Shown here one piece after another: positions 1 through 64,000 of a DNA stretch of 64,000 nt (its first letter is position 1; the number at the start of each line of letters is the position of its first letter). Both the position numbers and the translations under genes were made by a program. Below the pieces are notes generated by a model, which saw only the letters and a list, made by a program, of their open reading frames with translations, was not told the DNA's origin and made no database searches. Origin of the DNA: Planctomycetia bacterium (lineage in GTDB: Bacteria > Planctomycetota > Planctomycetia > Pirellulales > Thermoguttaceae); contig JAUNBJ010000003.1 in the NCBI GenBank assembly GCA_030535245.1, forward strand, positions 15,304 to 79,303, given 5' to 3'.

Positions 1-669
1 TTGTCCTTGATGGTAGCCGGCTGCGGCGGCAAAGAAGAAGCGAAGAAGGCTGAGGAAGCGAAGAAAGTCGTTGCTGCCCCTGTTGCTGCTCCCGCTCCCG
101 CCCCTGTTGCGGCCCCCGCCCCTGCTCCTGCCGCTGAAGAAGCTCCCGCATCTGCTCCGGCGTGTGCCTTCCAAACCTATTATTGTTGGCAGCGCGTGAT
201 GAAGACGGAAAAGTGCAAAGTCACGGTCTGCAAGAAGGTTCCCTGCAAGGTGAAATGCCGCAAGCCGGAATGGACGACGGAAAAGAAGGAAGTGACCTGT
301 TACGAACCGCAGCGGGTGAAGAAGATGGTCAAGTGTTGCTGCTGGACGTGGCAGAGGCAGTGTGTTTACCGTTGCTGTGCCATGCGGGCGCGTTGGGTAC
401 AGGTTCCTTGCGTGAAGGAAGTGGAAGTGGAGTGCTGGGAATGTGTCCCGGTGAAAAAGATGGTGGACGTCCAGGTGTTGAACTGGAAGGAAGTGGAAGT
501 GGACGGATTCCAGTGGAAACCGGTGGAAGAAGAACGCGAATACCAGGTCGTCTGCTGGGAGCGTAAGGAAGTGAAGGTTCCGTGCCGTACGGTTTGCCGT
601 CCGTGCTATACGGTTTGCCGTCCGTGCTTCCGGTGGTGCTCTTGTTGGGTTGCTCCGGCGTGCAGGTAA
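1..669 (+). CDS. Cys-rich YTV-like surface lipoprotein, 5' partial
   Basis: The reading frame is open from base 1. A lipobox (LMVAGC) lies only eight residues in, so the true start is almost certainly upstream of the window. After the lipid-attachment Cys comes a Lys/Glu stretch, then an Ala/Pro-rich linker to about residue 54, then about 165 residues crowded with Cys, Val, Lys, Trp and Arg. Short motifs recur, such as KVPC, EVEVEC, CRPCYTVCRPC and YQVVCWERKEV. Cys pairs and YTV-type motifs recall the YTV proteins reported from the Rhodopirellula cell wall, thought to be disulfide cross-linked. That assignment rests on composition and motifs only. The likely place is the cell surface, as a lipid-anchored structural protein. 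No catalytic domain is visible. Confidence 0.6.
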   Translation: MSLMVAGCGGKEEAKKAEEAKKVVAAPVAAPAPAPVAAPAPAPAAEEAPASAPACAFQTYYCWQRVMKTEKCKVTVCKKVPCKVKCRKPEWTTEKKEVTCYEPQRVKKMVKCCCWTWQRQCVYRCCAMRARWVQVPCVKEVEVECWECVPVKKMVDVQVLNWKEVEVDGFQWKPVEEEREYQVVCWERKEVKVPCRTVCRPCYTVCRPCFRWCSCWVAPACR

Positions 670-824
670 ATTTTTCGTGTAAATGTTGATGCGTTCGGGG
701 GCAGTGCCGCTCTTTGATGGGGCGGCCCCTTTGTGCGGGGAGCGATGTCGTTTCCGTGCGAAAGGGGGAGATTGCAAGCGACCGTAGACAGAGTTACGCG
801 TAGTCCGGAGGTACTGGAAAGCGT

Positions 825-872
825 CCCCCACGACTTTTCTGGAACCACGGGCTACGCCCTTTTATTCACGGC
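825..872 (+). repeat. Dispersed intergenic repeat with GGGCTACGCCC mini-hairpin, copy 1
   Basis: In the 274-bp gap before ndk. The core reads GGAACCACGGGCTACGCCC and continues to TTCACGGCGCC. A closely similar copy lies at 31624-31670. The GGGC/GCCC arms can form a small hairpin. I see no gene in the rest of 670-943. Confidence 0.6.
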
Positions 873-943
873 GCCTTTTCCTTATGCGTTCCCCCTTGCG
901 TGTAAAAAATTGTATTTTGTCTTGAAAAAATTTGGAGTCTGTC

Positions 944-1405
944 ATGCAAAGAACTCTTGTATTACTCAAACCCGATTGTCTGGAACGGCGGCTGGTTGGC
1001 ACGGTGTTGGCACGTCTGGAGCGAAAAGGGTTCCAAATCGTCGCCATGAAGCTCTTGCAGGTGACGGAGGAACTTGCCTCCAGGCATTACGCCGAGCATT
1101 TGGAAAAACCGTTTTATCCGCAGCTGCTGGCATACATCACCAGCGATCCGGTGCTTGCCATGGTGCTGGAAGGGCGGGAGGTGATCGCGACCGTGCGGAA
1201 ACTTGTCGGAGCCACCAACGGTATCCTGGCCGAGCCGGGCACGATCCGGGGGGATTTCTCCACCAGCGGCCAGAGGAATCTGGTTCACGCTTCCGACAGT
1301 GCGGCGTCGGCGGAGCGGGAGATTGGCATTTTCTTTCGTCCGGAGGAAATCCTCACGTGGAAAACCGACGATTCCTCCCTCTACCTTGCGGAGCATGAAA
1401 AATAA
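944..1405 (+). CDS. ndk: Nucleoside diphosphate kinase
   Basis: Transfers the gamma phosphate from ATP to other nucleoside diphosphates through a phosphohistidine; cytosolic. The 153-residue protein has the LLKPD motif with Lys9 near the N-terminus and the active-site block NLVHASDS, where His115 is the phosphorylated residue. The length is slightly above the usual 140-150. ATG at 944 is preferred over an in-frame TTG at 932 because TTTGGAGT sits at the right distance upstream and the protein then begins [11 protein letters not shown] as in the family. The stop overlaps the pdxA start by one base (TAATG), so the two are probably co-translated. Confidence 0.96.
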
Positions 1406-2334
1406 TGTTGCCGAAAATCGCGATCACCATGGGCGACCCGGCGGGGATTGGGCCAGAAATCTGTACCAAATTGCTGGAAAGTGGTGCGGTACGTGATCTT
1501 TGTGAACCGTACCTTATCGGCGACGTTGAGGTTCTTGGATTTTCCGACCAGGTACTCGACCAGAAGCAGATCACGCGGGCCGATTTTGTTCCTGGAAAAG
1601 TCAGTGCAAAGTGTGGGGCGGCGGCATACGCGTACATTTTGGAGGCGATTCGCCTCTGCCAGACGGGGGCCATGGCGGCCATGGTGACGGCACCGATCCA
1701 CAAGGAGGCGCTGCACCTGGCAGGCGTCCCCTTTCCGGGGCACACCGAGATTCTTGTTTCGACGACCCACGCGCAGGAACATGTCATGATGTTGACGTCC
1801 GAGGAAATCACGTCGGCATTGGTAACAGCTCACGTGGGGTATGCCGACGTTCCGGGAAAAATCACGGAGGAGCGTGTTTTTCAGACCATCCGGCTGACGG
1901 CCAACGCGATGCGTCGAATTCGCGAAAAGAACACCGTTCGGCTTACGGTCTGCGGTTTGAATCCCCATGCCGGCGAGCATGGTCTGTTTGGCAGGGGGGA
2001 GGAGGAAACGATCCTGATTCCGGCCATGGAGCGGGCACGAAAACATTTTGGCGACCGGCTCCAAATGACCGGGCCGCTGCCGCCCGACACGGCGTTTCTT
2101 CCGGCCAAACGACGGGAGACCGACGCGTACATCTGCATGACGCACGATCAGGGGTTGATTCCGATGAAAATGCTGGCGTTCGATTCTGGTGTCAACGTCA
2201 CGCTTGGGTTGCCGATTATCCGCACGTCGGTGGATCACGGCACGGCCATGGACATCGTGGGCACGGGCAAAGCCGATTTTCGCAGTCTGATTTCCGCCGT
2301 ACGTCTGGCGGTGAAACTGGCCCGGAAAGAATAA
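1405..2334 (+). CDS. pdxA: 4-hydroxythreonine-4-phosphate dehydrogenase
   Basis: NAD-dependent oxidation of 4-phosphohydroxy-L-threonine in the DXP-dependent branch of pyridoxal phosphate synthesis; cytosolic. The 309-residue protein shows the N-terminal signature [13 protein letters not shown], the APIHKEAL and FPGHTEIL segments, [21 protein letters not shown] and the C-terminal [17 protein letters not shown]. These contain the metal-binding His and Asp residues of the family. It is a little shorter than typical PdxA (about 330). It starts on the last base of the ndk stop codon and is followed at once by a strong hairpin. Confidence 0.96.
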
Positions 2335-2367
2335 CGGGGCCGTGTGAAATGCGTCACACAGCCCCGT
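2334..2367. terminator. Hairpin between convergent pdxA and SMP-30 genes
   Basis: ACGGGGC (2334-2340) pairs with GCCCCGT (2361-2367) and GTGTGA (2342-2347) with TCACAC (2354-2359) around a six-base loop, with one C/A mismatch. It starts on the pdxA stop codon and lies just past the end of the convergent gene, so it probably serves both. There is no clear T-run on the plus strand. Confidence 0.7.
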
Positions 2368-2376
2368 GGGGATGGA

Positions 2377-3486
2377 TTATTTGCTCAATCGGATTCCCGA
2401 CACACTATGCGGGGCGTCGGTGCTGACGGTATTTTTCAGACCGGGGAACGTCCAGTCGAAATTCACGATATACAGCACACCGTCACGTACGATGCACTCG
2501 GCGGGCTGGTCGAGCAGGCCGTTGCTGCCGTCGGTGTCGTCATTCACCCAGAGCCAGCCGTGGTTGTGATTCTTATCGAGCGTCCGGATGCCGTTGGCCT
2601 GCGAGTCGTCGATGTAGATTTTATCGGTCGCCGCGTCGTAGAAGATACCGTCGCAGCACTGGAAATCGTCGTCGTCCAGAATTTTGGTGACGGTCGCTTT
2701 GCCGTCGTTGGCAATATCGACGCGGAACATCATGCCGTCGCCGAAGTTACCGCAGTAAATCGCACCCCAGGCCCACGTCATGCCGTCCAGTCCGGCGTTA
2801 TCCATGCGGCCGATTTTCTTGACCGGGCAGGTCGCCATCAGGTGTTTGTCGCACGCGGGGTTCACCACGAGCGTTTCCTTCGTGCCAACCACCTCGTTTG
2901 CCTGAAAACGCCAAATGCCGCCCAAACCGTAGGCTTTCGTCGGAATCTGGGTGTCGGTGACGTACAGAACGTTGTCGTGCCACAGGATAGCGTTGGCCAG
3001 ACGGAGGCCATCGACCACCACGTCCACTTTGCCCGTCGGTTGGCCGTCCTTCATCACAACCCGCAAAATACGGGACGCAACGGAACCTTTCGGTTCAATG
3101 AAAAACTGGTTGTCGCAGACGTAGAGATTCCCGTCCGGCCCCAATGCGATCCCCATCGGGCCAACTTCGCCTGATTTCGGATGAACCGGGTACTCCAGCA
3201 GTTTCCGGAACTGGTTGTCCTTGCCAAAGCAGCCCAGAATGGCCGGGTTGACTTTTTTCCCGTCGGCGGTGCGCGGGGCGTAGTTGGGGCAGTTGATGTA
3301 AATGACGCCGCTTTGGGGGTCGAGCGTCGTACCGTCCGGAACGGTGCAGTAGTCGGGCAGATCGACCGCCAAAAACGGCTTGTTCGCCGGGTCGGGCGTC
3401 ACGTCCACGCGATGAATGGGAACTTCCTGTGCAAAGATACTTGCACCATACAAAACGGCAACCACCGTCCACATTTTTTTCAACAT
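2377..3486 (-). CDS. Secreted SMP-30/gluconolactonase-like beta-propeller protein
   Basis: A 369-residue protein with a signal peptide (MLKKMWTVVAVLYGASIFAQ) and SMP-30/NHL-type blades. Typical segments are YCTVPDGTTLDPQSG, GIALGPDGNLYVCDNQ, GLRLANAILWHDNVLYVTDT and GIFYDAATDKIYIDDS. The family includes sugar lactonases that open aldonolactones and other six-bladed propeller hydrolases. The substrate cannot be read from sequence. The ATG at 3486 follows a good AAGGAAG site. It is the last gene after the XylR-like regulator and the SDR on the minus strand, which suggests sugar oxidation followed by lactone hydrolysis. A paralogue lies at 16742-17770. Confidence 0.8.
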   Translation of the reverse strand: MLKKMWTVVAVLYGASIFAQEVPIHRVDVTPDPANKPFLAVDLPDYCTVPDGTTLDPQSGVIYINCPNYAPRTADGKKVNPAILGCFGKDNQFRKLLEYPVHPKSGEVGPMGIALGPDGNLYVCDNQFFIEPKGSVASRILRVVMKDGQPTGKVDVVVDGLRLANAILWHDNVLYVTDTQIPTKAYGLGGIWRFQANEVVGTKETLVVNPACDKHLMATCPVKKIGRMDNAGLDGMTWAWGAIYCGNFGDGMMFRVDIANDGKATVTKILDDDDFQCCDGIFYDAATDKIYIDDSQANGIRTLDKNHNHGWLWVNDDTDGSNGLLDQPAECIVRDGVLYIVNFDWTFPGLKNTVSTDAPHSVSGIRLSK

Positions 3487-3524
3487 GTTTTCTTCCTTTC
3501 ATGAAACAGGTTTACACTTCTCAA

Positions 3525-4265
3525 CTAAAACGGATTCAGCACGTCGCGAACCTGCTGAACGCCGAGAATACTCACTTCATCAATCACACACGACGGCGGA
3601 ACGTCCACGCAGTGAACAATCGTTCGGGCGATCTCCTCCCCCGTGGGATACGCGTCGTTCCAGTTCGGTTCCATATGGGCGTTTTCGCTGAACCGCGTCC
3701 GGGCGGCTCCGGGAAAAACGCAGGTCGCCTTGCCGCCCCACGGTTCCATCTCTTTTTGCAGGCAACGTGTCAGCCCCGCCACGCCCGCCTTGGCCGCCGT
3801 GTAAACCGCCCACGAAGCCCACGCGTATTGGACGCAGCAGCTGGAAATATTGACGATGTGCCCGAAGCCGTTTTTCCGCATTTCCGGAATCACCGCCCGT
3901 GCTCCCTTCATGCACGACGTCAGGTTCAAATCCAGCACCGCCTGAAAAACGTCGTCGGACAGCTTTTCCACATCGTCGATCTGGACGCCGCCGCCATGAC
4001 AGTTCACCAGCACGTCGATTTTCCGAAACGCGCGAAGGGTGGCTGCGACGATCTTGTTCCAACCTTCCGTCCGGGTACAGTCTGCGGGAACGGCCAGCCA
4101 GTTTCCCTCTTTCAGCGTCTTGCCCACGGCGTCGAGCGTTTTTTTATGCCGCCCGACCAGCACGGTTTGGGCACCCATTTCATGCAGCATTTTTGCCGTC
4201 GCCGCACCGAATCCCGACGACGCACCGGTCACAATAACAACCTTGCCACGAACGTAATGCTTCAT
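3525..4265 (-). CDS. Short-chain dehydrogenase/reductase
   Basis: A 246-residue classical SDR, likely an NAD(P)-dependent sugar or polyol dehydrogenase. It has the cofactor motif TGASSGFG near the N-terminus, the NCHGGG segment, the ISSCC serine region and the catalytic YTAAKAG. The frame is open a further 30 codons upstream, but the ATG at 4265 gives the normal SDR N-terminus (MKHYVRGKVVIVTG) and overlaps the regulator stop codon by four bases (ATGA). The gene is therefore translationally coupled to the XylR-like regulator and precedes the SMP-30 gene after a 38-base gap. Confidence 0.88.
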   Translation of the reverse strand: MKHYVRGKVVIVTGASSGFGAATAKMLHEMGAQTVLVGRHKKTLDAVGKTLKEGNWLAVPADCTRTEGWNKIVAATLRAFRKIDVLVNCHGGGVQIDDVEKLSDDVFQAVLDLNLTSCMKGARAVIPEMRKNGFGHIVNISSCCVQYAWASWAVYTAAKAGVAGLTRCLQKEMEPWGGKATCVFPGAARTRFSENAHMEPNWNDAYPTGEEIARTIVHCVDVPPSCVIDEVSILGVQQVRDVLNPF

Positions 4266-5464
4266 GATTTTCTCTTTTTCTCTTTTTTCAAAAAATCGGC
4301 AATGCTCATTCCCGCTTCGCGTCGAAAAAAACGGGAGAGGTAGGAACTGGTACAAAAGCCGCAGGTTTCGGCAATTTCGTGAATTTTCATCTCCGTTTTC
4401 AGGAGCATGTTCTGAACCCGCTCCAGCCGCAGGCGGTTGACTTCCTCCAAAATGGAGTGTCCGGTAGCTTTGCGGAACCGTATTTCCAGCACCCGGCGGG
4501 AAAGCGGCGAATAGCGTGCCACGTCGCTGGCATTGAGCGGGGCCATGTTGTTCATTTTAATAAATCGTATCGCATCCGCAACCACCGGGTCCAAAATATC
4601 TGGCAACCGGGTCGATTCCCGCATTTCCACATGCAACGGGGGAATGACGTAATCGCGTTTGCCGACGAGCTTGTCTTTCATCAGCAGATCGAGGATGGTC
4701 GCCGCCTGAAATCCGCCTGCCGTAGCGTCCAGGGCGATACTGGAAAGGGTCGGCTCACACATGCTGCACAAAAGCGGGTCGTTTCCCACCCCCAGAACCG
4801 CCACCTCGTCGGGGACACGGATTCCGTAAACCTGGCAGGTCGAGATGATCTGCCGTCCGCGTACGTCCATGGCGGCCAGGATTCCGACCGGTTTGGGCAG
4901 CCGCTGCAACCAGCGTCCCAGGGTGTGAACCTCCAAACTCCACGTCTGCGGCGGGTGGGGCAGCGGAAAGGAATCGCACGTGAAGCCAGCCTCCTCCAGG
5001 CGTTTGGCGAAACCCTGTTCCCGTTCCCGCGACCAGAGAACGTTCCGAATTTCACCGACGAACGCGAAGTTTTTGTAATCCAGATTCAGGAAATGCTCGG
5101 CCGCCATGCGTCCTGTGGCGTCGTTGTTCACCCGAATTTCCGACGTGTTTCGGAAGGCGCCGTAACTTTTTTGCTCCTCGTACAGGTCGATGGCCACGGT
5201 CGGGAGCTGGCTTTCGAGAATGGCGTGCTCCACTTCGGGGGTTTCGATTCGGGCGATGATTCCGGAGGGGTGCAGGGCTTTCGCGCCGGCAAAGTGCTGG
5301 ATCAAATCACCGGGCGAAAAGTGAAACGACCATGGCCCGTACAGCCGTGCGTACTTTTCGATTCCGCGCATGATGGATCGCCCCGGCTCCCGTGAGGTTT
5401 CGATCAGCAACACGACGCGTGGTATCTCCGTCCGCAGGAGATTCTGATTCGTGACTTTTTTCAT
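4262..5464 (-). CDS. XylR-like AraC-family regulator 1
   Basis: A 400-residue cytosolic regulator. The N-terminal two thirds is a LacI-type periplasmic-binding-like sugar sensor (IPRVVLLIETSREPGRSIMRGIEKYARLYGPW, given here in two parts: IPRVVLLIETS and GRSIMRGIEKYARLYGPW; later VGILAAMDVRGRQI). The C-terminal 100 residues form a double helix-turn-helix AraC domain (VARYSPLSRRVLEIRFRKAT; AETCGFCTSSYLSRFFRREA). This is the XylR architecture. ATG at 5464 is chosen over a TTG 18 bases upstream because GGGAT lies at proper distance. It is divergent from the surface-protein operon at 5766. The gap holds two pairs of direct repeats 22 bp apart that are likely its operators. Ligand unknown. Confidence 0.9.
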   Translation of the reverse strand: MKKVTNQNLLRTEIPRVVLLIETSREPGRSIMRGIEKYARLYGPWSFHFSPGDLIQHFAGAKALHPSGIIARIETPEVEHAILESQLPTVAIDLYEEQKSYGAFRNTSEIRVNNDATGRMAAEHFLNLDYKNFAFVGEIRNVLWSREREQGFAKRLEEAGFTCDSFPLPHPPQTWSLEVHTLGRWLQRLPKPVGILAAMDVRGRQIISTCQVYGIRVPDEVAVLGVGNDPLLCSMCEPTLSSIALDATAGGFQAATILDLLMKDKLVGKRDYVIPPLHVEMRESTRLPDILDPVVADAIRFIKMNNMAPLNASDVARYSPLSRRVLEIRFRKATGHSILEEVNRLRLERVQNMLLKTEMKIHEIAETCGFCTSSYLSRFFRREAGMSIADFLKKEKKRKS

Positions 5465-5533
5465 AGTGCATCCCTTTTCCAATCCCTATCCTAATCCCGA
5501 CGGAAAAATCTGTCAATCCTCTTGGGGAAAGCA

Positions 5534-5570
5534 GCGCAAAAACGTTTCGTGTTTTTCGCAAAAGTGACTT
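5534..5570 (+). promoter_or_regulatory. Candidate operator pair, 22-bp phased CGCAAAA direct repeats (regulator-proximal)
   Basis: CGCAAAAACG begins at 5535 and CGCAAAAGTGACTT at 5557, a spacing of 22 bp or about two helical turns. This suits a dimeric AraC-type regulator. It lies 70-106 bases upstream of regulator 1, so autoregulation is plausible. Confidence 0.55.
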
Positions 5571-5649
5571 GTGTTCGGAAAAATCCGTGCTATGATGATT
5601 CTACGAAGTAAGAAAAGTTCCCGAAAATTTACAGGAAAAACAGGTCGCA

Positions 5650-5686
5650 GCGCAAAAATGACGTCCAATTTGCGCAAAAGTGTCTT
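5650..5686 (+). promoter_or_regulatory. Candidate operator pair, 22-bp phased CGCAAAA direct repeats (surface-gene-proximal)
   Basis: CGCAAAAATGAC begins at 5651 and CGCAAAAGTGTCTT at 5673, again 22 bp apart and in the same orientation as the first pair. It lies about 80-115 bases upstream of the surface-protein gene. The remaining sequence between 5465 and 5765 shows no convincing gene. Confidence 0.55.
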
Positions 5687-5765
5687 GAAGTTTTTTATGT
5701 TCGAACCATACTGTAAGGTATGTTGTAATAGATGGTTGTCCAATTTTTTTCAGAGGAGTAAAATC

Positions 5766-7385
5766 ATGGCACAATATCAGAGAATTTTTTCGGTACGACT
5801 GTTTTGCGTAGGGTTGTTACTCCCGTGGGTATCCCTTTTGGCGCAAGGGTACGACATCGAGTTGAACGAAGGGGATACGAAAGACCTGTCTGCAGCCGAG
5901 ACTGTCAACCAAAGTATCCTCTTGAATGGAGGAACCGGTACCTTTTCGAATGGAGGCACCTATTTAGGTCTTGTCCTGACCATGGGAACGACGGATGGTA
6001 CGACCATAAAGCAGACGTGTGCCGCTCGTACGGCGCTTGTATCGACGCTTACGAATCCTGGCGACACGGCGGGTAAAACATTGTATTTGAGCATCGCGGA
6101 TACAACAGATTATCAACAATGTCTTCTCCTGAATACGGACAAAACAGGATGGTCGGATTGGAAGGGAACGTTTGCGTTCACTTCGGGTTGGGGAGGTGTT
6201 TATAAGCCTGGTAGCAATCAACTCGCCAATGCCACGGTTACTTTACAGGATACGTGCCGGGGTTTCGTCCTGTGGAACACGCCCAATATTTCCATCGGAA
6301 TGCTGACTTCCGCACTCTCGACTGCAGAATTGGAACTTCATTTGGCGTCAAGCACGTTAACGGTAGGGGAAAACAACGCCAGTGGAACGTTTGCCGGTAT
6401 TCTGAAGAATAATGGCGCTAATGTGCTTTCCATTACCAAGGCCGGGACGGGAACGTGGACTCTTTCCGGAGCGAACACCTATACCGGGCTAACCACCATC
6501 AGCGACGGTGCCATCGAGATTACCGGTTCGGCGGCGTATAATGGCGGATTCACGCTGAACGGGGGCGACTTAACGATTCGTAATGGGGCAGCCGTCACGA
6601 CTACCGGCGTAACGACGTTGACCAACGGAACCCTGAGTATTTCGGAGGGAGGGTCGTTTACAACCACCGCAACGAATAATTCGGTTGTTGTGACGAAAGG
6701 AAATATCGAAGTGGGCGACCATTCCACGTTTACCGCTTCCGGTTCTGGAAACATCCTGGCGTTAAACGGAGGGAACATTATTCTTGGCGAGGGGGCGACG
6801 TTTAACGCGAATCGTATCGAGGTGTGGAACGGGAGCATTCTTATGGGAGCAGGTTCCACCCTTACCGCAAGCGGAGGAATTCCGTTATACGGGGACTACG
6901 ATCATGGTCTGTCGGGAACGATCGTCGCGCCGGTGACATTAGGTGCGGGGACGCTTTCCCCCGGTGGCGCGGATGTGGGGAAGTTGGAAATCACGGGAAA
7001 TCTGGAAATTCGAAGCACGTTGGTTTTTGATGTAGAGAGTGCGGATTCGTTCGACATCTTAAATCATAAAGGAGAAGGAGATCAAAACGTTTCGTTTGCT
7101 ACTGGAGGCACAATTGAAATTCTCTCGGACGATTTGCTGATTGGCCCGGTATTTGATTTGCTGACGACGGAGACGGAATTCCTGGTAAACGGATCTGTTC
7201 CGGCAGCGGATTTTGACTGGGACAGTTTGCTGGTCGACCCGGTAACGTGGAATTTGACGTTGACGAATCTGGAAGGTGGGGGGCAGATGCTTTCAGCCCA
7301 GGTGGATGGTGCAGCGGTACCGGAGCCGTGCAGCGGTTTGTTGTTGCTTTTGGGCGGATTGTTTTTGTTTTGGCGGAAGCGTTAA
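5766..7385 (+). CDS. PEP-CTERM surface protein with passenger-type beta-helix repeats
   Basis: A 539-residue secreted protein with a signal peptide (cleavage probably after LLAQG) and a Thr/Ser/Gly/Asn-rich beta-helix body. A clear autotransporter-associated repeat lies at about residues 221-250 (TKAGTGTWTLSGANTYTGLT). The C-terminus is VPEP, a hydrophobic helix and WRKR, the PEP-CTERM signal recognised by exosortase. No beta-barrel translocator is present, so this is not a true autotransporter. ATG at 5766 follows GAGGAGTAAAATC. An in-frame ATG at 5592 would put the operator repeats inside the gene and is rejected. It is the first gene of a plus-strand operon divergent from regulator 1. Confidence 0.85.
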   Translation: MAQYQRIFSVRLFCVGLLLPWVSLLAQGYDIELNEGDTKDLSAAETVNQSILLNGGTGTFSNGGTYLGLVLTMGTTDGTTIKQTCAARTALVSTLTNPGDTAGKTLYLSIADTTDYQQCLLLNTDKTGWSDWKGTFAFTSGWGGVYKPGSNQLANATVTLQDTCRGFVLWNTPNISIGMLTSALSTAELELHLASSTLTVGENNASGTFAGILKNNGANVLSITKAGTGTWTLSGANTYTGLTTISDGAIEITGSAAYNGGFTLNGGDLTIRNGAAVTTTGVTTLTNGTLSISEGGSFTTTATNNSVVVTKGNIEVGDHSTFTASGSGNILALNGGNIILGEGATFNANRIEVWNGSILMGAGSTLTASGGIPLYGDYDHGLSGTIVAPVTLGAGTLSPGGADVGKLEITGNLEIRSTLVFDVESADSFDILNHKGEGDQNVSFATGGTIEILSDDLLIGPVFDLLTTETEFLVNGSVPAADFDWDSLLVDPVTWNLTLTNLEGGGQMLSAQVDGAAVPEPCSGLLLLLGGLFLFWRKR

Positions 7386-7394
7386 GAGAAAGGG

Positions 7395-7814
7395 ATGCCG
7401 ATGAAGGTCGCGACGTATTTCCTGTTGGCGGGTTGTTTGGTGTTGGTGGGTTGTGGGGGAGGTATGGACGCGACGGGGCCGACGGTTTCGTGGAGTGGAA
7501 CGGTGACGATGGGGGGGAAGCCTCTTCCGGACGATCTTTCGCAGGCGGTCATACAGGTTCGTGCCAAGGAGCAGGGAGCGAATACGGCCCAGCCTGTTCA
7601 GGGGGAGATCACGAAGGGGCGTTTTGCGTTGGAGCGGGTGCCGCAGGGGGTGGTGATTGTACGTGTGATCCTGGAGCGGAAAACGGGAAAGGTGATACGG
7701 GAGGCGTCGGGGGAGACGTTCGAGGAGATTGTCAATCTTGTGCCGTCGTCCAAGCGAAGTGGATTTGAGATGGTGGCGGACAAGAGCGATTCGGACGTAC
7801 AGATTGCGTTGTGA
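7395..7814 (+). CDS. Small lipoprotein with carboxypeptidase-regulatory/transthyretin-like fold
   Basis: A 139-residue protein with a lipoprotein signal (FLLAGCLVLVGC) followed by one beta-sandwich-like domain. The pattern is VSWSGTVTMGGKPLPDD, then GEITKGRFALERVPQGVVIVRV, typical of the small planctomycete lipoproteins encoded beside DUF1559 genes. The start could be ATG 7395 or ATG 7401; an AG-rich ribosome site serves either. It sits nine bases after the surface-protein gene and 46 bases before the DUF1559 gene, so co-transcription is likely. A second copy of this pairing is at 31751-33339. Function unknown. Confidence 0.75.
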   Translation: MPMKVATYFLLAGCLVLVGCGGGMDATGPTVSWSGTVTMGGKPLPDDLSQAVIQVRAKEQGANTAQPVQGEITKGRFALERVPQGVVIVRVILERKTGKVIREASGETFEEIVNLVPSSKRSGFEMVADKSDSDVQIAL

Positions 7815-7860
7815 TGGTGAGGATATTTTGGGGTAAATCTTCGAATCTTCGTGAGGAAGC

Positions 7861-9180
7861 ATGATGAAACCATTCAAGGCGAACGAGAGAAGTTGGAGCG
7901 TAGCGGTTCCATTGGCAACCGGAAGAAGCTGTAGCCGCAGCCAGTCGTGCCGGTCCGTAGTCGCACCCGGGGCCGGAGGCCGTTCGGAAAGACAGGGGGG
8001 CCAGAAGCGAAGCGCCTGCCTCCCGACGCCATTGGCAACCGGCGGTAGCCGTAGTCGCAGCCGGTCGTACCGGCCCGGCGGCAGCCGTAATGTGCTGCCC
8101 GCACCCGGGGCCGGAGGCCGTTCGGAAAGACAGAGAGGCCAGAAGCGAAGCGCCTGCCTCCCGACGCCATTGGCAACCGGCGGTAGCCGTAGTCGCAGCC
8201 GGTCGTACCGGCCCGTAGTGTGCCGGCCGCACCCGGCCTTCACACTGGTGGAGTTGTTGGTTGTCATTGCGATTATAGGGATGTTGGTGGGGTTGTTATT
8301 ACCGGCGGTGCAGCAGGCGCGGGAGTCGGCGCGTCGGATGAGTTGTTCGAACAATTTGCGTCAGCTGGGTTTGGGGATGTTGAATTACGAGTCGGCGCGG
8401 CGTGGTTTTCCGGTAGGTGCGTGGAGTTGGGCGGGGGACGACGTAAAGGGTCGCAGTCCGTCGGGGGTACCGTATCGTGGGGATCATTGTTGGTATTCGC
8501 AGATGGGGCCGTATATAGAGCAGCAGGGTTGGTATTCGTTGATATCGTTTGACGTATTTTTTTGTGCGCCGGTGAACGACGAGGCGCGTAAGATGAAGAT
8601 CGCGACATTTTCGTGTCCGTCGGACATTGGATTGCAGGAGATGCACTGGGAGCAGAGCACGTGGGCGCGGGTGAAGTCCAACTACGTGGCGAACTGGGGG
8701 AACACGACGTACCGCCAGGTGGATCGAGACGGGGTGGTATTTGGGGGGGCGCCGTTCAAGCCGCGTTTGAAGGTGGCGGTAGCGAGCATACGGGACGGGC
8801 TGAGCAACACGCTTTTGTTGAGTGAGGTTCGGATTATTCCGATGAATGGGAGTGCGCAGGCGACGTCGTGGAGTGGTTCGATATCGGATTGCAGCATTAC
8901 GTTGGGGAATGGTTTTACGGGGTGGAATCCTCCGAACAGTGGGATTGCGGACGAGGCGCTTTGGGGAGCGAATTATGGGGATTACGCGTTGGCGGGGGTT
9001 CCGACGCCGACGTCGGTGGGGGATATACAAGATCAGGTAATTACGGCGCGGAGCCATCATCCTGGCGGGGTGAATGTGGTTCGGTGTGACGGTTCGGTGG
9101 AATTTATTCCGAACGGGGTGGAGGTATCGGTTTGGCGGGCGATGTCCACGGCGGCGGGGCACGAGAGTGTTCAGGAATGA
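7861..9180 (+). CDS. DUF1559 pseudopilin 1 with 126-residue repeat-coded leader
   Basis: The core starts at [14 protein letters not shown] (codon at 8239), the type IV prepilin/pseudopilin helix, followed by [14 protein letters not shown] and the DUF1559 body. It ends with the H-X9-DG motif (HHPGGVNVVRCDGSV). What is odd is the stretch before the helix: about 126 residues instead of the usual 6-25, made of repeated Arg/Ser/Gly-rich units. These are translated GC-rich DNA repeats ([35 protein letters not shown]). The residue before FTLVE is Ala, whereas prepilin peptidase prefers Gly. DUF1559 proteins are abundant in planctomycetes; their role is unknown, probably in a type II secretion or pilus-like surface structure. 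Confidence 0.88.
   Translation: MMKPFKANERSWSVAVPLATGRSCSRSQSCRSVVAPGAGGRSERQGGQKRSACLPTPLATGGSRSRSRSYRPGGSRNVLPAPGAGGRSERQRGQKRSACLPTPLATGGSRSRSRSYRPVVCRPHPAFTLVELLVVIAIIGMLVGLLLPAVQQARESARRMSCSNNLRQLGLGMLNYESARRGFPVGAWSWAGDDVKGRSPSGVPYRGDHCWYSQMGPYIEQQGWYSLISFDVFFCAPVNDEARKMKIATFSCPSDIGLQEMHWEQSTWARVKSNYVANWGNTTYRQVDRDGVVFGGAPFKPRLKVAVASIRDGLSNTLLLSEVRIIPMNGSAQATSWSGSISDCSITLGNGFTGWNPPNSGIADEALWGANYGDYALAGVPTPTSVGDIQDQVITARSHHPGGVNVVRCDGSVEFIPNGVEVSVWRAMSTAAGHESVQE
7909..8238 (+). repeat. GC-rich mosaic repeat array in DUF1559 gene 1 leader
   Basis: Copies of the module beginning CCATTGGCAACCGG start at 7909, 8029 and 8167, so the units are 120 and 138 bp, both multiples of three. Between them lie the modules CAGCCGGTCGTACCGG, GCACCCGGGGCCGGAGG and GAAGCGAAGCGCCTGCCTCC. 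The same modules occur in the other three DUF1559 genes. Confidence 0.85.
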
Positions 9181-9252
9181 GCGGTTGGGCGACGTAGCGG
9201 AACAAATATTGTTGATGAATCTTGGGATAAACATATGGAGCAGGAGTTGAAA

Positions 9253-11742
9253 ATGAGACGGTGCGTTATACTTTGTGTGTTGGCGGGATGGTGGCTGGGC
9301 GGAACGTTCCTGCAAGCGGACGAGACGGACGGGACGATAATTACGGGGACAACGACCATCCGCCAGGCCAGTGATTTGAGCGGGACGGTCACGCTGGATG
9401 GTGGGACGCTGAAGACTTCGACCGGGGGGATTACTCTTTCCAACGGTTTTATCATCAACCAGGCGGGCGGTACGGTTGACGTTGACCTTGCGGGGGGGGG
9501 GGTATTGGCAATCTCCGGCATGATTGCGGATTATGCGGGTGCGACGCCGGGAGCGTACGGAAAGTTGATTAAAACAGGGAGTGGAACGTTGAAACTTTCC
9601 GCAGTCAACACGTTTCTCGGAACGTATCAGGTGAATGCCGGGACGTTGGAGTTGGCGACAACGCGAGATATTTACACTCCCATCAAGATGGGTTCTTTTG
9701 TGGTTAACAACGGTTCCCTGTTACGGATTACGGCTCAGAACGCATTTGGAGCCAGTATCGGTTTTCCAGATATGGTGACACTCAACAGCAGTACGCTATC
9801 GACAACGACGGAAGCGTTTGCCAACATTGGCCCAATTACGCTGAATAGCGGAACGATTCTCTCCGACGGCTTACCGACGAACAATAACGTGGCGAACTAT
9901 TCTTTTAACGCCATGATTACCGCGACGGGAGACAGCACGATTTCTGCTGCTCGAATTGCTTTTCGGGACGGATTTGGCGATGGAAACAGTGGAAAAATCA
10001 ACGTGGTGGGGGCCACGGACAAACTGACTATTTCGTCGGAATTGCATTTTATCAATTCGCGGACGATCGAAAAGCTGGGGGCCGGAACGTTGGTTCTTTC
10101 CGGACAATATACAACGCATAGTGCACAACAAAATTTTTCCCTAAAAGTCACGGAGGGAACGCTTCAATTAGGAGGCGGAACGGCAACATCGACGTACGAC
10201 TGGAGCAACTGTAGTCAGTTGACAGCGATTTCGTTTGAGAACAACACCAACGCGAAAACGCTGGCGATTGCGCAGGCGGTGGATTCCCAATTTACACAGG
10301 CGGTGGCGATTTCCAGCAGTGGAATCACGCTTTCCAATCTTGTTTCAGGGACGACGGCGGAATTTTCCAACGTGACGGGAACAAGCGGCGTGACGCTTAC
10401 CAAAGCGGGGGCGGGGGCGGTGAAACTTTCGTCCGGGACGGCATTTGCGGGGAATTTGCAGGTGGAGGCGGGAACGCTTCAACTGACGACGGTTCCGGCC
10501 AACGGAACGACGTTGACGCTGAACGGCGGGGCGTTGGATTTGGCCCTTTCTTCGGCAGGAACGCTGAGCAACACGATCGTGTTGAATGGGGGGACGATTT
10601 CCGTCACGGGCAGCCCCCTGACGATTGGCAGCGGCAGCACGATTACCGGGGATATGGTAAAGACCGGAACCGGAGAGCTGGTGCTTTCCAACACGCAATC
10701 TACCGGAACGGTGACGGTCAACCAGGGGCGTCTGATACTGGACACGTCGCGTGGCAGCGGAAGCCAAAAATGGGGCAACTTTACGGTGAACGAGGGGGGC
10801 GAGCTTTACTTTAGCGTTGGTAACGCATTGGGGGTTTTGGCGGCAATCCAGAGTTTGCCCGATCAGGTGACGGTCAACAAGGGGACGATTATAAACGGTT
10901 TTGCGAGCCACACAAATATCCCGACCCTGTTTTTGAACGATGGGCGTGTAACCATCGCAACGGCAACGGACAACGGTTCTTCCAATTTAGGGAATTACTG
11001 TCTTGCCGGGCCGGTGATCGCAACGGGAAACAGCACGATCGACGCGAATTATGTTTCTGTCCGTGGTGATGTGAATACGGTTACTTACGGAGGAGAAACC
11101 AGCGGAGCGTTCCGTGTTTCCGGAGAAAATTCGGTGTTGGATTTATCTTCCATCATTCGTAAATACGGTGGTGGCATAACGGCCTTGACCAAATCGGGTG
11201 AGGGAACGTTGAATTTTACGGGGGGATTGGCGAATGGCATTGGTTTTAATGTGGACGCTGGTACGCTGAATCTGGGAATGACGAAAGGGACGGAGAAATT
11301 GTCCGGAGTTACGGTAAAATCGGGCGCTGAGCTTGGAATCATTGCCGCCGATCAGGAGATTGCCGGGACGCTGGCGGTGGCAAGTGGCGGGACGCTTTCG
11401 TTTGCGTTAGATCCGGACGCGATGGCTTCGCTGACGGCGACGAATTTGACGTTTGGCGACGATGCGGTGCTTCTTTTCAATCTGAGTGATGATTTTATGG
11501 AGAAGGTGACGTCGCAGACGCGTTTTGATTTCCTGACGGTGACGGGGAGCAACGGGCTTACGTATGAGAAGTTTGCGGAATTTGTGGGGCAGAACGCGAC
11601 GTTGGCGACGTATTTCATACCGACGTTGGAGGGGGGGAGTTTGAGTTTGTTGGCCAACGCTGCGGCGCTTCCGGAGCCGACCAGTGGGATGTTGTTGCTG
11701 ATGGGGATCGCGTTCATGCTGCGTCGTCGCATTCGGAGGTGA
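9253..11742 (+). CDS. Large PEP-CTERM surface protein with multiple passenger-type repeats
   Basis: An 829-residue secreted protein with signal peptide (MRRCVILCVLAGWWLGGTFLQA), a long beta-helix body and a PEP-CTERM tail (LPEP, hydrophobic helix, LRRRIRR). At least five autotransporter-associated repeats are visible, including LIKTGSGTLKLS (about residue 105), LTKAGAGAVKLS, MVKTGTGELVLS and LTKSGEGTLNF. There is no beta-barrel domain. ATG at 9253 is chosen because AGGAG lies six bases upstream; an ATG at 9235 is also in frame. A G9 homopolymer at 9492-9500 falls in codons 80-83. The gene sits between two DUF1559 genes in the same direction. Confidence 0.85.
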   Translation: MRRCVILCVLAGWWLGGTFLQADETDGTIITGTTTIRQASDLSGTVTLDGGTLKTSTGGITLSNGFIINQAGGTVDVDLAGGGVLAISGMIADYAGATPGAYGKLIKTGSGTLKLSAVNTFLGTYQVNAGTLELATTRDIYTPIKMGSFVVNNGSLLRITAQNAFGASIGFPDMVTLNSSTLSTTTEAFANIGPITLNSGTILSDGLPTNNNVANYSFNAMITATGDSTISAARIAFRDGFGDGNSGKINVVGATDKLTISSELHFINSRTIEKLGAGTLVLSGQYTTHSAQQNFSLKVTEGTLQLGGGTATSTYDWSNCSQLTAISFENNTNAKTLAIAQAVDSQFTQAVAISSSGITLSNLVSGTTAEFSNVTGTSGVTLTKAGAGAVKLSSGTAFAGNLQVEAGTLQLTTVPANGTTLTLNGGALDLALSSAGTLSNTIVLNGGTISVTGSPLTIGSGSTITGDMVKTGTGELVLSNTQSTGTVTVNQGRLILDTSRGSGSQKWGNFTVNEGGELYFSVGNALGVLAAIQSLPDQVTVNKGTIINGFASHTNIPTLFLNDGRVTIATATDNGSSNLGNYCLAGPVIATGNSTIDANYVSVRGDVNTVTYGGETSGAFRVSGENSVLDLSSIIRKYGGGITALTKSGEGTLNFTGGLANGIGFNVDAGTLNLGMTKGTEKLSGVTVKSGAELGIIAADQEIAGTLAVASGGTLSFALDPDAMASLTATNLTFGDDAVLLFNLSDDFMEKVTSQTRFDFLTVTGSNGLTYEKFAEFVGQNATLATYFIPTLEGGSLSLLANAAALPEPTSGMLLLMGIAFMLRRRIRR
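9492..9500 (+). repeat. G9 homopolymer tract in surface-protein gene
   Basis: Nine consecutive G within codons 80-83 of the PEP-CTERM protein gene. Slippage by one base would shift the frame near the N-terminus and stop translation. Confidence 0.7.
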
Positions 11743-11744
11743 GG

Positions 11745-12956
11745 ATGAGGGGGTCGTGGAGATTTCGCCTGCATCCGGGGCCACTGGCAACTGGCGGTAG
11801 CCGTAATGTGCCGCCCGCACCCGGGCCGGAGGCCGTTCTGAAGGACAGGGAGGCCAGAAGCGTTAGCGCCTGCCTCCCGACGCCATTGGTAACCGGCGGC
11901 AGCCGTAGTGTGCCGCCCCGCACCCGGGGCAGGGAGGCCAGGAGCAAAGCGACTGCCTCCCGACGCCACTGGCAATCGGCGGCAGCCGTAGTGTGCCGGC
12001 CGCACCCGGCCTTTACGTTGGTGGAGTTGTTGGTGGTGATAGCGATCATAGGGATGTTGGTGGGGTTATTGTTACCGGCGGTGCAGCAGGCGCGGGAGTC
12101 AGCGCGGCGGATGCAGTGTTCGAACAATTTACGTCAGATGGGGATTGCGTGTCACAATTATGCGGCGGGGAGCAAGGAATATTTTCCTTATGGGGTACGG
12201 AATGATTTTTTGGAGGGATCGACGGTAGCAGGGGTGAACACGTATGGATTATTTACGGAGCTTTTGCCGTACATTGAGCAGGGGAATGTTTATGCGAACA
12301 TTGATTTTACGCGGAAGTGCAAATATTATTATGACAATCGTTTAACGAATCCACTGATAGAGACGGTGATATCGACGTATTTGTGTCCGAGTTATGGGGA
12401 GTCGGCGGTATTTACGGACACGACGCAGCCGGGGCCGCACAATTTGTATGGGGCGTTGTGTCATTATCAGGGTATGGGTGGAGTGGCGCGGTATGCGTCG
12501 GACGACACGGCGACGATAACGTATGTGAAGCCGACGACGCTTTCGTGTTCGGAGGGGGTGATGTTCCAGAACGGGATGTTTTTGTGGGCGGATCGGGTAC
12601 GGTTAGCGACGGTGAGTGACGGGACGAGCAACACGTTTTTGATAGGGGAATTTGTGATTCGGAACGAGGGTTTGGGTTACAACAATGCGCGGGCGTGGTT
12701 AACGGGGTCGAACGACAACGTGTATCGGTGTTCGTACAGTATGAAGTGGGTGACGAAATACAAGATCAATCAGAAGGCGGTCCGGGGAGTAGACACGACG
12801 TACACGTATTTACCGTTTACGTCGGATCATCCTGGGGGAGGGAATTTTGCGTTTGCGGACGGTCATGTTTCGTTTGTGACGAGTGGGGTTGATTTAGCGA
12901 TCTACAAGAATCTGTGCTCTCGAAATGGTCGGGAGTCAGAGACGCAGTACGAGTGA
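11745..12956 (+). CDS. DUF1559 pseudopilin 2 with 89-residue repeat-coded leader
   Basis: ATG at 11745 follows GGAGGTGAGG that overlaps the end of the upstream surface-protein gene. An 89-residue leader precedes [14 protein letters not shown] (codon at 12012). Then come [20 protein letters not shown], the DUF1559 body with GTSNTFLIGE, and the H-X9-DG motif in DHPGGGNFAFADGHVSF. The leader is again built from the mosaic GC-rich repeats, but the last repeat is read in a different frame (RRHWQSAAAVV instead of [10 protein letters not shown]) because the distance between repeats 2 and 3 is 83 bp. The residue at -1 is Ala. The FAD oxidoreductase gene follows after 26 bases. Confidence 0.88.
   Translation: MRGSWRFRLHPGPLATGGSRNVPPAPGPEAVLKDREARSVSACLPTPLVTGGSRSVPPRTRGREARSKATASRRHWQSAAAVVCRPHPAFTLVELLVVIAIIGMLVGLLLPAVQQARESARRMQCSNNLRQMGIACHNYAAGSKEYFPYGVRNDFLEGSTVAGVNTYGLFTELLPYIEQGNVYANIDFTRKCKYYYDNRLTNPLIETVISTYLCPSYGESAVFTDTTQPGPHNLYGALCHYQGMGGVARYASDDTATITYVKPTTLSCSEGVMFQNGMFLWADRVRLATVSDGTSNTFLIGEFVIRNEGLGYNNARAWLTGSNDNVYRCSYSMKWVTKYKINQKAVRGVDTTYTYLPFTSDHPGGGNFAFADGHVSFVTSGVDLAIYKNLCSRNGRESETQYE
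11781..12011 (+). repeat. GC-rich mosaic repeat array in DUF1559 gene 2 leader
   Basis: CCAYTGG module starts lie at 11781, 11883 and 11966 (spacings 102 and 83 bp). The second spacing is not a multiple of three, so the third copy is translated in another frame while the gene stays open. Modules match those at 7909-8238. Confidence 0.85.
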
Positions 12957-12982
12957 ATTTTGAAGAAGAAAGGAATCCTGCC

Positions 12983-15658
12983 ATGCGATGGAGTATGATG
13001 ATTTCCATTTTGTTTTTAACGGCGACGTTGGTTTGGGGAGAGAATCGGATTTTTGTGGAGGCGGAATCGTTTGAGGAGTTGGGCGGATGGGTTGTGGATC
13101 CGCATTCGATGGGTCAGATGGGTTCGTCGTATGTGATGGCGCATGGGTATGGGAAGCCGGTCATGAAGGCGCGGACGCGGTTTCATGTTTCGCAGGCGGG
13201 GAGTTATACGGCGTGGGTACGTACGCGGGACTGGACGGCGGTGTGGAAGCGTGGGACCCCGGCGGGTCGTTTTCAGTTGGAGGTGAACGGCAGGGTCTTG
13301 GAGCCGGAGTTGGGGACGAACGGCGAGGCGTGGAGCTGGCAGAAGGCGGGGGAGGTAGAGCTTTCTGCGGGGCAGAACGAGATGGGGTTGTGCGACTTGA
13401 CGGGATTCAACGGGCGTTGTGACGCGGTGTATTTCACGAGCGACAGGAACGAGGTTCCGGAGAATGAGAAGGAGAAGTTGGCGGCGTTTCGGAAGAAGCT
13501 GACGGGGGTTGTAACGAAGGACTATCCGGAAAAGTTTGATTTGGTGGTGATTGGTGGCGGCGTATCGGGGATGTGTACGGCGCTTTCGGCGGGACGTTTG
13601 GGGTGTTCGGTGGTGCTGCTTCAGGATCGCGAAGTGGTGGGGGGGTGCAACAGTTCGGAGATTCGCGTGGGGATGGGGGGGCAGATTAATATTGCGCCGT
13701 ATCCCAATCTTGGCAACACGGTGGGGGAAATTCAGCCGATGTGGGGCAGCGGGGGGACGTATTCTGCGGAATACTACGAGGATGCGAGGAAGAAGATCGC
13801 GTTGACACGGGGGGACAGTGGGGTGAAGTTACTGACGCGGGAGCATGTTTTTGCGGTGGAGATGGATCCAGCCAATCCGAAGAAGATTGTGGCGGTGATT
13901 TCCCGGAACACGCATACGGGCCAGGAAACGCGGTTTGCGGCGCCGATGTTTGTGGACGCCACGGGGGATGCGGTGATTGCGCGGATGGCGGGATGTGAGG
14001 TGATGTATGGTCGGGAGGCGCGGGACAAGTTCAACGAGATCAACGCGCCGGTTCAGGCGGATCGACAGGTGATGGGGCATTCGGTGCTTTGGTACGCGCG
14101 GACGTATCATGAACAGCCGGTATCGTTTCCGGACATAGACTGGGCGATACCGTTCAGCGACGAGACGGTTTATCCGATTCGTGGTGGGGACTGGGAGCAG
14201 GAAGCAGGGCAGTACCGTGACATGGCCGACGAGACGGAGTATATTCGGGACTATGGGCTTTTGTCGATTTATTCCAACTGGTCGTTTTTGGTGAATCATT
14301 CCAAGCGGAAAGAGGAGTTCAACCATTACAGTATCGACTGGGTTTCGCCGATTGGGGGGAAGCGGGAGAGTTATCGTGTGATGGGGGATCTGGTGTTGAC
14401 GCAGAACGACCTGGAGGAACCGAAGATTTATCCGGACTGCACGGCGACGATCACGTGGGACATCGACCTGCACTTCCCGGATCCGTGGAATGTGGAGCAT
14501 TTTGGGGAACCGTTCCGTTCGTGTGCGTACCATCGGGGTTTTGGTGCGCCGTATCCGGTACCGTATCGGTGTTTGTACGCGCGGGATTGCAACAATCTTT
14601 TCCTGGCGGGGCGGCACATCAGCGTATCGCATGTGGCGTTTGCGGCGGTGCGTGTAATGCGGACGTTGGGGACGTTGGGCGAGGTGGCCGGCATGGCGGC
14701 GGTCATTTGTAAGAACGAGAACTGCACGCCGCGGGAGGTGTACACGAAGCATCTGGAGACGTTGATTTCCATGATGAAGGCGGGGGTTCCGAAGGCTCGA
14801 CCGTACCATACGGGGGGCGTGGGGCTGCATGAGAAATATCATTTCAAGGATTTGGGCTGGCACCGGATTTATCCCAATCCGTCCCGCACGATGAGCAAGG
14901 AGGTGATCCGTCGGATTCGTCTGCTTGAGATGGTTCACCGGAACGAGCATCCTTTTTTGAAGGATGAAAAATACGTACCGCAGCCGAACCGGTGGAATAT
15001 ATTCTGTGCGGACGAGATTACCAAACCGCTCACGATTGAAAACGAAACGTTGGAGTTGGTCTGGGGGAAGGAAGAACATCAGAACCCGGTGCGGACGGCG
15101 AACATTCGCGTTGGCAAAGCGGGGGTGTTGTTCTGCAACGTGCAAAATGCGTTGGGCATCTGGACGGACGAGGCAAAAACGTTGCCGGAAAGTGTGGTCG
15201 TGGAAGGCGTGCTGCGGTTGCCGGAGTGGAACCATGTGAATGTGGGCGTTTTACGACTCGAAAACGGTACGGTGGAAAGCGACGGGGAGGGGAACGGTTC
15301 CGAGATCATGGGGAACGTTTGCTTTGCCGGAAGGGTGACGGCGGTGGGGAATTGCCGGGTGACGGCCCGACGTGCGGCGGTGCGAGCCGGAGCTTCTCCT
15401 GACGGGGAAAGTGGGGTGTTCGACACGCCGGCGGAATCCGATCGGTTGGAAATCGAGTCGGACATCCATGGCTACCATGGTGGAAAAATTGTGAAAACAG
15501 GCAAGGGAACGTTGGTGTTGACGCATATCGAAACGCCGCTGCCGATAGAAGTTCGCGAGGGAACGCTTGTTTTAAGACGGGATACGCCGCAGATACGGGC
15601 GTGTGTGAAGGTTTCTCCGGAAGCCAAAGTGATTTATGAAACGGAAGTTAAAAAATGA
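12983..15658 (+). CDS. Secreted FAD-dependent oxidoreductase with C-terminal beta-helix repeat segment
   Basis: An 891-residue protein with signal peptide (MRWSMMISILFLTATLVWG). Residues about 20-155 resemble a beta-sandwich carbohydrate-binding-like domain (FVEAESFEELGGW; SYTAWVRTRDW). An FAD_oxidored-type Rossmann domain begins near residue 186 (FDLVVIGGGVSGMCTALSAG, then VVGGCNSSE), with a second dinucleotide-type segment FVDATGDAVIARMAG. The last 100 residues look like surface-protein repeats (FAGRVTAVGNCRV; GGKIVKTGKGTLVLT; VREGTLVLRR). ATG 12983 follows AAGAAAGGA; an upstream TTG overlapping the DUF1559 gene is rejected. It probably oxidises a sugar outside the cytoplasm. The stop overlaps the aldolase start by four bases. 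Confidence 0.82.
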   Translation: MRWSMMISILFLTATLVWGENRIFVEAESFEELGGWVVDPHSMGQMGSSYVMAHGYGKPVMKARTRFHVSQAGSYTAWVRTRDWTAVWKRGTPAGRFQLEVNGRVLEPELGTNGEAWSWQKAGEVELSAGQNEMGLCDLTGFNGRCDAVYFTSDRNEVPENEKEKLAAFRKKLTGVVTKDYPEKFDLVVIGGGVSGMCTALSAGRLGCSVVLLQDREVVGGCNSSEIRVGMGGQINIAPYPNLGNTVGEIQPMWGSGGTYSAEYYEDARKKIALTRGDSGVKLLTREHVFAVEMDPANPKKIVAVISRNTHTGQETRFAAPMFVDATGDAVIARMAGCEVMYGREARDKFNEINAPVQADRQVMGHSVLWYARTYHEQPVSFPDIDWAIPFSDETVYPIRGGDWEQEAGQYRDMADETEYIRDYGLLSIYSNWSFLVNHSKRKEEFNHYSIDWVSPIGGKRESYRVMGDLVLTQNDLEEPKIYPDCTATITWDIDLHFPDPWNVEHFGEPFRSCAYHRGFGAPYPVPYRCLYARDCNNLFLAGRHISVSHVAFAAVRVMRTLGTLGEVAGMAAVICKNENCTPREVYTKHLETLISMMKAGVPKARPYHTGGVGLHEKYHFKDLGWHRIYPNPSRTMSKEVIRRIRLLEMVHRNEHPFLKDEKYVPQPNRWNIFCADEITKPLTIENETLELVWGKEEHQNPVRTANIRVGKAGVLFCNVQNALGIWTDEAKTLPESVVVEGVLRLPEWNHVNVGVLRLENGTVESDGEGNGSEIMGNVCFAGRVTAVGNCRVTARRAAVRAGASPDGESGVFDTPAESDRLEIESDIHGYHGGKIVKTGKGTLVLTHIETPLPIEVREGTLVLRRDTPQIRACVKVSPEAKVIYETEVKK

Positions 15659-16632
15659 TGGTACCCCCTTCTAAACTTTTCGAGTGCGCCTACGGTAAAT
15701 ACGCGGTGGGCGCTTATAATTTCAGCAACCTGGAGCAGCTTGTCGGGATGTTCCGCGGCAATCTGGGGAAAATTTCCCGCAACGACGAGCCGGAGGACCA
15801 ATCCGCTTCCGCGCCGTTCATCGTGCAGTTGATTCCCGGAGCGTTGGAGTATTCCGATCCCAGATTCGTTCGGGGACTTTTGGAGGCGGCGAACGACGCT
15901 TTTCCCGACGCGGTGTTTTCGGTTCATCTCGACCATGGTACGGAGGAGGATTGTTACGCCTGCATCGACGGTGGTTTTTACAATTCGGTGATGGTGGATG
16001 CGTCGTTTTTGCCGTTTGAGGAAAATATCGCCATAACCCGTCGGGTGGTGGAGCGGGCGCACGACCGGGGAATCGAGGTGGAAGCGGAGCTGGGGCAAAT
16101 CGGGGGGCAGGAGGACAAAATCACCGGAAGTGTCCGGCTGACCGACCCCGAGCAGGCGGCGGAGTTCATCGACCGTACCGGTTGCGATTCGCTGGCGGTG
16201 GCGATTGGCACGTCGCATGGGGCGTTCAAATTTTCGGGAGCCAACGGGTTGCACATCGACGACGGTCTGGTGAAAATCCAGGCGGCGGTTCCGTCGCGTT
16301 TTCCGTTGGTGCTGCATGGGGCCAGTGCCGTTCCGCCGGAATGGGTGGGGCGGATCAACGCCGCAGGGGGTGCCATGCAAAATGCCAAAGGGTGCAACGA
16401 GGAGGAGTACCTTCCCGCCGCACGCCATGGAATTTGCAAGGTGAACATCGACACCGACGGGCGGTTGGTCTGGTTTGCCACGCATTTGGAATTTTTCCGC
16501 GACGCCCCGGAGAAGTTCGACCTGCGTTTTCCGGGAAAAACGTTCATGGAAAACTACGCCCGGTACATTCGTCACAAGAACGAAAAACTCGGTTCCCTGG
16601 GGCAGCTTGAGGATGTGAGAAAACATTTGTAA
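15655..16632 (+). CDS. Class II (zinc) ketose-phosphate aldolase
   Basis: A 325-residue class II aldolase of the FbaA/GatY/KbaY group, which cleaves a ketose 1-phosphate or 1,6-bisphosphate to dihydroxyacetone phosphate and an aldehyde. Visible family residues are Asp93-His94 in HLDHG (catalytic Asp and zinc ligand), EAELGQIGG, the zinc-binding His of GTSHGAFK, and VLHGASAV. Sugar specificity cannot be told from sequence. It overlaps the FAD oxidoreductase by four bases and precedes SMP-30 and FGGY kinase genes, fitting oxidation, phosphorylation and cleavage of one sugar. Confidence 0.9.
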   Translation: MMVPPSKLFECAYGKYAVGAYNFSNLEQLVGMFRGNLGKISRNDEPEDQSASAPFIVQLIPGALEYSDPRFVRGLLEAANDAFPDAVFSVHLDHGTEEDCYACIDGGFYNSVMVDASFLPFEENIAITRRVVERAHDRGIEVEAELGQIGGQEDKITGSVRLTDPEQAAEFIDRTGCDSLAVAIGTSHGAFKFSGANGLHIDDGLVKIQAAVPSRFPLVLHGASAVPPEWVGRINAAGGAMQNAKGCNEEEYLPAARHGICKVNIDTDGRLVWFATHLEFFRDAPEKFDLRFPGKTFMENYARYIRHKNEKLGSLGQLEDVRKHL

Positions 16633-16656
16633 TGGCAATTTCTCCAACCCAATTTC

Positions 16657-16695
16657 GGCCTCAAACGGGGATTTATCGCTTTCCGCGTTTGGGCC
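16657..16695 (+). other. Stem-loop between aldolase and SMP-30 genes
   Basis: GGCCTCAAACG (16657-16667) can pair with CGTTTGGGCC (16686-16695) with one bulged base. There is no T-run, so it may be an attenuating or RNA-stabilising stem rather than a full terminator. Confidence 0.4.
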
Positions 16696-16741
16696 TACGG
16701 AAGCGGGTTTGGGGGAAAGTGTGTCTTTGAAAGGAGATTCG

Positions 16742-17770
16742 ATGCGTATCTGTTTTGCACTGTGGTTGTTATCGGCCGTGACGGTTTTTGCGGAGAATGG
16801 AATGGTGCGGCTCCCCGACGATTGTCGGACGCCAGACGGAATGACATACAACGCGGCGGATGGGAATATTTATCTTGTCGTTCCGGCGACGCTTGCCGAG
16901 GGGGACGCACCGCTTTTCGTGATTGGCCCGGACGACCAGGCACGTGAGATTTACCGCATTCCAGCCCATCCGGAAACGAAACATGCCGGAACGCTTGGCA
17001 TCGCGTTTGGTCCGGACGGGAACCTTTACGTGGCCGACTCGCAGGAGATTTGCGGCCATCCGGAACATCTGGGGCGGCTTTTGCGAGTGGTTTTCGAACA
17101 GGGGAAGCCGGTTCGTACGGAGGTGCTGGCGACCGGGTTCATCGCGCCCAACGGATTGACGATTTCGGGCAACCATGTTTATTTTTGCGAAACGCGGGTG
17201 ACGGAGGATACCCCCACGCCGCTGACGTCGGGGTTGTTCTGCTTTGCTCTCGACACGTTGGATCCGAAAAAACCGTATCGGGCCAGGCCGTACGTGTCGG
17301 CAGACGACCACGACCCGCATTTCCTTTTTTCCTTCCAGACGCACGACCCGGTCTCCCGCGTGGGGGCGAATGGTTGTGGCGCGTCGGCGGACGGGAAGAT
17401 TTACGTGGCCAATTTTGGGGATGAGCAGATTTACGAACTGACGCTCACCCCGACGGGCGATGCGGTGAAATCGGTTCGGGAGGTGATTCGTGACAAGGAA
17501 AAAACGGAAAGCATCGACGGTATCCGCGTGGATGGCGACACGATTTACTTCGCCGATTTTCTGGGGAATGCCGTACGTCGTGTCGGGATTGCGGAAGGGG
17601 TGGTGCAAACCCTCGCGGAAAATCCGGTCGGCACGGGGGCGGGCGGCCAGCTCGACCGTTGTTCGGAAGTTTGCCGTCGTGGTGCGAAGCTGTATGTTTC
17701 CAACATCGACCTGCCGTTTGACAACGAAAACGATCCCCCCAACACCCTGACGATTCTGGAGCTGCCATGA
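16742..17770 (+). CDS. Secreted SMP-30/gluconolactonase-like protein 2
   Basis: A 342-residue paralogue of the protein at 2377-3486, with signal peptide MRICFALWLLSAVTVFA. Blade motifs include LPDDCRTPDGMTYN, GIAFGPDGNLYVADSQ, GFIAPNGLTISGNHVYFCE and GIRVDGDTIYFADF. It is likely a lactonase for an oxidised sugar; the natural substrate is unknown. ATG at 16742 has AGGAG six bases upstream. The stop overlaps the FGGY kinase start by four bases. Gene order with FAD oxidoreductase and aldolase supports an oxidative sugar pathway. Confidence 0.82.
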   Translation: MRICFALWLLSAVTVFAENGMVRLPDDCRTPDGMTYNAADGNIYLVVPATLAEGDAPLFVIGPDDQAREIYRIPAHPETKHAGTLGIAFGPDGNLYVADSQEICGHPEHLGRLLRVVFEQGKPVRTEVLATGFIAPNGLTISGNHVYFCETRVTEDTPTPLTSGLFCFALDTLDPKKPYRARPYVSADDHDPHFLFSFQTHDPVSRVGANGCGASADGKIYVANFGDEQIYELTLTPTGDAVKSVREVIRDKEKTESIDGIRVDGDTIYFADFLGNAVRRVGIAEGVVQTLAENPVGTGAGGQLDRCSEVCRRGAKLYVSNIDLPFDNENDPPNTLTILELP

Positions 17771-19266
17771 AATATTTTTTGGGAATCGACAATGGCGGAA
17801 CGCTGACCAAGGCGGGCCTGTTCGATCAAAAGGGGCGGGAACTGGCCGTCGCGACCTGTCCGGCGGAACTGCGTCACCCGCAAAAGGGGTTTGAGGAAAT
17901 CGATCGAAAAACCCTCTGGGACGCCAACGCCCGTGCCATTCGCAGCGTGCTGGAAAAGGCAAGCGTACCGCCCGAACAGATCGCGTGCGTCGCCGTTGCG
18001 GGGCATGGAAACGGGATGTATCTGGTGGACGAAAACGGCGAATTGCTGGTGGGCATTCACTCGACCGACACGCGTGCTCAGGCGTACGTCGATCGCTGGA
18101 ACGCCGACGGCACGTGGGAATCGCTGCTTCCCAAAACCACGCAGGCGACGTGGGCCGCTCAGCCGAATGCGCTTTTCCGTTGGTTTCAGGATCACGATCC
18201 GGAAACACTCCGAAAGGCCCGGTGGCTGTTCATGGTGAAGGATTACATCCGCTACTGCCTGACGGGGCGGGCCGCCATGGAGCGTACCGACGCCAGCGCC
18301 ACCAGCCTGCTGAACAACAACACGTGCCAGTACGATTCGGAACTGCTTGATGCGTGGGGGATTTCGGAGTGCCGTCGTCTGTTGCCGCCGTTGGTGGGAA
18401 CGTTCGACCTTTGCGGGTACGTGACGGCCGACGCTGCACGTAAGACGGGGCTTGCGGAGGGAACGCCCGTGGCGGGGGGGATGTTCGACATCGACGCGGC
18501 AGGTCTGGCCGCCGGAATGACCGACGCGACGTCGCTGTGCCTTATCTCCGGCACGTGGGGCAACAATCAGTACATCGCCCCCGAACCGGTCGTCAGCAAA
18601 GAGGTTTTCATGACCACCTGCTACAGCATTCCGGGGTTTTATCTCATGCTGGAGGGGAGTGCCACGTCGGCGGCCAATCTGGAGTGGTTTTTGCGGGAAT
18701 TTCTGCGGGCGGACAGGGAGCTTTTGCAGCTTCGCGGTGGGGCCGAAACGATTTACGATCGGGTAAACGCCGAGATGGCCGCCACGACGCCGAAAGATTG
18801 CGAGACGGTGTTTTTGCCGTACCTTTACACTTCGCCCGTCCACCGCGACGCGAAGGGGGCGTTGTTGGGACTCGACGCGTGGCAGTGCCGGGGGCATATC
18901 CTGCGAGCGATCTGCGAGGGGATCGTGTTTGGTCACTGCTGGCACATCGACCGGCTTTTGCAGTTCCGGAACATGCCGGACAAAATCCTGCTGGCGGGCG
19001 GTGCGTCGAAAAGTCCCCTTTGGTCGCAGATGTTCGCCGACATCTTGCGGGTACCGGTGGAAATCCCGGACGGTTCGGAGCTTGGCACGTTGGGGGCAGC
19101 CATTGCGGGGGCCGTGGCGGTAGGGGAATATCCGGACGCGTCCGCTGCGTGTGCCGCCATGGTGCGGTTTTCACGAACGTTTTTACCCAACCCGGATTGG
19201 GCCGACGTGTATCAGAAAAAGCACGATCGTTTCCGCGAACTGCTCTGGAAGCTGTACGAGCGTTGA
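17767..19266 (+). CDS. FGGY-family carbohydrate kinase (xylulokinase-like)
   Basis: A 499-residue two-domain sugar kinase that phosphorylates a ketopentose or similar sugar with ATP. The N-terminal phosphate motif is FLGIDNGGTLTKAGLFD, followed by VAVAGHGNGMYLVD and MVKDYIRYCLTG. The C-terminal ATPase lobe has ISGTWGNNQYI, LLAGGASKSPLWSQM and GTLGAAIAGAVA. Length is normal for FGGY kinases. L-xylulose kinase-type substrates are possible but unproven. Last clear gene of the plus-strand series begun at 5766. Confidence 0.9.
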   Translation: MKYFLGIDNGGTLTKAGLFDQKGRELAVATCPAELRHPQKGFEEIDRKTLWDANARAIRSVLEKASVPPEQIACVAVAGHGNGMYLVDENGELLVGIHSTDTRAQAYVDRWNADGTWESLLPKTTQATWAAQPNALFRWFQDHDPETLRKARWLFMVKDYIRYCLTGRAAMERTDASATSLLNNNTCQYDSELLDAWGISECRRLLPPLVGTFDLCGYVTADAARKTGLAEGTPVAGGMFDIDAAGLAAGMTDATSLCLISGTWGNNQYIAPEPVVSKEVFMTTCYSIPGFYLMLEGSATSAANLEWFLREFLRADRELLQLRGGAETIYDRVNAEMAATTPKDCETVFLPYLYTSPVHRDAKGALLGLDAWQCRGHILRAICEGIVFGHCWHIDRLLQFRNMPDKILLAGGASKSPLWSQMFADILRVPVEIPDGSELGTLGAAIAGAVAVGEYPDASAACAAMVRFSRTFLPNPDWADVYQKKHDRFRELLWKLYER

Positions 19267-19346
19267 GGAAAAAGCGCCCGCCAGACGATAAAAAACCACT
19301 CCGCGACATGACTTCCGAAGAAATCACGTCGCTGTTCGATGAGTGA
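19263..19346 (+). CDS. Possible 27-residue ORF after the FGGY kinase
   Basis: A TTG overlapping the kinase stop (TTGA) opens a 27-codon frame, MRKKRPPDDKKPLRDMTSE followed by EITSLFDE and TGA. The C-terminal part looks protein-like. There is no good ribosome binding site, and it could be the tail of a decayed gene. Weak call. Confidence 0.22.
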   Translation: MRKKRPPDDKKPLRDMTSEEITSLFDE

Positions 19347-19368
19347 AAAGGGTTTCCGGCAGGAGGTT

Positions 19369-21465
19369 TTATGGAGCTTCCTTCACCGGAAACGCGGACA
19401 TTTTCATTTTGGTGCAACCGTAGGGAACCAGGGTGATGGAAACTTTCTGCCCGACCTGCATTTCCTCCGGTTTGGGGAGGTGGGGTTGCTGAACGTTGTC
19501 CTGCCACGAGGTTTCCCAGGCAGGAACGCGCAGCTGCACCGGAGCGTCCACTCGCCAATCCCATTTTTCCGTCATCGGTTTGCGAATCACTTCGACCTGG
19601 TGGGTGGGGAGGTTCTTTTCCAGCGCGTACTGCCAGCGTGCGCCTTCTACGGCATGGTTTTCATCTTTTTCGGGGATGGGATAGCTGAAAAGGAGCGGCC
19701 CCAGCGAAACGCACTGGAAGGGACGATCCGTCGCAGCCGTTTCCTCGGCGGAGAGTTCTCCCAGAGTCGGAGCACGATATTCGATATCCTCGAACCAGAT
19801 TTTCCGCCCCGTCACATCTTTGAGAACTGGCGGGTTTTTGTCCACATAATGTTCCACAACCGGCTGCATGGGAAAATGCAGAACCAGCTTGTCCCCCTCC
19901 TGCCAGGTTCGACACACGCGAAGAAAGCCGTTCTGATCCGAGGTTGCCTCAACCGCCTGGTCATTGAGCGTAACGGTCGCGTGGGAACACCAGGCCGGAA
20001 CGCGAAGCCACAGAGGAAATTCGACAGGCTCTTGCGTGTGGAGCGTCATGGCGACGGTCTCCTGGAAGGGGTACTGCGTCTCGGTTTCCAGCGTGACTTT
20101 TTTCCCATCCGCCACCGACGCGGTGACACGATTCGGAGCGTAAAGGACTGCCGCCAGCCCCTTATCCTGCGAAGTCATCCACATGTACTGGATGAAATAG
20201 GGCACAATCTTGTTCAGTCCCGCCGTGCAACATCGGGGGTTATGCTGCCGCTTGTAAACATCCCGTTGATGGAAGTGGGTGGTGTTATACGCGACCACCG
20301 AAGTGGTATACGGACGGTTGAGAGACTGGAGATAGACATGCCTGGTGCAGTCCCGCGACATGGTTCCCGCTCCGGCATTGAAGAACAGACGTTCGATTTT
20401 GTCCGCCATCGGCCCATTTCCCGTAATGGCAAAGACCTGAATGCGACGAAACAGTTCATTTGCGATAGAACATGTTTCCGAACCACGGTACGCTCCCCGT
20501 GGGCCGGTGAATTCGTCCTGTACGATCGCTCCGTGTGGCTGAAGCGTTATTTCATCCAGCAGATGAACCCAGGCCAGCGTAATTTCCAGGTCTTTGGGGT
20601 CGCCTGTCCAGAGGTACTTGATCGCCCCGCTCATCAGAACCTCGTTAATCTGTGCGCCGTGCAGGAAAGAGTTGTCGTGCGGGTAGGGAACCTTCTCCCC
20701 ACGGAGATATTTTTCGGATGGCATTTCCCGATAGATTCCGAGTTGCTTGGGAAGCGTCACGTCCCGATTGTAAAAAACGCGATCCAAAACCTCCGCCACG
20801 GCAGGGTCTTGCGTCATGCGGTAATTTTCATACGCGTTGTAAGGGGCGTTGGAGGGATGATTTAATCCGGTCACCGTCACGCAGCGAATGTCCCGACAGT
20901 CGTCGTTGCAGCGCATCGCCTGGATGGCTCGCGGGTCGCCGGAAGCATAGGCGTAGGCGGTCATTCCCAGCCCAAAACGGGAGCTGGCACGCAGCGCATG
21001 CCCGTCCATCAGGGAGACCTGTTTCCAGTTTGCCTCGTCATGACGGTCCAGCCACCAGAGATGGCCGATACCCTTCTCGTTGCAGTGGTCGAGAACCCCC
21101 GCAAACCGACTTTCGGCATATTCGATAAGTTTCTCGTCATGCAGCGCATACGCCAGACGTACCAGCCCATCCAGCCAGTATCCTCCTCCTTCCAGATGGT
21201 ACGCACCCGGCACTCCCCAATCTCCCACAGGAACGGTCGGCGAAAAATCGGCTCGCCAGGCATTTCGGAAATCGGCGTGAACGTTATCCATCACCGCCGT
21301 ATAACCGTCTCGAACCGAAATGGCCCAGTCCCGAAGCCACCCTCCCGGTTCCACCGCTCCCGGAGGCAACGGTTCAAAATGCCGCTGCGCTTTCGGCCCA
21401 TGTTCCTGCGCAGATGCCAATAAAGCGGTACCCAACAAAAGAAGGAAAAAACAAACAGGTCTCAT
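19369..21465 (-). CDS. GH127-type beta-L-arabinofuranosidase, secreted
   Basis: A 698-residue protein (DUF1680/GH127) with a signal peptide MRPVCFFLLLLGTALLASA. GH127 enzymes remove beta-L-arabinofuranose through a zinc-bound cysteine nucleophile. The four key residues can be placed: Glu330 and Cys332 in GSETCSIANE, and Cys412-Cys413 in NPRCCTAG, with almost the spacing of Bifidobacterium HypBA1 (E338, C340, C417, C418). ATG 21465 follows GGGAG; the longer N-terminus is not supported. It is divergent from regulator 2, with phased operator-like repeats between them, so control by that regulator is likely. Target would be plant cell wall or glycoprotein arabinose. Confidence 0.92.
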   Translation of the reverse strand: MRPVCFFLLLLGTALLASAQEHGPKAQRHFEPLPPGAVEPGGWLRDWAISVRDGYTAVMDNVHADFRNAWRADFSPTVPVGDWGVPGAYHLEGGGYWLDGLVRLAYALHDEKLIEYAESRFAGVLDHCNEKGIGHLWWLDRHDEANWKQVSLMDGHALRASSRFGLGMTAYAYASGDPRAIQAMRCNDDCRDIRCVTVTGLNHPSNAPYNAYENYRMTQDPAVAEVLDRVFYNRDVTLPKQLGIYREMPSEKYLRGEKVPYPHDNSFLHGAQINEVLMSGAIKYLWTGDPKDLEITLAWVHLLDEITLQPHGAIVQDEFTGPRGAYRGSETCSIANELFRRIQVFAITGNGPMADKIERLFFNAGAGTMSRDCTRHVYLQSLNRPYTTSVVAYNTTHFHQRDVYKRQHNPRCCTAGLNKIVPYFIQYMWMTSQDKGLAAVLYAPNRVTASVADGKKVTLETETQYPFQETVAMTLHTQEPVEFPLWLRVPAWCSHATVTLNDQAVEATSDQNGFLRVCRTWQEGDKLVLHFPMQPVVEHYVDKNPPVLKDVTGRKIWFEDIEYRAPTLGELSAEETAATDRPFQCVSLGPLLFSYPIPEKDENHAVEGARWQYALEKNLPTHQVEVIRKPMTEKWDWRVDAPVQLRVPAWETSWQDNVQQPHLPKPEEMQVGQKVSITLVPYGCTKMKMSAFPVKEAP

Positions 21466-21611
21466 CAATCTCCCTTTCTTCTCAAAATTTTCGAAACGTT
21501 CCAACACCCTCAGGCACAACGCCGTTTTTTTCGATACACCAGCAAATATTTTTACGTCCAATTCCATGACAACATTTTACACGAGTGAGGATATAATAAC
21601 AATAAGCAGAA

Positions 21612-21644
21612 TGCGTAAAATATTTTTGGATTTTGCGTCAAAAT
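21612..21644 (+). promoter_or_regulatory. Candidate operator pair between GH127 and regulator 2
   Basis: TGCGTAAAAT at 21612 and TGCGTCAAAAT at 21634, exactly 22 bp apart and in direct orientation, in the 225-bp divergent gap. Same core and spacing as the repeats near regulator 1. A C8 run follows at 21648-21655. Confidence 0.55.
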
Positions 21645-21691
21645 GCTCCCCCCCCTTTTTATCCTGAAATCCCTTTTATAAAATCGAGGTC

Positions 21692-22858
21692 ATGAACGAG
21701 ATGAGAAAAAGTGTTCCGAGAGTCTGTATTTTACTGGAACTTTCCATGAAGTCCTGTCGGGAAAAGTTGCGTGGCATTCTGAGATACGAACGCCTCTACG
21801 GCCCATGGCGTATTTTTCTCCCGAGTCGGAGCAGAACACGTTTTGCCAATCTTCCGTTTGAAAATTTTGACGGCATCATTTCAGGAAGCGACTCCGGGTT
21901 GCCTCTGCACAGCGCCGCCGCTCTCCAGCACATCCCCGTCGCCCTGATCGATTATGGAGAATGGAATCCCCCATTCCAGAACATGATCCAGGTTCGCTGC
22001 AACAACGAAGAAATCGGCGAGATGGGTGCCGAGTACCTGCTGGAGTTGGGGATGAAGCACTTCGCCTTTGTGGAGCAGACGTTTGAGGTGAACTGGTCGG
22101 TCATTCGACGTCTGGCGTTTGAAAAACGAATTGCCAGAGAGGGGTTGGACTGTTCGGTGTTTTCACGGTACAGTGCTTCGGGACGCGATTCGCGGGAAGA
22201 TACGGAATCGTTGAAACGCTGGCTCCAGAAACTCCCCCGACCGACTGGAATCATGACCGCCAACGACACGCGGGCCGTTCAGGTTTTGTATGCGTGCCAT
22301 GAAGCGGGACTGGAGGTTCCTCAGGAGATTGCACTCCTGGGAGTGGACGACGATGAAATGCTCTGCCAGATGTGCGATCCTTCGCTTTCCAGCCTCCTTC
22401 TGGACTGCGAGTACGGAGGATTCCTCGCGGCGGAATGGCTCGACAAGCGAATGCGCGGAAAATCGCCTCCCCCGGAAACCCCTACTTACCAGACCTTGCG
22501 GGTATGCGAACGCCGAAGTACCTCCATCCACTACAAACTCGATCCTTTCATCGTTGAAGTGAAGGAATTTATCGAAGAAAATGCCTGGCAGGGAATCTCC
22601 GTTGCCGATGTGGTGGCCCACAGCCACGCCTCTCGAAGCACGCTGGAACGGGCGTTTCGGCAGGCATACCACTGCACGCTCCTCGAAAAGATTCAGCGCG
22701 TCCGGTTTGAACGGGTCTGTCGCTTTCTGCTGGAAACCGATTTGACCGTGGCGGAAATTGCCTCCCTGTGCGGTTTTCGCAGTGTCAGCGCCCTGAGCTT
22801 TCAGTTCAAAAAAAGATTCGGAAAAACTACCGGCGAATTCCGAAAAAATCGCCGATAG
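21692..22858 (+). CDS. XylR-like AraC-family regulator 2
   Basis: A 388-residue regulator with the same layout as regulators 1 and 3: a LacI-type sugar-sensor domain (VPRVCILLELSMKSCREKL; LRYERLYGPW; PTGIMTANDTRAVQVL; IALLGVDDDEMLCQM) then an AraC double helix-turn-helix (VVAHSHASRSTLERAFRQAY; IASLCGFRSVSALSFQFKKR). It is divergent from the GH127 arabinofuranosidase gene and lies upstream of the DUF1080 operon in the same direction. Both neighbouring gaps contain 22-bp phased repeats, so it may control both. The inducer may be an arabinose-containing sugar; this is inference. Confidence 0.9.
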   Translation: MNEMRKSVPRVCILLELSMKSCREKLRGILRYERLYGPWRIFLPSRSRTRFANLPFENFDGIISGSDSGLPLHSAAALQHIPVALIDYGEWNPPFQNMIQVRCNNEEIGEMGAEYLLELGMKHFAFVEQTFEVNWSVIRRLAFEKRIAREGLDCSVFSRYSASGRDSREDTESLKRWLQKLPRPTGIMTANDTRAVQVLYACHEAGLEVPQEIALLGVDDDEMLCQMCDPSLSSLLLDCEYGGFLAAEWLDKRMRGKSPPPETPTYQTLRVCERRSTSIHYKLDPFIVEVKEFIEENAWQGISVADVVAHSHASRSTLERAFRQAYHCTLLEKIQRVRFERVCRFLLETDLTVAEIASLCGFRSVSALSFQFKKRFGKTTGEFRKNRR

Positions 22859-22898
22859 TCCTGTTTTCCAACCGACCCGGAAGGATTGTGCAGACCGT

Positions 22899-22926
22899 GA
22901 GGCGTCGGCGGAGGTCTGTTTGAAGC
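22899..22926 (+). repeat. 28-bp exact duplicate of a HEAT-gene segment, intergenic copy
   Basis: GAGGCGTCGGCGGAGGTCTG followed by TTTGAAGC is identical to bases 26651-26678 inside the HEAT-repeat gene 3.7 kb downstream, where it encodes EASAEVCLK. Flanking bases are also partly alike (CAGAC just upstream in both). Confidence 0.75.
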
Positions 22927-22970
22927 CGTGAATATTTCCTTTCAGGGGGGGATTTGCCGGGGGATGTTTT

Positions 22971-23006
22971 GCGCAAAAAAGAGATGGCATTTGCGCAGAA
23001 AAACGG
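22971..23006 (+). promoter_or_regulatory. Candidate operator pair upstream of the DUF1080 operon
   Basis: GCGCAAAAAA at 22971 and GCGCAGAAAAAC at 22993, 22 bp apart in direct orientation. The downstream copy abuts the -35 element at 23007, the position expected for an AraC-type activator. Confidence 0.6.
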
Positions 23007-23035
23007 TTGCGTTTTGCGAGGTATTGTGTTACACT
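23007..23035 (+). promoter_or_regulatory. Sigma70-type promoter of the DUF1080 operon
   Basis: TTGCGT (23007-23012), 17-bp spacer, TACACT (23030-23035), about 60 bases before the start codon. The -35 is poor compared with TTGACA, consistent with activator dependence. Confidence 0.55.
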
Positions 23036-23098
23036 GGGGTGAGGTTCGCGGAAGCGTTGTGGAATCCCTGGGTCATTTTGCGTTGTGGGAAGGATAGA

Positions 23099-23803
23099 AT
23101 GAGAATTTTGATTTTGACAGGGTGTCTGTTGGGGACAGGGGTACTTTGGGCGGGAGAGACCTGTCCGGACAAAGCGGTTCCGGAGGGGTTTGTTTCGCTG
23201 TTTGACGGCAAGACAATGGACGGTTGGGACGGCGACCCGAAGTTCTGGCGGGTGGAGGAGGGTTGCCTGACGGGGGAATCGACGCCGGAGAACCAGGTGG
23301 AGCACAATTCGTTCCTGATTTTGCGGAAGGTGGCAAATCCGAGGGATTTCACGATCGTGTTTGATTTCCGGATGTCGAAGGGGTGCAATTCGGGGTTATC
23401 GTTTCGGGCGAAGGAGACGGCGGGGAAGCCGTGGAATATTCTGGGGACGCACGCCGATATTTTTGACCACGAGAAACATCTGGGGACGATTTACCGGGAC
23501 GGGGTATTGGCGTGGCGGGGGGAACGCGTGGCCGTGGCACCGGGGCGTAAGATTACGGTGAAAGAGACGTTTGGTACGGCGCAAGTGTTGCTGGAAGCGA
23601 TCGATCGGTATGGTTGGAACACGTTTCGGCTGGAGGTTTTGGGAGGGCACATGACGCTTTGGATCAACGGCGTGAAGATGGCCGAGGTTCAGGACGACTC
23701 CATCAAGCCGCCGCATGGGGTGATGGGTTTGCAGATGCACCGGGGGCCGGCGATGAAGATTCAGGTGAAGAATGTTTTTTATAAGGAAGGGGTGGAACCA
23801 TGA
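23099..23803 (+). CDS. Secreted DUF1080 (3-keto-disaccharide hydrolase-like) protein
   Basis: A 234-residue protein with signal peptide (MRILILTGCLLGTGVLWAG) and one concanavalin-like beta-sandwich: FVSLFDGKTMDGWDG, WRVEEGCLTGES, FTIVFDFRMSKGCNSGLSFR, WNTFRLEVLGGHMTLWINGV and a final GVMGLQMHRGPAMKIQVKNV. Members of this family hydrolyse 3-keto-glycosides after a Gfo/Idh oxidoreductase has made the 3-keto group. ATG 23099 follows AAGGAT; longer forms would include the promoter and operator repeats. The next gene, a Gfo/Idh protein, overlaps by four bases. Confidence 0.88.
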   Translation: MRILILTGCLLGTGVLWAGETCPDKAVPEGFVSLFDGKTMDGWDGDPKFWRVEEGCLTGESTPENQVEHNSFLILRKVANPRDFTIVFDFRMSKGCNSGLSFRAKETAGKPWNILGTHADIFDHEKHLGTIYRDGVLAWRGERVAVAPGRKITVKETFGTAQVLLEAIDRYGWNTFRLEVLGGHMTLWINGVKMAEVQDDSIKPPHGVMGLQMHRGPAMKIQVKNVFYKEGVEP

Positions 23804-25074
23804 GTACGCGACGGCATTTTCTGAAAACGTTGGCAGTTTTGACGGGAGGGGCGGCACCGCTGGTCTTTCCGGCGTCGGTGTTGGGGCGGGATGGCACGGT
23901 GGCTCCTTCCAACAAGCTGACCATGGGGGGCGTGGGGCTTTGGGGGCGTGGGAGCACGGTTTTGCGCACGTTCCTGCAACACGACGATGTGAAAGTTCTG
24001 GCGGTTTGCGACGTGCAGTCGTGTCGACGGGACTTCAACAAGGAGATGGTGGACAAGCGGAACGGCGACCAGGCGTGCGACACGTATATCGACATGCGGG
24101 AGCTTTTCGAGCGGAAGGATATTGATTTTGTGCTGATTGCGACGGGGAATCGGTGGCATGCGTTGGCGTCGATATGGGCGGCGCGGGCGGGGAAGGATAT
24201 TTACTGCGAGAAGCCGGTTTCCATGTCGCTTTACGAGGCGCACGCGTTGGAAGAAGCGATCCGGCAGTACGACGTGGTGTTTCAGGCGGGAACGCAGCGT
24301 CGGAACAGCGACAATTACAAGTTTGCCGTTTCGCTGGCGCATAGCGGGAAATTGGGCAAGTTGAAGGAGGTACACGCGAATATTCTCTGGCCGGGAACGC
24401 GTCACGAGTGGCTTCCTGGGGAACCGGAGCCGTCGCCGGAGGTGTGTGATTGGGACAAATTTTTGGGGCCGGTGCCGTGGCGTCCGTACCATTCGCGTTA
24501 TGTCCGCAATGCGGGGTGGTATCGGATCGACGATTTTGAGGGGGAGATGCCAGGTTGGGCGTCGCATACCATCGACATGGCGCAGTGGGCGGCGAAGAAA
24601 GACGACACGGTTCCGGTCGCGTGGTATCCGCAGTTCGATGAAAAGGGGAACCAGAAGTGGGACATTCACGCAACGTACGCCGACGGTTTGAAACTCATCA
24701 TGCGACCGGGCGGATTCATGGGTTTGGGAACCTGTTCGCTCCGGCTGGTTGGGGAGGACGGTTGGGTGGAAACGGGCGATTCGAGCCGCGTGGCGGTGTC
24801 GTCGGACCGGTTGCGAGAGGGGATGGGGGTGTATCGTGACGGCATGTACGAGGGGCCGCACGTGACGGAGTTTTTGGAGTGCGTCCGAACCCGCAAAGAC
24901 CCGACATCAAACGTTCGCGTGACGGTAAATTCGCACATTGCGTGCCACTGTTCGTCGATATGCTGGAAGTTGGGGCGTGCGTTGACGTTCGACCCCGTTA
25001 CGGAGAAGTTCAACGACCGGGCGGCGGATGGTCTGGGCATTCGATCCATGCGGGAACCATACACGCTGAATTAA
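23800..25074 (+). CDS. Gfo/Idh/MocA-family oxidoreductase with Tat signal
   Basis: A 424-residue NAD(P)-dependent sugar oxidoreductase. The N-terminus STRRHFLKTLAVL is a twin-arginine signal, so it is probably exported folded with its cofactor. The Rossmann motif is GVGLWGRGSTVLR, and the family EKPVS signature appears in IYCEKPVSMSLYEAH. The C-terminal half contains GWASHTIDMAQWA. Together with the DUF1080 protein, to which it is coupled by an ATGA overlap, it fits a pathway in which a glycoside is oxidised at C3 and the 3-keto-glycoside is cleaved. Confidence 0.9.
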   Translation: MSTRRHFLKTLAVLTGGAAPLVFPASVLGRDGTVAPSNKLTMGGVGLWGRGSTVLRTFLQHDDVKVLAVCDVQSCRRDFNKEMVDKRNGDQACDTYIDMRELFERKDIDFVLIATGNRWHALASIWAARAGKDIYCEKPVSMSLYEAHALEEAIRQYDVVFQAGTQRRNSDNYKFAVSLAHSGKLGKLKEVHANILWPGTRHEWLPGEPEPSPEVCDWDKFLGPVPWRPYHSRYVRNAGWYRIDDFEGEMPGWASHTIDMAQWAAKKDDTVPVAWYPQFDEKGNQKWDIHATYADGLKLIMRPGGFMGLGTCSLRLVGEDGWVETGDSSRVAVSSDRLREGMGVYRDGMYEGPHVTEFLECVRTRKDPTSNVRVTVNSHIACHCSSICWKLGRALTFDPVTEKFNDRAADGLGIRSMREPYTLN

Positions 25075-25108
25075 GGCAACTTCCAGAAACGAAATAAAGG
25101 GATTAATC

Positions 25109-27061
25109 ATGAAATATTGCATCACGACGTTGTTTCTTTGGGGATTCGCTCTTTTCGCGTATGCGGAGGTGAATCTGGAGTTGAAAAAGGAAATCCTCAC
25201 GACGAAGGACGAAGCGGTTCTGATTCGTGTGATTGAGAAAATGCCGACAAACGAGGAGGAGCTTTATCTGGCGTCGATTGCGTGCAAGCAGTTGGCCAGT
25301 TATGGGAGTGACAAGGCGGTTCCGGCGCTTGCGAAAATGCTTTCGGAGCCGAAGCTGAATCATTATGCCCGATATGCACTGGTGGCGATTCCATCGACGG
25401 CGGCGGACGTGGCGCTGGTCGAGGCGGTGCGGACGCTTTCCGGAAAATTGCAGGCCGATTGCATCGACACGTTGGGGGTTCGGCGGTATCTTCCGGCGGT
25501 TCCGGAGATCGTGGCGGCGGAAGGGAAATCGGACTGCCCGTGGGTGCGGAAGGCGTCGTACGAGGCGTTGGGACGCATGGCGACGGACGAGGCGATCGCG
25601 TTTTTGCTGGCGGAAGTGGAGAACAACGGCAAGGCCGACGGGCTGGCGACGGGACTTCTCAGCGCGGCGGAATTTCGCAAAGATCGGGCCGTCGAGATTT
25701 ACGCAGTGCTGGCGAAGGGGCCGTTTGCAGCGCCGGCAAAGCGGGCGGGGATTTATCGTGGGCTTCTGGCCGACCCGGACGTGGAGCGACTTTTCGCGGG
25801 GTTACGTTCGGACGATGGGGATATTTTTGAGCCGTCACTCAAGGCGGTTCGGGAGATTTCTTCGGACGTGGACGTGTGCGGCCCGTTGTTGGCAGGTCTG
25901 GACAGGTTTCCGGTGGAAAAGCGGTTTTTAGTGGTTCGCGCTCTGGCCGACCGGGACGACGACGGGAGTTTGCGTCAGGTGTTTCCGCTGTTGAAATCGT
26001 GGTGTGCGAATCCGGACGAAGCGTATCGTGTGGCGGGCGTGCGGGCGATGAAAAATCTGTTTCGGGTGCTTCCCAGGGAAGCGTTGGAAACGGTGTTGAA
26101 CGTGTCGGGTGCGACGGAGGGGTTGTACGCGGATGTTCTGGCGGCCAGCGTCGCGTTGCCGGGAGAGGTTTTGGATGCGGCGGTGGTCGAGACGTTGAAA
26201 ACGGCTCCCAGGGAGAAGCTGCACCTGTTGGCGACGATTGCGGAGCAGCGGGGCATTTTCGCGGCGGCGGAGGTGTTGCTGGATTTGTGTGAAAAGCACG
26301 ATGCCGACCAACCGGTTCGAGATCGGCTCATTTCGGCGGCAGCGCGGCTGGTGCAAAAGGATCATTTGCTTCGGTTTGTGGCCGACGTGCAACGTTTGCC
26401 GAACGAGACGCAGATTTCGCTTTTGTATCAGAAGGTGTGCGTTCATTTACCGCAGGAGGCCAGCGCGGCGGAAATTGTGAAGTTATACGACGGGGAAAAA
26501 GACCTGTCGCAAAAGGTAAAGCTGTTGCCGGTGCTGAAAGTGATTGGTGGAAAGACGGCGTTGGCGTGCGTTTCGCGTGCCTGCTGGGAGGCGGCGACGC
26601 AGGAGGTGGCGACCAGGATTTTGGGCGAGTGGAACGACCCGCAGACGATCGAGGCGTCGGCGGAGGTCTGTTTGAAGCTGGCACGGGAGGCGACGGACGA
26701 AAAGTATCGGATTCGCGGGTTGCGCAGCTACATCCGGATTCCGCGTCAGTTCAACCTGCCGGAGGAGAAGAAAATAGCCATGTGCCGTACGTTTTTCGAT
26801 ACTGCCAGGCGGCCGGAGGACAAGTTGCTGGTGTTTGATGTGCTCAAACGGGTAATCAGTCCCGCGACGGCAGAGGCGGCGTTTTCGTATGCTTCGGACG
26901 AGGCGTGCCGGGAAGCTGCCTGTCGGTGTGTCGTGACGATTGCGAAGGAGGTGAAGGGGAAATCCCCTCAAATGGCCACCCTGTTGGAGCGGGTTCTTGC
27001 AACGACGAGTGATGAGGAAGTGAAACGCGAAGCGAAAATTTTGGCGGCGGCGCTAAAATAG
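25109..27061 (+). CDS. Secreted HEAT-repeat protein
   Basis: A 650-residue protein with a signal peptide (MKYCITTLFLWGFALFAYA) and helical HEAT-type repeats along most of its length, for example SDKAVPALAKMLSEPKLNH, VRKASYEALGRMATDEAIA and SYASDEACREAACRCVVTIA. HEAT arrays are protein-binding scaffolds. It lies 34 bases after the Gfo/Idh gene and probably belongs to the same operon. No enzyme domain is visible. Bases 26651-26678 are duplicated in the intergenic region at 22899-22926. Confidence 0.82.
   Translation: MKYCITTLFLWGFALFAYAEVNLELKKEILTTKDEAVLIRVIEKMPTNEEELYLASIACKQLASYGSDKAVPALAKMLSEPKLNHYARYALVAIPSTAADVALVEAVRTLSGKLQADCIDTLGVRRYLPAVPEIVAAEGKSDCPWVRKASYEALGRMATDEAIAFLLAEVENNGKADGLATGLLSAAEFRKDRAVEIYAVLAKGPFAAPAKRAGIYRGLLADPDVERLFAGLRSDDGDIFEPSLKAVREISSDVDVCGPLLAGLDRFPVEKRFLVVRALADRDDDGSLRQVFPLLKSWCANPDEAYRVAGVRAMKNLFRVLPREALETVLNVSGATEGLYADVLAASVALPGEVLDAAVVETLKTAPREKLHLLATIAEQRGIFAAAEVLLDLCEKHDADQPVRDRLISAAARLVQKDHLLRFVADVQRLPNETQISLLYQKVCVHLPQEASAAEIVKLYDGEKDLSQKVKLLPVLKVIGGKTALACVSRACWEAATQEVATRILGEWNDPQTIEASAEVCLKLAREATDEKYRIRGLRSYIRIPRQFNLPEEKKIAMCRTFFDTARRPEDKLLVFDVLKRVISPATAEAAFSYASDEACREAACRCVVTIAKEVKGKSPQMATLLERVLATTSDEEVKREAKILAAALK
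26651..26678 (+). repeat. 28-bp exact duplicate, HEAT-gene copy
   Basis: Identical to 22899-22926 upstream of the DUF1080 gene. Here it is coding (EASAEVCLK). Confidence 0.75.
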
Positions 27062-27119
27062 TTGGCCTCCGGGGAAAGATTTTACGATAATGATAGATAT
27101 AGTAACCGAGGGCGGAAGG

Positions 27120-27995
27120 ATGAACAATCTGGATACGATGGAGCCGGCGGAACGGCTGGAATATTACGAACGAACCACTTCCCAGGCGTTGATGGAGGTG
27201 CGTCGGTATCGAAAAAAGGGGCCGATCCGTGCGGCGCTGTTCGATTTTGACGGAACGGTGAGTCTGGTACGGGAAGGGTGGCGGGACATCATGGTTCCGT
27301 ATTTTTGCGAGGTGCTGGGCGCGTGGGACGACGATGCCGAAGGGGTTTATCGGGAGGTTTGCGACTGGGTGGATTTCCTGACCGGCAAACAGACGATTTA
27401 CCAGTGCATACGTCTTTCGGAGGAGGTGGCAAAGCGGGGCGGCAGGGCGTTGGAACCGCTGGCGTACAAACGGGAGTATCACCGTCGGCTGCTGGAGAAA
27501 ATCAACGGGCGGCTGGAGGGGCTTCGCGAAGGGAAGATTTCTCCGGATACGCATGTTGTGCCGGGGGGCCGGGCGTTTTTGGAGATGCTGCGTGGTGCGG
27601 GGATTTCGTGTTATCTGGCCAGCGGGACGGACGCGTGTTACGTTCGGGAGGAAGCGGATTTGCTGGATTTGACGCAATATTTCGACGGCGGTATTTACGG
27701 GGCGCGGGATGATTACAAGACGTTTTCCAAGGCGATGGTGATTGCGCAGCTGGTCGAGCAAAACGGGCTGGGGGGGGAGGAGTTGGTCGGTTTTGGCGAC
27801 GGTTATGTTGAGATTCAGAACGTGCGTGAGGTGGGCGGCTACGCGGTGGGGGTGGCGACGGAGGAAACGAAACGGCAGGGGGTGAATCTCTGGAAACGTG
27901 CCCGGCTGCTGGAAGCGGGGGCGGACATGATCGTGCCGGATTTCACGAACGCCGAATGCCTGTTTGACGTTCTGCGTCACGTGTCAAGGGGGTGA
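27120..27995 (+). CDS. HAD-superfamily phosphatase
   Basis: A 291-residue HAD hydrolase. Motif I is ALFDFDGTVSL (nucleophile and acid Asp), motif II lies in CYLASGTDACY, and the late acidic motif is VGFGDGYVE. The cap domain is large and helical. The start may be ATG 27120, with GAGG upstream, or ATG 27090. It is followed after two bases by an HldE-type kinase, then by a deoxyhypusine-synthase-like protein. The phosphatase-kinase pairing recalls heptose or other sugar-phosphate pathways, but the substrate is unknown. A G8 tract at 27770-27777 lies in the coding sequence. Confidence 0.82.
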   Translation: MNNLDTMEPAERLEYYERTTSQALMEVRRYRKKGPIRAALFDFDGTVSLVREGWRDIMVPYFCEVLGAWDDDAEGVYREVCDWVDFLTGKQTIYQCIRLSEEVAKRGGRALEPLAYKREYHRRLLEKINGRLEGLREGKISPDTHVVPGGRAFLEMLRGAGISCYLASGTDACYVREEADLLDLTQYFDGGIYGARDDYKTFSKAMVIAQLVEQNGLGGEELVGFGDGYVEIQNVREVGGYAVGVATEETKRQGVNLWKRARLLEAGADMIVPDFTNAECLFDVLRHVSRG

Positions 27996-27997
27996 AA

Positions 27998-29083
27998 ATG
28001 CAGTTTTCTGATTTTGATTTTTCCCGATTTTCGCAGCTTTTTCGGGGGCGACGGTCGAACATCCTGGTGTTGGGCGATTACTGTCTGGACAAGTACCTGT
28101 ATCGATTTGCCGAGCTGGACGAACCGTCTGTCGAAACGGGATTGACGGCGTATCAGATACGCGACGTTCGGATTTTTCCCGGCGTGGGGGGGACGATTAC
28201 GGCAAATCTGGCGTCGCTGGGGGCGAAGGTCTTTTGCCTGGGGCTTTGCGGTGATGACGGCGAGGGATTCGAGCTGCGGAAAGCACTGCGGGCGTGCGGG
28301 GCGGACATTCGGGGGCTGTTCGTTTCGAGCCAGATACGGACGAACACCTACATGAAACCGATGACGTGGGAAAACGATCGGTGGGTGGAGATGAATCGTT
28401 TGGATTTGCGAAACGCCCATGCGGCGCCGCGGGAGTGGGTGCAAAAGGTGATCGACCGTGCGGCGGAGGTGTTTCCGAAAATGGACGGGATGATCGTGTC
28501 GGATCAGTTCACATTCGAGGCAGGTTCCGTGGTGACGGATGCTTTGCGGAAGGGGGTGGCGCAACTGGCGGCGGCGTACCCGGACAAGCCAATTTTGGGG
28601 GATTCGCGAGCGGCATGTGGGAAATATCGGAACATTCTGGTGAAGTGCAACGCGGCGGAGCTTTTGGCCTGCTGGCGGGAGCGGGGGCGGGAAATCGCAC
28701 CGGATACCGAGGCGGATATGCGGGAGGAATCGCTCCGGGAAGCGGGGTTGTGGCTTGCACGGCGGAATCGAAAACCGGTGATGGTGACGCGTGGCGCGTT
28801 GGGGTCGTTGCTGTTTTACAAGTCGGGCCGGGCGGTTTGCTGTCGGGAAATCCCCGCCATCCCCGTCGAGCCACCCTACGACGTTTGCGGGGCGGGCGAC
28901 GCGACCAATGCCGGGTTCCTGCTGGCGCGTTCGCGGGGTTTGTCGTTGGAGGAATCGGCCCTGTTTGCCGGGGTGGTTTCGTCCATCACGATTCGGAAAA
29001 TCGGAGTGACCGGAACCGCGTCGCCTGACGAGGTGCGTGAGGTTTTGAAAAAATTGGAAGGTTGGAAGGAAAAGGGGGAATAA
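27998..29083 (+). CDS. PfkB/HldE-type carbohydrate kinase
   Basis: A 361-residue ribokinase-fold kinase resembling the kinase half of HldE (RfaE domain I), which phosphorylates heptose 7-phosphate. Typical segments: ILVLGDYCLDKYLY near the start, FPGVGGTITANLASLGAKV, IRTNTYMKPMTW, and the C-terminal PfkB signature PPYDVCGAGDATNAGF with the anion-hole GAGD and catalytic Asp. The adenylyltransferase half is absent. ATG 27998 is preferred over a GTG at 27992 by its GGGGG spacing. The stop overlaps the next start by one base (TAATG). Confidence 0.85.
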   Translation: MQFSDFDFSRFSQLFRGRRSNILVLGDYCLDKYLYRFAELDEPSVETGLTAYQIRDVRIFPGVGGTITANLASLGAKVFCLGLCGDDGEGFELRKALRACGADIRGLFVSSQIRTNTYMKPMTWENDRWVEMNRLDLRNAHAAPREWVQKVIDRAAEVFPKMDGMIVSDQFTFEAGSVVTDALRKGVAQLAAAYPDKPILGDSRAACGKYRNILVKCNAAELLACWRERGREIAPDTEADMREESLREAGLWLARRNRKPVMVTRGALGSLLFYKSGRAVCCREIPAIPVEPPYDVCGAGDATNAGFLLARSRGLSLEESALFAGVVSSITIRKIGVTGTASPDEVREVLKKLEGWKEKGE

Positions 29084-30201
29084 TGGTTCCGCAGTTGGAT
29101 CGAAATCGCATGGAAATTTTACCGCTGTCCGAGCGGGTGAACAAACTCGACCTTGCCACGACGCTGGTGAATGAGGAGGATTTTCCCGTTCATCTGACGC
29201 CGCAGGCGCAAGAGGACGTAGCGCGGGCGGCGGCGGAAATACGTCGGGCACGGGCAAAGAACGCTTCCGTCATGCTGGCGTTTGGGGCGCATTCCATTAA
29301 GAACGGGCTGGCTTCCGTGCTGATAGCACTTTTGCGGGAAGGTTGGATCACCCACTTTGCGACGAACGGGGCGGGGATGATTCACGATTGGGAATTTGCG
29401 TTTCAGGGGCAAACGGGCGAAGATGTGCAGAAGTACGTCGCACAGGGGCAGTTCGGAATCTGGGAGGAAACGGGGGCGTATCTGAATCTGGCGATTGCCA
29501 CAGGCGCGTGGCAGGGATGGGGCTACGGGGAGTCGATCGGTCGAATGATTGCTGCGAACGGGCTGGAGATTCCAACCCGCGAGACGTTGTTGGCGGACGT
29601 CGCCCAAGGGGCTGCTCCCAACGCGACGGAGGAGGAACGGGAGAAGTGTGCTGCCGCATCCGACCTGCTTCTGGTGCTGGAACGGCAGAAGATTCCGTCG
29701 GGATTTTTGCCGGTCGCGCACCCCTGTTTGGAGACGTCGCTGGCATATCAGGCGGTGCGGGCCGGGGTTCCGTTCACATGTCACCCCATGATTGGGCACG
29801 ATATTATCTACACTCACCCGTGCAACCATGGTGCCGCGATTGGCCGGGCGGCCCAGCGGGATTTCCTCACGTACGCCCAATCCGTTGCGGGGCTGGAAGG
29901 GGGCGTCTATCTGTCGGTCGGTTCCGCCGTGATGTCGCCGATGATTTTCGAGAAGTCGCTTTCCATGGCACGCAACATGGCCCGGCAGTCGGGGAAGAAA
30001 ATCGCCGATTTCTCGATTCACGTGGTCGATTTGGCCACATCGTCGTGGGACTGGGCTTCCGGCAGCGAGCCGCCGATGGACGACCCGGCATACTACCTTC
30101 GTTTTTGCAAAACCTTCCACCGCATGGGAGGACGCATGACATACTGCGGTGCCGACAACCGTTCGTGGCTGGTCGCACTGCTCAAACTTCTGGGAAATTG
30201 A
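29083..30201 (+). CDS. Deoxyhypusine-synthase-like protein of unknown function
   Basis: A 372-residue protein with a Rossmann-like segment FGAHSIKNGLASVLIALL followed by GWITHFATNGAGMIHDWE. The spacing of Gly, Ile and Thr-x-Gly/Ala-Gly residues matches the N-terminal NAD-binding region of deoxyhypusine synthase. The family catalytic Lys segment (WGK) is not found. A later His-rich stretch reads HPMIGHDIIYTHPCNHGA. Such proteins are sometimes annotated as deoxyhypusine synthase family, but with the catalytic Lys missing the reaction must differ. It is coupled to the HldE-type kinase and may act on the same metabolite. Function not assigned. Confidence 0.55.
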   Translation: MVPQLDRNRMEILPLSERVNKLDLATTLVNEEDFPVHLTPQAQEDVARAAAEIRRARAKNASVMLAFGAHSIKNGLASVLIALLREGWITHFATNGAGMIHDWEFAFQGQTGEDVQKYVAQGQFGIWEETGAYLNLAIATGAWQGWGYGESIGRMIAANGLEIPTRETLLADVAQGAAPNATEEEREKCAAASDLLLVLERQKIPSGFLPVAHPCLETSLAYQAVRAGVPFTCHPMIGHDIIYTHPCNHGAAIGRAAQRDFLTYAQSVAGLEGGVYLSVGSAVMSPMIFEKSLSMARNMARQSGKKIADFSIHVVDLATSSWDWASGSEPPMDDPAYYLRFCKTFHRMGGRMTYCGADNRSWLVALLKLLGN

Positions 30202-30240
30202 TAATTAATGGTCAATGGATAAATGGTAAATGGTTAATTG
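30199..30240 (+). repeat. AT-rich TTAATGGT-type repeat before xseA
   Basis: Consecutive units such as ATTAATGGTCAATGG, ATGGTAAATGG and TTAATTG. Related sequence in both orientations lies after xseA at 31561-31615 and 31681-31709. No gene seen in 30202-30324. Confidence 0.5.
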
Positions 30241-30324
30241 TTTCGATTCCATCCTTTTTTGTGGAATAGAGAGCAACCTTTTACTCCAAGAAAAGTGTAC
30301 AACCATTAATCCGATGATGATTCC

Positions 30325-31545
30325 ATGAGTACGCATGAAGAAAACCTGCCGCCGTTGTTTACGGTCCATCAGCTTACTGCGGGGGTGCAGAACCTGCTGG
30401 GCACGGTGTTTGCCGACGTGCGGGTGACGGGTGAAATTACCAACCTGACCATCGCTTCACGCGGGCATGGGTATTTTACGCTCAAAGACGCCGAAGCCCA
30501 GCTTTCTGCCGTGATCTGGAACACGACCCGGAAACAGGCGGGGGTCGAGCTTCGTGACGGAATGGAGGTGGTTTGCCGGGGACGAATCGACGTCTATCCA
30601 CCACGGGGAACGTATCAGCTGATCGTGACGGCCGTCGAGGAAAAGGGGTTGGGGTCGCTGGAGGCGGCGTTTCTGAAATTAAAACAACGTCTGGCGGCGG
30701 AGGGGCTTTTCGCTCCTGAGCATAAGAAACCGCTCCCCCAGCCGATCCGTACTGTCGGCGTCGTCACCAGTCCCGACGGTGCCGCGATTCATGATTTTTT
30801 ACAGGTTCTTCGCCGTCGCTGGTGCGGTGTGGATGTCGTGATTTATCCCTCTGCCGTTCAGGGGCGTGGAGCGGCCGCCCAGCTTGCCGAGGGGGTACGT
30901 TTTTTCAACACCCATGCCGGACGGTTGGGAATCGACTGTATCGTCCTGACTCGCGGTGGCGGAAGCATGGAAGACCTGTGGGAGTTCAACGAGGAAATCC
31001 TCGTCCGGGCCATTTACGCTTCCGAGCTTCCCGTACTTTCCGGCGTCGGCCATGAAATCGACGTGACCCTATGCGACCTGGTTGCCGACCGGCGTGCCCT
31101 CACCCCCAGCGAGGCGGCGGAAATCGTTTCGCCCGACGCCTCCGATCGGCTCATGCGACTGCGGCAGCACGAAAAACGGCTCCGGTACGCTCTCCAGTCG
31201 AAACTCGACCGTCTGGAAACCCGTCTGGAATCGTTGAAAAACCACCCGGTGTTCCGCTTCCCCTATCGCCCCTGGGAGCAGGCTTCGCAGGCGGTGGACA
31301 TGCTGGAAACCACCCTCCGCCGGGCCATCCGGATTCCCATCGAACGCTTGGAAAACCGGCTGGCCAACGCTGCGGGGAAGCTCCAATCCCTCAGCCCGCT
31401 TGGCGTCCTGGCACGCGGTTTCTCCATCACACGCACCGAATCTGGCGAGGTCGTCCGGCTTGCGAAACAGCTTCTCCCCGGCGAGAAAATCGTCACCCAG
31501 TTCTCCGACGGAACCATCTCCAGCCGCGTGGAAGAATCCCCCTGA
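30325..31545 (+). CDS. xseA: Exodeoxyribonuclease VII large subunit
   Basis: A 406-residue nuclease subunit that degrades single-stranded DNA with the small subunit XseB; cytosolic. N-terminal OB fold: VRVTGEITNLTIASRGHGYF and VVCRGRIDVYPPRGTYQLIV. Catalytic domain: IRTVGVVTSPDGAAIHDFL, VLTRGGGSMEDLWEFNEE and LSGVGHEIDVTLCDLVADRRA. The C-terminal helical region and LGVLARGFSITR follow. No xseB gene lies next to it, which is unusual. It is flanked on both sides by AT-rich repeats. Confidence 0.96.
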   Translation: MSTHEENLPPLFTVHQLTAGVQNLLGTVFADVRVTGEITNLTIASRGHGYFTLKDAEAQLSAVIWNTTRKQAGVELRDGMEVVCRGRIDVYPPRGTYQLIVTAVEEKGLGSLEAAFLKLKQRLAAEGLFAPEHKKPLPQPIRTVGVVTSPDGAAIHDFLQVLRRRWCGVDVVIYPSAVQGRGAAAQLAEGVRFFNTHAGRLGIDCIVLTRGGGSMEDLWEFNEEILVRAIYASELPVLSGVGHEIDVTLCDLVADRRALTPSEAAEIVSPDASDRLMRLRQHEKRLRYALQSKLDRLETRLESLKNHPVFRFPYRPWEQASQAVDMLETTLRRAIRIPIERLENRLANAAGKLQSLSPLGVLARGFSITRTESGEVVRLAKQLLPGEKIVTQFSDGTISSRVEESP

Positions 31546-31560
31546 AAACAACTTGAAAAT

Positions 31561-31709
31561 TAGCCACTAATTATTAAATTAACCATTAATTATAATTATT
31601 AGTTGTCAATTTAGCCAAGCGAATCCCCACTTCTTCCGGAACTACGGGCTGCGCCCTCCGTTCACGGCTCCACACGACCCGATTAACCATTAATTATCAA
31701 TTATCAATT
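31561..31709 (+). repeat. AT-rich repeats surrounding a GC-rich intergenic repeat
   Basis: TTAACCATTAATTATAATTA and neighbours (31561-31615), and TTAACCATTAATTATCAATT (31681-31709), share the TTAACCATTAATTAT word, which is the reverse complement of the motif before xseA. The GGGCTGCGCCC repeat lies between them. Confidence 0.5.
31624..31670 (+). repeat. Dispersed intergenic repeat with GGGCTGCGCCC mini-hairpin, copy 2
   Basis: TCCCCACTTCTTCCGGAACT continuing through ACGGGCTGCGCCCTCCGTTC. It matches 825-872 apart from scattered substitutions and small gaps. Confidence 0.6.
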
Positions 31710-31750
31710 CACCTAGCTCTGGTTCCCAACCGCACGAAAGATTCTTTCCC

Positions 31751-32203
31751 TCACATCGCCGCGTTGACAAATTTCCCTCGGTATTTCCCATCCTCCGGAA
31801 GCCATTTGGTCTCGATCACTAAATCCGTACACTCCTTTGAAATCGTTACCGTCAATCCCGACGTCTCACGCAACCCATACCGCGGCGGTATCAGGTACTT
31901 CACCTTCCGTGGCCCGTCGCTAATCGTGGCACTCACCTCCACCTGGTACACCCCGGGTGGACATCCGTCCGCCTCGTCGAAATTCCCCAACACAAAACGA
32001 CCGTCCGACCCGATCCGACCCGACGAAGGACGCTTCCCCTCCAACGAATACAAACGCACAAACCCGTTAAATTCCCCCGTCACCGGCTTGCCATCAACCC
32101 ACACCACGCCCCCCGCCGGAACCCGCAGCGGACGTCCATCCCCACACCCCGCTACCAAAAAAAGCCACCACAGACACCCCAAAAAAAGCACTCCCCGCCT
32201 CAT
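31751..32203 (-). CDS. Small lipoprotein with transthyretin-like fold
   Basis: A 150-residue lipoprotein. The lipobox lies in WWLFLVAGC, and a short beta-sandwich domain follows: VPAGGVVWVDGKPVTGEFNG, GRIGSDGRFVLGNFDEADG and PPGVYQVEVSATI. It is equivalent to the lipoprotein at 7395-7814 though the sequence has diverged. The start overlaps the DUF1559 stop by one base (TGATG), so the two are co-translated. Such lipoproteins regularly accompany DUF1559 genes in planctomycetes, but no function is established. It is the last gene of the GH16-led operon. Confidence 0.75.
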   Translation of the reverse strand: MRRGVLFLGCLWWLFLVAGCGDGRPLRVPAGGVVWVDGKPVTGEFNGFVRLYSLEGKRPSSGRIGSDGRFVLGNFDEADGCPPGVYQVEVSATISDGPRKVKYLIPPRYGLRETSGLTVTISKECTDLVIETKWLPEDGKYRGKFVNAAM

Positions 32204-33339
32204 CAGTACGTACCCCCCACCGTTTCCTCTCCCGCACGCGTCCCCATCGCCTGGTACACCGTGTAGTCGATCCCCTCCGTCAAAAACGCTACGTGCGCGT
32301 CCCCAAACAGAAAATTCCCCCCACCCGGATGATACGACCCGAACGCCGCGTTCAATTCATAATTGCCAAAATTAATCGTAACCCCATACCCCGCCTTCGT
32401 GTTGATCGGATTGTCCGTCGCACGCAACGTCCGAAAAACCAGCCCCACTAAATACGACGTCTTGGACCGATCGTTCCCATTGTCCGTAAACTCCCCCGCA
32501 AAAAGCGTGTTGGAAAGCCCGTCTCGAATCTCCCCCCCATGAATCTGACGCTGGTAAAAAAAGACCCCATCATTGTTGTACTTGATGTTCATCTGATTGG
32601 AACCCCACGTCGATGGAATTCTCTTTCCCGCACAAAACGCATAGTCCGTCTTGGACATCGTGTACGGCGTCTTCCCCGTCAGGCAGTTCGTCGTGATGAT
32701 CTCGTCCGGAACGTCCGACGAAGGACACCGCACCATCGGTACCGCAACCTTCGCCGCCTCCACGTAAGCCGCCGTGTTCCACCCACTCACCGACGAGTCC
32801 GGAGTCTCCCCATTGCCACACGGATACACGTTCCCATCATTCAACGCCTGATACAACGCCTCCTGCTCCATATAAGGTAAACACGCAACAAACGGCGTCG
32901 ATGCATACCGCTTCGTTGAATTGACCGTGTTGTCCGTCAAACAGGTACCATCACACCCCTGCCGACCCGCCGGAAATTGCGTCATCATCGTCTCGTAATT
33001 CAATACCGCAAGCCCCACCTGCCGTAAATTGTTTGAACACGACATCCGCCGCGCCGCCTCCCGCGCCTGCTGCACCGCCGGTAAAAGCAACCCCACCAAC
33101 ATCCCTATAATCGCAATCACCACCAACAACTCCACCAGTGTAAAGCCCGGCCCCGGGTGCGGCCGGCACCCGGTACGACCGGGGGCGACTACGGCTACCG
33201 GCCCCGGGTGCGGGGCGGCACATAACGGCTGCCGCCGGTTGCAATCGCTCCGGGAGGCCGGCGTCTCCCTTACTTTCCGAACGCCCTTTGGGCTGGTACG
33301 TGCGGCGGCTTTTTCCGGTATCACAATTTCCTGTTTCAC
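32203..33339 (-). CDS. DUF1559 pseudopilin 3 with 65-residue repeat-coded leader
   Basis: The helix [14 protein letters not shown] starts at 33144, followed by [20 protein letters not shown] and the DUF1559 body. The H-X9-DG position reads YHPGGGNFLFGDAHVAF, so the final Gly is replaced by Ala. The leader contains translated mosaic repeats in yet another frame ([24 protein letters not shown]), and -1 is Gly. The start is uncertain: GTG 33339 has GGGGGG upstream and leaves a 23-base gap after the surface-protein gene, whereas ATG 33429 would overlap that gene by 67 bases. Confidence 0.85.
   Translation of the reverse strand: MKQEIVIPEKAAARTSPKGVRKVRETPASRSDCNRRQPLCAAPHPGPVAVVAPGRTGCRPHPGPGFTLVELLVVIAIIGMLVGLLLPAVQQAREAARRMSCSNNLRQVGLAVLNYETMMTQFPAGRQGCDGTCLTDNTVNSTKRYASTPFVACLPYMEQEALYQALNDGNVYPCGNGETPDSSVSGWNTAAYVEAAKVAVPMVRCPSSDVPDEIITTNCLTGKTPYTMSKTDYAFCAGKRIPSTWGSNQMNIKYNNDGVFFYQRQIHGGEIRDGLSNTLFAGEFTDNGNDRSKTSYLVGLVFRTLRATDNPINTKAGYGVTINFGNYELNAAFGSYHPGGGNFLFGDAHVAFLTEGIDYTVYQAMGTRAGEETVGGTY
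33145..33276 (-). repeat. GC-rich mosaic repeats in DUF1559 gene 3 leader
   Basis: On the minus strand: GCAACCGGCGGCAGCCGT, then GTGCCGCCCCGCACCCGGGG, GGTAGCCGTAGTCGCC, CCCGGTCGTACCGG and GTGCCGGCCGCACCCGGGG. The GGCAGCC variant replaces the GGTAGCC that would create a TAG in this frame. Confidence 0.8.
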
Positions 33340-33362
33340 GGTACCCCCCAATCTTCCCTGAA

Positions 33363-35675
33363 CTACCGTTCTCCCCTGGAACGAACCACCCGCTTCCCCA
33401 GCAACAACCCCAATACCAGCAACACCCACGCCGCCGGCTCCGGAACACTCGAACCGCTGAAACCGCGAAGCGACAGCCCCTCAATGGCGGTATAATTGGT
33501 AAAGTCCCACGCAAAATACGTCGCCAAATCCGCAAACACTCCCAGCTGAACCCAGCCATCGCCAAGGTATTCCGCCGTGTAATCCGAGTTCTCCGTCAGC
33601 CACAAAGCAAACGCTTCTCCCCCGGCATCCGTTAGATTGGACACACTCAACGCCATCACATAAGGATCGCCCACAGGAAGAATCTCGATTGCCCCAGACG
33701 TGGAATCGCCCAAACCGCGAAAGCCGGAATCCATGGTGTAAGCGTTTTCCTGCACGTTGTTCAGCTCAATTTTCAACGCAGAGGAACCGGTCGTGTTCCC
33801 GGAAACGTTCCAGATTTTGCTGTTGTTGGTGATGGTGAAGCCTGAAAGATCGCTGGCCGTACCAACTTTCAAAAGTTCGTAAGACGTGTCCGCCGCCGTA
33901 AAGATTCCCGACGAGGATATTTCCACGATTTTCTTACCCAATAGCTCCGCCTTGCCTGTAAGCGTGACCGTTCCGAATTGACCATTGTTTACAAGAAACC
34001 GAACCTCTCCCCCGGTGCTTGCGTACAGATTAACCGCCTTCGCTTCCCCGCCCGAAATCACAAACGTCGCCGTGCCGGTCGCATCAGAACTCCCGGACGT
34101 GCGAGCCAAATAGATCGAGCCGCCATTGGTCGTCACGTCTAAAAGCCCCCCTTCCAAATGATACGTCCCCGTCGAACCCGTTTGCCGGGCAACGTAAAAT
34201 TCGCGATATTGCGTGCTCACCGTACCCACCTTCACCGTTCCCCCCGTCTGGGTGAACGTTCCCTGACCATTTTCCCCAATGACAAGATTCTTCCCCGTGG
34301 ACAACGTTCCCTCGCTTAACGTCAACGTGCCAACCGAATCGGTACCCGTTCGAGCAACGTACATGCTGTCGGTGGTCGTGAACGTGCCTCCGGAAATCTC
34401 CAGCGTCCCCTTCCCGCCGTTGAGTCCCACATTCACAAAATTCACGGAGGAAAACGTTCCCCCGGTTTGCGTAAACGTGTTCTCGTTCGCCGAACCGTTT
34501 CCGAGGATAAACGTATCGACGTTCATGCCCGTCCCCGTCACATTAATGGAACCGCCACTCATCGTAACATGCCCTACGCCCGTGGAAGAACCTCCCATAA
34601 AAAACTTGGCCGCAGAAATACTCCCGCCCGAAATCGTGAGCGTTCCAGTACCAGCTTTTCCCACGTAGAAACGACCTTTCACGTCGATTTCACCCGCCGT
34701 CATATGCAACGTTCCATTCCCATCGTTCCCGACAAAAAAACCGTTTCCGTCGTTTTCGCCCGTTTGCGTGGCGGTGATTTTCCCACCGGAAACGTTCATG
34801 ACCCCCACGCTACCGGCAACATTTCCAATTCGGATATTTTCCGCCGTAATCTCGCCGCCCGATACGTTGAAATTCCCCGTCGTCTTTTGATTGGAAACGT
34901 TAATATTCTTGCCACCCGCTTGGCCCGTTCCATCGAACAGCATCGTCCCCCCCGACATGTTGAAATATCCCTCAAAATTGGCGGTCGTCTGGAAAGTGAG
35001 CGTTCCACCGGTAACGTAAAACCCCGCGCCGTCTCCAGAGGCACTAAAATTAGGATGGCTCGCGTAATTCAATGTGACGTTTGCGTTGTCCGCTACCTCA
35101 AACCGAGATTTCGTCGAATCCGCAAAACCCGAGGAAGCCGTGACGACAGCCGTTCCGCCAAACGTGATTTTACCATCATCCTTCATCTGGATTTTCGACA
35201 CCGTGATCGTGCCGTTCGTGATGCGATTTTCCACCTTGGAACCCATGAAATTCATGGTAAGATTTGGCGTATTCATCGTCAGCGTCCCGCCGGTCTGGAT
35301 AAACCCTGCCCCGGTGTGAATCGTAAATTGCGTCGCGTTGGGGTTCACAAGAAGCTCCCCGCCCGTCAGCCGAAGCACCGTGCGGTTGGCATACTCCGGT
35401 TTATCTCCTGGGTTACTGCCCCCGTCGGAAGTCAGAAAGAATCCCGTTCCAGAAGAAGTTACCGTCCCGGAGTTGATATAAATTCCCTGATACGCCTTGC
35501 TGTAATCCACCCCCAGATACCCCGAAACGTCCTGCGAAAACGGCGAACTGCCGCCGCTCCATGTACTGTCGGTCAAATTTCCGGTCGTCCCGGTCCAGGT
35601 CGTATCGGCAAGCACCGCATTTCCAGCCCAAAAGAACGTCGTTGTAGCAAGCAACACGCAGATAAAATTTTTCAT
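33363..35675 (-). CDS. PEP-CTERM surface protein with Ser/Gly/Thr beta-helix repeats
   Basis: A 770-residue secreted protein with signal peptide MKNFICVLLATTTFFWAGNAVLA. The body consists of about 20 short repeats of the type NVSGGKITA, TMSGGSINV, TQTGGTFSS and TISGGSISA, as in adhesin-like beta-helices. It ends in VPEP, a hydrophobic helix and VRSRGER, a PEP-CTERM signal. ATG 35675 has GGAG nine bases upstream; two in-frame ATGs precede it. It lies downstream of GH16 and upstream of DUF1559 gene 3, repeating the order seen at 5766-9180. The gap before it carries operator-like repeats. Confidence 0.85.
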   Translation of the reverse strand: MKNFICVLLATTTFFWAGNAVLADTTWTGTTGNLTDSTWSGGSSPFSQDVSGYLGVDYSKAYQGIYINSGTVTSSGTGFFLTSDGGSNPGDKPEYANRTVLRLTGGELLVNPNATQFTIHTGAGFIQTGGTLTMNTPNLTMNFMGSKVENRITNGTITVSKIQMKDDGKITFGGTAVVTASSGFADSTKSRFEVADNANVTLNYASHPNFSASGDGAGFYVTGGTLTFQTTANFEGYFNMSGGTMLFDGTGQAGGKNINVSNQKTTGNFNVSGGEITAENIRIGNVAGSVGVMNVSGGKITATQTGENDGNGFFVGNDGNGTLHMTAGEIDVKGRFYVGKAGTGTLTISGGSISAAKFFMGGSSTGVGHVTMSGGSINVTGTGMNVDTFILGNGSANENTFTQTGGTFSSVNFVNVGLNGGKGTLEISGGTFTTTDSMYVARTGTDSVGTLTLSEGTLSTGKNLVIGENGQGTFTQTGGTVKVGTVSTQYREFYVARQTGSTGTYHLEGGLLDVTTNGGSIYLARTSGSSDATGTATFVISGGEAKAVNLYASTGGEVRFLVNNGQFGTVTLTGKAELLGKKIVEISSSGIFTAADTSYELLKVGTASDLSGFTITNNSKIWNVSGNTTGSSALKIELNNVQENAYTMDSGFRGLGDSTSGAIEILPVGDPYVMALSVSNLTDAGGEAFALWLTENSDYTAEYLGDGWVQLGVFADLATYFAWDFTNYTAIEGLSLRGFSGSSVPEPAAWVLLVLGLLLGKRVVRSRGER

Positions 35676-35744
35676 TAGAATCATCTCCAAAAGTTTCATT
35701 CCAGGAACTGTCGATTCACAACGCTTTCTATTTTAAACCGATAA

Positions 35745-35793
35745 GCGCAAAATACTATAGTAATTTTGCGAAAAATCATGGTAACTTTGCGAA
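35745..35793 (-). promoter_or_regulatory. Candidate regulator-3 operator upstream of the surface-protein gene
   Basis: Plus-strand GCGCAAAAT (35745) faces AGTAATTTTGCGAAA (35759-35773), giving 8-bp arms CGCAAAAT/ATTTTGCG around ACTATAGTA. A further GTAACTTTGCGAA follows at 35781-35793, 21 bp from the previous TTTGCG. The same composite occurs at 36996-37021. Confidence 0.5.
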
Positions 35794-35812
35794 TTGAAAA
35801 CGTCCGCCAGGG

Positions 35813-36685
35813 TTACTTCCGATTCCAGACGCGGATGTAGTCGATCTCGAAATCGACCGGATACGGAATCGACGTATCGAGCGGGCCGGTCCAGCTGGCC
35901 GCCTGAAACATCGCCACGAGAAGGTACATCGGCCCTGGGGGGGTCTGTCCCTGGTACGTGTAAATCGGTTTCCCATCGAGATACCACGTCAGTTTCCCCT
36001 CCTCCCAGTGCATCGCCCAAACGTGATACTCCTTCGTCGCATCAAAGTCGAGCGGGAAACGAAAATGCCCGTTCGGCGTAAAATGCACGTTGAACAGGTT
36101 CTCTTTGGGCGACCCGCCGAGCCACTCGAAAATGTCGATCTCCAACGCCCCCGCGCTGCTGCGACGTACACCTTCGGGCGTGTATTCCTGATTCTTCGCC
36201 CCCACCTGGTGCAGCCAAAACGCCGTATAACGCCCGCTGCCGCAGTTGGGCATTTTGCAACGAATCTCAAACCAGCCATATTTCTGCGAAAATTTCACCT
36301 CGTCGTCAAAATTTCGCGTCGCCTCATTGTAGCGGTAAATCGCGGTCGTCAGGCACGAAACGGTAAGCGTCTCCGGTTTGTCTCGCTTGGGCAAATCCTT
36401 GTCCACACGCAGTTTCAAAACCCCATCCTGAAGTACGTAATGCGCCATCGGAGGCTGCGGTTGCCATGCCCGGCCATGCTCGTTCGGAAAACCGATTTTC
36501 TTGTAATACTCCATCCGCCCGAGCCGATACCCCGGAAACCATCGCGTTTCGTCCAGTGTCGGGGCGTCGAATTCGTCCGAAAACGTCTGCTTCCAGTCCA
36601 GGTCGCCCGACGGGTGCCAGCCGGGAACCTCCGCCCCAACGACACCACACGAAAAAACCCAAAGCAGCAATAAAAGGTGTTTCAT
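35813..36685 (-). CDS. GH16-family glucanase/galactanase, secreted
   Basis: A 290-residue secreted GH16 enzyme (signal peptide MKHLLLLLWVFSCGVVGAE) that hydrolyses beta-1,3/1,4-glucans or beta-galactans. The catalytic motif is EIDIFEW, with nucleophile Glu182, Asp184 and acid/base Glu187. Other family segments are WKQTFSDEFDAPTLDETRW, YGWFEIRCKMPN, HVWAMHWEEGKLTWYLDG and FEIDYIRVWN. ATG 36685 follows AGGAG. It is divergent from regulator 3, but a MITE-like element of about 190 bp lies between the start and the operator. Substrate within GH16 is not clear. Confidence 0.92.
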   Translation of the reverse strand: MKHLLLLLWVFSCGVVGAEVPGWHPSGDLDWKQTFSDEFDAPTLDETRWFPGYRLGRMEYYKKIGFPNEHGRAWQPQPPMAHYVLQDGVLKLRVDKDLPKRDKPETLTVSCLTTAIYRYNEATRNFDDEVKFSQKYGWFEIRCKMPNCGSGRYTAFWLHQVGAKNQEYTPEGVRRSSAGALEIDIFEWLGGSPKENLFNVHFTPNGHFRFPLDFDATKEYHVWAMHWEEGKLTWYLDGKPIYTYQGQTPPGPMYLLVAMFQAASWTGPLDTSIPYPVDFEIDYIRVWNRK

Positions 36686-36745
36686 GGTAGATTCTCCTGA
36701 AGTTTCTTGAAAACGGCTTGCGACACAGGGCTTCCCCAACATCGT

Positions 36746-36956
36746 CCTGAACATCGTGTGCGATCAAATTTCCTTGCGAATTTGGGCAAGACGGGTAATT
36801 CCCCTCTTTCAGAGGGGTGGCAGCCGTAGGCTGACGGGGTGTTTCGCCGAGGGAAAGCGCTTCCAACTTCGGAACTACCCCCCGCCCTTCGGGCGTACCC
36901 CTTCAAAGAAGGGGAATTCTACGGCACGCAGAAAGTTTGATCGCACCCTGAACATC
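36746..36956. mobile_element. MITE-like element with TIRs and 10-bp flanking duplication
   Basis: Direct repeats CCTGAACATC at 36746-36755 and 36947-36956 flank inverted repeats GTGCGATCAAA (36758-36768) and TTTGATCGCAC (36936-36946). Inside is a nested pair AATTCCCCTCTTT and AAAGAAGGGGAATT plus CGCCCTTCGGGCG. There is no coding capacity. The rest of the 349-bp gap holds only the regulator-3 operator. Confidence 0.72.
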
Positions 36957-36995
36957 CATCCTACCCTATCCCCCCGTTGCATTCAATGGAAGAAT

Positions 36996-37021
36996 CGCGT
37001 AAAATTTTAGTAACTTTGCGA
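36996..37021 (+). promoter_or_regulatory. Candidate regulator-3 operator
   Basis: GCGTAAAAT (36996-37004) followed by AGTAACTTTGCGAAA (37008-37022), 14 bases before the regulator-3 start codon. The second part matches 35759-35773 at 14 of 15 positions, and GTAACTTTGCGAA is identical to 35781-35793. Its position suggests repression of regulator 3 and control of GH16. Confidence 0.5.
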
Positions 37022-37034
37022 AACAGGAGCCGCC

Positions 37035-38270
37035 ATGAAATCCCTTCGACCGTCCATTTCCGTTTTCATGCGAATCAACCATGAAAGTATGCGTGGTATT
37101 CTTCGCGGCATCCTGCTCTATGAAAAAGTAAACGGGCCGTGGGATGTCCGCCTGGAGCTTGAAAACCAATATTGGGAAAACGACTGTGCACTACCGAGCA
37201 TTCCCATCGCTTCCAACCCCTTCCCCGACGGAATCATTGCGTGGGGAAACAACGCGACGACCGCAAAGAAACTGCGACGGGCCATCCGAAAGAAAATCCC
37301 CGTTGTTCTGATCAATCCCTGGGAAGAATACGACGAGCTTCCCGAATTTCATCGTTGCGTCCGAATCGCGTGCGACTCGTTCACGGTCGGGCAGTCTGCC
37401 GCCGAATTTTTTCTTGAGAAAAACTTTCGCAATTTTGCCTACGTCGGAGCACGAACCAACGTTATCTGGTCCCGAAAACGGGGCGAGGGTTTTTGTCAAA
37501 CGCTGACGGATCGGGGGTATGTTCCCATCGTTTACGAATCGTTGGAAAAATCCACCCAACCCCCCCCCCCCGAAAAATCCTCCCAATCCCAACCCTCAAA
37601 AAAAGCCGATGAAATCCGGCTCCGTAAATGGCTCCAAAACCTTCCCCCACGAACCGCGATTTTCGCCGCGTTGGACATGCGGGGCAAGCAAATCATCGAC
37701 TGCTGTTCCAGCCTTGGAATCCCCGTTCCCGATGCAATCAGCGTGCTGAGCGTTGATAACGACGAGTTCCTCTGCCAAATGACCACCCCGTCGATGAGCA
37801 GCATTCGTCTCCATCTCGAACGGGCAGGATGGCACGCGGCGGAAATGCTCCACACCCAAATGAAGGGCCAAAAAACCGAAGAAAAAACGTATTATTACGG
37901 AGTGTGCCGGATCGAATCTCGCGGCTCAACCGAAATCGTCGTCGCCGACAACCCCATGGTGGTGGAAGCGGTGGCCTACATCCGAAACCATTGCAGCCAG
38001 ATGATCACCGTCGCCGACGTGGCCCGGCAGTTCCCCATTTCCCGACGAACTCTGGAAAAGAATTTTCGTGACGAAATGGGACATACCCTCTTTCAGGAGC
38101 TGCTTCGTCAACGGCTGCGGAAATTAGCCAGACTGCTGTCCGAAACCGACATTCCCCTGACGGAGCTGGCCCCTTTATGCGGGTTTGCCAACGACAGTTA
38201 CATGGGGAAAGTGTTCCGAAAGTATTACGGCCATACGCTCCTGGAACACCGACGAAAAGCCAAAGCCTGA
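37035..38270 (+). CDS. XylR-like AraC-family regulator 3, with C12 tract
   Basis: A 411-residue regulator with the same architecture as regulators 1 and 2: sugar-sensor domain (ISVFMRINHESMRGILRGIL; TAIFAALDMRGKQIIDCCSS; ISVLSVDNDEFLCQM) and C-terminal AraC domain (VARQFPISRRTLEKNFRDEM; LAPLCGFANDSYMGKVFRKY). Codons 176-179 are CCC CCC CCC CCC, a C12 homopolymer in a low-complexity linker (STQPPPPEKSSQSQP) absent from the paralogues. A one-base slip would remove the DNA-binding half. ATG 37035 follows CAGGAGCCGCC. It is divergent from GH16, surface-protein, DUF1559 and lipoprotein genes. Confidence 0.9.
   Translation: MKSLRPSISVFMRINHESMRGILRGILLYEKVNGPWDVRLELENQYWENDCALPSIPIASNPFPDGIIAWGNNATTAKKLRRAIRKKIPVVLINPWEEYDELPEFHRCVRIACDSFTVGQSAAEFFLEKNFRNFAYVGARTNVIWSRKRGEGFCQTLTDRGYVPIVYESLEKSTQPPPPEKSSQSQPSKKADEIRLRKWLQNLPPRTAIFAALDMRGKQIIDCCSSLGIPVPDAISVLSVDNDEFLCQMTTPSMSSIRLHLERAGWHAAEMLHTQMKGQKTEEKTYYYGVCRIESRGSTEIVVADNPMVVEAVAYIRNHCSQMITVADVARQFPISRRTLEKNFRDEMGHTLFQELLRQRLRKLARLLSETDIPLTELAPLCGFANDSYMGKVFRKYYGHTLLEHRRKAKA
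37560..37571 (+). repeat. C12 homopolymer tract in regulator 3
   Basis: Twelve consecutive C, exactly four Pro codons (176-179), in a linker between sensor and DNA-binding parts. It is the longest homopolymer I noticed in the window. Confidence 0.8.
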
Positions 38271-38298
38271 CACCGAAGCATTCTCCTGCCGGGAAGAA

Positions 38299-39459
38299 TC
38301 AAAGCGACGGGAGCGTAAAAACTTTACCATCCTTTCGATTCCCTAAATAAATATGGACGTTGATATCAATGCTATAAGGAATCCCCTGCACCGACCCATC
38401 GCACATCACCATGCTAAACGACCCTGCATGACAGCTTCCAAAGGAACTGTTGGACTCAAACCCATTCCGATCCTGAAGGGGCCGGTAGGAAGTGCTCGTG
38501 GCGCGATACGAATCCCAGTCCGCAGCAGTATAGATCGCTTCATTGTCGCTGGTAAGGGTGCCCGTTTCGTAGTATTCCGGAGGCATATACTTTTCACCTA
38601 TCAGGTAGGTGTTGGTGGTTCCATCGCGTATTTCCGCAATCGTAATGGTGCTGCGCCCAAAAATGACTCCGTTCGATTTCGATGCGGCATTTCCCCAATC
38701 CACACTTTTGGATGCCGCAAAATTCGCCACTTCATAACCATTGTTGAAGGAATTGCAACTGTTGGCAGCATAATCGTTTTTTCCCGCGTACGGTGTGGAA
38801 CCTGAATTGACCGGCGTGCCCGACTTGTACGTCTTGCACGTCCGCCGCGAGGGACAGTTGAAAATCGGAATGGGTGACTCCGCACGCTGCTTCGCCCCCT
38901 CCTTTTGCGTCGCGGTTTCCGTGCCAGGATCACCGTCCGATCCAAGTTGGTAAAGCGCGTTCTGCTCCAGGTAAGGAAGCAACGAGTATGCCCAACCCCC
39001 CATCTGCCCCACCCCAAACCCCGCATCGGGATCGCCCGTGAAAGACCACTTCCACCCCCCCGTGGGATAATGTTTGTGCGAACTCTCCAAATTCAACGCC
39101 GCCAGCCCCAATTGCCGCAGATTGTTGTTGCACTGCATCCTCCGCGCCGCCTCCCGCGCCTGCTGCACCGCCGGCAAAAGCAATCCCACCAACATCCCTA
39201 TAATCGCAATCACCACCAACAACTCCACCAGTGTAAAGCCCGGCCCCGGGTGCGGCCGGCACCCGGTACGACCGGGGGCGACTACGGCTACCGCCGGTTG
39301 CCAGTGGCGTCGTGAGGCAGTCGCTTTGCTCCTGGCCTCCCTGTCCTCCAGAACGGCCTCTGGGCCGGTACGACCGGGGGCGACTACGGCTTCCACCCAT
39401 TGCAATTGTTCCCCAAGATGGCCCCCATTCCTCGAATTTTTCCACTCCGCTCGCTTCAT
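38299..39459 (-). CDS. DUF1559 pseudopilin 4 with 74-residue repeat-coded leader
   Basis: Core helix [14 protein letters not shown] starts at 39237, then [20 protein letters not shown], the DUF1559 body with [13 protein letters not shown], and the H-X9-DG motif [15 protein letters not shown]. The leader from ATG 39459 ([13 protein letters not shown]) contains translated mosaic repeats: [37 protein letters not shown] and GCRPHPGPG, with Gly at -1. GGGGGAG precedes the ATG. It is convergent with regulator 3, whose stop is 28 bases away. Unlike the other three DUF1559 genes it has no surface-protein gene next to it. Confidence 0.86.
39238..39416 (-). repeat. GC-rich mosaic repeats in DUF1559 gene 4 leader
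   Basis: On the minus strand: GAAGCCGTAGTCGCCCCC, GGTCGTACCGGCCCAGAGGC, GAGGCCAGGAGCAAAGCG, ACGCCACTGGCAACCGGCGG and GTGCCGGCCGCACCCGGGG. Same modules as in genes 1-3, in a different order and number. Confidence 0.8.
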
Positions 39460-39704
39460 GGCTCCCCCATTCTCTTTTCCAGCGACAAATCCCACATCCA
39501 CTCCCGTATGATACAACTCCGACACGCCATTGTCAAGGTGTACGCCCCACGTCCCCCGTTCTTGCAAAGACACACAAACACCCCCCCACGAAATTTGCAG
39601 GCACCCCTTTTGGAGGGTGTCTTGATTTTTGGGTAGGAAAATGCTACAATAGGATGTGAAGTGTTTGCGTCATTCTTCGTCAATCCACTCAAAAGGAGCT
39701 GCCC

Positions 39705-40277
39705 ATGTCCGATTTCCCCCCCTCCAATCCCCAAACGTCCCCTTCCAGCGAGCAAAATACGGCCCCCACGGAAACCTACACCTGGCGTTACGCCGCCAAA
39801 GACCTCACCGATGAAATGATCTTCGGCGTCGTTTTTTTGGCCATCACCCTTATTTTCTGGATCATGGGGGGCGGCACGTGGCTCTCCCTGTTCGGTATCC
39901 TGACCGGAATCCTGGGCGTCGTTTCACTGCTGTACTGGCTTTGGATTGCCAACATGTTTTTCGTCCGGCGGCTTTGCACCTCCTACGAGCTGAACCCGCA
40001 GAACTTCATCTACAAACATGGATTCATCGTCCAGCATACCCGTTTTATCGAACTGTTCGATATCGAGCAGGTCAACATCAAACGGAACCTCTGGGAGCGA
40101 ATCATCGGTGTTGGCACCGTCCAACTCCGGATCAAAGATCAGAACGAAAACAACGGAAAATCGATCGAAACGCTCAACATCCCCGGCATGACGAATTTCG
40201 AGGAAATGCAGCGGCTCATTAACGAATACCGAATGTACTACCGTACCAAAGTGGGAACGCCGCTTGTCAAAGCGTAA
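39705..40277 (+). CDS. PH-domain (YdbS/bPH2-like) membrane protein
   Basis: A 190-residue protein. After a Pro/Ser-rich N-terminus come two membrane segments (FGVVFLAITLIFWIMGGG and LFGILTGILGVVSLLYWLWI). Then follows one bacterial PH domain: RRLCTSYELNPQNFIYKHGF, FDIEQVNIKRNLWERIIGVG, TVQLRIKDQ and the end-helix NFEEMQRLINEYRMYYR. bPH2 proteins are membrane-associated and poorly understood. ATG 39705 has AAAGGAG upstream. It stands alone; the 245-bp gap before it (39460-39704) shows no other gene. Confidence 0.82.
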   Translation: MSDFPPSNPQTSPSSEQNTAPTETYTWRYAAKDLTDEMIFGVVFLAITLIFWIMGGGTWLSLFGILTGILGVVSLLYWLWIANMFFVRRLCTSYELNPQNFIYKHGFIVQHTRFIELFDIEQVNIKRNLWERIIGVGTVQLRIKDQNENNGKSIETLNIPGMTNFEEMQRLINEYRMYYRTKVGTPLVKA

Positions 40278-40322
40278 CCGAATTCCCCGATATTTTACCC
40301 TTTTTTTACAAGGAAATCATTG

Positions 40323-41105
40323 ATGTCTACTCCTGAATATCTTCAGAAACTGTTTGGATTTGATGGCAAAGTCGCCGTCGTCATTGGCGGAGCCGGCGAG
40401 TTGGGCGGAGCGATCTGCCGTGGTCTGGTGCAGGCCGGAGCGCATGTCGTGGTGGCCGACGTCGCCGAGGAACCGTGCCAAAAGCGGGTTGCCGAGCTGG
40501 AACAATTCGGCAAAGCCTCCTGGACGCTCATCGACGTCACCCAACGTGCTTCGGTTGAAAACGCCCTCGATTTCGCCGCCAAAATCACCGGACGGGTCCA
40601 CTGCATGGTCAACGCCGCCGGTGTCAACTACGGTTCCAACTTCCTCGACTACCCCGAAGAAAAATGGGACTTCGTGATGAACATCAACCTGAAAGGGATT
40701 TTCATCGCCACGCAGGTTTTCGGCAAGCATATGGCCCTCCAGGGGGGCGGGTCGATTTTGAACTTCGGCAGCGTGAACTCCATCCTGCCACTGTCCCGCG
40801 TGTTCGGGTATGCCGCAAGCAAGGCGGGCGTGCTGAATCTCTCCCGCAACGCCGCACAGGATTTGGCTTCCCAAAACGTGCGTGTCAACGTGATCTGCCC
40901 CGGATTTTTCCCCGCCGAGCAGAACCGCAAACTGCTGGACGACTCGCGGGTCGCACACATCATGGACCACACCCCCATGAAGCGTTACGGCGAGCCGGAC
41001 GAACTGATCGGAGCGTCGCTGTTGATGTTGTCCGAGAATGCCGGTAAATTCATCACCGGCGCCTATATCAGCGTGGACGGCGGGTTTACCTCCTGTTGGT
41101 TCTAA
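40323..41105 (+). CDS. Short-chain dehydrogenase/reductase (sugar-acid type)
   Basis: A 260-residue SDR. The cofactor motif is VVIGGAGELGGAI, followed by NAAGVNYG, NFGSVNSI, the catalytic YAASKAGVLNLS, and C-terminal ENAGKFITGAYISVDGGF. Closest types are gluconate 5-dehydrogenase and D-mannonate oxidoreductase-like SDRs; the substrate is not certain. ATG 40323 has AAGGA eight bases upstream; a TTG one codon earlier is less likely. The DUF4855 gene follows after 31 bases and may be co-transcribed. Confidence 0.88.
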   Translation: MSTPEYLQKLFGFDGKVAVVIGGAGELGGAICRGLVQAGAHVVVADVAEEPCQKRVAELEQFGKASWTLIDVTQRASVENALDFAAKITGRVHCMVNAAGVNYGSNFLDYPEEKWDFVMNINLKGIFIATQVFGKHMALQGGGSILNFGSVNSILPLSRVFGYAASKAGVLNLSRNAAQDLASQNVRVNVICPGFFPAEQNRKLLDDSRVAHIMDHTPMKRYGEPDELIGASLLMLSENAGKFITGAYISVDGGFTSCWF

Positions 41106-41136
41106 CGCATGTTTCCTTTTTTCCCATGAGGCGTCC

Positions 41137-43437
41137 ATGAAAAATCTTTCCCTGCTTGTCGGACTGTTGGGGTGGCTGGTTCCTTCCGTTTATGCCGACT
41201 ACCTGACGGAATCGCGGGCCGGATTCCGAAACATCGCGTTGTGTTACGAGAATCCGGACGCCGACGCCGCGTATTTCCGTCCGATGTTGGTCAAATATAC
41301 GGACGACCAACCAACGACGCAGGCAGGGTTCGACGCATTTCTGTTTTTGCGCTACACGATCCATGGGAAGAAAACGGAAGTCGCCACGTTTTGCAAAGAG
41401 GATTTTCAGTGGTTCCTTACCTCCTGTTTCGAGAATGCGGCGGATGTTCCCGAACTGAACCGTGCGGTAAGAGAACTGCGGAACGAGGGGTTTCTGAAAC
41501 GCGAAGCACCGATTCGCGTGATGTTTGCCATTCCCTGGCTCTCTCCGAAAGCAACCGATTTTGGCGACGTGGATGGCGACGGCGTTTCGGAAAATCTCTC
41601 CACCGCCGACGGACGCCGACGGGTGCTGAACTGGTTCACAGAGGAAATCCTCTCCCGAATGCGGGCGTTTCCGGAACTGGAACTCTGGGGTTTCTACATG
41701 ATGCGGGAGGGATTGAGCGAAGCGGATGGGGACATTGCCCGACAATACTGCGACGTGATTCACGCGAAGGGGTATCGGGCGTTGTGGATTCCATACTTTC
41801 AGGCACAGGGGGTTGAGCAGGGATACGACCTGGGGATGGATGCGGTGATCCAGCAAAGCAACTGGACGTTCCGCGTCGATGGCGACTCGGGAGCGCGACG
41901 GAATCGGATCGTGCTGGCTGCGGAATTTGCGAAGGAACAGGGGTTGGGAATCGAGCTGGAAATCAATCCCTCCTCCACTCCCCAATGGCGACGAATCTTC
42001 CTGCAAACGCTGGAGTCCGGAACGCGTACCGGGTTCCAGCACGCACCGTCGGCAGCCTATTTCGGCAACCGTTTTTTCTGGCCCACCAGTCCCGACCCCC
42101 AAGACCGTCGGTTGTATGCCATCTGGATGGATTATCTGGCGGGCAAGCCGATTTCCCTCGACCCACCAGGCACCTGGACGCAAACGCAGCGGGACGACGG
42201 GACGCTTGAAATCCTATACACATGCCAAAAGCCGGAAGCGGTGCGGATCGTCGATATTTTCCTGACCGAAACGGAGACGGCGTTTTTTTCGGGACTTACA
42301 CAAATCGACACGCGGGTTCAGGCATCCGATCCCTGGACGCCAACGGCGTGGAAACTGCGTCGCGACTGGAATCCACGGAATCGGACGCACCAGAATCTTT
42401 CGGTCGCATTGCCGGGACAGGCCGTTCGCCAGCTGCGTATCCGAATGACGCCCGACGCCGGTTCCGCTCCCCCCAACGTAACGGATGTGGATTTGGACGC
42501 GACGATTCCTCCGCTGTTGCTTTCCGAAGCGTACCGCAAAACGTACACCACGAACCAGCCCTCCCCCACAGTCACGTATCCCGACACCACCGGGCGGAAG
42601 CTGCTGGATGGCGTGACGGGACGCGAATGGTCGAAACATGTCGGCTGGCAAGGGTCGCTGCCGGTGACGATTTCCCTCGATTTCCACCAAAAAATCACGT
42701 TTGACGAAATTCGTATCCACGCACACCCCGGCCCCAGCGCAGGCATCCGGCTCCCCGATAGCGTGACGGCGATTTTCTCGGAAGCCGCCGAAACGCCCCG
42801 TCTGTCCGGCATGGGAAAAGCCCCCCAAAACCTCGAAGCGGTCGCCGATTTCCACTTCCAGAAAGAGGGGGATTTCCTGCAATGGAAACGGAACGCTCCG
42901 GCCCATGCGCGAAGCATGACGCTTTCCCTTTCCCACTCCGGCTGGCTTTTCCTGTCGGAGTTGGAATTTTTCCGCAATGGAAAACGGCTCGATTCCTCTG
43001 CGTTTTGCTATCGGTTGTCCCGTGCCGAAACGTTTACGCAAACGAAAGAGAACCCCTATCCGGACGATGGGCAAAAACTGACGGACGGACAGGTCGGCAC
43101 CGATTTCTCCAAGCAGTGCTTCGGTTCCCACACCGAGAAAATGCGGGTCACGCTCGACCTCGGCACGCCGCTTCCGGTCGGCTCCGTGACGGCCTGGGTG
43201 CTGGACGGCGGTGCAGCAGGGGTTCGTCTTCCTGACCACGCTTCCGTCCGTTTTTCCACCGATGGCGAACAGTGGACTTCCCCGCAGGAAATCCCCCTGC
43301 CGCCCCGGAAAAAATGCCGCAACCTCCAGGTCGTTCCCCTGACGCACAACGCCCACAAAACGCAGGCCCGGTACGTGGAAGTGGAGCTGACTCCCCAAGG
43401 CTGGACCATGCTTTCGGAGATCACCGTGAAACGCTGA
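41137..43437 (+). CDS. Secreted DUF4855 protein with discoidin-like C-terminal domains
   Basis: A 766-residue protein with signal peptide (MKNLSLLVGLLGWLVPSVYA). The first 370 residues match DUF4855 by the features NIALCYENPD, FRPMLVKYTDD, FDAFLFLRYT and WIPYFQAQGVEQGYDLGMDA followed by VIQQSNWTF. This domain has a TIM-barrel-like pattern and is found near glycan-degrading genes. Two beta-sandwich F5/8-type regions follow, with similar blocks (LLDGVTGREWSKHVGW and LTDGQVGTDFSKQCFG) that probably bind carbohydrate. No known catalytic residues can be named. It ends 17 bases inside the convergent gene at 43421. Confidence 0.75.
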   Translation: MKNLSLLVGLLGWLVPSVYADYLTESRAGFRNIALCYENPDADAAYFRPMLVKYTDDQPTTQAGFDAFLFLRYTIHGKKTEVATFCKEDFQWFLTSCFENAADVPELNRAVRELRNEGFLKREAPIRVMFAIPWLSPKATDFGDVDGDGVSENLSTADGRRRVLNWFTEEILSRMRAFPELELWGFYMMREGLSEADGDIARQYCDVIHAKGYRALWIPYFQAQGVEQGYDLGMDAVIQQSNWTFRVDGDSGARRNRIVLAAEFAKEQGLGIELEINPSSTPQWRRIFLQTLESGTRTGFQHAPSAAYFGNRFFWPTSPDPQDRRLYAIWMDYLAGKPISLDPPGTWTQTQRDDGTLEILYTCQKPEAVRIVDIFLTETETAFFSGLTQIDTRVQASDPWTPTAWKLRRDWNPRNRTHQNLSVALPGQAVRQLRIRMTPDAGSAPPNVTDVDLDATIPPLLLSEAYRKTYTTNQPSPTVTYPDTTGRKLLDGVTGREWSKHVGWQGSLPVTISLDFHQKITFDEIRIHAHPGPSAGIRLPDSVTAIFSEAAETPRLSGMGKAPQNLEAVADFHFQKEGDFLQWKRNAPAHARSMTLSLSHSGWLFLSELEFFRNGKRLDSSAFCYRLSRAETFTQTKENPYPDDGQKLTDGQVGTDFSKQCFGSHTEKMRVTLDLGTPLPVGSVTAWVLDGGAAGVRLPDHASVRFSTDGEQWTSPQEIPLPPRKKCRNLQVVPLTHNAHKTQARYVEVELTPQGWTMLSEITVKR

Positions 43438-45370
43438 CGCCGTTCTTTTCCACCCGAACGCCACGCGGTTCCAGCACGAAACCGTCCGTCATGCGGTACG
43501 GCACGTCCCCAAAATGGACCGTCACACGCACGCCGTTGCCAAATTCCGATTGCTGCACTTTCCGATCCGGCGTGAGCCAGCGGTAATTCGTCATGGGCGA
43601 CATTCCCGTCATTCGGGAAACCGGGGCGGCAATTTTCACGCTCTCGGCCAGTTGGGGCTGAATCTGCGTAAACGTCGCTTTGTCGAACAGGTACATCGGC
43701 GGCGTGCCGCAAACCGCGTTGAACAAATCCCGCTTCCACCAGATTGCCGGGAATTTGTTGTTGTAATCGCACCAGTACCAGTACGACACCACGCAGTCGT
43801 GAAACACCAGCTCCCAGAACGGCACCCGAAGCTGCTCGCTTGTGCCCAACCGAATTTTTTCCGGCACCTCGTCGTAAATTTTCGTCTGCCAGCGTCCCCC
43901 ATCCACGCGATAGTGGTTCGGGGCGCTGAACATCCCCTCGAAATAATCGCAGCATGGCACGAAGCACTCGACGCCATCCTCCGTGCCGCAAACCAGATGA
44001 AACGCCTCCCCCAGCATGAAAAAAAGTTTCTGCCGGGCAACCAGGCTCTCCCGCCGATTCAGTGGGTGTTTCGGATTCCAGCACTCCCCCAGACCGCACC
44101 CCGTCACATCCAGAAATCGGGCCGAATATGGCGACGTTTCGAGAATCTTTCCAATCCGCTTGCGGGCATAGTCACACGCCCGTGCCTCGCATAACGACGC
44201 GCATGGAATCATCGGTTTTTCCGGGTCTTTGGGGAACACCTGCCACCCCCGTGCGGGCGTCCCGTCCGGCCTGCGCACGATGTCGTCGTTCGTCCACGCT
44301 TCCGGAATCCAGTCGCTGCTGACGTAACGCACCTCCGAAAGTTTTTCAGGTTCGATCAGGTCTTTGTAAATGTCGTAACAGCTGACCAACACGTTCGGGA
44401 ATCGGGCCAGATTCCGGACCTGTTCGGGGGAAGAGCGCCGATTCTGGAACGTCTCCGCCCCGCCTGCACAGTTCATCAGCACGTTGTCAAATCCCAGCTC
44501 TTTAAGCCGCGTAAGTGCCGCTTCCTTGTCCGCATCCCAGTACCAGACGTTCGGTGCCCCGATGAGGGTGTCCAACCGCCCGGCCAGCTTCGGAGAACGC
44601 TTTTTCTTTTCCTCAAACGTGACCAGATACCCCTTCGCACGCATGATTTCCCGATACCGGGCCGCAATGGAAACCGGATTGCACTTCTCCATGAAAACAT
44701 ACCGAATCGACCGGGCGTAGCCGAACGTCTGCTTATCCTGCGTCCAGCAAATATTAATCTGCCGCAGCCCGTTCTTCCGCACCGCAAACCGAATCGCCGC
44801 ATTCTCCGGCGTTTCCAGAATCGCCATGTACCCGCAGGCCGGGAGAATCTCGCCATCCTCCGACACCGTTTCCGCATACTGCCCCCAAACGCCCATGTTC
44901 ATGTCGCGGCCATACACGCCAAACAAATCGAGCCGGTCGGTTCCCACATCCGCCATCTCCACCGGAAACGCAAACCCACAACCATGCGGAAGCAACACCC
45001 GTTCCCCCTTTGCCGCCTCAAACGGGTACGGATACTCCAGCCGCGTTCCCACTCGTGATTCCGGCGCCGCGTCAAGCCGTACGCCCAACGCATTTTGCTC
45101 CAACGTCAGCACGGCGTGAAAGTCCGCGTTGATTTGCGGATACCGGAACGTAAACATCAGCCGGTTTTCCTCCGCTTTCACCCCGGAAACCGCCAGCACG
45201 GGAAGCGTGTCCGGCAAGGCTTTCCAGTTCCGGCCCGTCCGCTTGTCTTGCACGTCAAACGCACCATTTTCCGGACGAAAAACCACCTTCAGCGACGCGT
45301 TTTCCAACGTCTGCCCCCAAGCCGCAAACGTCGTCCAGAACACCACCAACCCAGAAAACAGAAATTTCAT
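43421..45370 (-). CDS. Secreted glycoside-hydrolase-like protein (GH101/GH129/DUF5696 type)
   Basis: A 649-residue protein with signal peptide (MKFLFSGLVVFWTTFAAWG). An N-terminal beta-sandwich (ENASLKVVFRPENGAFDVQD; RTGRNWKALPD) precedes a barrel-like region with WYWDADKEAALTRLKELGFD, SARFLDVTGCGLGECWNPKH and FWELVFHDCVVSYWYW. This resembles the endo-alpha-N-acetylgalactosaminidase-like families. Asp in FLDVTG and Glu in GLGECWN are possible catalytic acids but unproven. ATG 45370 follows GGGAGGAGACGC; the longer frame is rejected. It is the last gene of the minus-strand operon from 53129. Confidence 0.62.
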   Translation of the reverse strand: MKFLFSGLVVFWTTFAAWGQTLENASLKVVFRPENGAFDVQDKRTGRNWKALPDTLPVLAVSGVKAEENRLMFTFRYPQINADFHAVLTLEQNALGVRLDAAPESRVGTRLEYPYPFEAAKGERVLLPHGCGFAFPVEMADVGTDRLDLFGVYGRDMNMGVWGQYAETVSEDGEILPACGYMAILETPENAAIRFAVRKNGLRQINICWTQDKQTFGYARSIRYVFMEKCNPVSIAARYREIMRAKGYLVTFEEKKKRSPKLAGRLDTLIGAPNVWYWDADKEAALTRLKELGFDNVLMNCAGGAETFQNRRSSPEQVRNLARFPNVLVSCYDIYKDLIEPEKLSEVRYVSSDWIPEAWTNDDIVRRPDGTPARGWQVFPKDPEKPMIPCASLCEARACDYARKRIGKILETSPYSARFLDVTGCGLGECWNPKHPLNRRESLVARQKLFFMLGEAFHLVCGTEDGVECFVPCCDYFEGMFSAPNHYRVDGGRWQTKIYDEVPEKIRLGTSEQLRVPFWELVFHDCVVSYWYWCDYNNKFPAIWWKRDLFNAVCGTPPMYLFDKATFTQIQPQLAESVKIAAPVSRMTGMSPMTNYRWLTPDRKVQQSEFGNGVRVTVHFGDVPYRMTDGFVLEPRGVRVEKNGVSVSR

Positions 45371-45390
45371 GCGTCTCCTCCCAAAGTCTT

Positions 45391-45918
45391 TCACACGCCG
45401 TAATCCCAATCCTTTTCTTCGTCCGCCAGCAACTTTGGACGCATGTAATATCCCACACGCCACGCACAAAGCAAAAGCACCATCCATCCCACACTCCCCA
45501 ACAGCAACAGCCCATCCCACAACACCAGCTGAATCCCCTCCTCCCTCCGGGAATCCTCCGCAATGGCAAGGGCACGCATCTGCTGCTCCGTCAGAGAATG
45601 ATTCTCCTGCAACGATTCTTCCACCGCCACACGATAATATTCCAAATTCCGATTCTCCCGCGCGTCGGGCCAATCGGCTTCCAGCGTCCTTTCACGCGTC
45701 TCTTTTTCTTTCAGCGGAACCACCGGAACCGGACGAGGTTCTTCGTTCACATATCGCAACCCTCCCGCGATACCGACAAAAACCGTCACCAGCCCGATCA
45801 TTCCCCAAAAAACCCAAAAAGGTTGCTCGTTCAGCCGATAGTACCCCGCCGCACCATAGACAATCAGGGAGATACACAGCACCAGCGGCGCCACGAGCAA
45901 TACCCATACCCAAACCAT
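45391..45918 (-). CDS. Membrane protein of unknown function
   Basis: A 175-residue protein with two N-terminal membrane helices (VWVLLVAPLVLCISLIVYG and WVFWGMIGLVTVFVGIAGG), a charged middle region of about 75 residues rich in Glu and Arg, and a third helix (DGLLLLGSVGWMVLLLCAW). I do not recognise the family. ATG 45918 has GGAGGGGCC upstream. It sits 14 bases after nadE and 20 bases before the glycosidase-like gene, so it is co-transcribed with them. Confidence 0.7.
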   Translation of the reverse strand: MVWVWVLLVAPLVLCISLIVYGAAGYYRLNEQPFWVFWGMIGLVTVFVGIAGGLRYVNEEPRPVPVVPLKEKETRERTLEADWPDARENRNLEYYRVAVEESLQENHSLTEQQMRALAIAEDSRREEGIQLVLWDGLLLLGSVGWMVLLLCAWRVGYYMRPKLLADEEKDWDYGV

Positions 45919-45932
45919 GGCCCCTCCGTCGG

Positions 45933-46676
45933 TTATCCAGGATACGTTTTCGGCAGCGTACGCTTGTGACTTGTCGCGTCGCGAACATGCTCAATCCGGG
46001 CGATGTTCTCCTCCGTCCCGGTACCATGAAGCAGGTATTCGTCGATCTCCGCGTACCGGATGCCCATCTCCGCTTCGTCGGTCTGCCCCTCGAACAGCCC
46101 GGCCGACGGCGCCTTTTCGATGATCTCCGACGGTGCCCCCAAAAACCGCAGAAAATCGAAAATCTCCGTCGCGGTCAGGTCGGCAATCGGGTTGAAATCG
46201 CAGGCACCATCCCCCCATTTCGTAAAATACCCCATCGTCGCCTCCGAACGGTTCCCCGTCCCGCAGACCAACGCCCCACGGGACTGAGCAATCGTGTAAA
46301 GCGTCGTCATGCGAAGCCTCGGATTGATGTTCATCTTCCCCTTCGCCGCGTTTTCCTCCGAAATTTCCATCCCCTGAAGCACCGGCTCCAGCACCCGTAA
46401 AAACGCCTCTTTCACCGGCGTTACGTCCACCTCGATCGTGGGGATGTCGAACTGCTTCGCCACCCGGAGCGCATCGTCCCGATCCTGGCCGAAATTCCGC
46501 GAACTCTGGCACGGGAGGATCACCCCCAGCACCCTGTCCGTCGCCATGCGGCACAAAATCCCGGCCAACGTGCAGTCCTTGCCGCCGCTGTTGCCATACA
46601 CCACTCCCATCCCGTTCAACACCGAACGGATCCAGATCACCCGAGCGTCTCGCTCCTTCTCCCAATCTCGCAACAT
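45933..46676 (-). CDS. nadE: Ammonia-dependent NAD+ synthase
   Basis: A 247-residue enzyme that converts nicotinate adenine dinucleotide, ATP and ammonia to NAD+; cytosolic. The PP-loop is YGNSGGKDCTLAG (Ser30 to Asp34). Later family segments are CGTGNRSEATMGYFTKWGDG, DFNPIADLTATEIFDFLRFL and the acidic TDEAEMGIRYAEIDEYLL. No glutaminase domain is present, so it uses free ammonia. ATG 46676 is chosen because the upstream frame lacks homology. It is placed within an operon of glycan-degrading proteins, an unusual setting for a housekeeping gene. Confidence 0.93.
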   Translation of the reverse strand: MLRDWEKERDARVIWIRSVLNGMGVVYGNSGGKDCTLAGILCRMATDRVLGVILPCQSSRNFGQDRDDALRVAKQFDIPTIEVDVTPVKEAFLRVLEPVLQGMEISEENAAKGKMNINPRLRMTTLYTIAQSRGALVCGTGNRSEATMGYFTKWGDGACDFNPIADLTATEIFDFLRFLGAPSEIIEKAPSAGLFEGQTDEAEMGIRYAEIDEYLLHGTGTEENIARIEHVRDATSHKRTLPKTYPG

Positions 46677-46737
46677 CTCTCCAACCTTTCGCACGGGGCC
46701 TTGCCCGCATGGAGTTTTTCCCCTCCCGGAAAATCCC

Positions 46738-47919
46738 TCAGTTCGCCCACTCCGGAATCGGTTCTCGCTCGATAACCGGGTCGGAACAGGTCTCCTGAAG
46801 ACGACGTATCTTGCCCGCTTCCGCCGCCACCTCGTTGACGTCCACGGAAAATTGGAAATCCAGCCCAAAATGCCGCTTCGCACCCGGCGCCAGCGTCACG
46901 ACCCGCCCGTTGGCCTTCTCGAACGTCTTGTCGTTCGGGAAATTCAACGCCGGTTCCATGCCCGTAACGTAGCCGTCCTGCGAAGCGTGCTGGCACTTCC
47001 ACTGGCAATAACAGGGAAACTCGTTCTTGTTGAACCCCACCGAAACGCCAAAATCGCTGGACGCGTTTTCCAGAAACACCCGCGTGTTCCCCGCCTCGTC
47101 CGCCGCCAGGTCGTAATAGTAACAGGTCTCCGCCTCGCCCGTCGTTGGGGCATGGCAGTCGAACAACGTGTCCAGCTGCGTCGCCGCCCAGGCGTTCCGC
47201 GGACAGACCCGACGGAAAGGAATATGCAGCCTCGCCCCGTCGCCCGCCACCGGCTCGCCCGTGTTGATGTGGTACAGAAGCTCCAGCTCGCTTTCCCTGG
47301 CACTCAGGTTTTCGATGTCGTCGTCTATCCGAAACGAAGTTCCCGTAAACGGCACCGTCAGCGTGCTTTCCAGCTCCAGCGAATTGAAAAACATCCGCGC
47401 TTCCCGAACCACCCCCGTGACACGAACGACCTGCATGTCGTCGTCCACCTCAAGCGTCACCTTCCAGGCGGGCGTGTTGGCAATGTGCCCATGCAACGGA
47501 TGGCGAAGCGTCCCTTTTTCATCGAAATCGGGCGCCCCGTTGCTCTCCAGACCGCAGCGAACCACGAACTCGTTGAACCCCCGCAACCAGCCAAACCCGT
47601 CGGGCTGATACAGCGGCACGTTTCGGGGATGCACCGGAACCGGAACCGGAGAATGCCACCCCACCCGGACTTTCTTCCCCCCCTGCCGGACGTGCGCCTT
47701 CCAAATCCCCATCCCCCGCGTGGGCATGACGAACAACGTCATTTGTCCGTTGGAAATTTCCAGCATATCCACCCCGTCGGACGGCCCGCCACGTAAGGTT
47801 TTATGCGTGATCGACACGTTCCGAAAATCGGCGTGACGGTACGTCGTCGCGTCTAAATGGACATCCACTTTCTGAAGTTTGTCCGATGCCTTCAGCGTAA
47901 AATATTTGGCAGTTTCCAT
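46738..47919 (-). CDS. DUF4432 aldose-1-epimerase-like protein
   Basis: A 393-residue cytosolic protein of the galactose-mutarotase fold (DUF4432). Segments include DMLEISNGQMTLFVMPTRGM, GFNEFVVRCGLESNGAPDFD, LRHPLHGHIANTPAW, SFRIDDDIENLSARESELEL with LYHINTGEP, and GYVTGMEPALNFPNDKTFEK. Relatives bind or epimerise sugars. The conserved His residues in HGH and the Glu in GMEP are candidate catalytic residues by analogy with mutarotase. The start lies 18 bases after the DUF4091 gene. It probably acts on a sugar released by the secreted enzymes. Confidence 0.8.
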   Translation of the reverse strand: METAKYFTLKASDKLQKVDVHLDATTYRHADFRNVSITHKTLRGGPSDGVDMLEISNGQMTLFVMPTRGMGIWKAHVRQGGKKVRVGWHSPVPVPVHPRNVPLYQPDGFGWLRGFNEFVVRCGLESNGAPDFDEKGTLRHPLHGHIANTPAWKVTLEVDDDMQVVRVTGVVREARMFFNSLELESTLTVPFTGTSFRIDDDIENLSARESELELLYHINTGEPVAGDGARLHIPFRRVCPRNAWAATQLDTLFDCHAPTTGEAETCYYYDLAADEAGNTRVFLENASSDFGVSVGFNKNEFPCYCQWKCQHASQDGYVTGMEPALNFPNDKTFEKANGRVVTLAPGAKRHFGLDFQFSVDVNEVAAEAGKIRRLQETCSDPVIEREPIPEWAN

Positions 47920-47937
47920 AATGCTCTCCGTAATGCT

Positions 47938-50304
47938 TTACTCCTGTTCGTCCCAATCGATTAAGGATATTTCCTCAAAAAGAAAACGCACGTCGTCGCT
48001 GTTCTGGTAATGGTTCTCCGACACCGTCAACCGCAGGTGCGCGGGCACGGCATCCGACGTCGCCAGGCCGTCGTAACGGTTGTTGTCCGAAAGCGTATGC
48101 ACCACTTCCTGAACCGCGTCGCCCATCGGTTTGCCTGTAATCGTAAACGACGTGACAGGCCGCACCCCGACCGTAAGCGGGAATTTCTCACAATCGGTAC
48201 GGCTGGACGTCACACGATAACGAATCCGAATCCCCTTGGGAACGCGGTCGAACGTCCCCGCCGGGAAATTATAAACCAACGCCGGCCAGCCCGACAGATA
48301 ATTCCCCGACGGATTGCCCGTGCCGTCGTTCTGGGTGTCCACCTGTACCCGCAACATCGCGTTGGGCTTGCCGTCCTTCCCCGGAACCACTTCCACCGTC
48401 GCTTCCTTCTCCGTCGCACGACACTTCGTGAGATCGACCGGAATCAGACGGAGTTTGCCCGCCTTGAGCTTTTCCTGATACTGTACCTCAAAACTGTCCG
48501 GATGCTCCACGTTTCGCGGCTCCACGATCACCGACGGTGCGACCTTCTCGTTCGTTGCCGGATATTTCAGAAGGGATTGCGTCACCTCCGCCATGGCACG
48601 ACGGTACACGTCAAATTTCTCCGACGGAATCAGATCGCCCGACAGGTATTTTTCCTGCACGACAATGGAATCCCAAATTTCCTGCAAAAGTGCCCTGCCC
48701 GACTGACACAACGCCTGTACCGCAGGATCGGTCGCTTCTTCCCGCTGGACGATGGCCGTCTGGAGCGTGTAAAGGTACTTCAGGTCATGAATCCCCTCGC
48801 GGAAACATTCCCAGTACGTCGTCATGATCATGTCGCCCGTTTCCGGGTTCAAGATGTTCGCGCCGCCGCTGGATGCCAGATTGAAATGATCCGGCGAATT
48901 GTTCCGCCAAATCCACGGAACCAGCATGTCGAAACCGCTCCGCCAAAACCCGAATCCATACGTCTGCCGCCCCCCATGGCACATGATAACCATGTCTTTG
49001 CGCTCGTAGGAATTGTGGTTCGGATAACACCAATACTCCTTTTTGTGTTTCGTCATGACCTCGTCGTATGGCGGCAAAAATACCTGCGACGCGAAAATAT
49101 CCACCACCGGATCGTACGCCATGAAAGAAGGATCCATCGGCTCTTTCGTCGTGTACGTCGGAAGCCCGGCGTCGTGGAAAATCTTGTAAATCCGAACGCC
49201 AAACTCCGTGGACTGCGGCGATATTTCGTCCAACGGCCCAAAGACCATCGCCGGATACCCCTTCGCGTCGCACTCTTTCTTCCACGCCCGGCATAGTTTT
49301 TCAATCTCCGCGTACGCCTCCTCCGTCGGTGTGCCGGTCATCACCAAATGGCTGCCAAATTTCACGTCGCAATATTTCGTCAGCACCCACGACACCGACC
49401 CGCCAATCGTCGGAATCGGCGGCTCCATGCCGTTCTCCTTCATCAATTCCTGCCAAAAATCGAAATTTGGAATGAAGAACTTCTTCTCCTCCAAATCGTA
49501 ACCCATACACATCACCGGCGAACGGTCGAAACCATAATCCCGCATGACGCGAAACTCCTTCCGCATCACCTCGCGTGCCCACGCTTCGTCTTTCTGGCCC
49601 GTCTGCACCAGCGTATGCCGAAACGGAGCGTAATAATACGCCGAATAGTGCTTCGTCGGGTCTTTCAGCAGGTCAAACGGCAGTACCTCCAGCGTCACCG
49701 GCAGCGTCGCCGCCTTTGACAAACCGTCGTACGTCACCGTCACCCTCCCCGTGTACTTCCCCGCAGGACACCCCTTCGGAACGTAAAACGTCAGGAAATA
49801 CCGCTGCGAAACCTTCTCCGGAGCGTCGCACTCCGTCACCGGTTGCAGGTATTCCGGCAGCACGCGATACTGCTTCGTCTTGGAATTGTAATGGGTGTAA
49901 CGAACGTCCCGATACGTCACCAAACGGACCTGAACGTCTCGCAGAAGATGTTCCCCACACGCAAATTCCCCCGCCACGACCCGCAGATTCTTCAACTCGC
50001 GAAGCGGATAGACCGCGAAATTCAACGTGAGCCACTGGTCGCCCGCCGCGAAACCCGAAAGTTCCGTCGTTCGTTCCTCCGCCCCCGGTCGCGACTCCGG
50101 ATAGACAGGGTCGGTAATCGGTCGCGTAAACAACGCAAAACCACGCGTCTTTTCCGCTTCGGTCGGCACAAACTCCGGACGCCTCTCGCAGTACGGAATC
50201 CGCGTCCAGTCCTCAGGCGCCACGTCCGACGGAGGAATCGGTCGCCCCGCAAACGCGGAAATCGTCAAAAAAAACAAAACCATTGTCAGGATATTTCGTT
50301 TCAT
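47938..50304 (-). CDS. Secreted DUF4091 glycoside-hydrolase-like protein A
   Basis: A 788-residue protein with signal peptide MKRNILTMVLFFLTISAFA. An N-terminal beta-rich domain (RPITDPVYPESRPG; YPLRELKNLRVVAGEFAC) precedes a barrel-like region ending in DUF4091: FWRSGFDMLVPWIWRNNSPD, YWECFREGIHDLKYLYTLQ. A C-terminal beta-sandwich follows. A Glu-containing segment GPLDEISPQS is a candidate active-site strand. DUF4091 proteins are thought to be glycosidases but none of these residues is proven here. ATG 50304 follows AAGGAAGGATCCC. It lies 35 bases downstream of a related gene. Confidence 0.75.
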   Translation of the reverse strand: MKRNILTMVLFFLTISAFAGRPIPPSDVAPEDWTRIPYCERRPEFVPTEAEKTRGFALFTRPITDPVYPESRPGAEERTTELSGFAAGDQWLTLNFAVYPLRELKNLRVVAGEFACGEHLLRDVQVRLVTYRDVRYTHYNSKTKQYRVLPEYLQPVTECDAPEKVSQRYFLTFYVPKGCPAGKYTGRVTVTYDGLSKAATLPVTLEVLPFDLLKDPTKHYSAYYYAPFRHTLVQTGQKDEAWAREVMRKEFRVMRDYGFDRSPVMCMGYDLEEKKFFIPNFDFWQELMKENGMEPPIPTIGGSVSWVLTKYCDVKFGSHLVMTGTPTEEAYAEIEKLCRAWKKECDAKGYPAMVFGPLDEISPQSTEFGVRIYKIFHDAGLPTYTTKEPMDPSFMAYDPVVDIFASQVFLPPYDEVMTKHKKEYWCYPNHNSYERKDMVIMCHGGRQTYGFGFWRSGFDMLVPWIWRNNSPDHFNLASSGGANILNPETGDMIMTTYWECFREGIHDLKYLYTLQTAIVQREEATDPAVQALCQSGRALLQEIWDSIVVQEKYLSGDLIPSEKFDVYRRAMAEVTQSLLKYPATNEKVAPSVIVEPRNVEHPDSFEVQYQEKLKAGKLRLIPVDLTKCRATEKEATVEVVPGKDGKPNAMLRVQVDTQNDGTGNPSGNYLSGWPALVYNFPAGTFDRVPKGIRIRYRVTSSRTDCEKFPLTVGVRPVTSFTITGKPMGDAVQEVVHTLSDNNRYDGLATSDAVPAHLRLTVSENHYQNSDDVRFLFEEISLIDWDEQE

Positions 50305-50339
50305 GGGATCCTTCCTTAAAATTTCATGGGAAAACAGGG

Positions 50340-53129
50340 TCATTTCAACGCCTCAATCGCCTCGGCCACCTTCGCCCGATGTTCGTAAATCGGACGCGGC
50401 AAGGTCGAAAATTCCGTCATGCTTTTCGTGACACTCTCCGGTACCACCAGCAACGACGCGTACTTCGCACGCTGCTGGGGCGTCGCGTTTTTCAGCCGCT
50501 CCTCAAGCAGGTACAACATCTCGTAATCCTCTATCCCCTCCCGCAACATCGCCAGCCGCAGGGACGGAACCGGTGCATCAAAATTCGGCGTCTCCGACGG
50601 CTGCGCACACGAAAGCGGCGGATAATACAACCGTCCATCGCCGTTCCCCCAGAAACGCTTCGTTCCCGGAGGCGTACTGTACCCCGAAACGTAGCACATC
50701 GGATCCCGATACGGATCCTGCGCCCCGTCCGGGAACGCTGCGCCAGAAGTCCAATAATTGCTCGTCCAGATCAGCACCCCCACCACGTCGTACTTCCACG
50801 ACTGCCAAAGCCATGTCCGCAGCTCCACCGCACTATGGTCGATGAACTCCGTGCAGTACGGCGCATGCGGCCAACAACAGACGTACCACCAGAAACGCTC
50901 CCCTTTTTCCCGGCACTTCTTCGCCATTTCCTCGTTGAAATTGGGCGTCACCGGACACCAAATGTCCACCTTGCCCAGCAACTCGCCCTCGATCACTTCC
51001 TTCGACGGCTCCTCGGTCAGCATGGTGCGAATCCCCGGTGCGTACTTCTTGATTCGGTTCATCCCGTTGCGGACGAACGCGTAATCCTTCGCCTCCGGTT
51101 CGTCAAACCAGTAAACGTAAACCTTGTCAAGCCACCCCTTTTCCCTGAAATGCGCTTCCAGCTGCCGTACCATGCTGGAAAACATCGCCTGATATTCCGG
51201 CGTCGTTTCGCCAAAACCCTGGATGCTCGGCTCGGTACGCGAATGGAACGTGCCGCCCCCCATCCCCGGCAACCACAGATTCATGTGGGTGAAATGGTAC
51301 TTCGTAAACGCCGCCTCCGTCGCCGGGTCGAACTGCGAAAAATCAATCACCGCCCGGCTGTTTTCCGGCTTCTCGCGATCCACCACAAACGAAATCGGCA
51401 GACCCACCGTCGGCGTCGGATCGTACGGACTGATCCGATACTGGCTCATCAGACGCAGATAAGCGTCGTTGATCTTCTCCCGATCCGAAGCTTCCTTCAC
51501 CCCATGATACCGGTACGCCGTGCCCGCCGAGTATCCAAACGCCGTCGCCACGTGATTTTCCTTCGGCAACGTAAAGCCCCAGACACGCAGCTCCACCGGA
51601 ATCTCACGCGTCTGCTCCACCCCGTCGCACTCCGTAACGAGTGTGACCGTTCCCCGCGTCGTCCCCGCCGGGGTTCCCTCCGGAACATACACCGTCAACC
51701 AAAGCGGCTGATTCTTTCCCGCCTGGCATTTCCACGGCATCTCCAACGGCACCAACGCGTCGGGCCAAAACGCAACCACGCCCGTCCGATCCGTCGGATG
51801 CTCGACAAAATGGTAGTACACCCGCCGCAACTCCGCATTGGGCAACCCCGTGATCTTCGCCGATTTCAACACCGTATCCTTCTCTGGACAGAGCACGATC
51901 TGCAACGATTCGTAATCGTTCCCCGCTGCCGACAGACGCAGCACCCCGTCCGCTTCCTTCGGTACGCGTCGCTTCAAAGCCACCTTGTGCGTCGCCTCGC
52001 ACCACCACAAATCGTCGCTCAGCCGATACCCATAATCCTCACGGTAATAATCCGGCACATAGTACGTGCAGCGAATCACCGCCTTTTTCTCTACGCCACC
52101 ATCTTCCCACGTCACCGTGAGCGTATCCGTCTGATCGCCCGGTGCCTTCATGGAGACCCCATTGGGATACGGAAAACCGGAATCCCCCTCCACAAGCTCC
52201 CAGAAATATGTCGTACCACGCCTGACGACCGTGGCTTCTCCCCCCAGTTTCCCGGTCAGCGAAACGCGATTCATCTGTAAATTGCCACCGTCCAAAAGCC
52301 GGAAACGAATCCGAAACTCCGCAACCCCCTCCGTCCACTCCGGAAGCGACGCCGTTACCGTGCCCGATTTCTCCAGCACCGCCAGCGATTCCCACGTTTC
52401 CCCATCCAGCGAATATTCCGCCGCCAGCGTCCCCTTGACGAAATACCCCACCGTATATTCCAGCGTGCCGCCGTAAAATTTCTCCCCGCCGCACTTTTTC
52501 GCCGTGAAACGATAAATCAACGCACTTTTCCCGCCGAAACACCACCGATCCGTATTGAACCCACACTGGGCCCGTTCCAGCGGCCGGCTGTAATTGCTCA
52601 TGTTCCTGCCAAACTGCGAACGGAAAACGTACTCCGCCCCGTCCGTGACTTCTTCCGACGAAAGCCCCTCGGTCGGCACCACGTGAGCCAACGCGACCTC
52701 CGCAAACTGAAGCGTTCCCGAAGCCCGCCACTGCCCCAGCCGAATCGACGATACGTCCGTCCCCTCCGGAATCCGGAAAATCTGCGTGATCGTTTTCCAA
52801 TCCTCCGTCACCGGAATGTCGAAATTCGCAAACTCCATCCCCGTCATGCCGCCGCCCGAACCTGCCGTCCGACGCACCTTGAACCGCAAAAGCCCCAGCC
52901 CCGACGCTTCCCGCAGCTCCTTCACCGAAACCCCCGAAAGAATCCACGCGTTGGAATACGTGCCGTCGCCCGTCACCTCCAACACCGGCCCCGTCACGCC
53001 GTCCGCCGACTCCAAACGCCGCCCGGCATGACCGTTCAGCTTCCACGCGTCCTGCATTAAATCCACCTTTTCGGCAAGAACGACACCACTCCAGAAAATC
53101 AACAACAGCAAGAACATTCCTTTTTTCAT
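50340..53129 (-). CDS. Secreted DUF4091 glycoside-hydrolase-like protein B
   Basis: A 929-residue protein, first gene of the minus-strand operon. Signal peptide MKKGMFLLLLIFWSGVVLA, then two beta-sandwich regions (DAWKLNGHAGRRLESADG; GTLEYTVGYFVKGTLAAEYS) that may bind glycans. Next is the domain shared with protein A (VPEGTPAGTTRGTVTLVTEC; VYVYWFDEPEAKDYAF), and finally DUF4091 (LWQSWKYDVVGVLIWTSNYW; LREGIEDYEMLYLLEERL). The Glu in WFDEPEAKDY is a candidate catalytic residue. ATG 53129 follows GGAGAAAAA. Tandem DUF4091 genes suggest two activities against one glycan. Confidence 0.77.
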   Translation of the reverse strand: MKKGMFLLLLIFWSGVVLAEKVDLMQDAWKLNGHAGRRLESADGVTGPVLEVTGDGTYSNAWILSGVSVKELREASGLGLLRFKVRRTAGSGGGMTGMEFANFDIPVTEDWKTITQIFRIPEGTDVSSIRLGQWRASGTLQFAEVALAHVVPTEGLSSEEVTDGAEYVFRSQFGRNMSNYSRPLERAQCGFNTDRWCFGGKSALIYRFTAKKCGGEKFYGGTLEYTVGYFVKGTLAAEYSLDGETWESLAVLEKSGTVTASLPEWTEGVAEFRIRFRLLDGGNLQMNRVSLTGKLGGEATVVRRGTTYFWELVEGDSGFPYPNGVSMKAPGDQTDTLTVTWEDGGVEKKAVIRCTYYVPDYYREDYGYRLSDDLWWCEATHKVALKRRVPKEADGVLRLSAAGNDYESLQIVLCPEKDTVLKSAKITGLPNAELRRVYYHFVEHPTDRTGVVAFWPDALVPLEMPWKCQAGKNQPLWLTVYVPEGTPAGTTRGTVTLVTECDGVEQTREIPVELRVWGFTLPKENHVATAFGYSAGTAYRYHGVKEASDREKINDAYLRLMSQYRISPYDPTPTVGLPISFVVDREKPENSRAVIDFSQFDPATEAAFTKYHFTHMNLWLPGMGGGTFHSRTEPSIQGFGETTPEYQAMFSSMVRQLEAHFREKGWLDKVYVYWFDEPEAKDYAFVRNGMNRIKKYAPGIRTMLTEEPSKEVIEGELLGKVDIWCPVTPNFNEEMAKKCREKGERFWWYVCCWPHAPYCTEFIDHSAVELRTWLWQSWKYDVVGVLIWTSNYWTSGAAFPDGAQDPYRDPMCYVSGYSTPPGTKRFWGNGDGRLYYPPLSCAQPSETPNFDAPVPSLRLAMLREGIEDYEMLYLLEERLKNATPQQRAKYASLLVVPESVTKSMTEFSTLPRPIYEHRAKVAEAIEALK

Positions 53130-53213
53130 TTTTTCTCCACTCATTTTAAGGTCGGAAGGCAGGATGGTAACTCCAATGTCACCTCATCCGTATTTTAACA
53201 TTTTTCCCCCACG

Positions 53214-53248
53214 AAATGTAGGGGGCACGCCGCCCCAATCCTACATTT
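53214..53248. other. Hairpin upstream of the DUF4091 operon
   Basis: AAATGTAGG (53214-53222) pairs with CCTACATTT (53240-53248), with inner GGGGC/GCCCC potential. It lies between the terminator of the GDD-repeat gene and the operon start. Confidence 0.55.
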
Positions 53249-53263
53249 TCCCCCCCAACCCAT

Positions 53264-53301
53264 AAAAAAAACCCGTCCAACGTTTCCGCTGTCCGGGTTT
53301 T
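53264..53301 (-). terminator. Rho-independent terminator of the GDD-repeat gene
   Basis: On the minus strand, ACCCG, GA, CAGCG, loop GAAA, CGTTG, GA, CGGGT, followed by a run of T. The stem is interrupted by a tandem GA mismatch and capped by a GNRA tetraloop. It lies about 30 bases after the stop codon at 53330. Confidence 0.85.
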
Positions 53302-53329
53302 CACCACCCACGTCTGTTTTCTCTTGCAA

Positions 53330-55684
53330 TCAGTTCGCCGGAACCGCCTGCGGGACACTCGCCGTGTTCACCTGCGTTTCCTTCTGCGCCTGAGCCTTCG
53401 CCAACGCATCTTTCTGTTCCTGAAGCTCCAGTACGTCCGGACGATCAATCAGGAACCCACCAGACGTTCCGCGACGAATATACGCGTTGTTCAACGCCCG
53501 CGACCCATACGTGTCCAGTCCCCCATAATCAATCATGAAGCTGAAATTCCCTCCGCAATACGGAAGCTGATGATACGTGATGTTCCCGGAAGCGTATCCC
53601 TGGCTGGAACCATAGAACGTGTCCTTCCCCTTATAATCGAACAACACGCCCAGGCTGGCTTGCGCCCCCTGCCCCTGATTGCCACTGCCGGCCCCCGTCC
53701 ATACGTCGTCGCCCCCCAGGTCAAACGTAAACGCCACGCCACAGTCCCACGCAAACCCCAACGACATGATGTTCGCGTAATACTGGTCGTCGCCATCATC
53801 TTCAAAAAAGAATCCCGCCGCATAATGGCAGCCAAAACCGGTACTAAACCGCTGGAATCGAGATTCCCGACGCGGAGAACCGTCCCACATCGCCGCCGTG
53901 CTCCCCAGATGTTCGTCGTTCCCCGCAAAATCACGGAAGAATCCCAATCCCATCCAGTAACCACCGCCATGCGCAATATAGTCGTACTCGTAATGGTCGT
54001 TCCCCTCGCCCTCCAGCAGAACACCAATACCGCCTGCCGCCACGCCGCGAATCCCCGTTCCTAAACCTTGGCCCCACCCCTCATAACCGGGCGTTTCCGG
54101 ATAGGAATCGTAGTACATCCCGCCGCTGTAGTAGTTATCGTCGCCCGTGCAGTCTTCGAGAATGCCCAGACCGTACGTCTGACCCACTCCCTGCGCCCAC
54201 ATCGCGCCACGGTATTTGTCGTTCCCCTGACGGTCCAGAAGCAAGCCCAATCCCCCCATTGCCGTCCCCTGAACACGCCGATTTCCGCTGTACGAATCAT
54301 CGCCGCTGAAATCCACCAACGCCGCCGCACCGCCAATCGTCGAACCTTGCGCAAAATGGGTCGCCGTGTAGGTGTCGTTCCCCTGGCAATCCACCCAAAG
54401 GGAAATCCCCATCAGCGAACTGCCCTGAATGCCCGGAAGATTCCCCTTGTACGTGTCGTCGCCGGAAAGGTCCAAAATCGCCAACACCGGACGCTCCAAA
54501 TTCACCACGCCTTCCAGATAGGTGTCGTCCCCCCCCAGGTCAACCACTGCGCAAACCTGTGGCATCTTTTCCAGCTCGTACGTGTTCTCGCCACGTCCGC
54601 CAATCACCACCAGCCCCGCCTGCGTCTCCAACAACTGAACAATCGTCCCCGAAACCCCCTCCAACGTCAACGGTTCCGCATCGTTTTCCGCATCCGGAAT
54701 CTTGTTGATCGCCGCGATAAAATCCGGATCCGTCAGGAACGCCAGCTTCGCAAATCCCTCCAGCATCGCAGCCCGATCCATTTTTTCCATCGTCAAAATC
54801 AACTGACGGCAGGACGCCCGCGGCGAAACCGTGTGCCCCACACTCGTCCGAAGTGTAAGCGTATAATGTGCGTTCGTCGAGAAATACCGCAACTCTTCCT
54901 TGGAAAGCGACTCAATCGCCCGGCCATGCAGCACGTTGGCTTCCGAAAGCCCTCGCTCCAAAGTCGAAAGTGCCGATCGATACGTCTTTTTCTTGAAACC
55001 CGCATACGGAGGAATGTCCAAATCCAAATCCAGACGCTGCCCTCCCAATAAAATCGCACGTACCAACCCCGCCGGCCCCTCGCACAAATCCCGATGAAGC
55101 TCCTTCGTGAATATATCGGCATCCTGCGGCCCTTTGAGCGGATCCGCCATGATCTCCTTGAACCAGTTCAAACGCCCCAGCCCCGTGATCTCCGAGCCGG
55201 TATAAACGCCCGACGTTTTCCGAAGCTCCCCCTCCACATACGCCCGCCAACGATTGTACGTCGACGTCATGTTCCGCTCCGTAATCCCATTCACAATCTC
55301 CTGAATCGCCAGACTTACAATCTCCTGCGACGCCTGATTTCCCTCAAAAGGCACCCTCGCTTCCCCCTGATGCGTATCGGGAAGAAACGACACATCGTAC
55401 CTCAGGAAACCTTCCACAGGCTTCTGCTTCGAGGGGGTCGCCGGTACCGGAGCCGCCTCTATATTCGATACGGTATTCTGAACATTTGACATTGTATTCT
55501 CTGGCGGCAACAAACGCGGATCACTTTGCGGCTGCTGCCGTCTTGCCATCGCCCCCCGCTGAGCAAAAACCGTTTGCCCCACAGATAGAAATAGAATGAC
55601 AAGACAGATTGACAACACCATCCAACCTTCACGCATTCCCGAACTCGTCGTAATACGCACTCCCAACCCAGCTGATTTACCCAT
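53330..55684 (-). CDS. Large secreted protein with GDDxY repeats
   Basis: A 784-residue protein with an N-terminal signal region (VLSICLVILFLSVGQTVFAQ). The first half is helical without a recognised domain. From about residue 370 onward there are about a dozen units of roughly 30 residues, each with a core like GGDDTYLEG, SGDDTYKGN, QGNDTYTAT, SGDDSYSGN or TGDDNYYSG, alternating with Gly-rich GIxLxxD segments. The pattern suggests a regular beta structure that may bind calcium, somewhat like RTX repeats, though the nonapeptide is not RTX. ATG 55684 follows GGGAGGAGCA. A strong terminator follows. Function unknown. Confidence 0.7.
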   Translation of the reverse strand: MGKSAGLGVRITTSSGMREGWMVLSICLVILFLSVGQTVFAQRGAMARRQQPQSDPRLLPPENTMSNVQNTVSNIEAAPVPATPSKQKPVEGFLRYDVSFLPDTHQGEARVPFEGNQASQEIVSLAIQEIVNGITERNMTSTYNRWRAYVEGELRKTSGVYTGSEITGLGRLNWFKEIMADPLKGPQDADIFTKELHRDLCEGPAGLVRAILLGGQRLDLDLDIPPYAGFKKKTYRSALSTLERGLSEANVLHGRAIESLSKEELRYFSTNAHYTLTLRTSVGHTVSPRASCRQLILTMEKMDRAAMLEGFAKLAFLTDPDFIAAINKIPDAENDAEPLTLEGVSGTIVQLLETQAGLVVIGGRGENTYELEKMPQVCAVVDLGGDDTYLEGVVNLERPVLAILDLSGDDTYKGNLPGIQGSSLMGISLWVDCQGNDTYTATHFAQGSTIGGAAALVDFSGDDSYSGNRRVQGTAMGGLGLLLDRQGNDKYRGAMWAQGVGQTYGLGILEDCTGDDNYYSGGMYYDSYPETPGYEGWGQGLGTGIRGVAAGGIGVLLEGEGNDHYEYDYIAHGGGYWMGLGFFRDFAGNDEHLGSTAAMWDGSPRRESRFQRFSTGFGCHYAAGFFFEDDGDDQYYANIMSLGFAWDCGVAFTFDLGGDDVWTGAGSGNQGQGAQASLGVLFDYKGKDTFYGSSQGYASGNITYHQLPYCGGNFSFMIDYGGLDTYGSRALNNAYIRRGTSGGFLIDRPDVLELQEQKDALAKAQAQKETQVNTASVPQAVPAN

Positions 55685-56018
55685 TGCTCCTCCCGAAGGT
55701 TCCCAAAATCGAGCGATTTTAAAAACTTTTCGCACCCAAAAAAATAAAAATATGAGTGTGTTATCGGCATATGCTCAAATAAACTCCAAAATCCCCACCG
55801 AAATTCCGAAAAAACAAAATACGTTGAGAAAGCAAGAGAGCATAAATTCCCGACAATCCATCCAAACCGCTCGCACAAATTTCTGGAGAAACGCACTCCA
55901 CCTCCCAGAAAAACCTCTCTGAATTACCCAAATCAACACAAAAAACGAGGAATTTTACCTTCTGGATGGCTCTCCGTAAATTTTTTTCAAAAATTTCTCA
56001 AAATTTCTCCCCTGGGGG
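55685..56018. other. Intergenic region without recognisable gene
   Basis: A 575-bp gap separates the GDD-repeat gene from umuD; this entry covers the part before the umuD promoter. It is A-rich on the plus strand, with the tandem words AAATTTCTC at about 55991-56009. Short open frames in it show no ribosome site or protein-like composition. Confidence 0.5.
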
Positions 56019-56046
56019 TTCACAAAGTACAGAATTCTGGTATAAT
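56019..56046 (+). promoter_or_regulatory. umuD promoter with palindrome in the spacer
   Basis: TTCACA (56019-56024), 16-bp spacer, TATAAT (56041-56046). The spacer contains the perfect palindrome CAGAATTCTG (56030-56039), a candidate operator. It is not the E. coli LexA box and not the Gram-positive GAAC-N4-GTTC box. A leader of about 210 bases follows before umuD. Confidence 0.6.
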
Positions 56047-56259
56047 ACGGTAGTTGTAGGGAAATTTTTACGATACTTAAGCGAACCGAAGTACCTGGAG
56101 AATCGTAGAAAACCTATATGAATTTCCTTGATTTTCAGGAAAGATGTTAATTGTATGCCATTTAGGCGGACGGAACTACCCCGACTTCCTATAATTTGAG
56201 TGTACATTTTAGTTTCCACGGCTTTGGCCGTATTGTTAATTTTTTTTGAAAAGGATAGC

Positions 56260-56778
56260 ATGATGCCTCGAGGTGGTAAAAGAAAAGGCGCAGGACGCCC
56301 CAAGGGAACAGGTAAATTTGGTGTACCGACGAAGGCTATCCGTGTCCCGGAAGCGATGGTCGACCAGATTATCAGTTTTATTCATGGAAAAGGGTACATT
56401 TACCCGATGTATCCTGGCAAAGTGCAGGCAGGGTTCCCTGCTACCATCGAAGACCAGCCGGCCGAGAAACTCGACCTGAACGGTTTTTTGGTGCAGAATC
56501 CCGCCGCCACGTTTTTTATGCGTGCCACGGGTGATTCCATGACCGGCGCGGGAATCTTCGACGACGACGTTCTGGTGGTCGACAAAAGTATCGAGCCTCA
56601 GGACGGAGACATTGTGGTTGCGGTCGTGAATAACGAATTTACCGTAAAGCGTTTGTCGAAATCGGATGCCCATGTGGAACTGAAAAGTGAAAATCCCGAT
56701 TTTCCGTCCCTGGTCATTCCGGCCGGAACGGATCTTCAGATTTGGGGCGTGGTGAAACATACGCTCCGCACGGTCTGA
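56260..56778 (+). CDS. umuD: UmuD-like S24 peptidase with AT-hook-like N-terminus
   Basis: A 172-residue LexA/UmuD-family protein that in E. coli self-cleaves during SOS and joins UmuC to form DNA polymerase V. Family features are present: the Ala57-Gly58 cleavage site in KVQAGFPA, Ser93 in RATGDSMTGAG and Lys130 in EFTVKRL. The first 20 residues (MPRGGKRKGAGRPKGTGK) are basic with a GRPKG AT-hook-like core, and a possible short DNA-binding segment follows (IRVPEAMVDQII). AAGGAT precedes ATG 56260. The umuC gene is next to it but on the opposite strand. Confidence 0.9.
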   Translation: MMPRGGKRKGAGRPKGTGKFGVPTKAIRVPEAMVDQIISFIHGKGYIYPMYPGKVQAGFPATIEDQPAEKLDLNGFLVQNPAATFFMRATGDSMTGAGIFDDDVLVVDKSIEPQDGDIVVAVVNNEFTVKRLSKSDAHVELKSENPDFPSLVIPAGTDLQIWGVVKHTLRTV

Positions 56779-56867
56779 TTTCCAGGCGTTCTCTTCGTTT
56801 ACCCAAAACCGGCATCGTCGAAAACCCCGGACGGTGCTGGTTTTTTATTTCTTATCGAACTTTCGGC

Positions 56868-58157
56868 TTATCGAACTTTTGGAAGGTCGGCCCACTCCGT
56901 CGTGTAGGCGGGGGATTTCCATGCACTGCGGCTGGTCCATTCGGTCTGATTCTCCAGCCCCTGCGACGCGAAAACCACCGAGCGCCGCCCCAGCTCCCGG
57001 TGCAGGCGATCCAATGTTTTCATCAATTCCCGCCGGGCCGCCGCCCCTTGCGCTTCCGCAGCCTGTTCCTCCGGGGTCTGAAACATCCGGTATTTGTCCT
57101 CCTCCGAATGTTCCGAAATCCCCAAAAGCGTCACCCCGGCACGCGCATAACGGACTTCCGGGTCGTAAATTTTCTTTAATCCCTCCAACACGGGCGGCAA
57201 AACCTCCAGCGTATCGTCCGCCGCCCTGTCCAACGTTACGGTCGTTCCTGCGGAAAACGGTTGCGGGCCTGTGGGATCCGGGCGTATCCCACAGGCAAAC
57301 AGGTACACGGCACGCGTAAACCCCTTTTGTTTCCGGAGCTTTTCCATGGCATGGCTCAAAAAGGACGCGACCGGATGTTGAAGTGCGTCCAACCCCATCA
57401 CTTTATTGCCAAAAGAACGCGAAACCTGAATCGTCTGCTTCGGCGCCGGCATGTTTTCCAGCTCCAGACACCGTTCCCCACGCAGCTCCCGAACGGTTCG
57501 CTCCAGCACGATCGAAAATGCCCGACGAATCGCAATCGGATCCGCCAAATACAAATCCCACGCCGTGCGAATCCCCATCTGTTGCAGCGGTTTTACCGTC
57601 CGTCGCCCGACTCCCCAGACCTCGCCAATCGGCACCTGCGGCAGATATTCCCGAAAATCCCCAGAATCCACCAGCGAAAACCAGCCGCACCGTTTTTCCT
57701 TCGCCAGATGGTTCGCCAACTTCGCCAACGTCTTGGTCGGCCCCAGCCCCAGCGACACGGGAATCCCCGTCCACCGATACACCCGCGTTACGATCTCCCG
57801 CTGAAACGTTTCCGTCTGGGCATTGGGAACCTCGCTCACGTCCAAAAACGCTTCGTCAATGGAATAAATCTCCATCTGCGGTGCAAAGTCCCGCAAACAG
57901 CACATCACCCGACGGCTCATATCGGCGTAAAGCTCGAAATTCGCGGAAAAACAGGCCACCCGATTCCGCTGACACAAGGCCCGCATCTGAAAAAACGGCA
58001 CCCCCATCGGAATCCCCAACGCCTTCGCTTCCGGCGACCGGGCCACCACGCAACCATCGTTGTTCGACAACACAATCACCGGCCGATTCCAGAGCGACGG
58101 CACGAAAACCTTCTCGCACGACGCAAAAAACGAATTGCAGTCCACCATCGCAAACAT
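56868..58157 (-). CDS. umuC: UmuC-type Y-family DNA polymerase
   Basis: A 429-residue translesion polymerase subunit. It shows FAMVDCNSFFASCEK (Asp6 metal ligand), IVLSNNDGCVVARS, IYSIDEAFLDVSE (Asp101-Glu102) and the thumb and little-finger regions LGPTKTLAKLANHLAK and SRSFGNKVMG. The length is normal. It is convergent with umuD rather than following it, and lies 50 bases downstream of the C-terminal protease gene on the minus strand, with no separate promoter that I can identify. Co-transcription with the protease would be unusual. Confidence 0.93.
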   Translation of the reverse strand: MFAMVDCNSFFASCEKVFVPSLWNRPVIVLSNNDGCVVARSPEAKALGIPMGVPFFQMRALCQRNRVACFSANFELYADMSRRVMCCLRDFAPQMEIYSIDEAFLDVSEVPNAQTETFQREIVTRVYRWTGIPVSLGLGPTKTLAKLANHLAKEKRCGWFSLVDSGDFREYLPQVPIGEVWGVGRRTVKPLQQMGIRTAWDLYLADPIAIRRAFSIVLERTVRELRGERCLELENMPAPKQTIQVSRSFGNKVMGLDALQHPVASFLSHAMEKLRKQKGFTRAVYLFACGIRPDPTGPQPFSAGTTVTLDRAADDTLEVLPPVLEGLKKIYDPEVRYARAGVTLLGISEHSEEDKYRMFQTPEEQAAEAQGAAARRELMKTLDRLHRELGRRSVVFASQGLENQTEWTSRSAWKSPAYTTEWADLPKVR

Positions 58158-58207
58158 GGCCGATCAACCACCTTCCCATTCGCCCGTCCGACCGGGAAAC
58201 CACGCCG

Positions 58208-59617
58208 TTACCGCTGCCAGCTCGAACGGGACGCCTCCAGAGTGTTTCGCGAAACCGGCAAATTCAAACGCTGTCGCAAAAGTACCGCCGTATTTGCGTC
58301 CGTTTTCAACGCCTTTTCCACCAAATCCAACGCCTTTTGAAGCTGCGGATCGTCAAACGACGGCCCCCTGGAAACCACATCTTTCCGGTGCGTCCGAAGC
58401 TCCTGACGCCGACGCTGATCCTGCGAAAGCTGCGCCACCTGCTGCGGCGTCATGCTGATAAGCAATCCCTCCTCCGGAATCACCCCCCATTCGTCCTCCT
58501 CGGTCGCCCCCTCCTCACGATGAATGTTCTTGCCATTCGGACGGAAATAGCCCGCCGTCGTCAATTTCAACGCACTGCTTCCCCCTTCCAGCTCCAAAAC
58601 GTTCTGCACGCTCCCCTTGCCCCACGAACGCTCGCCCACCACAAACGCCCGCTTGTTGTCCTGAAGACAGGACGCCACAATCTCGCTGGCACTGGCACTG
58701 AAATGATTGATCAGTACCGCCAAAGGCAAGTCCGCCGCCAACGTCCCCTCCGCCTTCGCACGCCAAACCTGCTCCTCCGTGTTCCGCCCCTTCGTGCTGA
58801 CGATGACTCCTTCGTTCAGGAACATGTCGCAAACGTCGATCGCCACCGGCAAAATTCCCCCAGGATTGAACCGCAAATCCAGAATCAATCCCCGCAGCGA
58901 CGGTTCCCCTTCCTTTTCCGGCTTCTGAAGGTTCTCGATCACCTCCCGAAGCTGCGTCGCGGTATCCTGCCCAAACGACAGAAGCTGAACGTATGCCACC
59001 CCGTTGGCCCGATCCAGCCAGTAATTCCACGAATCGTCGTCGTTCCGGTCAAACCCGACCACCGTCTCCATGGTGATGAACTCGCGTTCCATCGTCACCT
59101 CAAACGGCTGGGGATTCCCCTCACGCTGCACCCGGAGCCGCACCTGCGAACCGATTTCCCCCTTCATCCAGAGCGACGCGTCGTCCAGCGAAACGCCTTT
59201 CAGCGACTTGCCATCGATTTCCAGAATCACATCCCCCGCGAACAGGTCGGCCCGGTACGCAGGCGTGTTCCAAAGCGGTGATAAAATCACCACCCGGCCA
59301 TTCTCCTCCGCAATCTGCACCCCAATCCCACCAAAACGAGAGTCCATGTTCTTGCGAAACGACTCCATCTGACGCTGCGGGATGTAGTCCGAATAGGGAT
59401 CCAGCTTCTTCAGAACCCCCTCGATCGCCGCGTCAATCAACTCCTGCTGCGTCACCTTCCCCACGTAATTCTGCCGAATTTCATGGATCGTGTCGATCAA
59501 AATACGGTAGTCCTCAAACCGTTCCTCCTCCGATCCCTTCGGGGACGCCTTAGCCTCGTCCGCCCAAAGCATCCAGGGGAATCCAAAAACAAAGAACAAA
59601 ACCAACCACGTCTTCAT
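58208..59617 (-). CDS. C-terminal processing protease (S41)
   Basis: A 469-residue secreted or periplasmic serine protease with signal peptide MKTWLVLFFVFGFPWMLWAD. A PDZ domain spans about residues 90-170 (FGGIGVQIAEENGRVVILSP). The S41 catalytic domain follows, with GLILDLRFNPGG and the dyad Ser309 (HFSASASE) and Lys334 (RSWGKGSVQ). The spacing of 25 equals that of E. coli Prc. C-terminal residues are basic and helical. The start overlaps by four bases the stop of the small upstream gene at 59614, so the two are co-translated. Confidence 0.93.
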   Translation of the reverse strand: MKTWLVLFFVFGFPWMLWADEAKASPKGSEEERFEDYRILIDTIHEIRQNYVGKVTQQELIDAAIEGVLKKLDPYSDYIPQRQMESFRKNMDSRFGGIGVQIAEENGRVVILSPLWNTPAYRADLFAGDVILEIDGKSLKGVSLDDASLWMKGEIGSQVRLRVQREGNPQPFEVTMEREFITMETVVGFDRNDDDSWNYWLDRANGVAYVQLLSFGQDTATQLREVIENLQKPEKEGEPSLRGLILDLRFNPGGILPVAIDVCDMFLNEGVIVSTKGRNTEEQVWRAKAEGTLAADLPLAVLINHFSASASEIVASCLQDNKRAFVVGERSWGKGSVQNVLELEGGSSALKLTTAGYFRPNGKNIHREEGATEEDEWGVIPEEGLLISMTPQQVAQLSQDQRRRQELRTHRKDVVSRGPSFDDPQLQKALDLVEKALKTDANTAVLLRQRLNLPVSRNTLEASRSSWQR

Positions 59618-59922
59618 TCTTTCCCCTTTTCATTCGTAAACGATTCCGCCGGAACCCCCTGCGAATTACGCAACGTCCCCCGCTGTGCCTGATAACGCAC
59701 AAACTTCGGCTTCGGAACCTCCTCGCTGACTAATTCCACCGAATCCGCCCCCATGATACGCCCCGCCACCGGATAAAATTTCTTCCGCGCCCCGGCAATC
59801 TCAAAACCCTCGACCGCTCCCCCCGGAACCGCCGCACGCAGCCCCGTCCCCACGTTGCTGAAACGAACGCTGACAATATCGCAGAAAATTTCCACTTCAC
59901 ACATCTGAGGTGCCGGCTTCAT
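59614..59922 (-). CDS. Small protein resembling the C-terminal domain of sialate O-acetylesterase
   Basis: A 102-residue protein. The sequence VSVRFSNVGTGLRAAV, GFEIAGARKKFYPVAGRI, SVELVSEEVPKPKFVRYQAQ and LRNSQGVPAESFTNE follows the C-terminal beta-sandwich of SGNH sialate O-acetylesterases closely (there: GFEIAGxDxKFxPAxAxI, VxVSSPEVxxPxAVRYAW, NxxGLPAxPF). The catalytic SGNH domain is absent. It has a good AGGAG site before ATG 59922 and a four-base overlap with the protease, so it seems expressed rather than a plain remnant. It may be a stand-alone carbohydrate-binding or structural domain. Confidence 0.65.
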   Translation of the reverse strand: MKPAPQMCEVEIFCDIVSVRFSNVGTGLRAAVPGGAVEGFEIAGARKKFYPVAGRIMGADSVELVSEEVPKPKFVRYQAQRGTLRNSQGVPAESFTNEKGKE

Positions 59923-60023
59923 TGAATGCTCCTGTACTCCAATTCCTAAAAAACGTCCCCTTACCCTTTTATCTTACCGGTTTTTTCCAAAAAAATCAAG
60001 ACGCCCTCCCATGAAAGCGGTTT

Positions 60024-61901
60024 TTAGTGGCTGCTGTAAATCAAATAAAGGATATTCCGCGTCACGGTCATTTCAGGGGTTACGGTCACGGGATTCCCCA
60101 AAACGTCGAACGCCTCGGCAATTTCGTTGGGATTCCCCACAAACCGTGCTTCCCCCGACGGAACCCAGAGCGCCACCCCCACGCGACCGTCCGGACGTTT
60201 CCAGGAAACCTTACACAAATCCCCTTCACGCCAGGTTTTTGAAATCTGCACCGAACCCGCCGGACGCGCCTGGGTCAACGCCCGGTACGCCAGATAGCCG
60301 GTTTTCGGGGTCAAATCCGCATGCGTGATTCCAAAATGGTGTTCGGGATCCACATCGTCCCGCTCGACGGATTGAAATTCGTAATTAAAATATCGTTCCA
60401 CGCCGAACTGGTACGCCAGCAGCATCGACTGTGCCAGAAAAACCCCCTGATTCTCCGGCACGCAGCGGTTGGTGTTCAGAGGAACATCGTTGAGAACCGT
60501 GCTGACGACAATATTTCCATGCGACACGTCGTTATCGAATCGGTAAATCGCCGCTGCGGGCAATGAAAACGTTTCCGTATCGGCCACCAAAAGCGGAATC
60601 ATCCGGTCGCCGGGCCGAAGCCGACTTTCCGTAAGGAAACGATTCCCCTCCGGGATTTTCCGCAGTTTCAACGCGTCGGAAGTGATTTTCAGCGGGGCCT
60701 TTTCCGGGGTGTTGGGCGCGTTCCACCACGCCTGCCAGCCGATCTGGAACTTCTTGCGAATATCCTCGGAACTCCCTTTGCGAACGAGCGTTCCGTCGGC
60801 ATCCTTTTCATAATGGTAGTACATCGGAACCCCCGACAGCAGGCAAAGCGTTCCCCCCCGGCAGACGTACCGGAAAATCGCGTCGGCCTTTTCTGCGGGA
60901 AACGCCTCGTCCGGTGGTAAAAGCAAAACGGGAAATTCGCGTTCGTTCAAATTCTCCAGGTCGTTCAGAGAGAACCTCGAAAACGCCATCCCCTGCGGCA
61001 GCAGATTTTGCCAATCGCCATCCATCCATCGCAGGGACGGGGGAAACGCGGGGTCGTGCAAAACGGCTACTTTCTTTGTAATTCCTTCCGGGAAAAGGAT
61101 TTTGAGCGAAGCGGACAAAATCCCTTTCGTCGTTGCCCCCAGAGCGGGAGGCGTGGCCCAGCCCATTTCCGTAATCCAGATCGGTTTTTGCGGTACGCCG
61201 TATTGGTTCATGAGGGTGCGGAACTGCTCGATGTCGCGTTGAAATTGAGTCACGCTCTCGAACGTCGTCATTCCACCACGATAGGGATGGATGTTCATCA
61301 CGTCGAAATAGGCTCCCGCGCCGGCCTGAAGCGTTTCCTCAAAATATTTCGCGGGAACTCCGGCCAGCCCACCGTACACGACCTGCAAATCGGGGTCGAT
61401 TTCCTTGATGATTTGGTACGTTCGTTTCAGCAACGTGGCATACTCGGCGGCATCGGGTTTTTTCCCCCAGAAATGTTCCAGATTTTCTTCGTTCCAGACC
61501 TCCCAATAGCGAATCCGGTCTTGGTAGCGGGTGACGACACGGCGGACGTATTCCTCCCACAGGTCGAGGTGCTGGATGGTCGGTTTGGCCCAGGCGGTGG
61601 AGTAATCGAGAATCGGCAGAACCGTGATTCCCGCCTTGTCGGCTTCGTCAAGCATACGGTCGAGGTGCTCGAAATGCCATTCGCCCTGGGGCCGCTCCAC
61701 ACCGCTCCACGAGAAATCTGCCCGTGCCCAGCGGATCCCCGCCGCGTGCATGGCGTTCAGGTTCTGCGGCATGGCGAGGTGTTCCTGCCCACCCGCCAGA
61801 TGGGCGCAGGTTCCGTACGGCGAGCCGGTATTCTCCGGAGTTTCCGCGAAAACCAGGGGGAGAATCCCCAACACAACAAACAGAGGAAGCAATTTTTTCA
61901 T
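60024..61901 (-). CDS. Secreted clan GH-A glycoside hydrolase
   Basis: A 625-residue protein with signal peptide MKKLLPLFVVLGILPLVFA. The barrel has GIRWARADFSWSGVERPQGE, the acid/base motif YWEVWNEENLEHFWG with Glu138, NIHPYRGG, and the nucleophile in KPIWITEMGWAT with Glu245. This is the GH5/GH39-type arrangement on beta strands 4 and 7. The C-terminal half is a beta-sandwich-rich region (ADAIFRYVCRGGTLCLLSG suggests a trimerisation-like fold). ATG 61901 follows GGAAAGG; the longer frame is rejected. Substrate unknown; xylan- or glucan-type linkages are possible. Confidence 0.82.
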   Translation of the reverse strand: MKKLLPLFVVLGILPLVFAETPENTGSPYGTCAHLAGGQEHLAMPQNLNAMHAAGIRWARADFSWSGVERPQGEWHFEHLDRMLDEADKAGITVLPILDYSTAWAKPTIQHLDLWEEYVRRVVTRYQDRIRYWEVWNEENLEHFWGKKPDAAEYATLLKRTYQIIKEIDPDLQVVYGGLAGVPAKYFEETLQAGAGAYFDVMNIHPYRGGMTTFESVTQFQRDIEQFRTLMNQYGVPQKPIWITEMGWATPPALGATTKGILSASLKILFPEGITKKVAVLHDPAFPPSLRWMDGDWQNLLPQGMAFSRFSLNDLENLNEREFPVLLLPPDEAFPAEKADAIFRYVCRGGTLCLLSGVPMYYHYEKDADGTLVRKGSSEDIRKKFQIGWQAWWNAPNTPEKAPLKITSDALKLRKIPEGNRFLTESRLRPGDRMIPLLVADTETFSLPAAAIYRFDNDVSHGNIVVSTVLNDVPLNTNRCVPENQGVFLAQSMLLAYQFGVERYFNYEFQSVERDDVDPEHHFGITHADLTPKTGYLAYRALTQARPAGSVQISKTWREGDLCKVSWKRPDGRVGVALWVPSGEARFVGNPNEIAEAFDVLGNPVTVTPEMTVTRNILYLIYSSH

Positions 61902-62018
61902 CAACGTACCTTTCCAAAGGGGAGTCTCTTTTCTTCTTATTTTACCGAGAAGGTGGGGAAATGTCAACGGGAGAAAGAATCGCTTCCGTCGGTATCCTTG
62001 AAAAAAAGGGGGCGGGGC

Positions 62019-62047
62019 TTGCAATTCTGGGGCAAAATCGATACAAT
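62019..62047 (+). promoter_or_regulatory. dapL promoter
   Basis: TTGCAA (62019-62024), 17-bp spacer, TACAAT (62042-62047). Transcription would start near 62054, about 70 bases before the chosen dapL start. Confidence 0.65.
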
Positions 62048-62122
62048 AATATTTTACGAATGCCGATAATAGTAGAAAGCGGCGATTTTTTCCTTTTTCA
62101 GAAAGCGTTTATCATCACAGCC

Positions 62123-63355
62123 ATGGCCGAACCTTATTTTCAGGAATTGTTTGCCGACCGCATCGGCGGAGCTTCTTACGGAAAGTCCAACGACATCTAC
62201 AAGTTTGAGAAGATCAAGCGTGCCAAGCGTCAGGCGTTGGCCGATTTTCCAGAGCGTCACTTGATCGACTTTGGAATTGGAGAGAACGACGTTCCCGCCG
62301 AAAAGCATGTTTGCGAAGCGTTGGCAAGGGAAGTGTTTTTGACGGAGAATCGCGGGTATGCGGACAATGGGATTATCGAATTTAAGGAAGCGGCGGCCCG
62401 GTTTATGAAGCGTCGCTTTGGCGTCGTGCTGGACCCGGTGACGCAGGTCATCCACAGCATCGGAACCAAACCGGCGTTGGCGATGTTGCCGGAGGTGTTC
62501 ATCAATCCGGGCGACATAACGCTCCTGACGGTGCCGGGGTATCCGGTGGCGGGGACCCACACGAAGTATTGCGGCGGCCAGGTGCATCACCTTCCGTTGC
62601 TGGCGGAAAACCATTTCTATCCCGATTTGGACGGCATTCCCGAAGCTATTTTGCAGCGGGCCAAGTTGCTGGTGCTCAATTACCCGAACAGTCCGACGGG
62701 GAAGTACGCCACGGCCGATTTTTACGAAAAGGTGGTGGCGTTCGCCAAAAAGCACCGGATCGTGGTGATTCAGGACGCGGCACACATCATGATGAGTTAC
62801 GAGGATCGGCCACGCAGTTTTCTGGAGACGCCGGGGGCGATGGACGTTGGGGTGGAGATTCATTCCATGTCGAAGGGCTGGAACATGATCGGCTGGCGTA
62901 TGGGCTGGGTATGCGGCAATCCGACGATCGTTCGGGCTTACGGCGACGTGAAGGACAACAGCGATTCGGGGCAGTTCAAGGCGATCCAGAAGGCGGCTGC
63001 GGTGGCGTTGGACGACGATGCGATTCCGGACGCCACGCGAGCGAAGTACCTGCGTCGGCTGAAAAAGCTGGTGGCGATGCTTCGGAGCGTTGGGTTTCAG
63101 TGCGAGGTTCCGGGCGGGTCGTATTTCCTTTACACGCCCAGTCCTGTAGGGTTGGGGGACGGCACGGTTTTTGCCAATGCGGAGGCGTGCAGCCAATATT
63201 TAATACGGAACGGTTCCATTTGTATTGTTCCGTGGGACGATGCCGGAGCGTTCCTGCGGTTTAGCGTCACGTATGTCGCCGAGGATGAGGCGGCGGAAGA
63301 CGCGTTGATGGAGGAGACCCGGCAGCGACTCCAGCGTTTGAATTTGAAATTTTAA
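62123..63355 (+). CDS. dapL: LL-diaminopimelate aminotransferase
   Basis: A 410-residue PLP-dependent class I/II aminotransferase that makes LL-diaminopimelate from tetrahydrodipicolinate, for lysine and peptidoglycan synthesis. Visible features are FADRIGGASYGKSNDIYKFE at the N-terminus, IDFGIGENDVPAE, ENRGYADNGI, VLNYPNSPTGKYA, VIQDAAH and the PLP-binding Lys251 in HSMSKGWNMIGWRMGW. DapL is typical of PVC bacteria and several other groups. The start ATG 62123 has no clear ribosome site; ATG 62060 is in frame, but the extra 21 residues lack family resemblance. Confidence 0.88.
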   Translation: MAEPYFQELFADRIGGASYGKSNDIYKFEKIKRAKRQALADFPERHLIDFGIGENDVPAEKHVCEALAREVFLTENRGYADNGIIEFKEAAARFMKRRFGVVLDPVTQVIHSIGTKPALAMLPEVFINPGDITLLTVPGYPVAGTHTKYCGGQVHHLPLLAENHFYPDLDGIPEAILQRAKLLVLNYPNSPTGKYATADFYEKVVAFAKKHRIVVIQDAAHIMMSYEDRPRSFLETPGAMDVGVEIHSMSKGWNMIGWRMGWVCGNPTIVRAYGDVKDNSDSGQFKAIQKAAAVALDDDAIPDATRAKYLRRLKKLVAMLRSVGFQCEVPGGSYFLYTPSPVGLGDGTVFANAEACSQYLIRNGSICIVPWDDAGAFLRFSVTYVAEDEAAEDALMEETRQRLQRLNLKF

Positions 63356-63392
63356 CCTTTTTCCACGAATTTTTCCACGAAGGAACCACGTT

Positions 63393-64000
63393 ATGAAAAA
63401 ACTCGGAATCGTCGTGATTCTGGCGATGCTTTTGGTTTGGGACACGGGATGTTTCAAGCGGAAGGATTACAGTGCCGGCAAAAAAGTCATTTCGGAGATC
63501 GAGTCGGCCAAGAGTATTTCCGACCCGGGCGAACGGGCGTCGCAGTTGGCGCGTTTGGCGGTCAGCCAGAACGAGCTTTTGAAGGACGCGAAGGGGGCCA
63601 GCCTGACAATCAGCCTTGCGGACAAGGCGTGCGGCGAGATTACGGATCCGATGGCGCGTGTGGGTGCCTATTCCAGCCTGTCGGAATCGTACGTAAAATT
63701 GGGTCGCAGCAGCGGGGCGCGTCAGGCATTGAAGAAGGCGAAGACGGCCATTGAGGAGATGCCGGAAAGCACGTCGCCGGAAGAGCGTGTGGAGGCATTC
63801 GTGGGGTTGGCGTCGGCACAGGGGGCGGTCGGTGGCGTGAACGACGCGACGGCAAGCCTGGAAAGTGCGTACGCGCTAATCGACAAGATGGAAAGCGATA
63901 TCAGCAAGATCGACACGATGATCAAGATCGCGAATGGTTATTGCTCCATGAAAGTAGAAGCCAGCCGGGACGAGATGTTCGCCAAACTGATCGAAACGGC
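63393..64000 (+). CDS. Probable lipoprotein with TPR-like helices, 3' partial
   Basis: The frame is open from ATG 63393 (AAGGA eight bases upstream) to the window edge, 202 codons without stop. The N-terminus MKKLGIVVILAMLLVWDTGC is a signal with a possible but atypical lipobox (Asp at -3). The rest is helical with TPR-like spacing, for example RVGAYSSLSESYVKLGRSSG, EERVEAFVGLASAQGAVGG and KIDTMIKIANGYCSM. It lies 37 bases after dapL. The C-terminus is outside the window. Confidence 0.65.
   Translation, partial: MKKLGIVVILAMLLVWDTGCFKRKDYSAGKKVISEIESAKSISDPGERASQLARLAVSQNELLKDAKGASLTISLADKACGEITDPMARVGAYSSLSESYVKLGRSSGARQALKKAKTAIEEMPESTSPEERVEAFVGLASAQGAVGGVNDATASLESAYALIDKMESDISKIDTMIKIANGYCSMKVEASRDEMFAKLIET

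Follow-up and report, generated by a model that had tools for sequence, protein, structure and literature searches.

Phase variation by homopolymer slippage has been studied mostly in host-associated Proteobacteria and Campylobacterota. Regulators can be subject to it, as are Campylobacter flgR and flgS and Bordetella bvgS, the last through a poly-C tract, and the promoter of Neisseria porA has a poly-G spacer. In Neisseria, Campylobacter and Helicobacter, intragenic poly-G and poly-C tracts set the reading frame of genes, often those for surface products, at many loci per genome (PMC5084427, PMC2823697). The planctomycete tracts described here resemble these poly-G/C systems in lying within genes, often for surface products, and in occupying many loci. 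They differ in their host, in a flank, shared by many tracts, that is locked to the G strand in both coding directions, and in their targets, which are PEP-CTERM, autotransporter-repeat and DUF1559 prepilin proteins.

The window, a 64-kb stretch of the genome G000, contains a run of twelve cytosines (C12) inside a regulator gene. It is the longest homopolymer of the window, where a first-order model with the window's composition predicts about 0.04 runs of C or G of length at least 12 per 64 kb, and the only other G/C run longer than eight bases is a G11 tract in a large secreted ORF. The regulator is of the XylR type, with a Peripla_BP domain followed by an AraC HTH. Among solved structures it is closest to the E. 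coli xylose operon regulator (4fe4/4fe7, E 1e-42), which has the same architecture, a periplasmic-binding-like sensor joined to an AraC HTH, and lacks the proline insertion at the loop.

Features of the window discussed in the text, in window coordinates.
Feature	Position	Strand	Basis or remark
XylR-type regulator gene, 411 aa	37035-38270	+	sensor + AraC-type HTH; domain search, structure match
Peripla_BP_3 sensor domain, residues 123-299, contains C12	37401-37931	+	domain search
Direct repeat copy 1, GAAAAATCC(A/T)CCCAA, 15 bp	37545-37559	+	read directly from sequence
C12 tract encoding Pro176-179; assembled in frame	37560-37571	+	read from sequence
Direct repeat copy 2, GAAAAATCC(A/T)CCCAA, 15 bp	37572-37586	+	read directly from sequence
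AraC-type HTH (HTH_18), residues 330-407, lost after any tract frameshift	38022-38255	+	domain search
Surface-protein ORF near regulator; G004 homologue has G11 leader tract, window copy none	33363-35699	-	
In-frame G11 tract, some 80 codons from the start of a large, secreted ORF of beta-repeat-like type (ATG 9253, to 11742)	9492-9502	+	

The sequence-only reading had placed the tract in a linker between the sensor and the AraC domain. Its count of exactly twelve cytosines in frame is borne out, as are the four prolines, which belong to the peptide STQPPPPEK. The placement is not: the tract lies within Peripla_BP_3, which rules out an inter-domain linker. The predicted cost of slippage stands. 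A one-base slip leaves 192 residues (C13) or 237 residues (C11), a two-base slip 238 or 191, and every one of these products lacks the HTH; a three-base change alters only the number of prolines. The tract is therefore a repeat of slip length within coding sequence whose product is off when the frame shifts, which is the first mark of a contingency locus. As in flgR, flgS and bvgS, a one-base slip is predicted to remove the regulator and with it the output of its regulon. Unlike those proteins, the planctomycete one is an AraC/LacI-type sugar regulator, and its tract is not conserved and is known from one assembly.

Alignment with 29 homologues places the site in a loop that immediately precedes the segment RLRKWLQNLP and is free to vary in sequence and in length. 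None of the 29 has a tract there; the absence claimed earlier for the paralogues is thus confirmed and extends to all of these proteins. Among them is an orthologue from the same genus (L002), 62–65% identical, which reads EPANEKISQKQDEIRL at the site, and E. coli XylR shows a gap opposite the proline insertion. A comparison with related genomes had been proposed in the sequence-only reading; its outcome is that the tract is not kept at the orthologous site. Such conservation is usual for evolved switches, though not strictly required. No second genome of the window's species was found with which to compare the regulator tract.

A pattern search of the whole G000 assembly retrieved all G/C runs of at least ten bases. 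There are 48 (22 are ten bases long, 15 eleven and 11 twelve) and no run reaches 13, although the tract-bearing genomes are fragmented assemblies in which lengths near 12 may be off by one. The distribution is nearly flat and then stops abruptly, which could reflect biology or assembly; by extrapolation roughly 2.5 runs of twelve were expected. Assemblies from metagenomes can miscount long homopolymers. The G000 tracts examined lie mostly within contigs and have distinct flanks. Runs of more than 50 C in two other genomes (G046 and G022) are probably sequencing artefacts. Inside genes, away from their starts, three runs of twelve occur. Two of them (L035 and L076) are frame-broken, each lying between the two halves of what is apparently one repeat protein, in differing frames, and the third is that of the regulator (L071), which is in frame together with the mid-gene tracts L046, L057, L065 and L070. 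The long G/C runs of this genome evidently change frame, inside genes too.

The explanation that we prefer, with a probability of about 0.68, combines a real, recent and mutable proline run in the regulator with a second group of tracts, in the leaders of exported proteins, as the evolved switches. For the regulator, we lean slightly toward regarding C12 as an incidental mutable site. It would be a recent, mutable stretch of proline codons in a variable loop at the surface of the XylR-type sensor half. A one-base slipped-strand change would switch the regulator off by truncating it before the HTH, the reverse slip would restore it, and three-base changes would be silent, in a host genome that would both tolerate and exploit G/C runs of 10–12.

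The surroundings of the tract fit a recent low-complexity expansion of this kind. The copies of the 15-bp direct repeat bracket it on both sides, the loop is free to vary, and CCC is the preferred proline codon: it accounts for 14 of the 20 prolines outside the tract (18 of 24 with the tract included), against 27% in the pooled genes of the window. This share is the highest among well-sampled window genes, in most of which proline codon use is different. With about 70% CCC, four CCC codons in a row are expected in about one of every four PPPP. The repeat, the codon preference and the freedom of the loop in length and sequence across homologues would also suit plain neutral growth of a Pro/Ser/Gln low-complexity loop, by tandem duplication and use of the preferred codon, that has left an effectively stable tract. 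The in-frame state and the low complexity of the loop fit such growth as well. We nevertheless regard it as rather unlikely, since the two other intragenic 12-base runs of G000, both G tracts, are frame-broken, so that runs of this length look unstable. By comparison with those tracts C12 is probably mutable and would slip at an appreciable rate, and the scatter in frame of the long G/C runs of the genome makes slippage at C12 plausible. Loss of mismatch repair as the cause is ruled out: G000 encodes a full-length MutL, as do nearly all of the relatives that were searched (three gave only weak matches), so that slippage does not go unchecked.

It is unlikely that C12 is itself an evolved contingency locus, at which reversible loss of the regulator would shift expression of the adjacent surface-protein and DUF1559 genes in a subpopulation. 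Its length of 12 matches the switch tracts of the genome, and a slip removes the HTH. Further support may come from the sister genome G004 (public record JAUNBF010000031.1, "Planctomycetia bacterium"), where the regulator orthologue and the neighboring DUF1559-type and surface genes match the window locus, in a partly rearranged order. There the regulator has no tract, and the surface gene adjoining it has an in-frame G11 leader tract (MKMFQNVLGCLALMLMSGGGVGYADYVW), as if the locus may switch through different genes in different species. One locus is, however, too few for a conclusion. Against an evolved switch in the regulator are the absence of the tract from the 62–65% identical orthologue L002, its in-frame state, its position in mid-gene, unlike that of the leader tracts near the start, and the absence of the GTTAA flank that many of those tracts share. 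The sequence-only reading's phase-variable regulator thus survives only in part: slippage is plausible, given the frame scatter of long runs in the genome, whereas a lineage-specific tract in a hypervariable loop, lacking the shared flank and a start-proximal position, differs from the convincing switches of the genome.

The evolved switches of our preferred explanation would be the leader tracts, in which a G/C run stands between the start codon and a signal peptide or prepilin signal, and slippage would set the reading frame and so turn synthesis on or off. Twenty-nine of the 48 runs in G000 lie 4–66 nt after an ATG, nearly always one with a Shine-Dalgarno-like sequence; the tally leaves out L071 (the regulator gene, read in a wrong frame) and L055 (doubtful) and includes L031, which has no clear Shine-Dalgarno sequence. 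Downstream of the 29 tracts comes a type IV prepilin signal or a stretch resembling a signal peptide, and in some leaders the tract falls within that stretch. Read along the coding strand, some runs are of G, giving leaders like VLICGGGGxIG, and others of C, giving leaders like M..ILPPPPxL. The products include proteins with autotransporter-type repeats (PATR, TIGR02601), PEP-CTERM proteins, laminin-G-like proteins and DUF1559 prepilins, and several belong to no family. For the prepilins, a role of the tracts as promoters was considered and rejected, there being no start codon between the tract and the 11-letter protein segment that follows it.

With frame judged from the best start codon, chosen by rule, and signal peptides judged by eye, seven of the 29 leaders are on, nine need an added base and 13 need one removed, which is no departure from an even spread. 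In contrast, 54 homopolymers of 6–8 bases in the downstream ORFs (41 kb) leave the frame intact, which argues against general indel error. Orthologous leaders keep the site of the tract and differ in its length: G11 in L059 is G12 in L097, and C10 in L038 is C12 in L088. The site is likewise kept in L032, L034 and L093, with C11, C10 and C12. The prepilin L061 has G10; in its G004 orthologue L082 the run is G12 and a flanking base is missing, and both genes are off. In G016, paralogous leaders that are nearly identical have either G10, which is in frame, or G11, which is off; their identity is 98% before the tract and 87–90% after it. The samples from G016 and G004 were picked by tract length or motif and so are not unbiased for frame. 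Length changes at kept sites are evidence for slippage over evolutionary time, and from them we infer switching within populations. The leader tracts thus show the marks of contingency loci: a repeat at the 5' end of genes for surface products, frames that are scattered where those of other homopolymers are not, and a site that is kept while its length changes. They point to a large, apparently undescribed on/off switching system in this planctomycete and its relatives, where dozens of such runs head surface-protein genes and most stand in the off frame, and this is a stronger claim than a switch in the regulator.

The leaders scored as off might still be translated, if ribosomal frameshifting or transcriptional slippage yielded a fixed in-frame share. 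Such programmed recoding would suit the 22 of 29 off-frame states in G000 and the off-frame G11 that is the commonest length in G016. It would not lead one to expect tracts that differ in length between orthologues and between near-identical paralogues, or C runs that serve equally with G runs, and we hold it to be quite improbable. That the tracts are homopolymer errors of assembly or sequencing in genes that are really all in frame is very improbable: the metagenome assemblies are fragmented, poly-G artefacts are known and some relatives have C runs of more than 50 bases, but the same leader sites recur in separate species assemblies, all three frames occur, and the homopolymers of 6–8 in the same ORFs, though shorter than the tracts, are intact.

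Many tracts have a common arrangement on the G strand: GTTAA, a gap of 3–10 nt, G(n), a second gap of 0–7 nt, and (TAGAA)TAGG. This shared flank, GTTAA...G(n)...TAGAATAGG, stays with the G strand in genes of either orientation. Among the leaders of G000 and G004 together, 15 of the 28 that are G-coding and 8 of the 17 that are C-coding have GTTAA on the 5' side of the G run, and one and none, respectively, have the mirror image. GTTAA followed by G9 gives 28 overlapping matches in G000, where the reversed pattern gives 1, and 121 in G004, where it gives 8. The same combination occurs, in some cases at low counts, in G001, G003, G005, G007, G015, G016, G026, G027, G031 and G035; none of the 23 genomes searched from other families has it. 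Conservation of GTTAA at the protein level is ruled out, because the motif is found in either of two codon phases and keeps to the G strand where the leader is C-coding; the flank is tied to the DNA strand and not to the protein.

Several pairs of leaders bear on how the element moves. The 61-nt leaders of L036 and L063 are nearly identical as far as the tract; beyond it the two genes are wholly different, as if leaders had been exchanged there. In the pairs L066/L082, L048/L083 and L043/L119, the genes are about 85% alike over the 46–51 bp that surround the tract, and in at least two of these pairs a DUF1559 prepilin is matched with a secreted protein unrelated to it. The flanked tract may spread as a short cassette.

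Some runs lie elsewhere. Four intergenic copies (L050, L055, L060 and L062) have the form TTGACA-N3-5-G10-12-TAnAAT with a spacer of 14–17 and look like slippery-spacer promoters; as candidate promoters with a poly-G spacer they resemble that of Neisseria porA. At the 3' ends of L049 and L069, G10 and G11 lie inside the PEP-CTERM sorting signal. L069 loses its frame there, and with it the basic tail; sorting to the surface might thus be switchable.

In the open literature that was searched, no paper joins planctomycetes or DUF1559 with this kind of phase variation. Homopolymer phase variation is already known as a kind, and within that literature the planctomycete setting and the shared flank appear to be new. 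The sequence-only reading is probably right that control of this kind would be new for planctomycetes, and the leader-tract family makes a better case for it than the regulator. By a narrow balance of probability, this planctomycete family has made part of its surface-protein and prepilin repertoire subject to on/off control through an element that works in either direction, GTTAA...G(8-13)...TAGAATAGG, and that is seemingly maintained or spread as DNA; in the window's species slippage would also have reached a transcription factor and possibly PEP-CTERM signals and promoter spacers. The strand-locked flank raises the question of why a slippage tract needs a fixed DNA neighborhood in either gene direction. 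If the proposal is true, automatic annotation will probably take many leader-tract genes for truncated ones or miss their starts, and the cells of one uncultured planctomycete population would differ in the surface and pilin-like proteins that they make.
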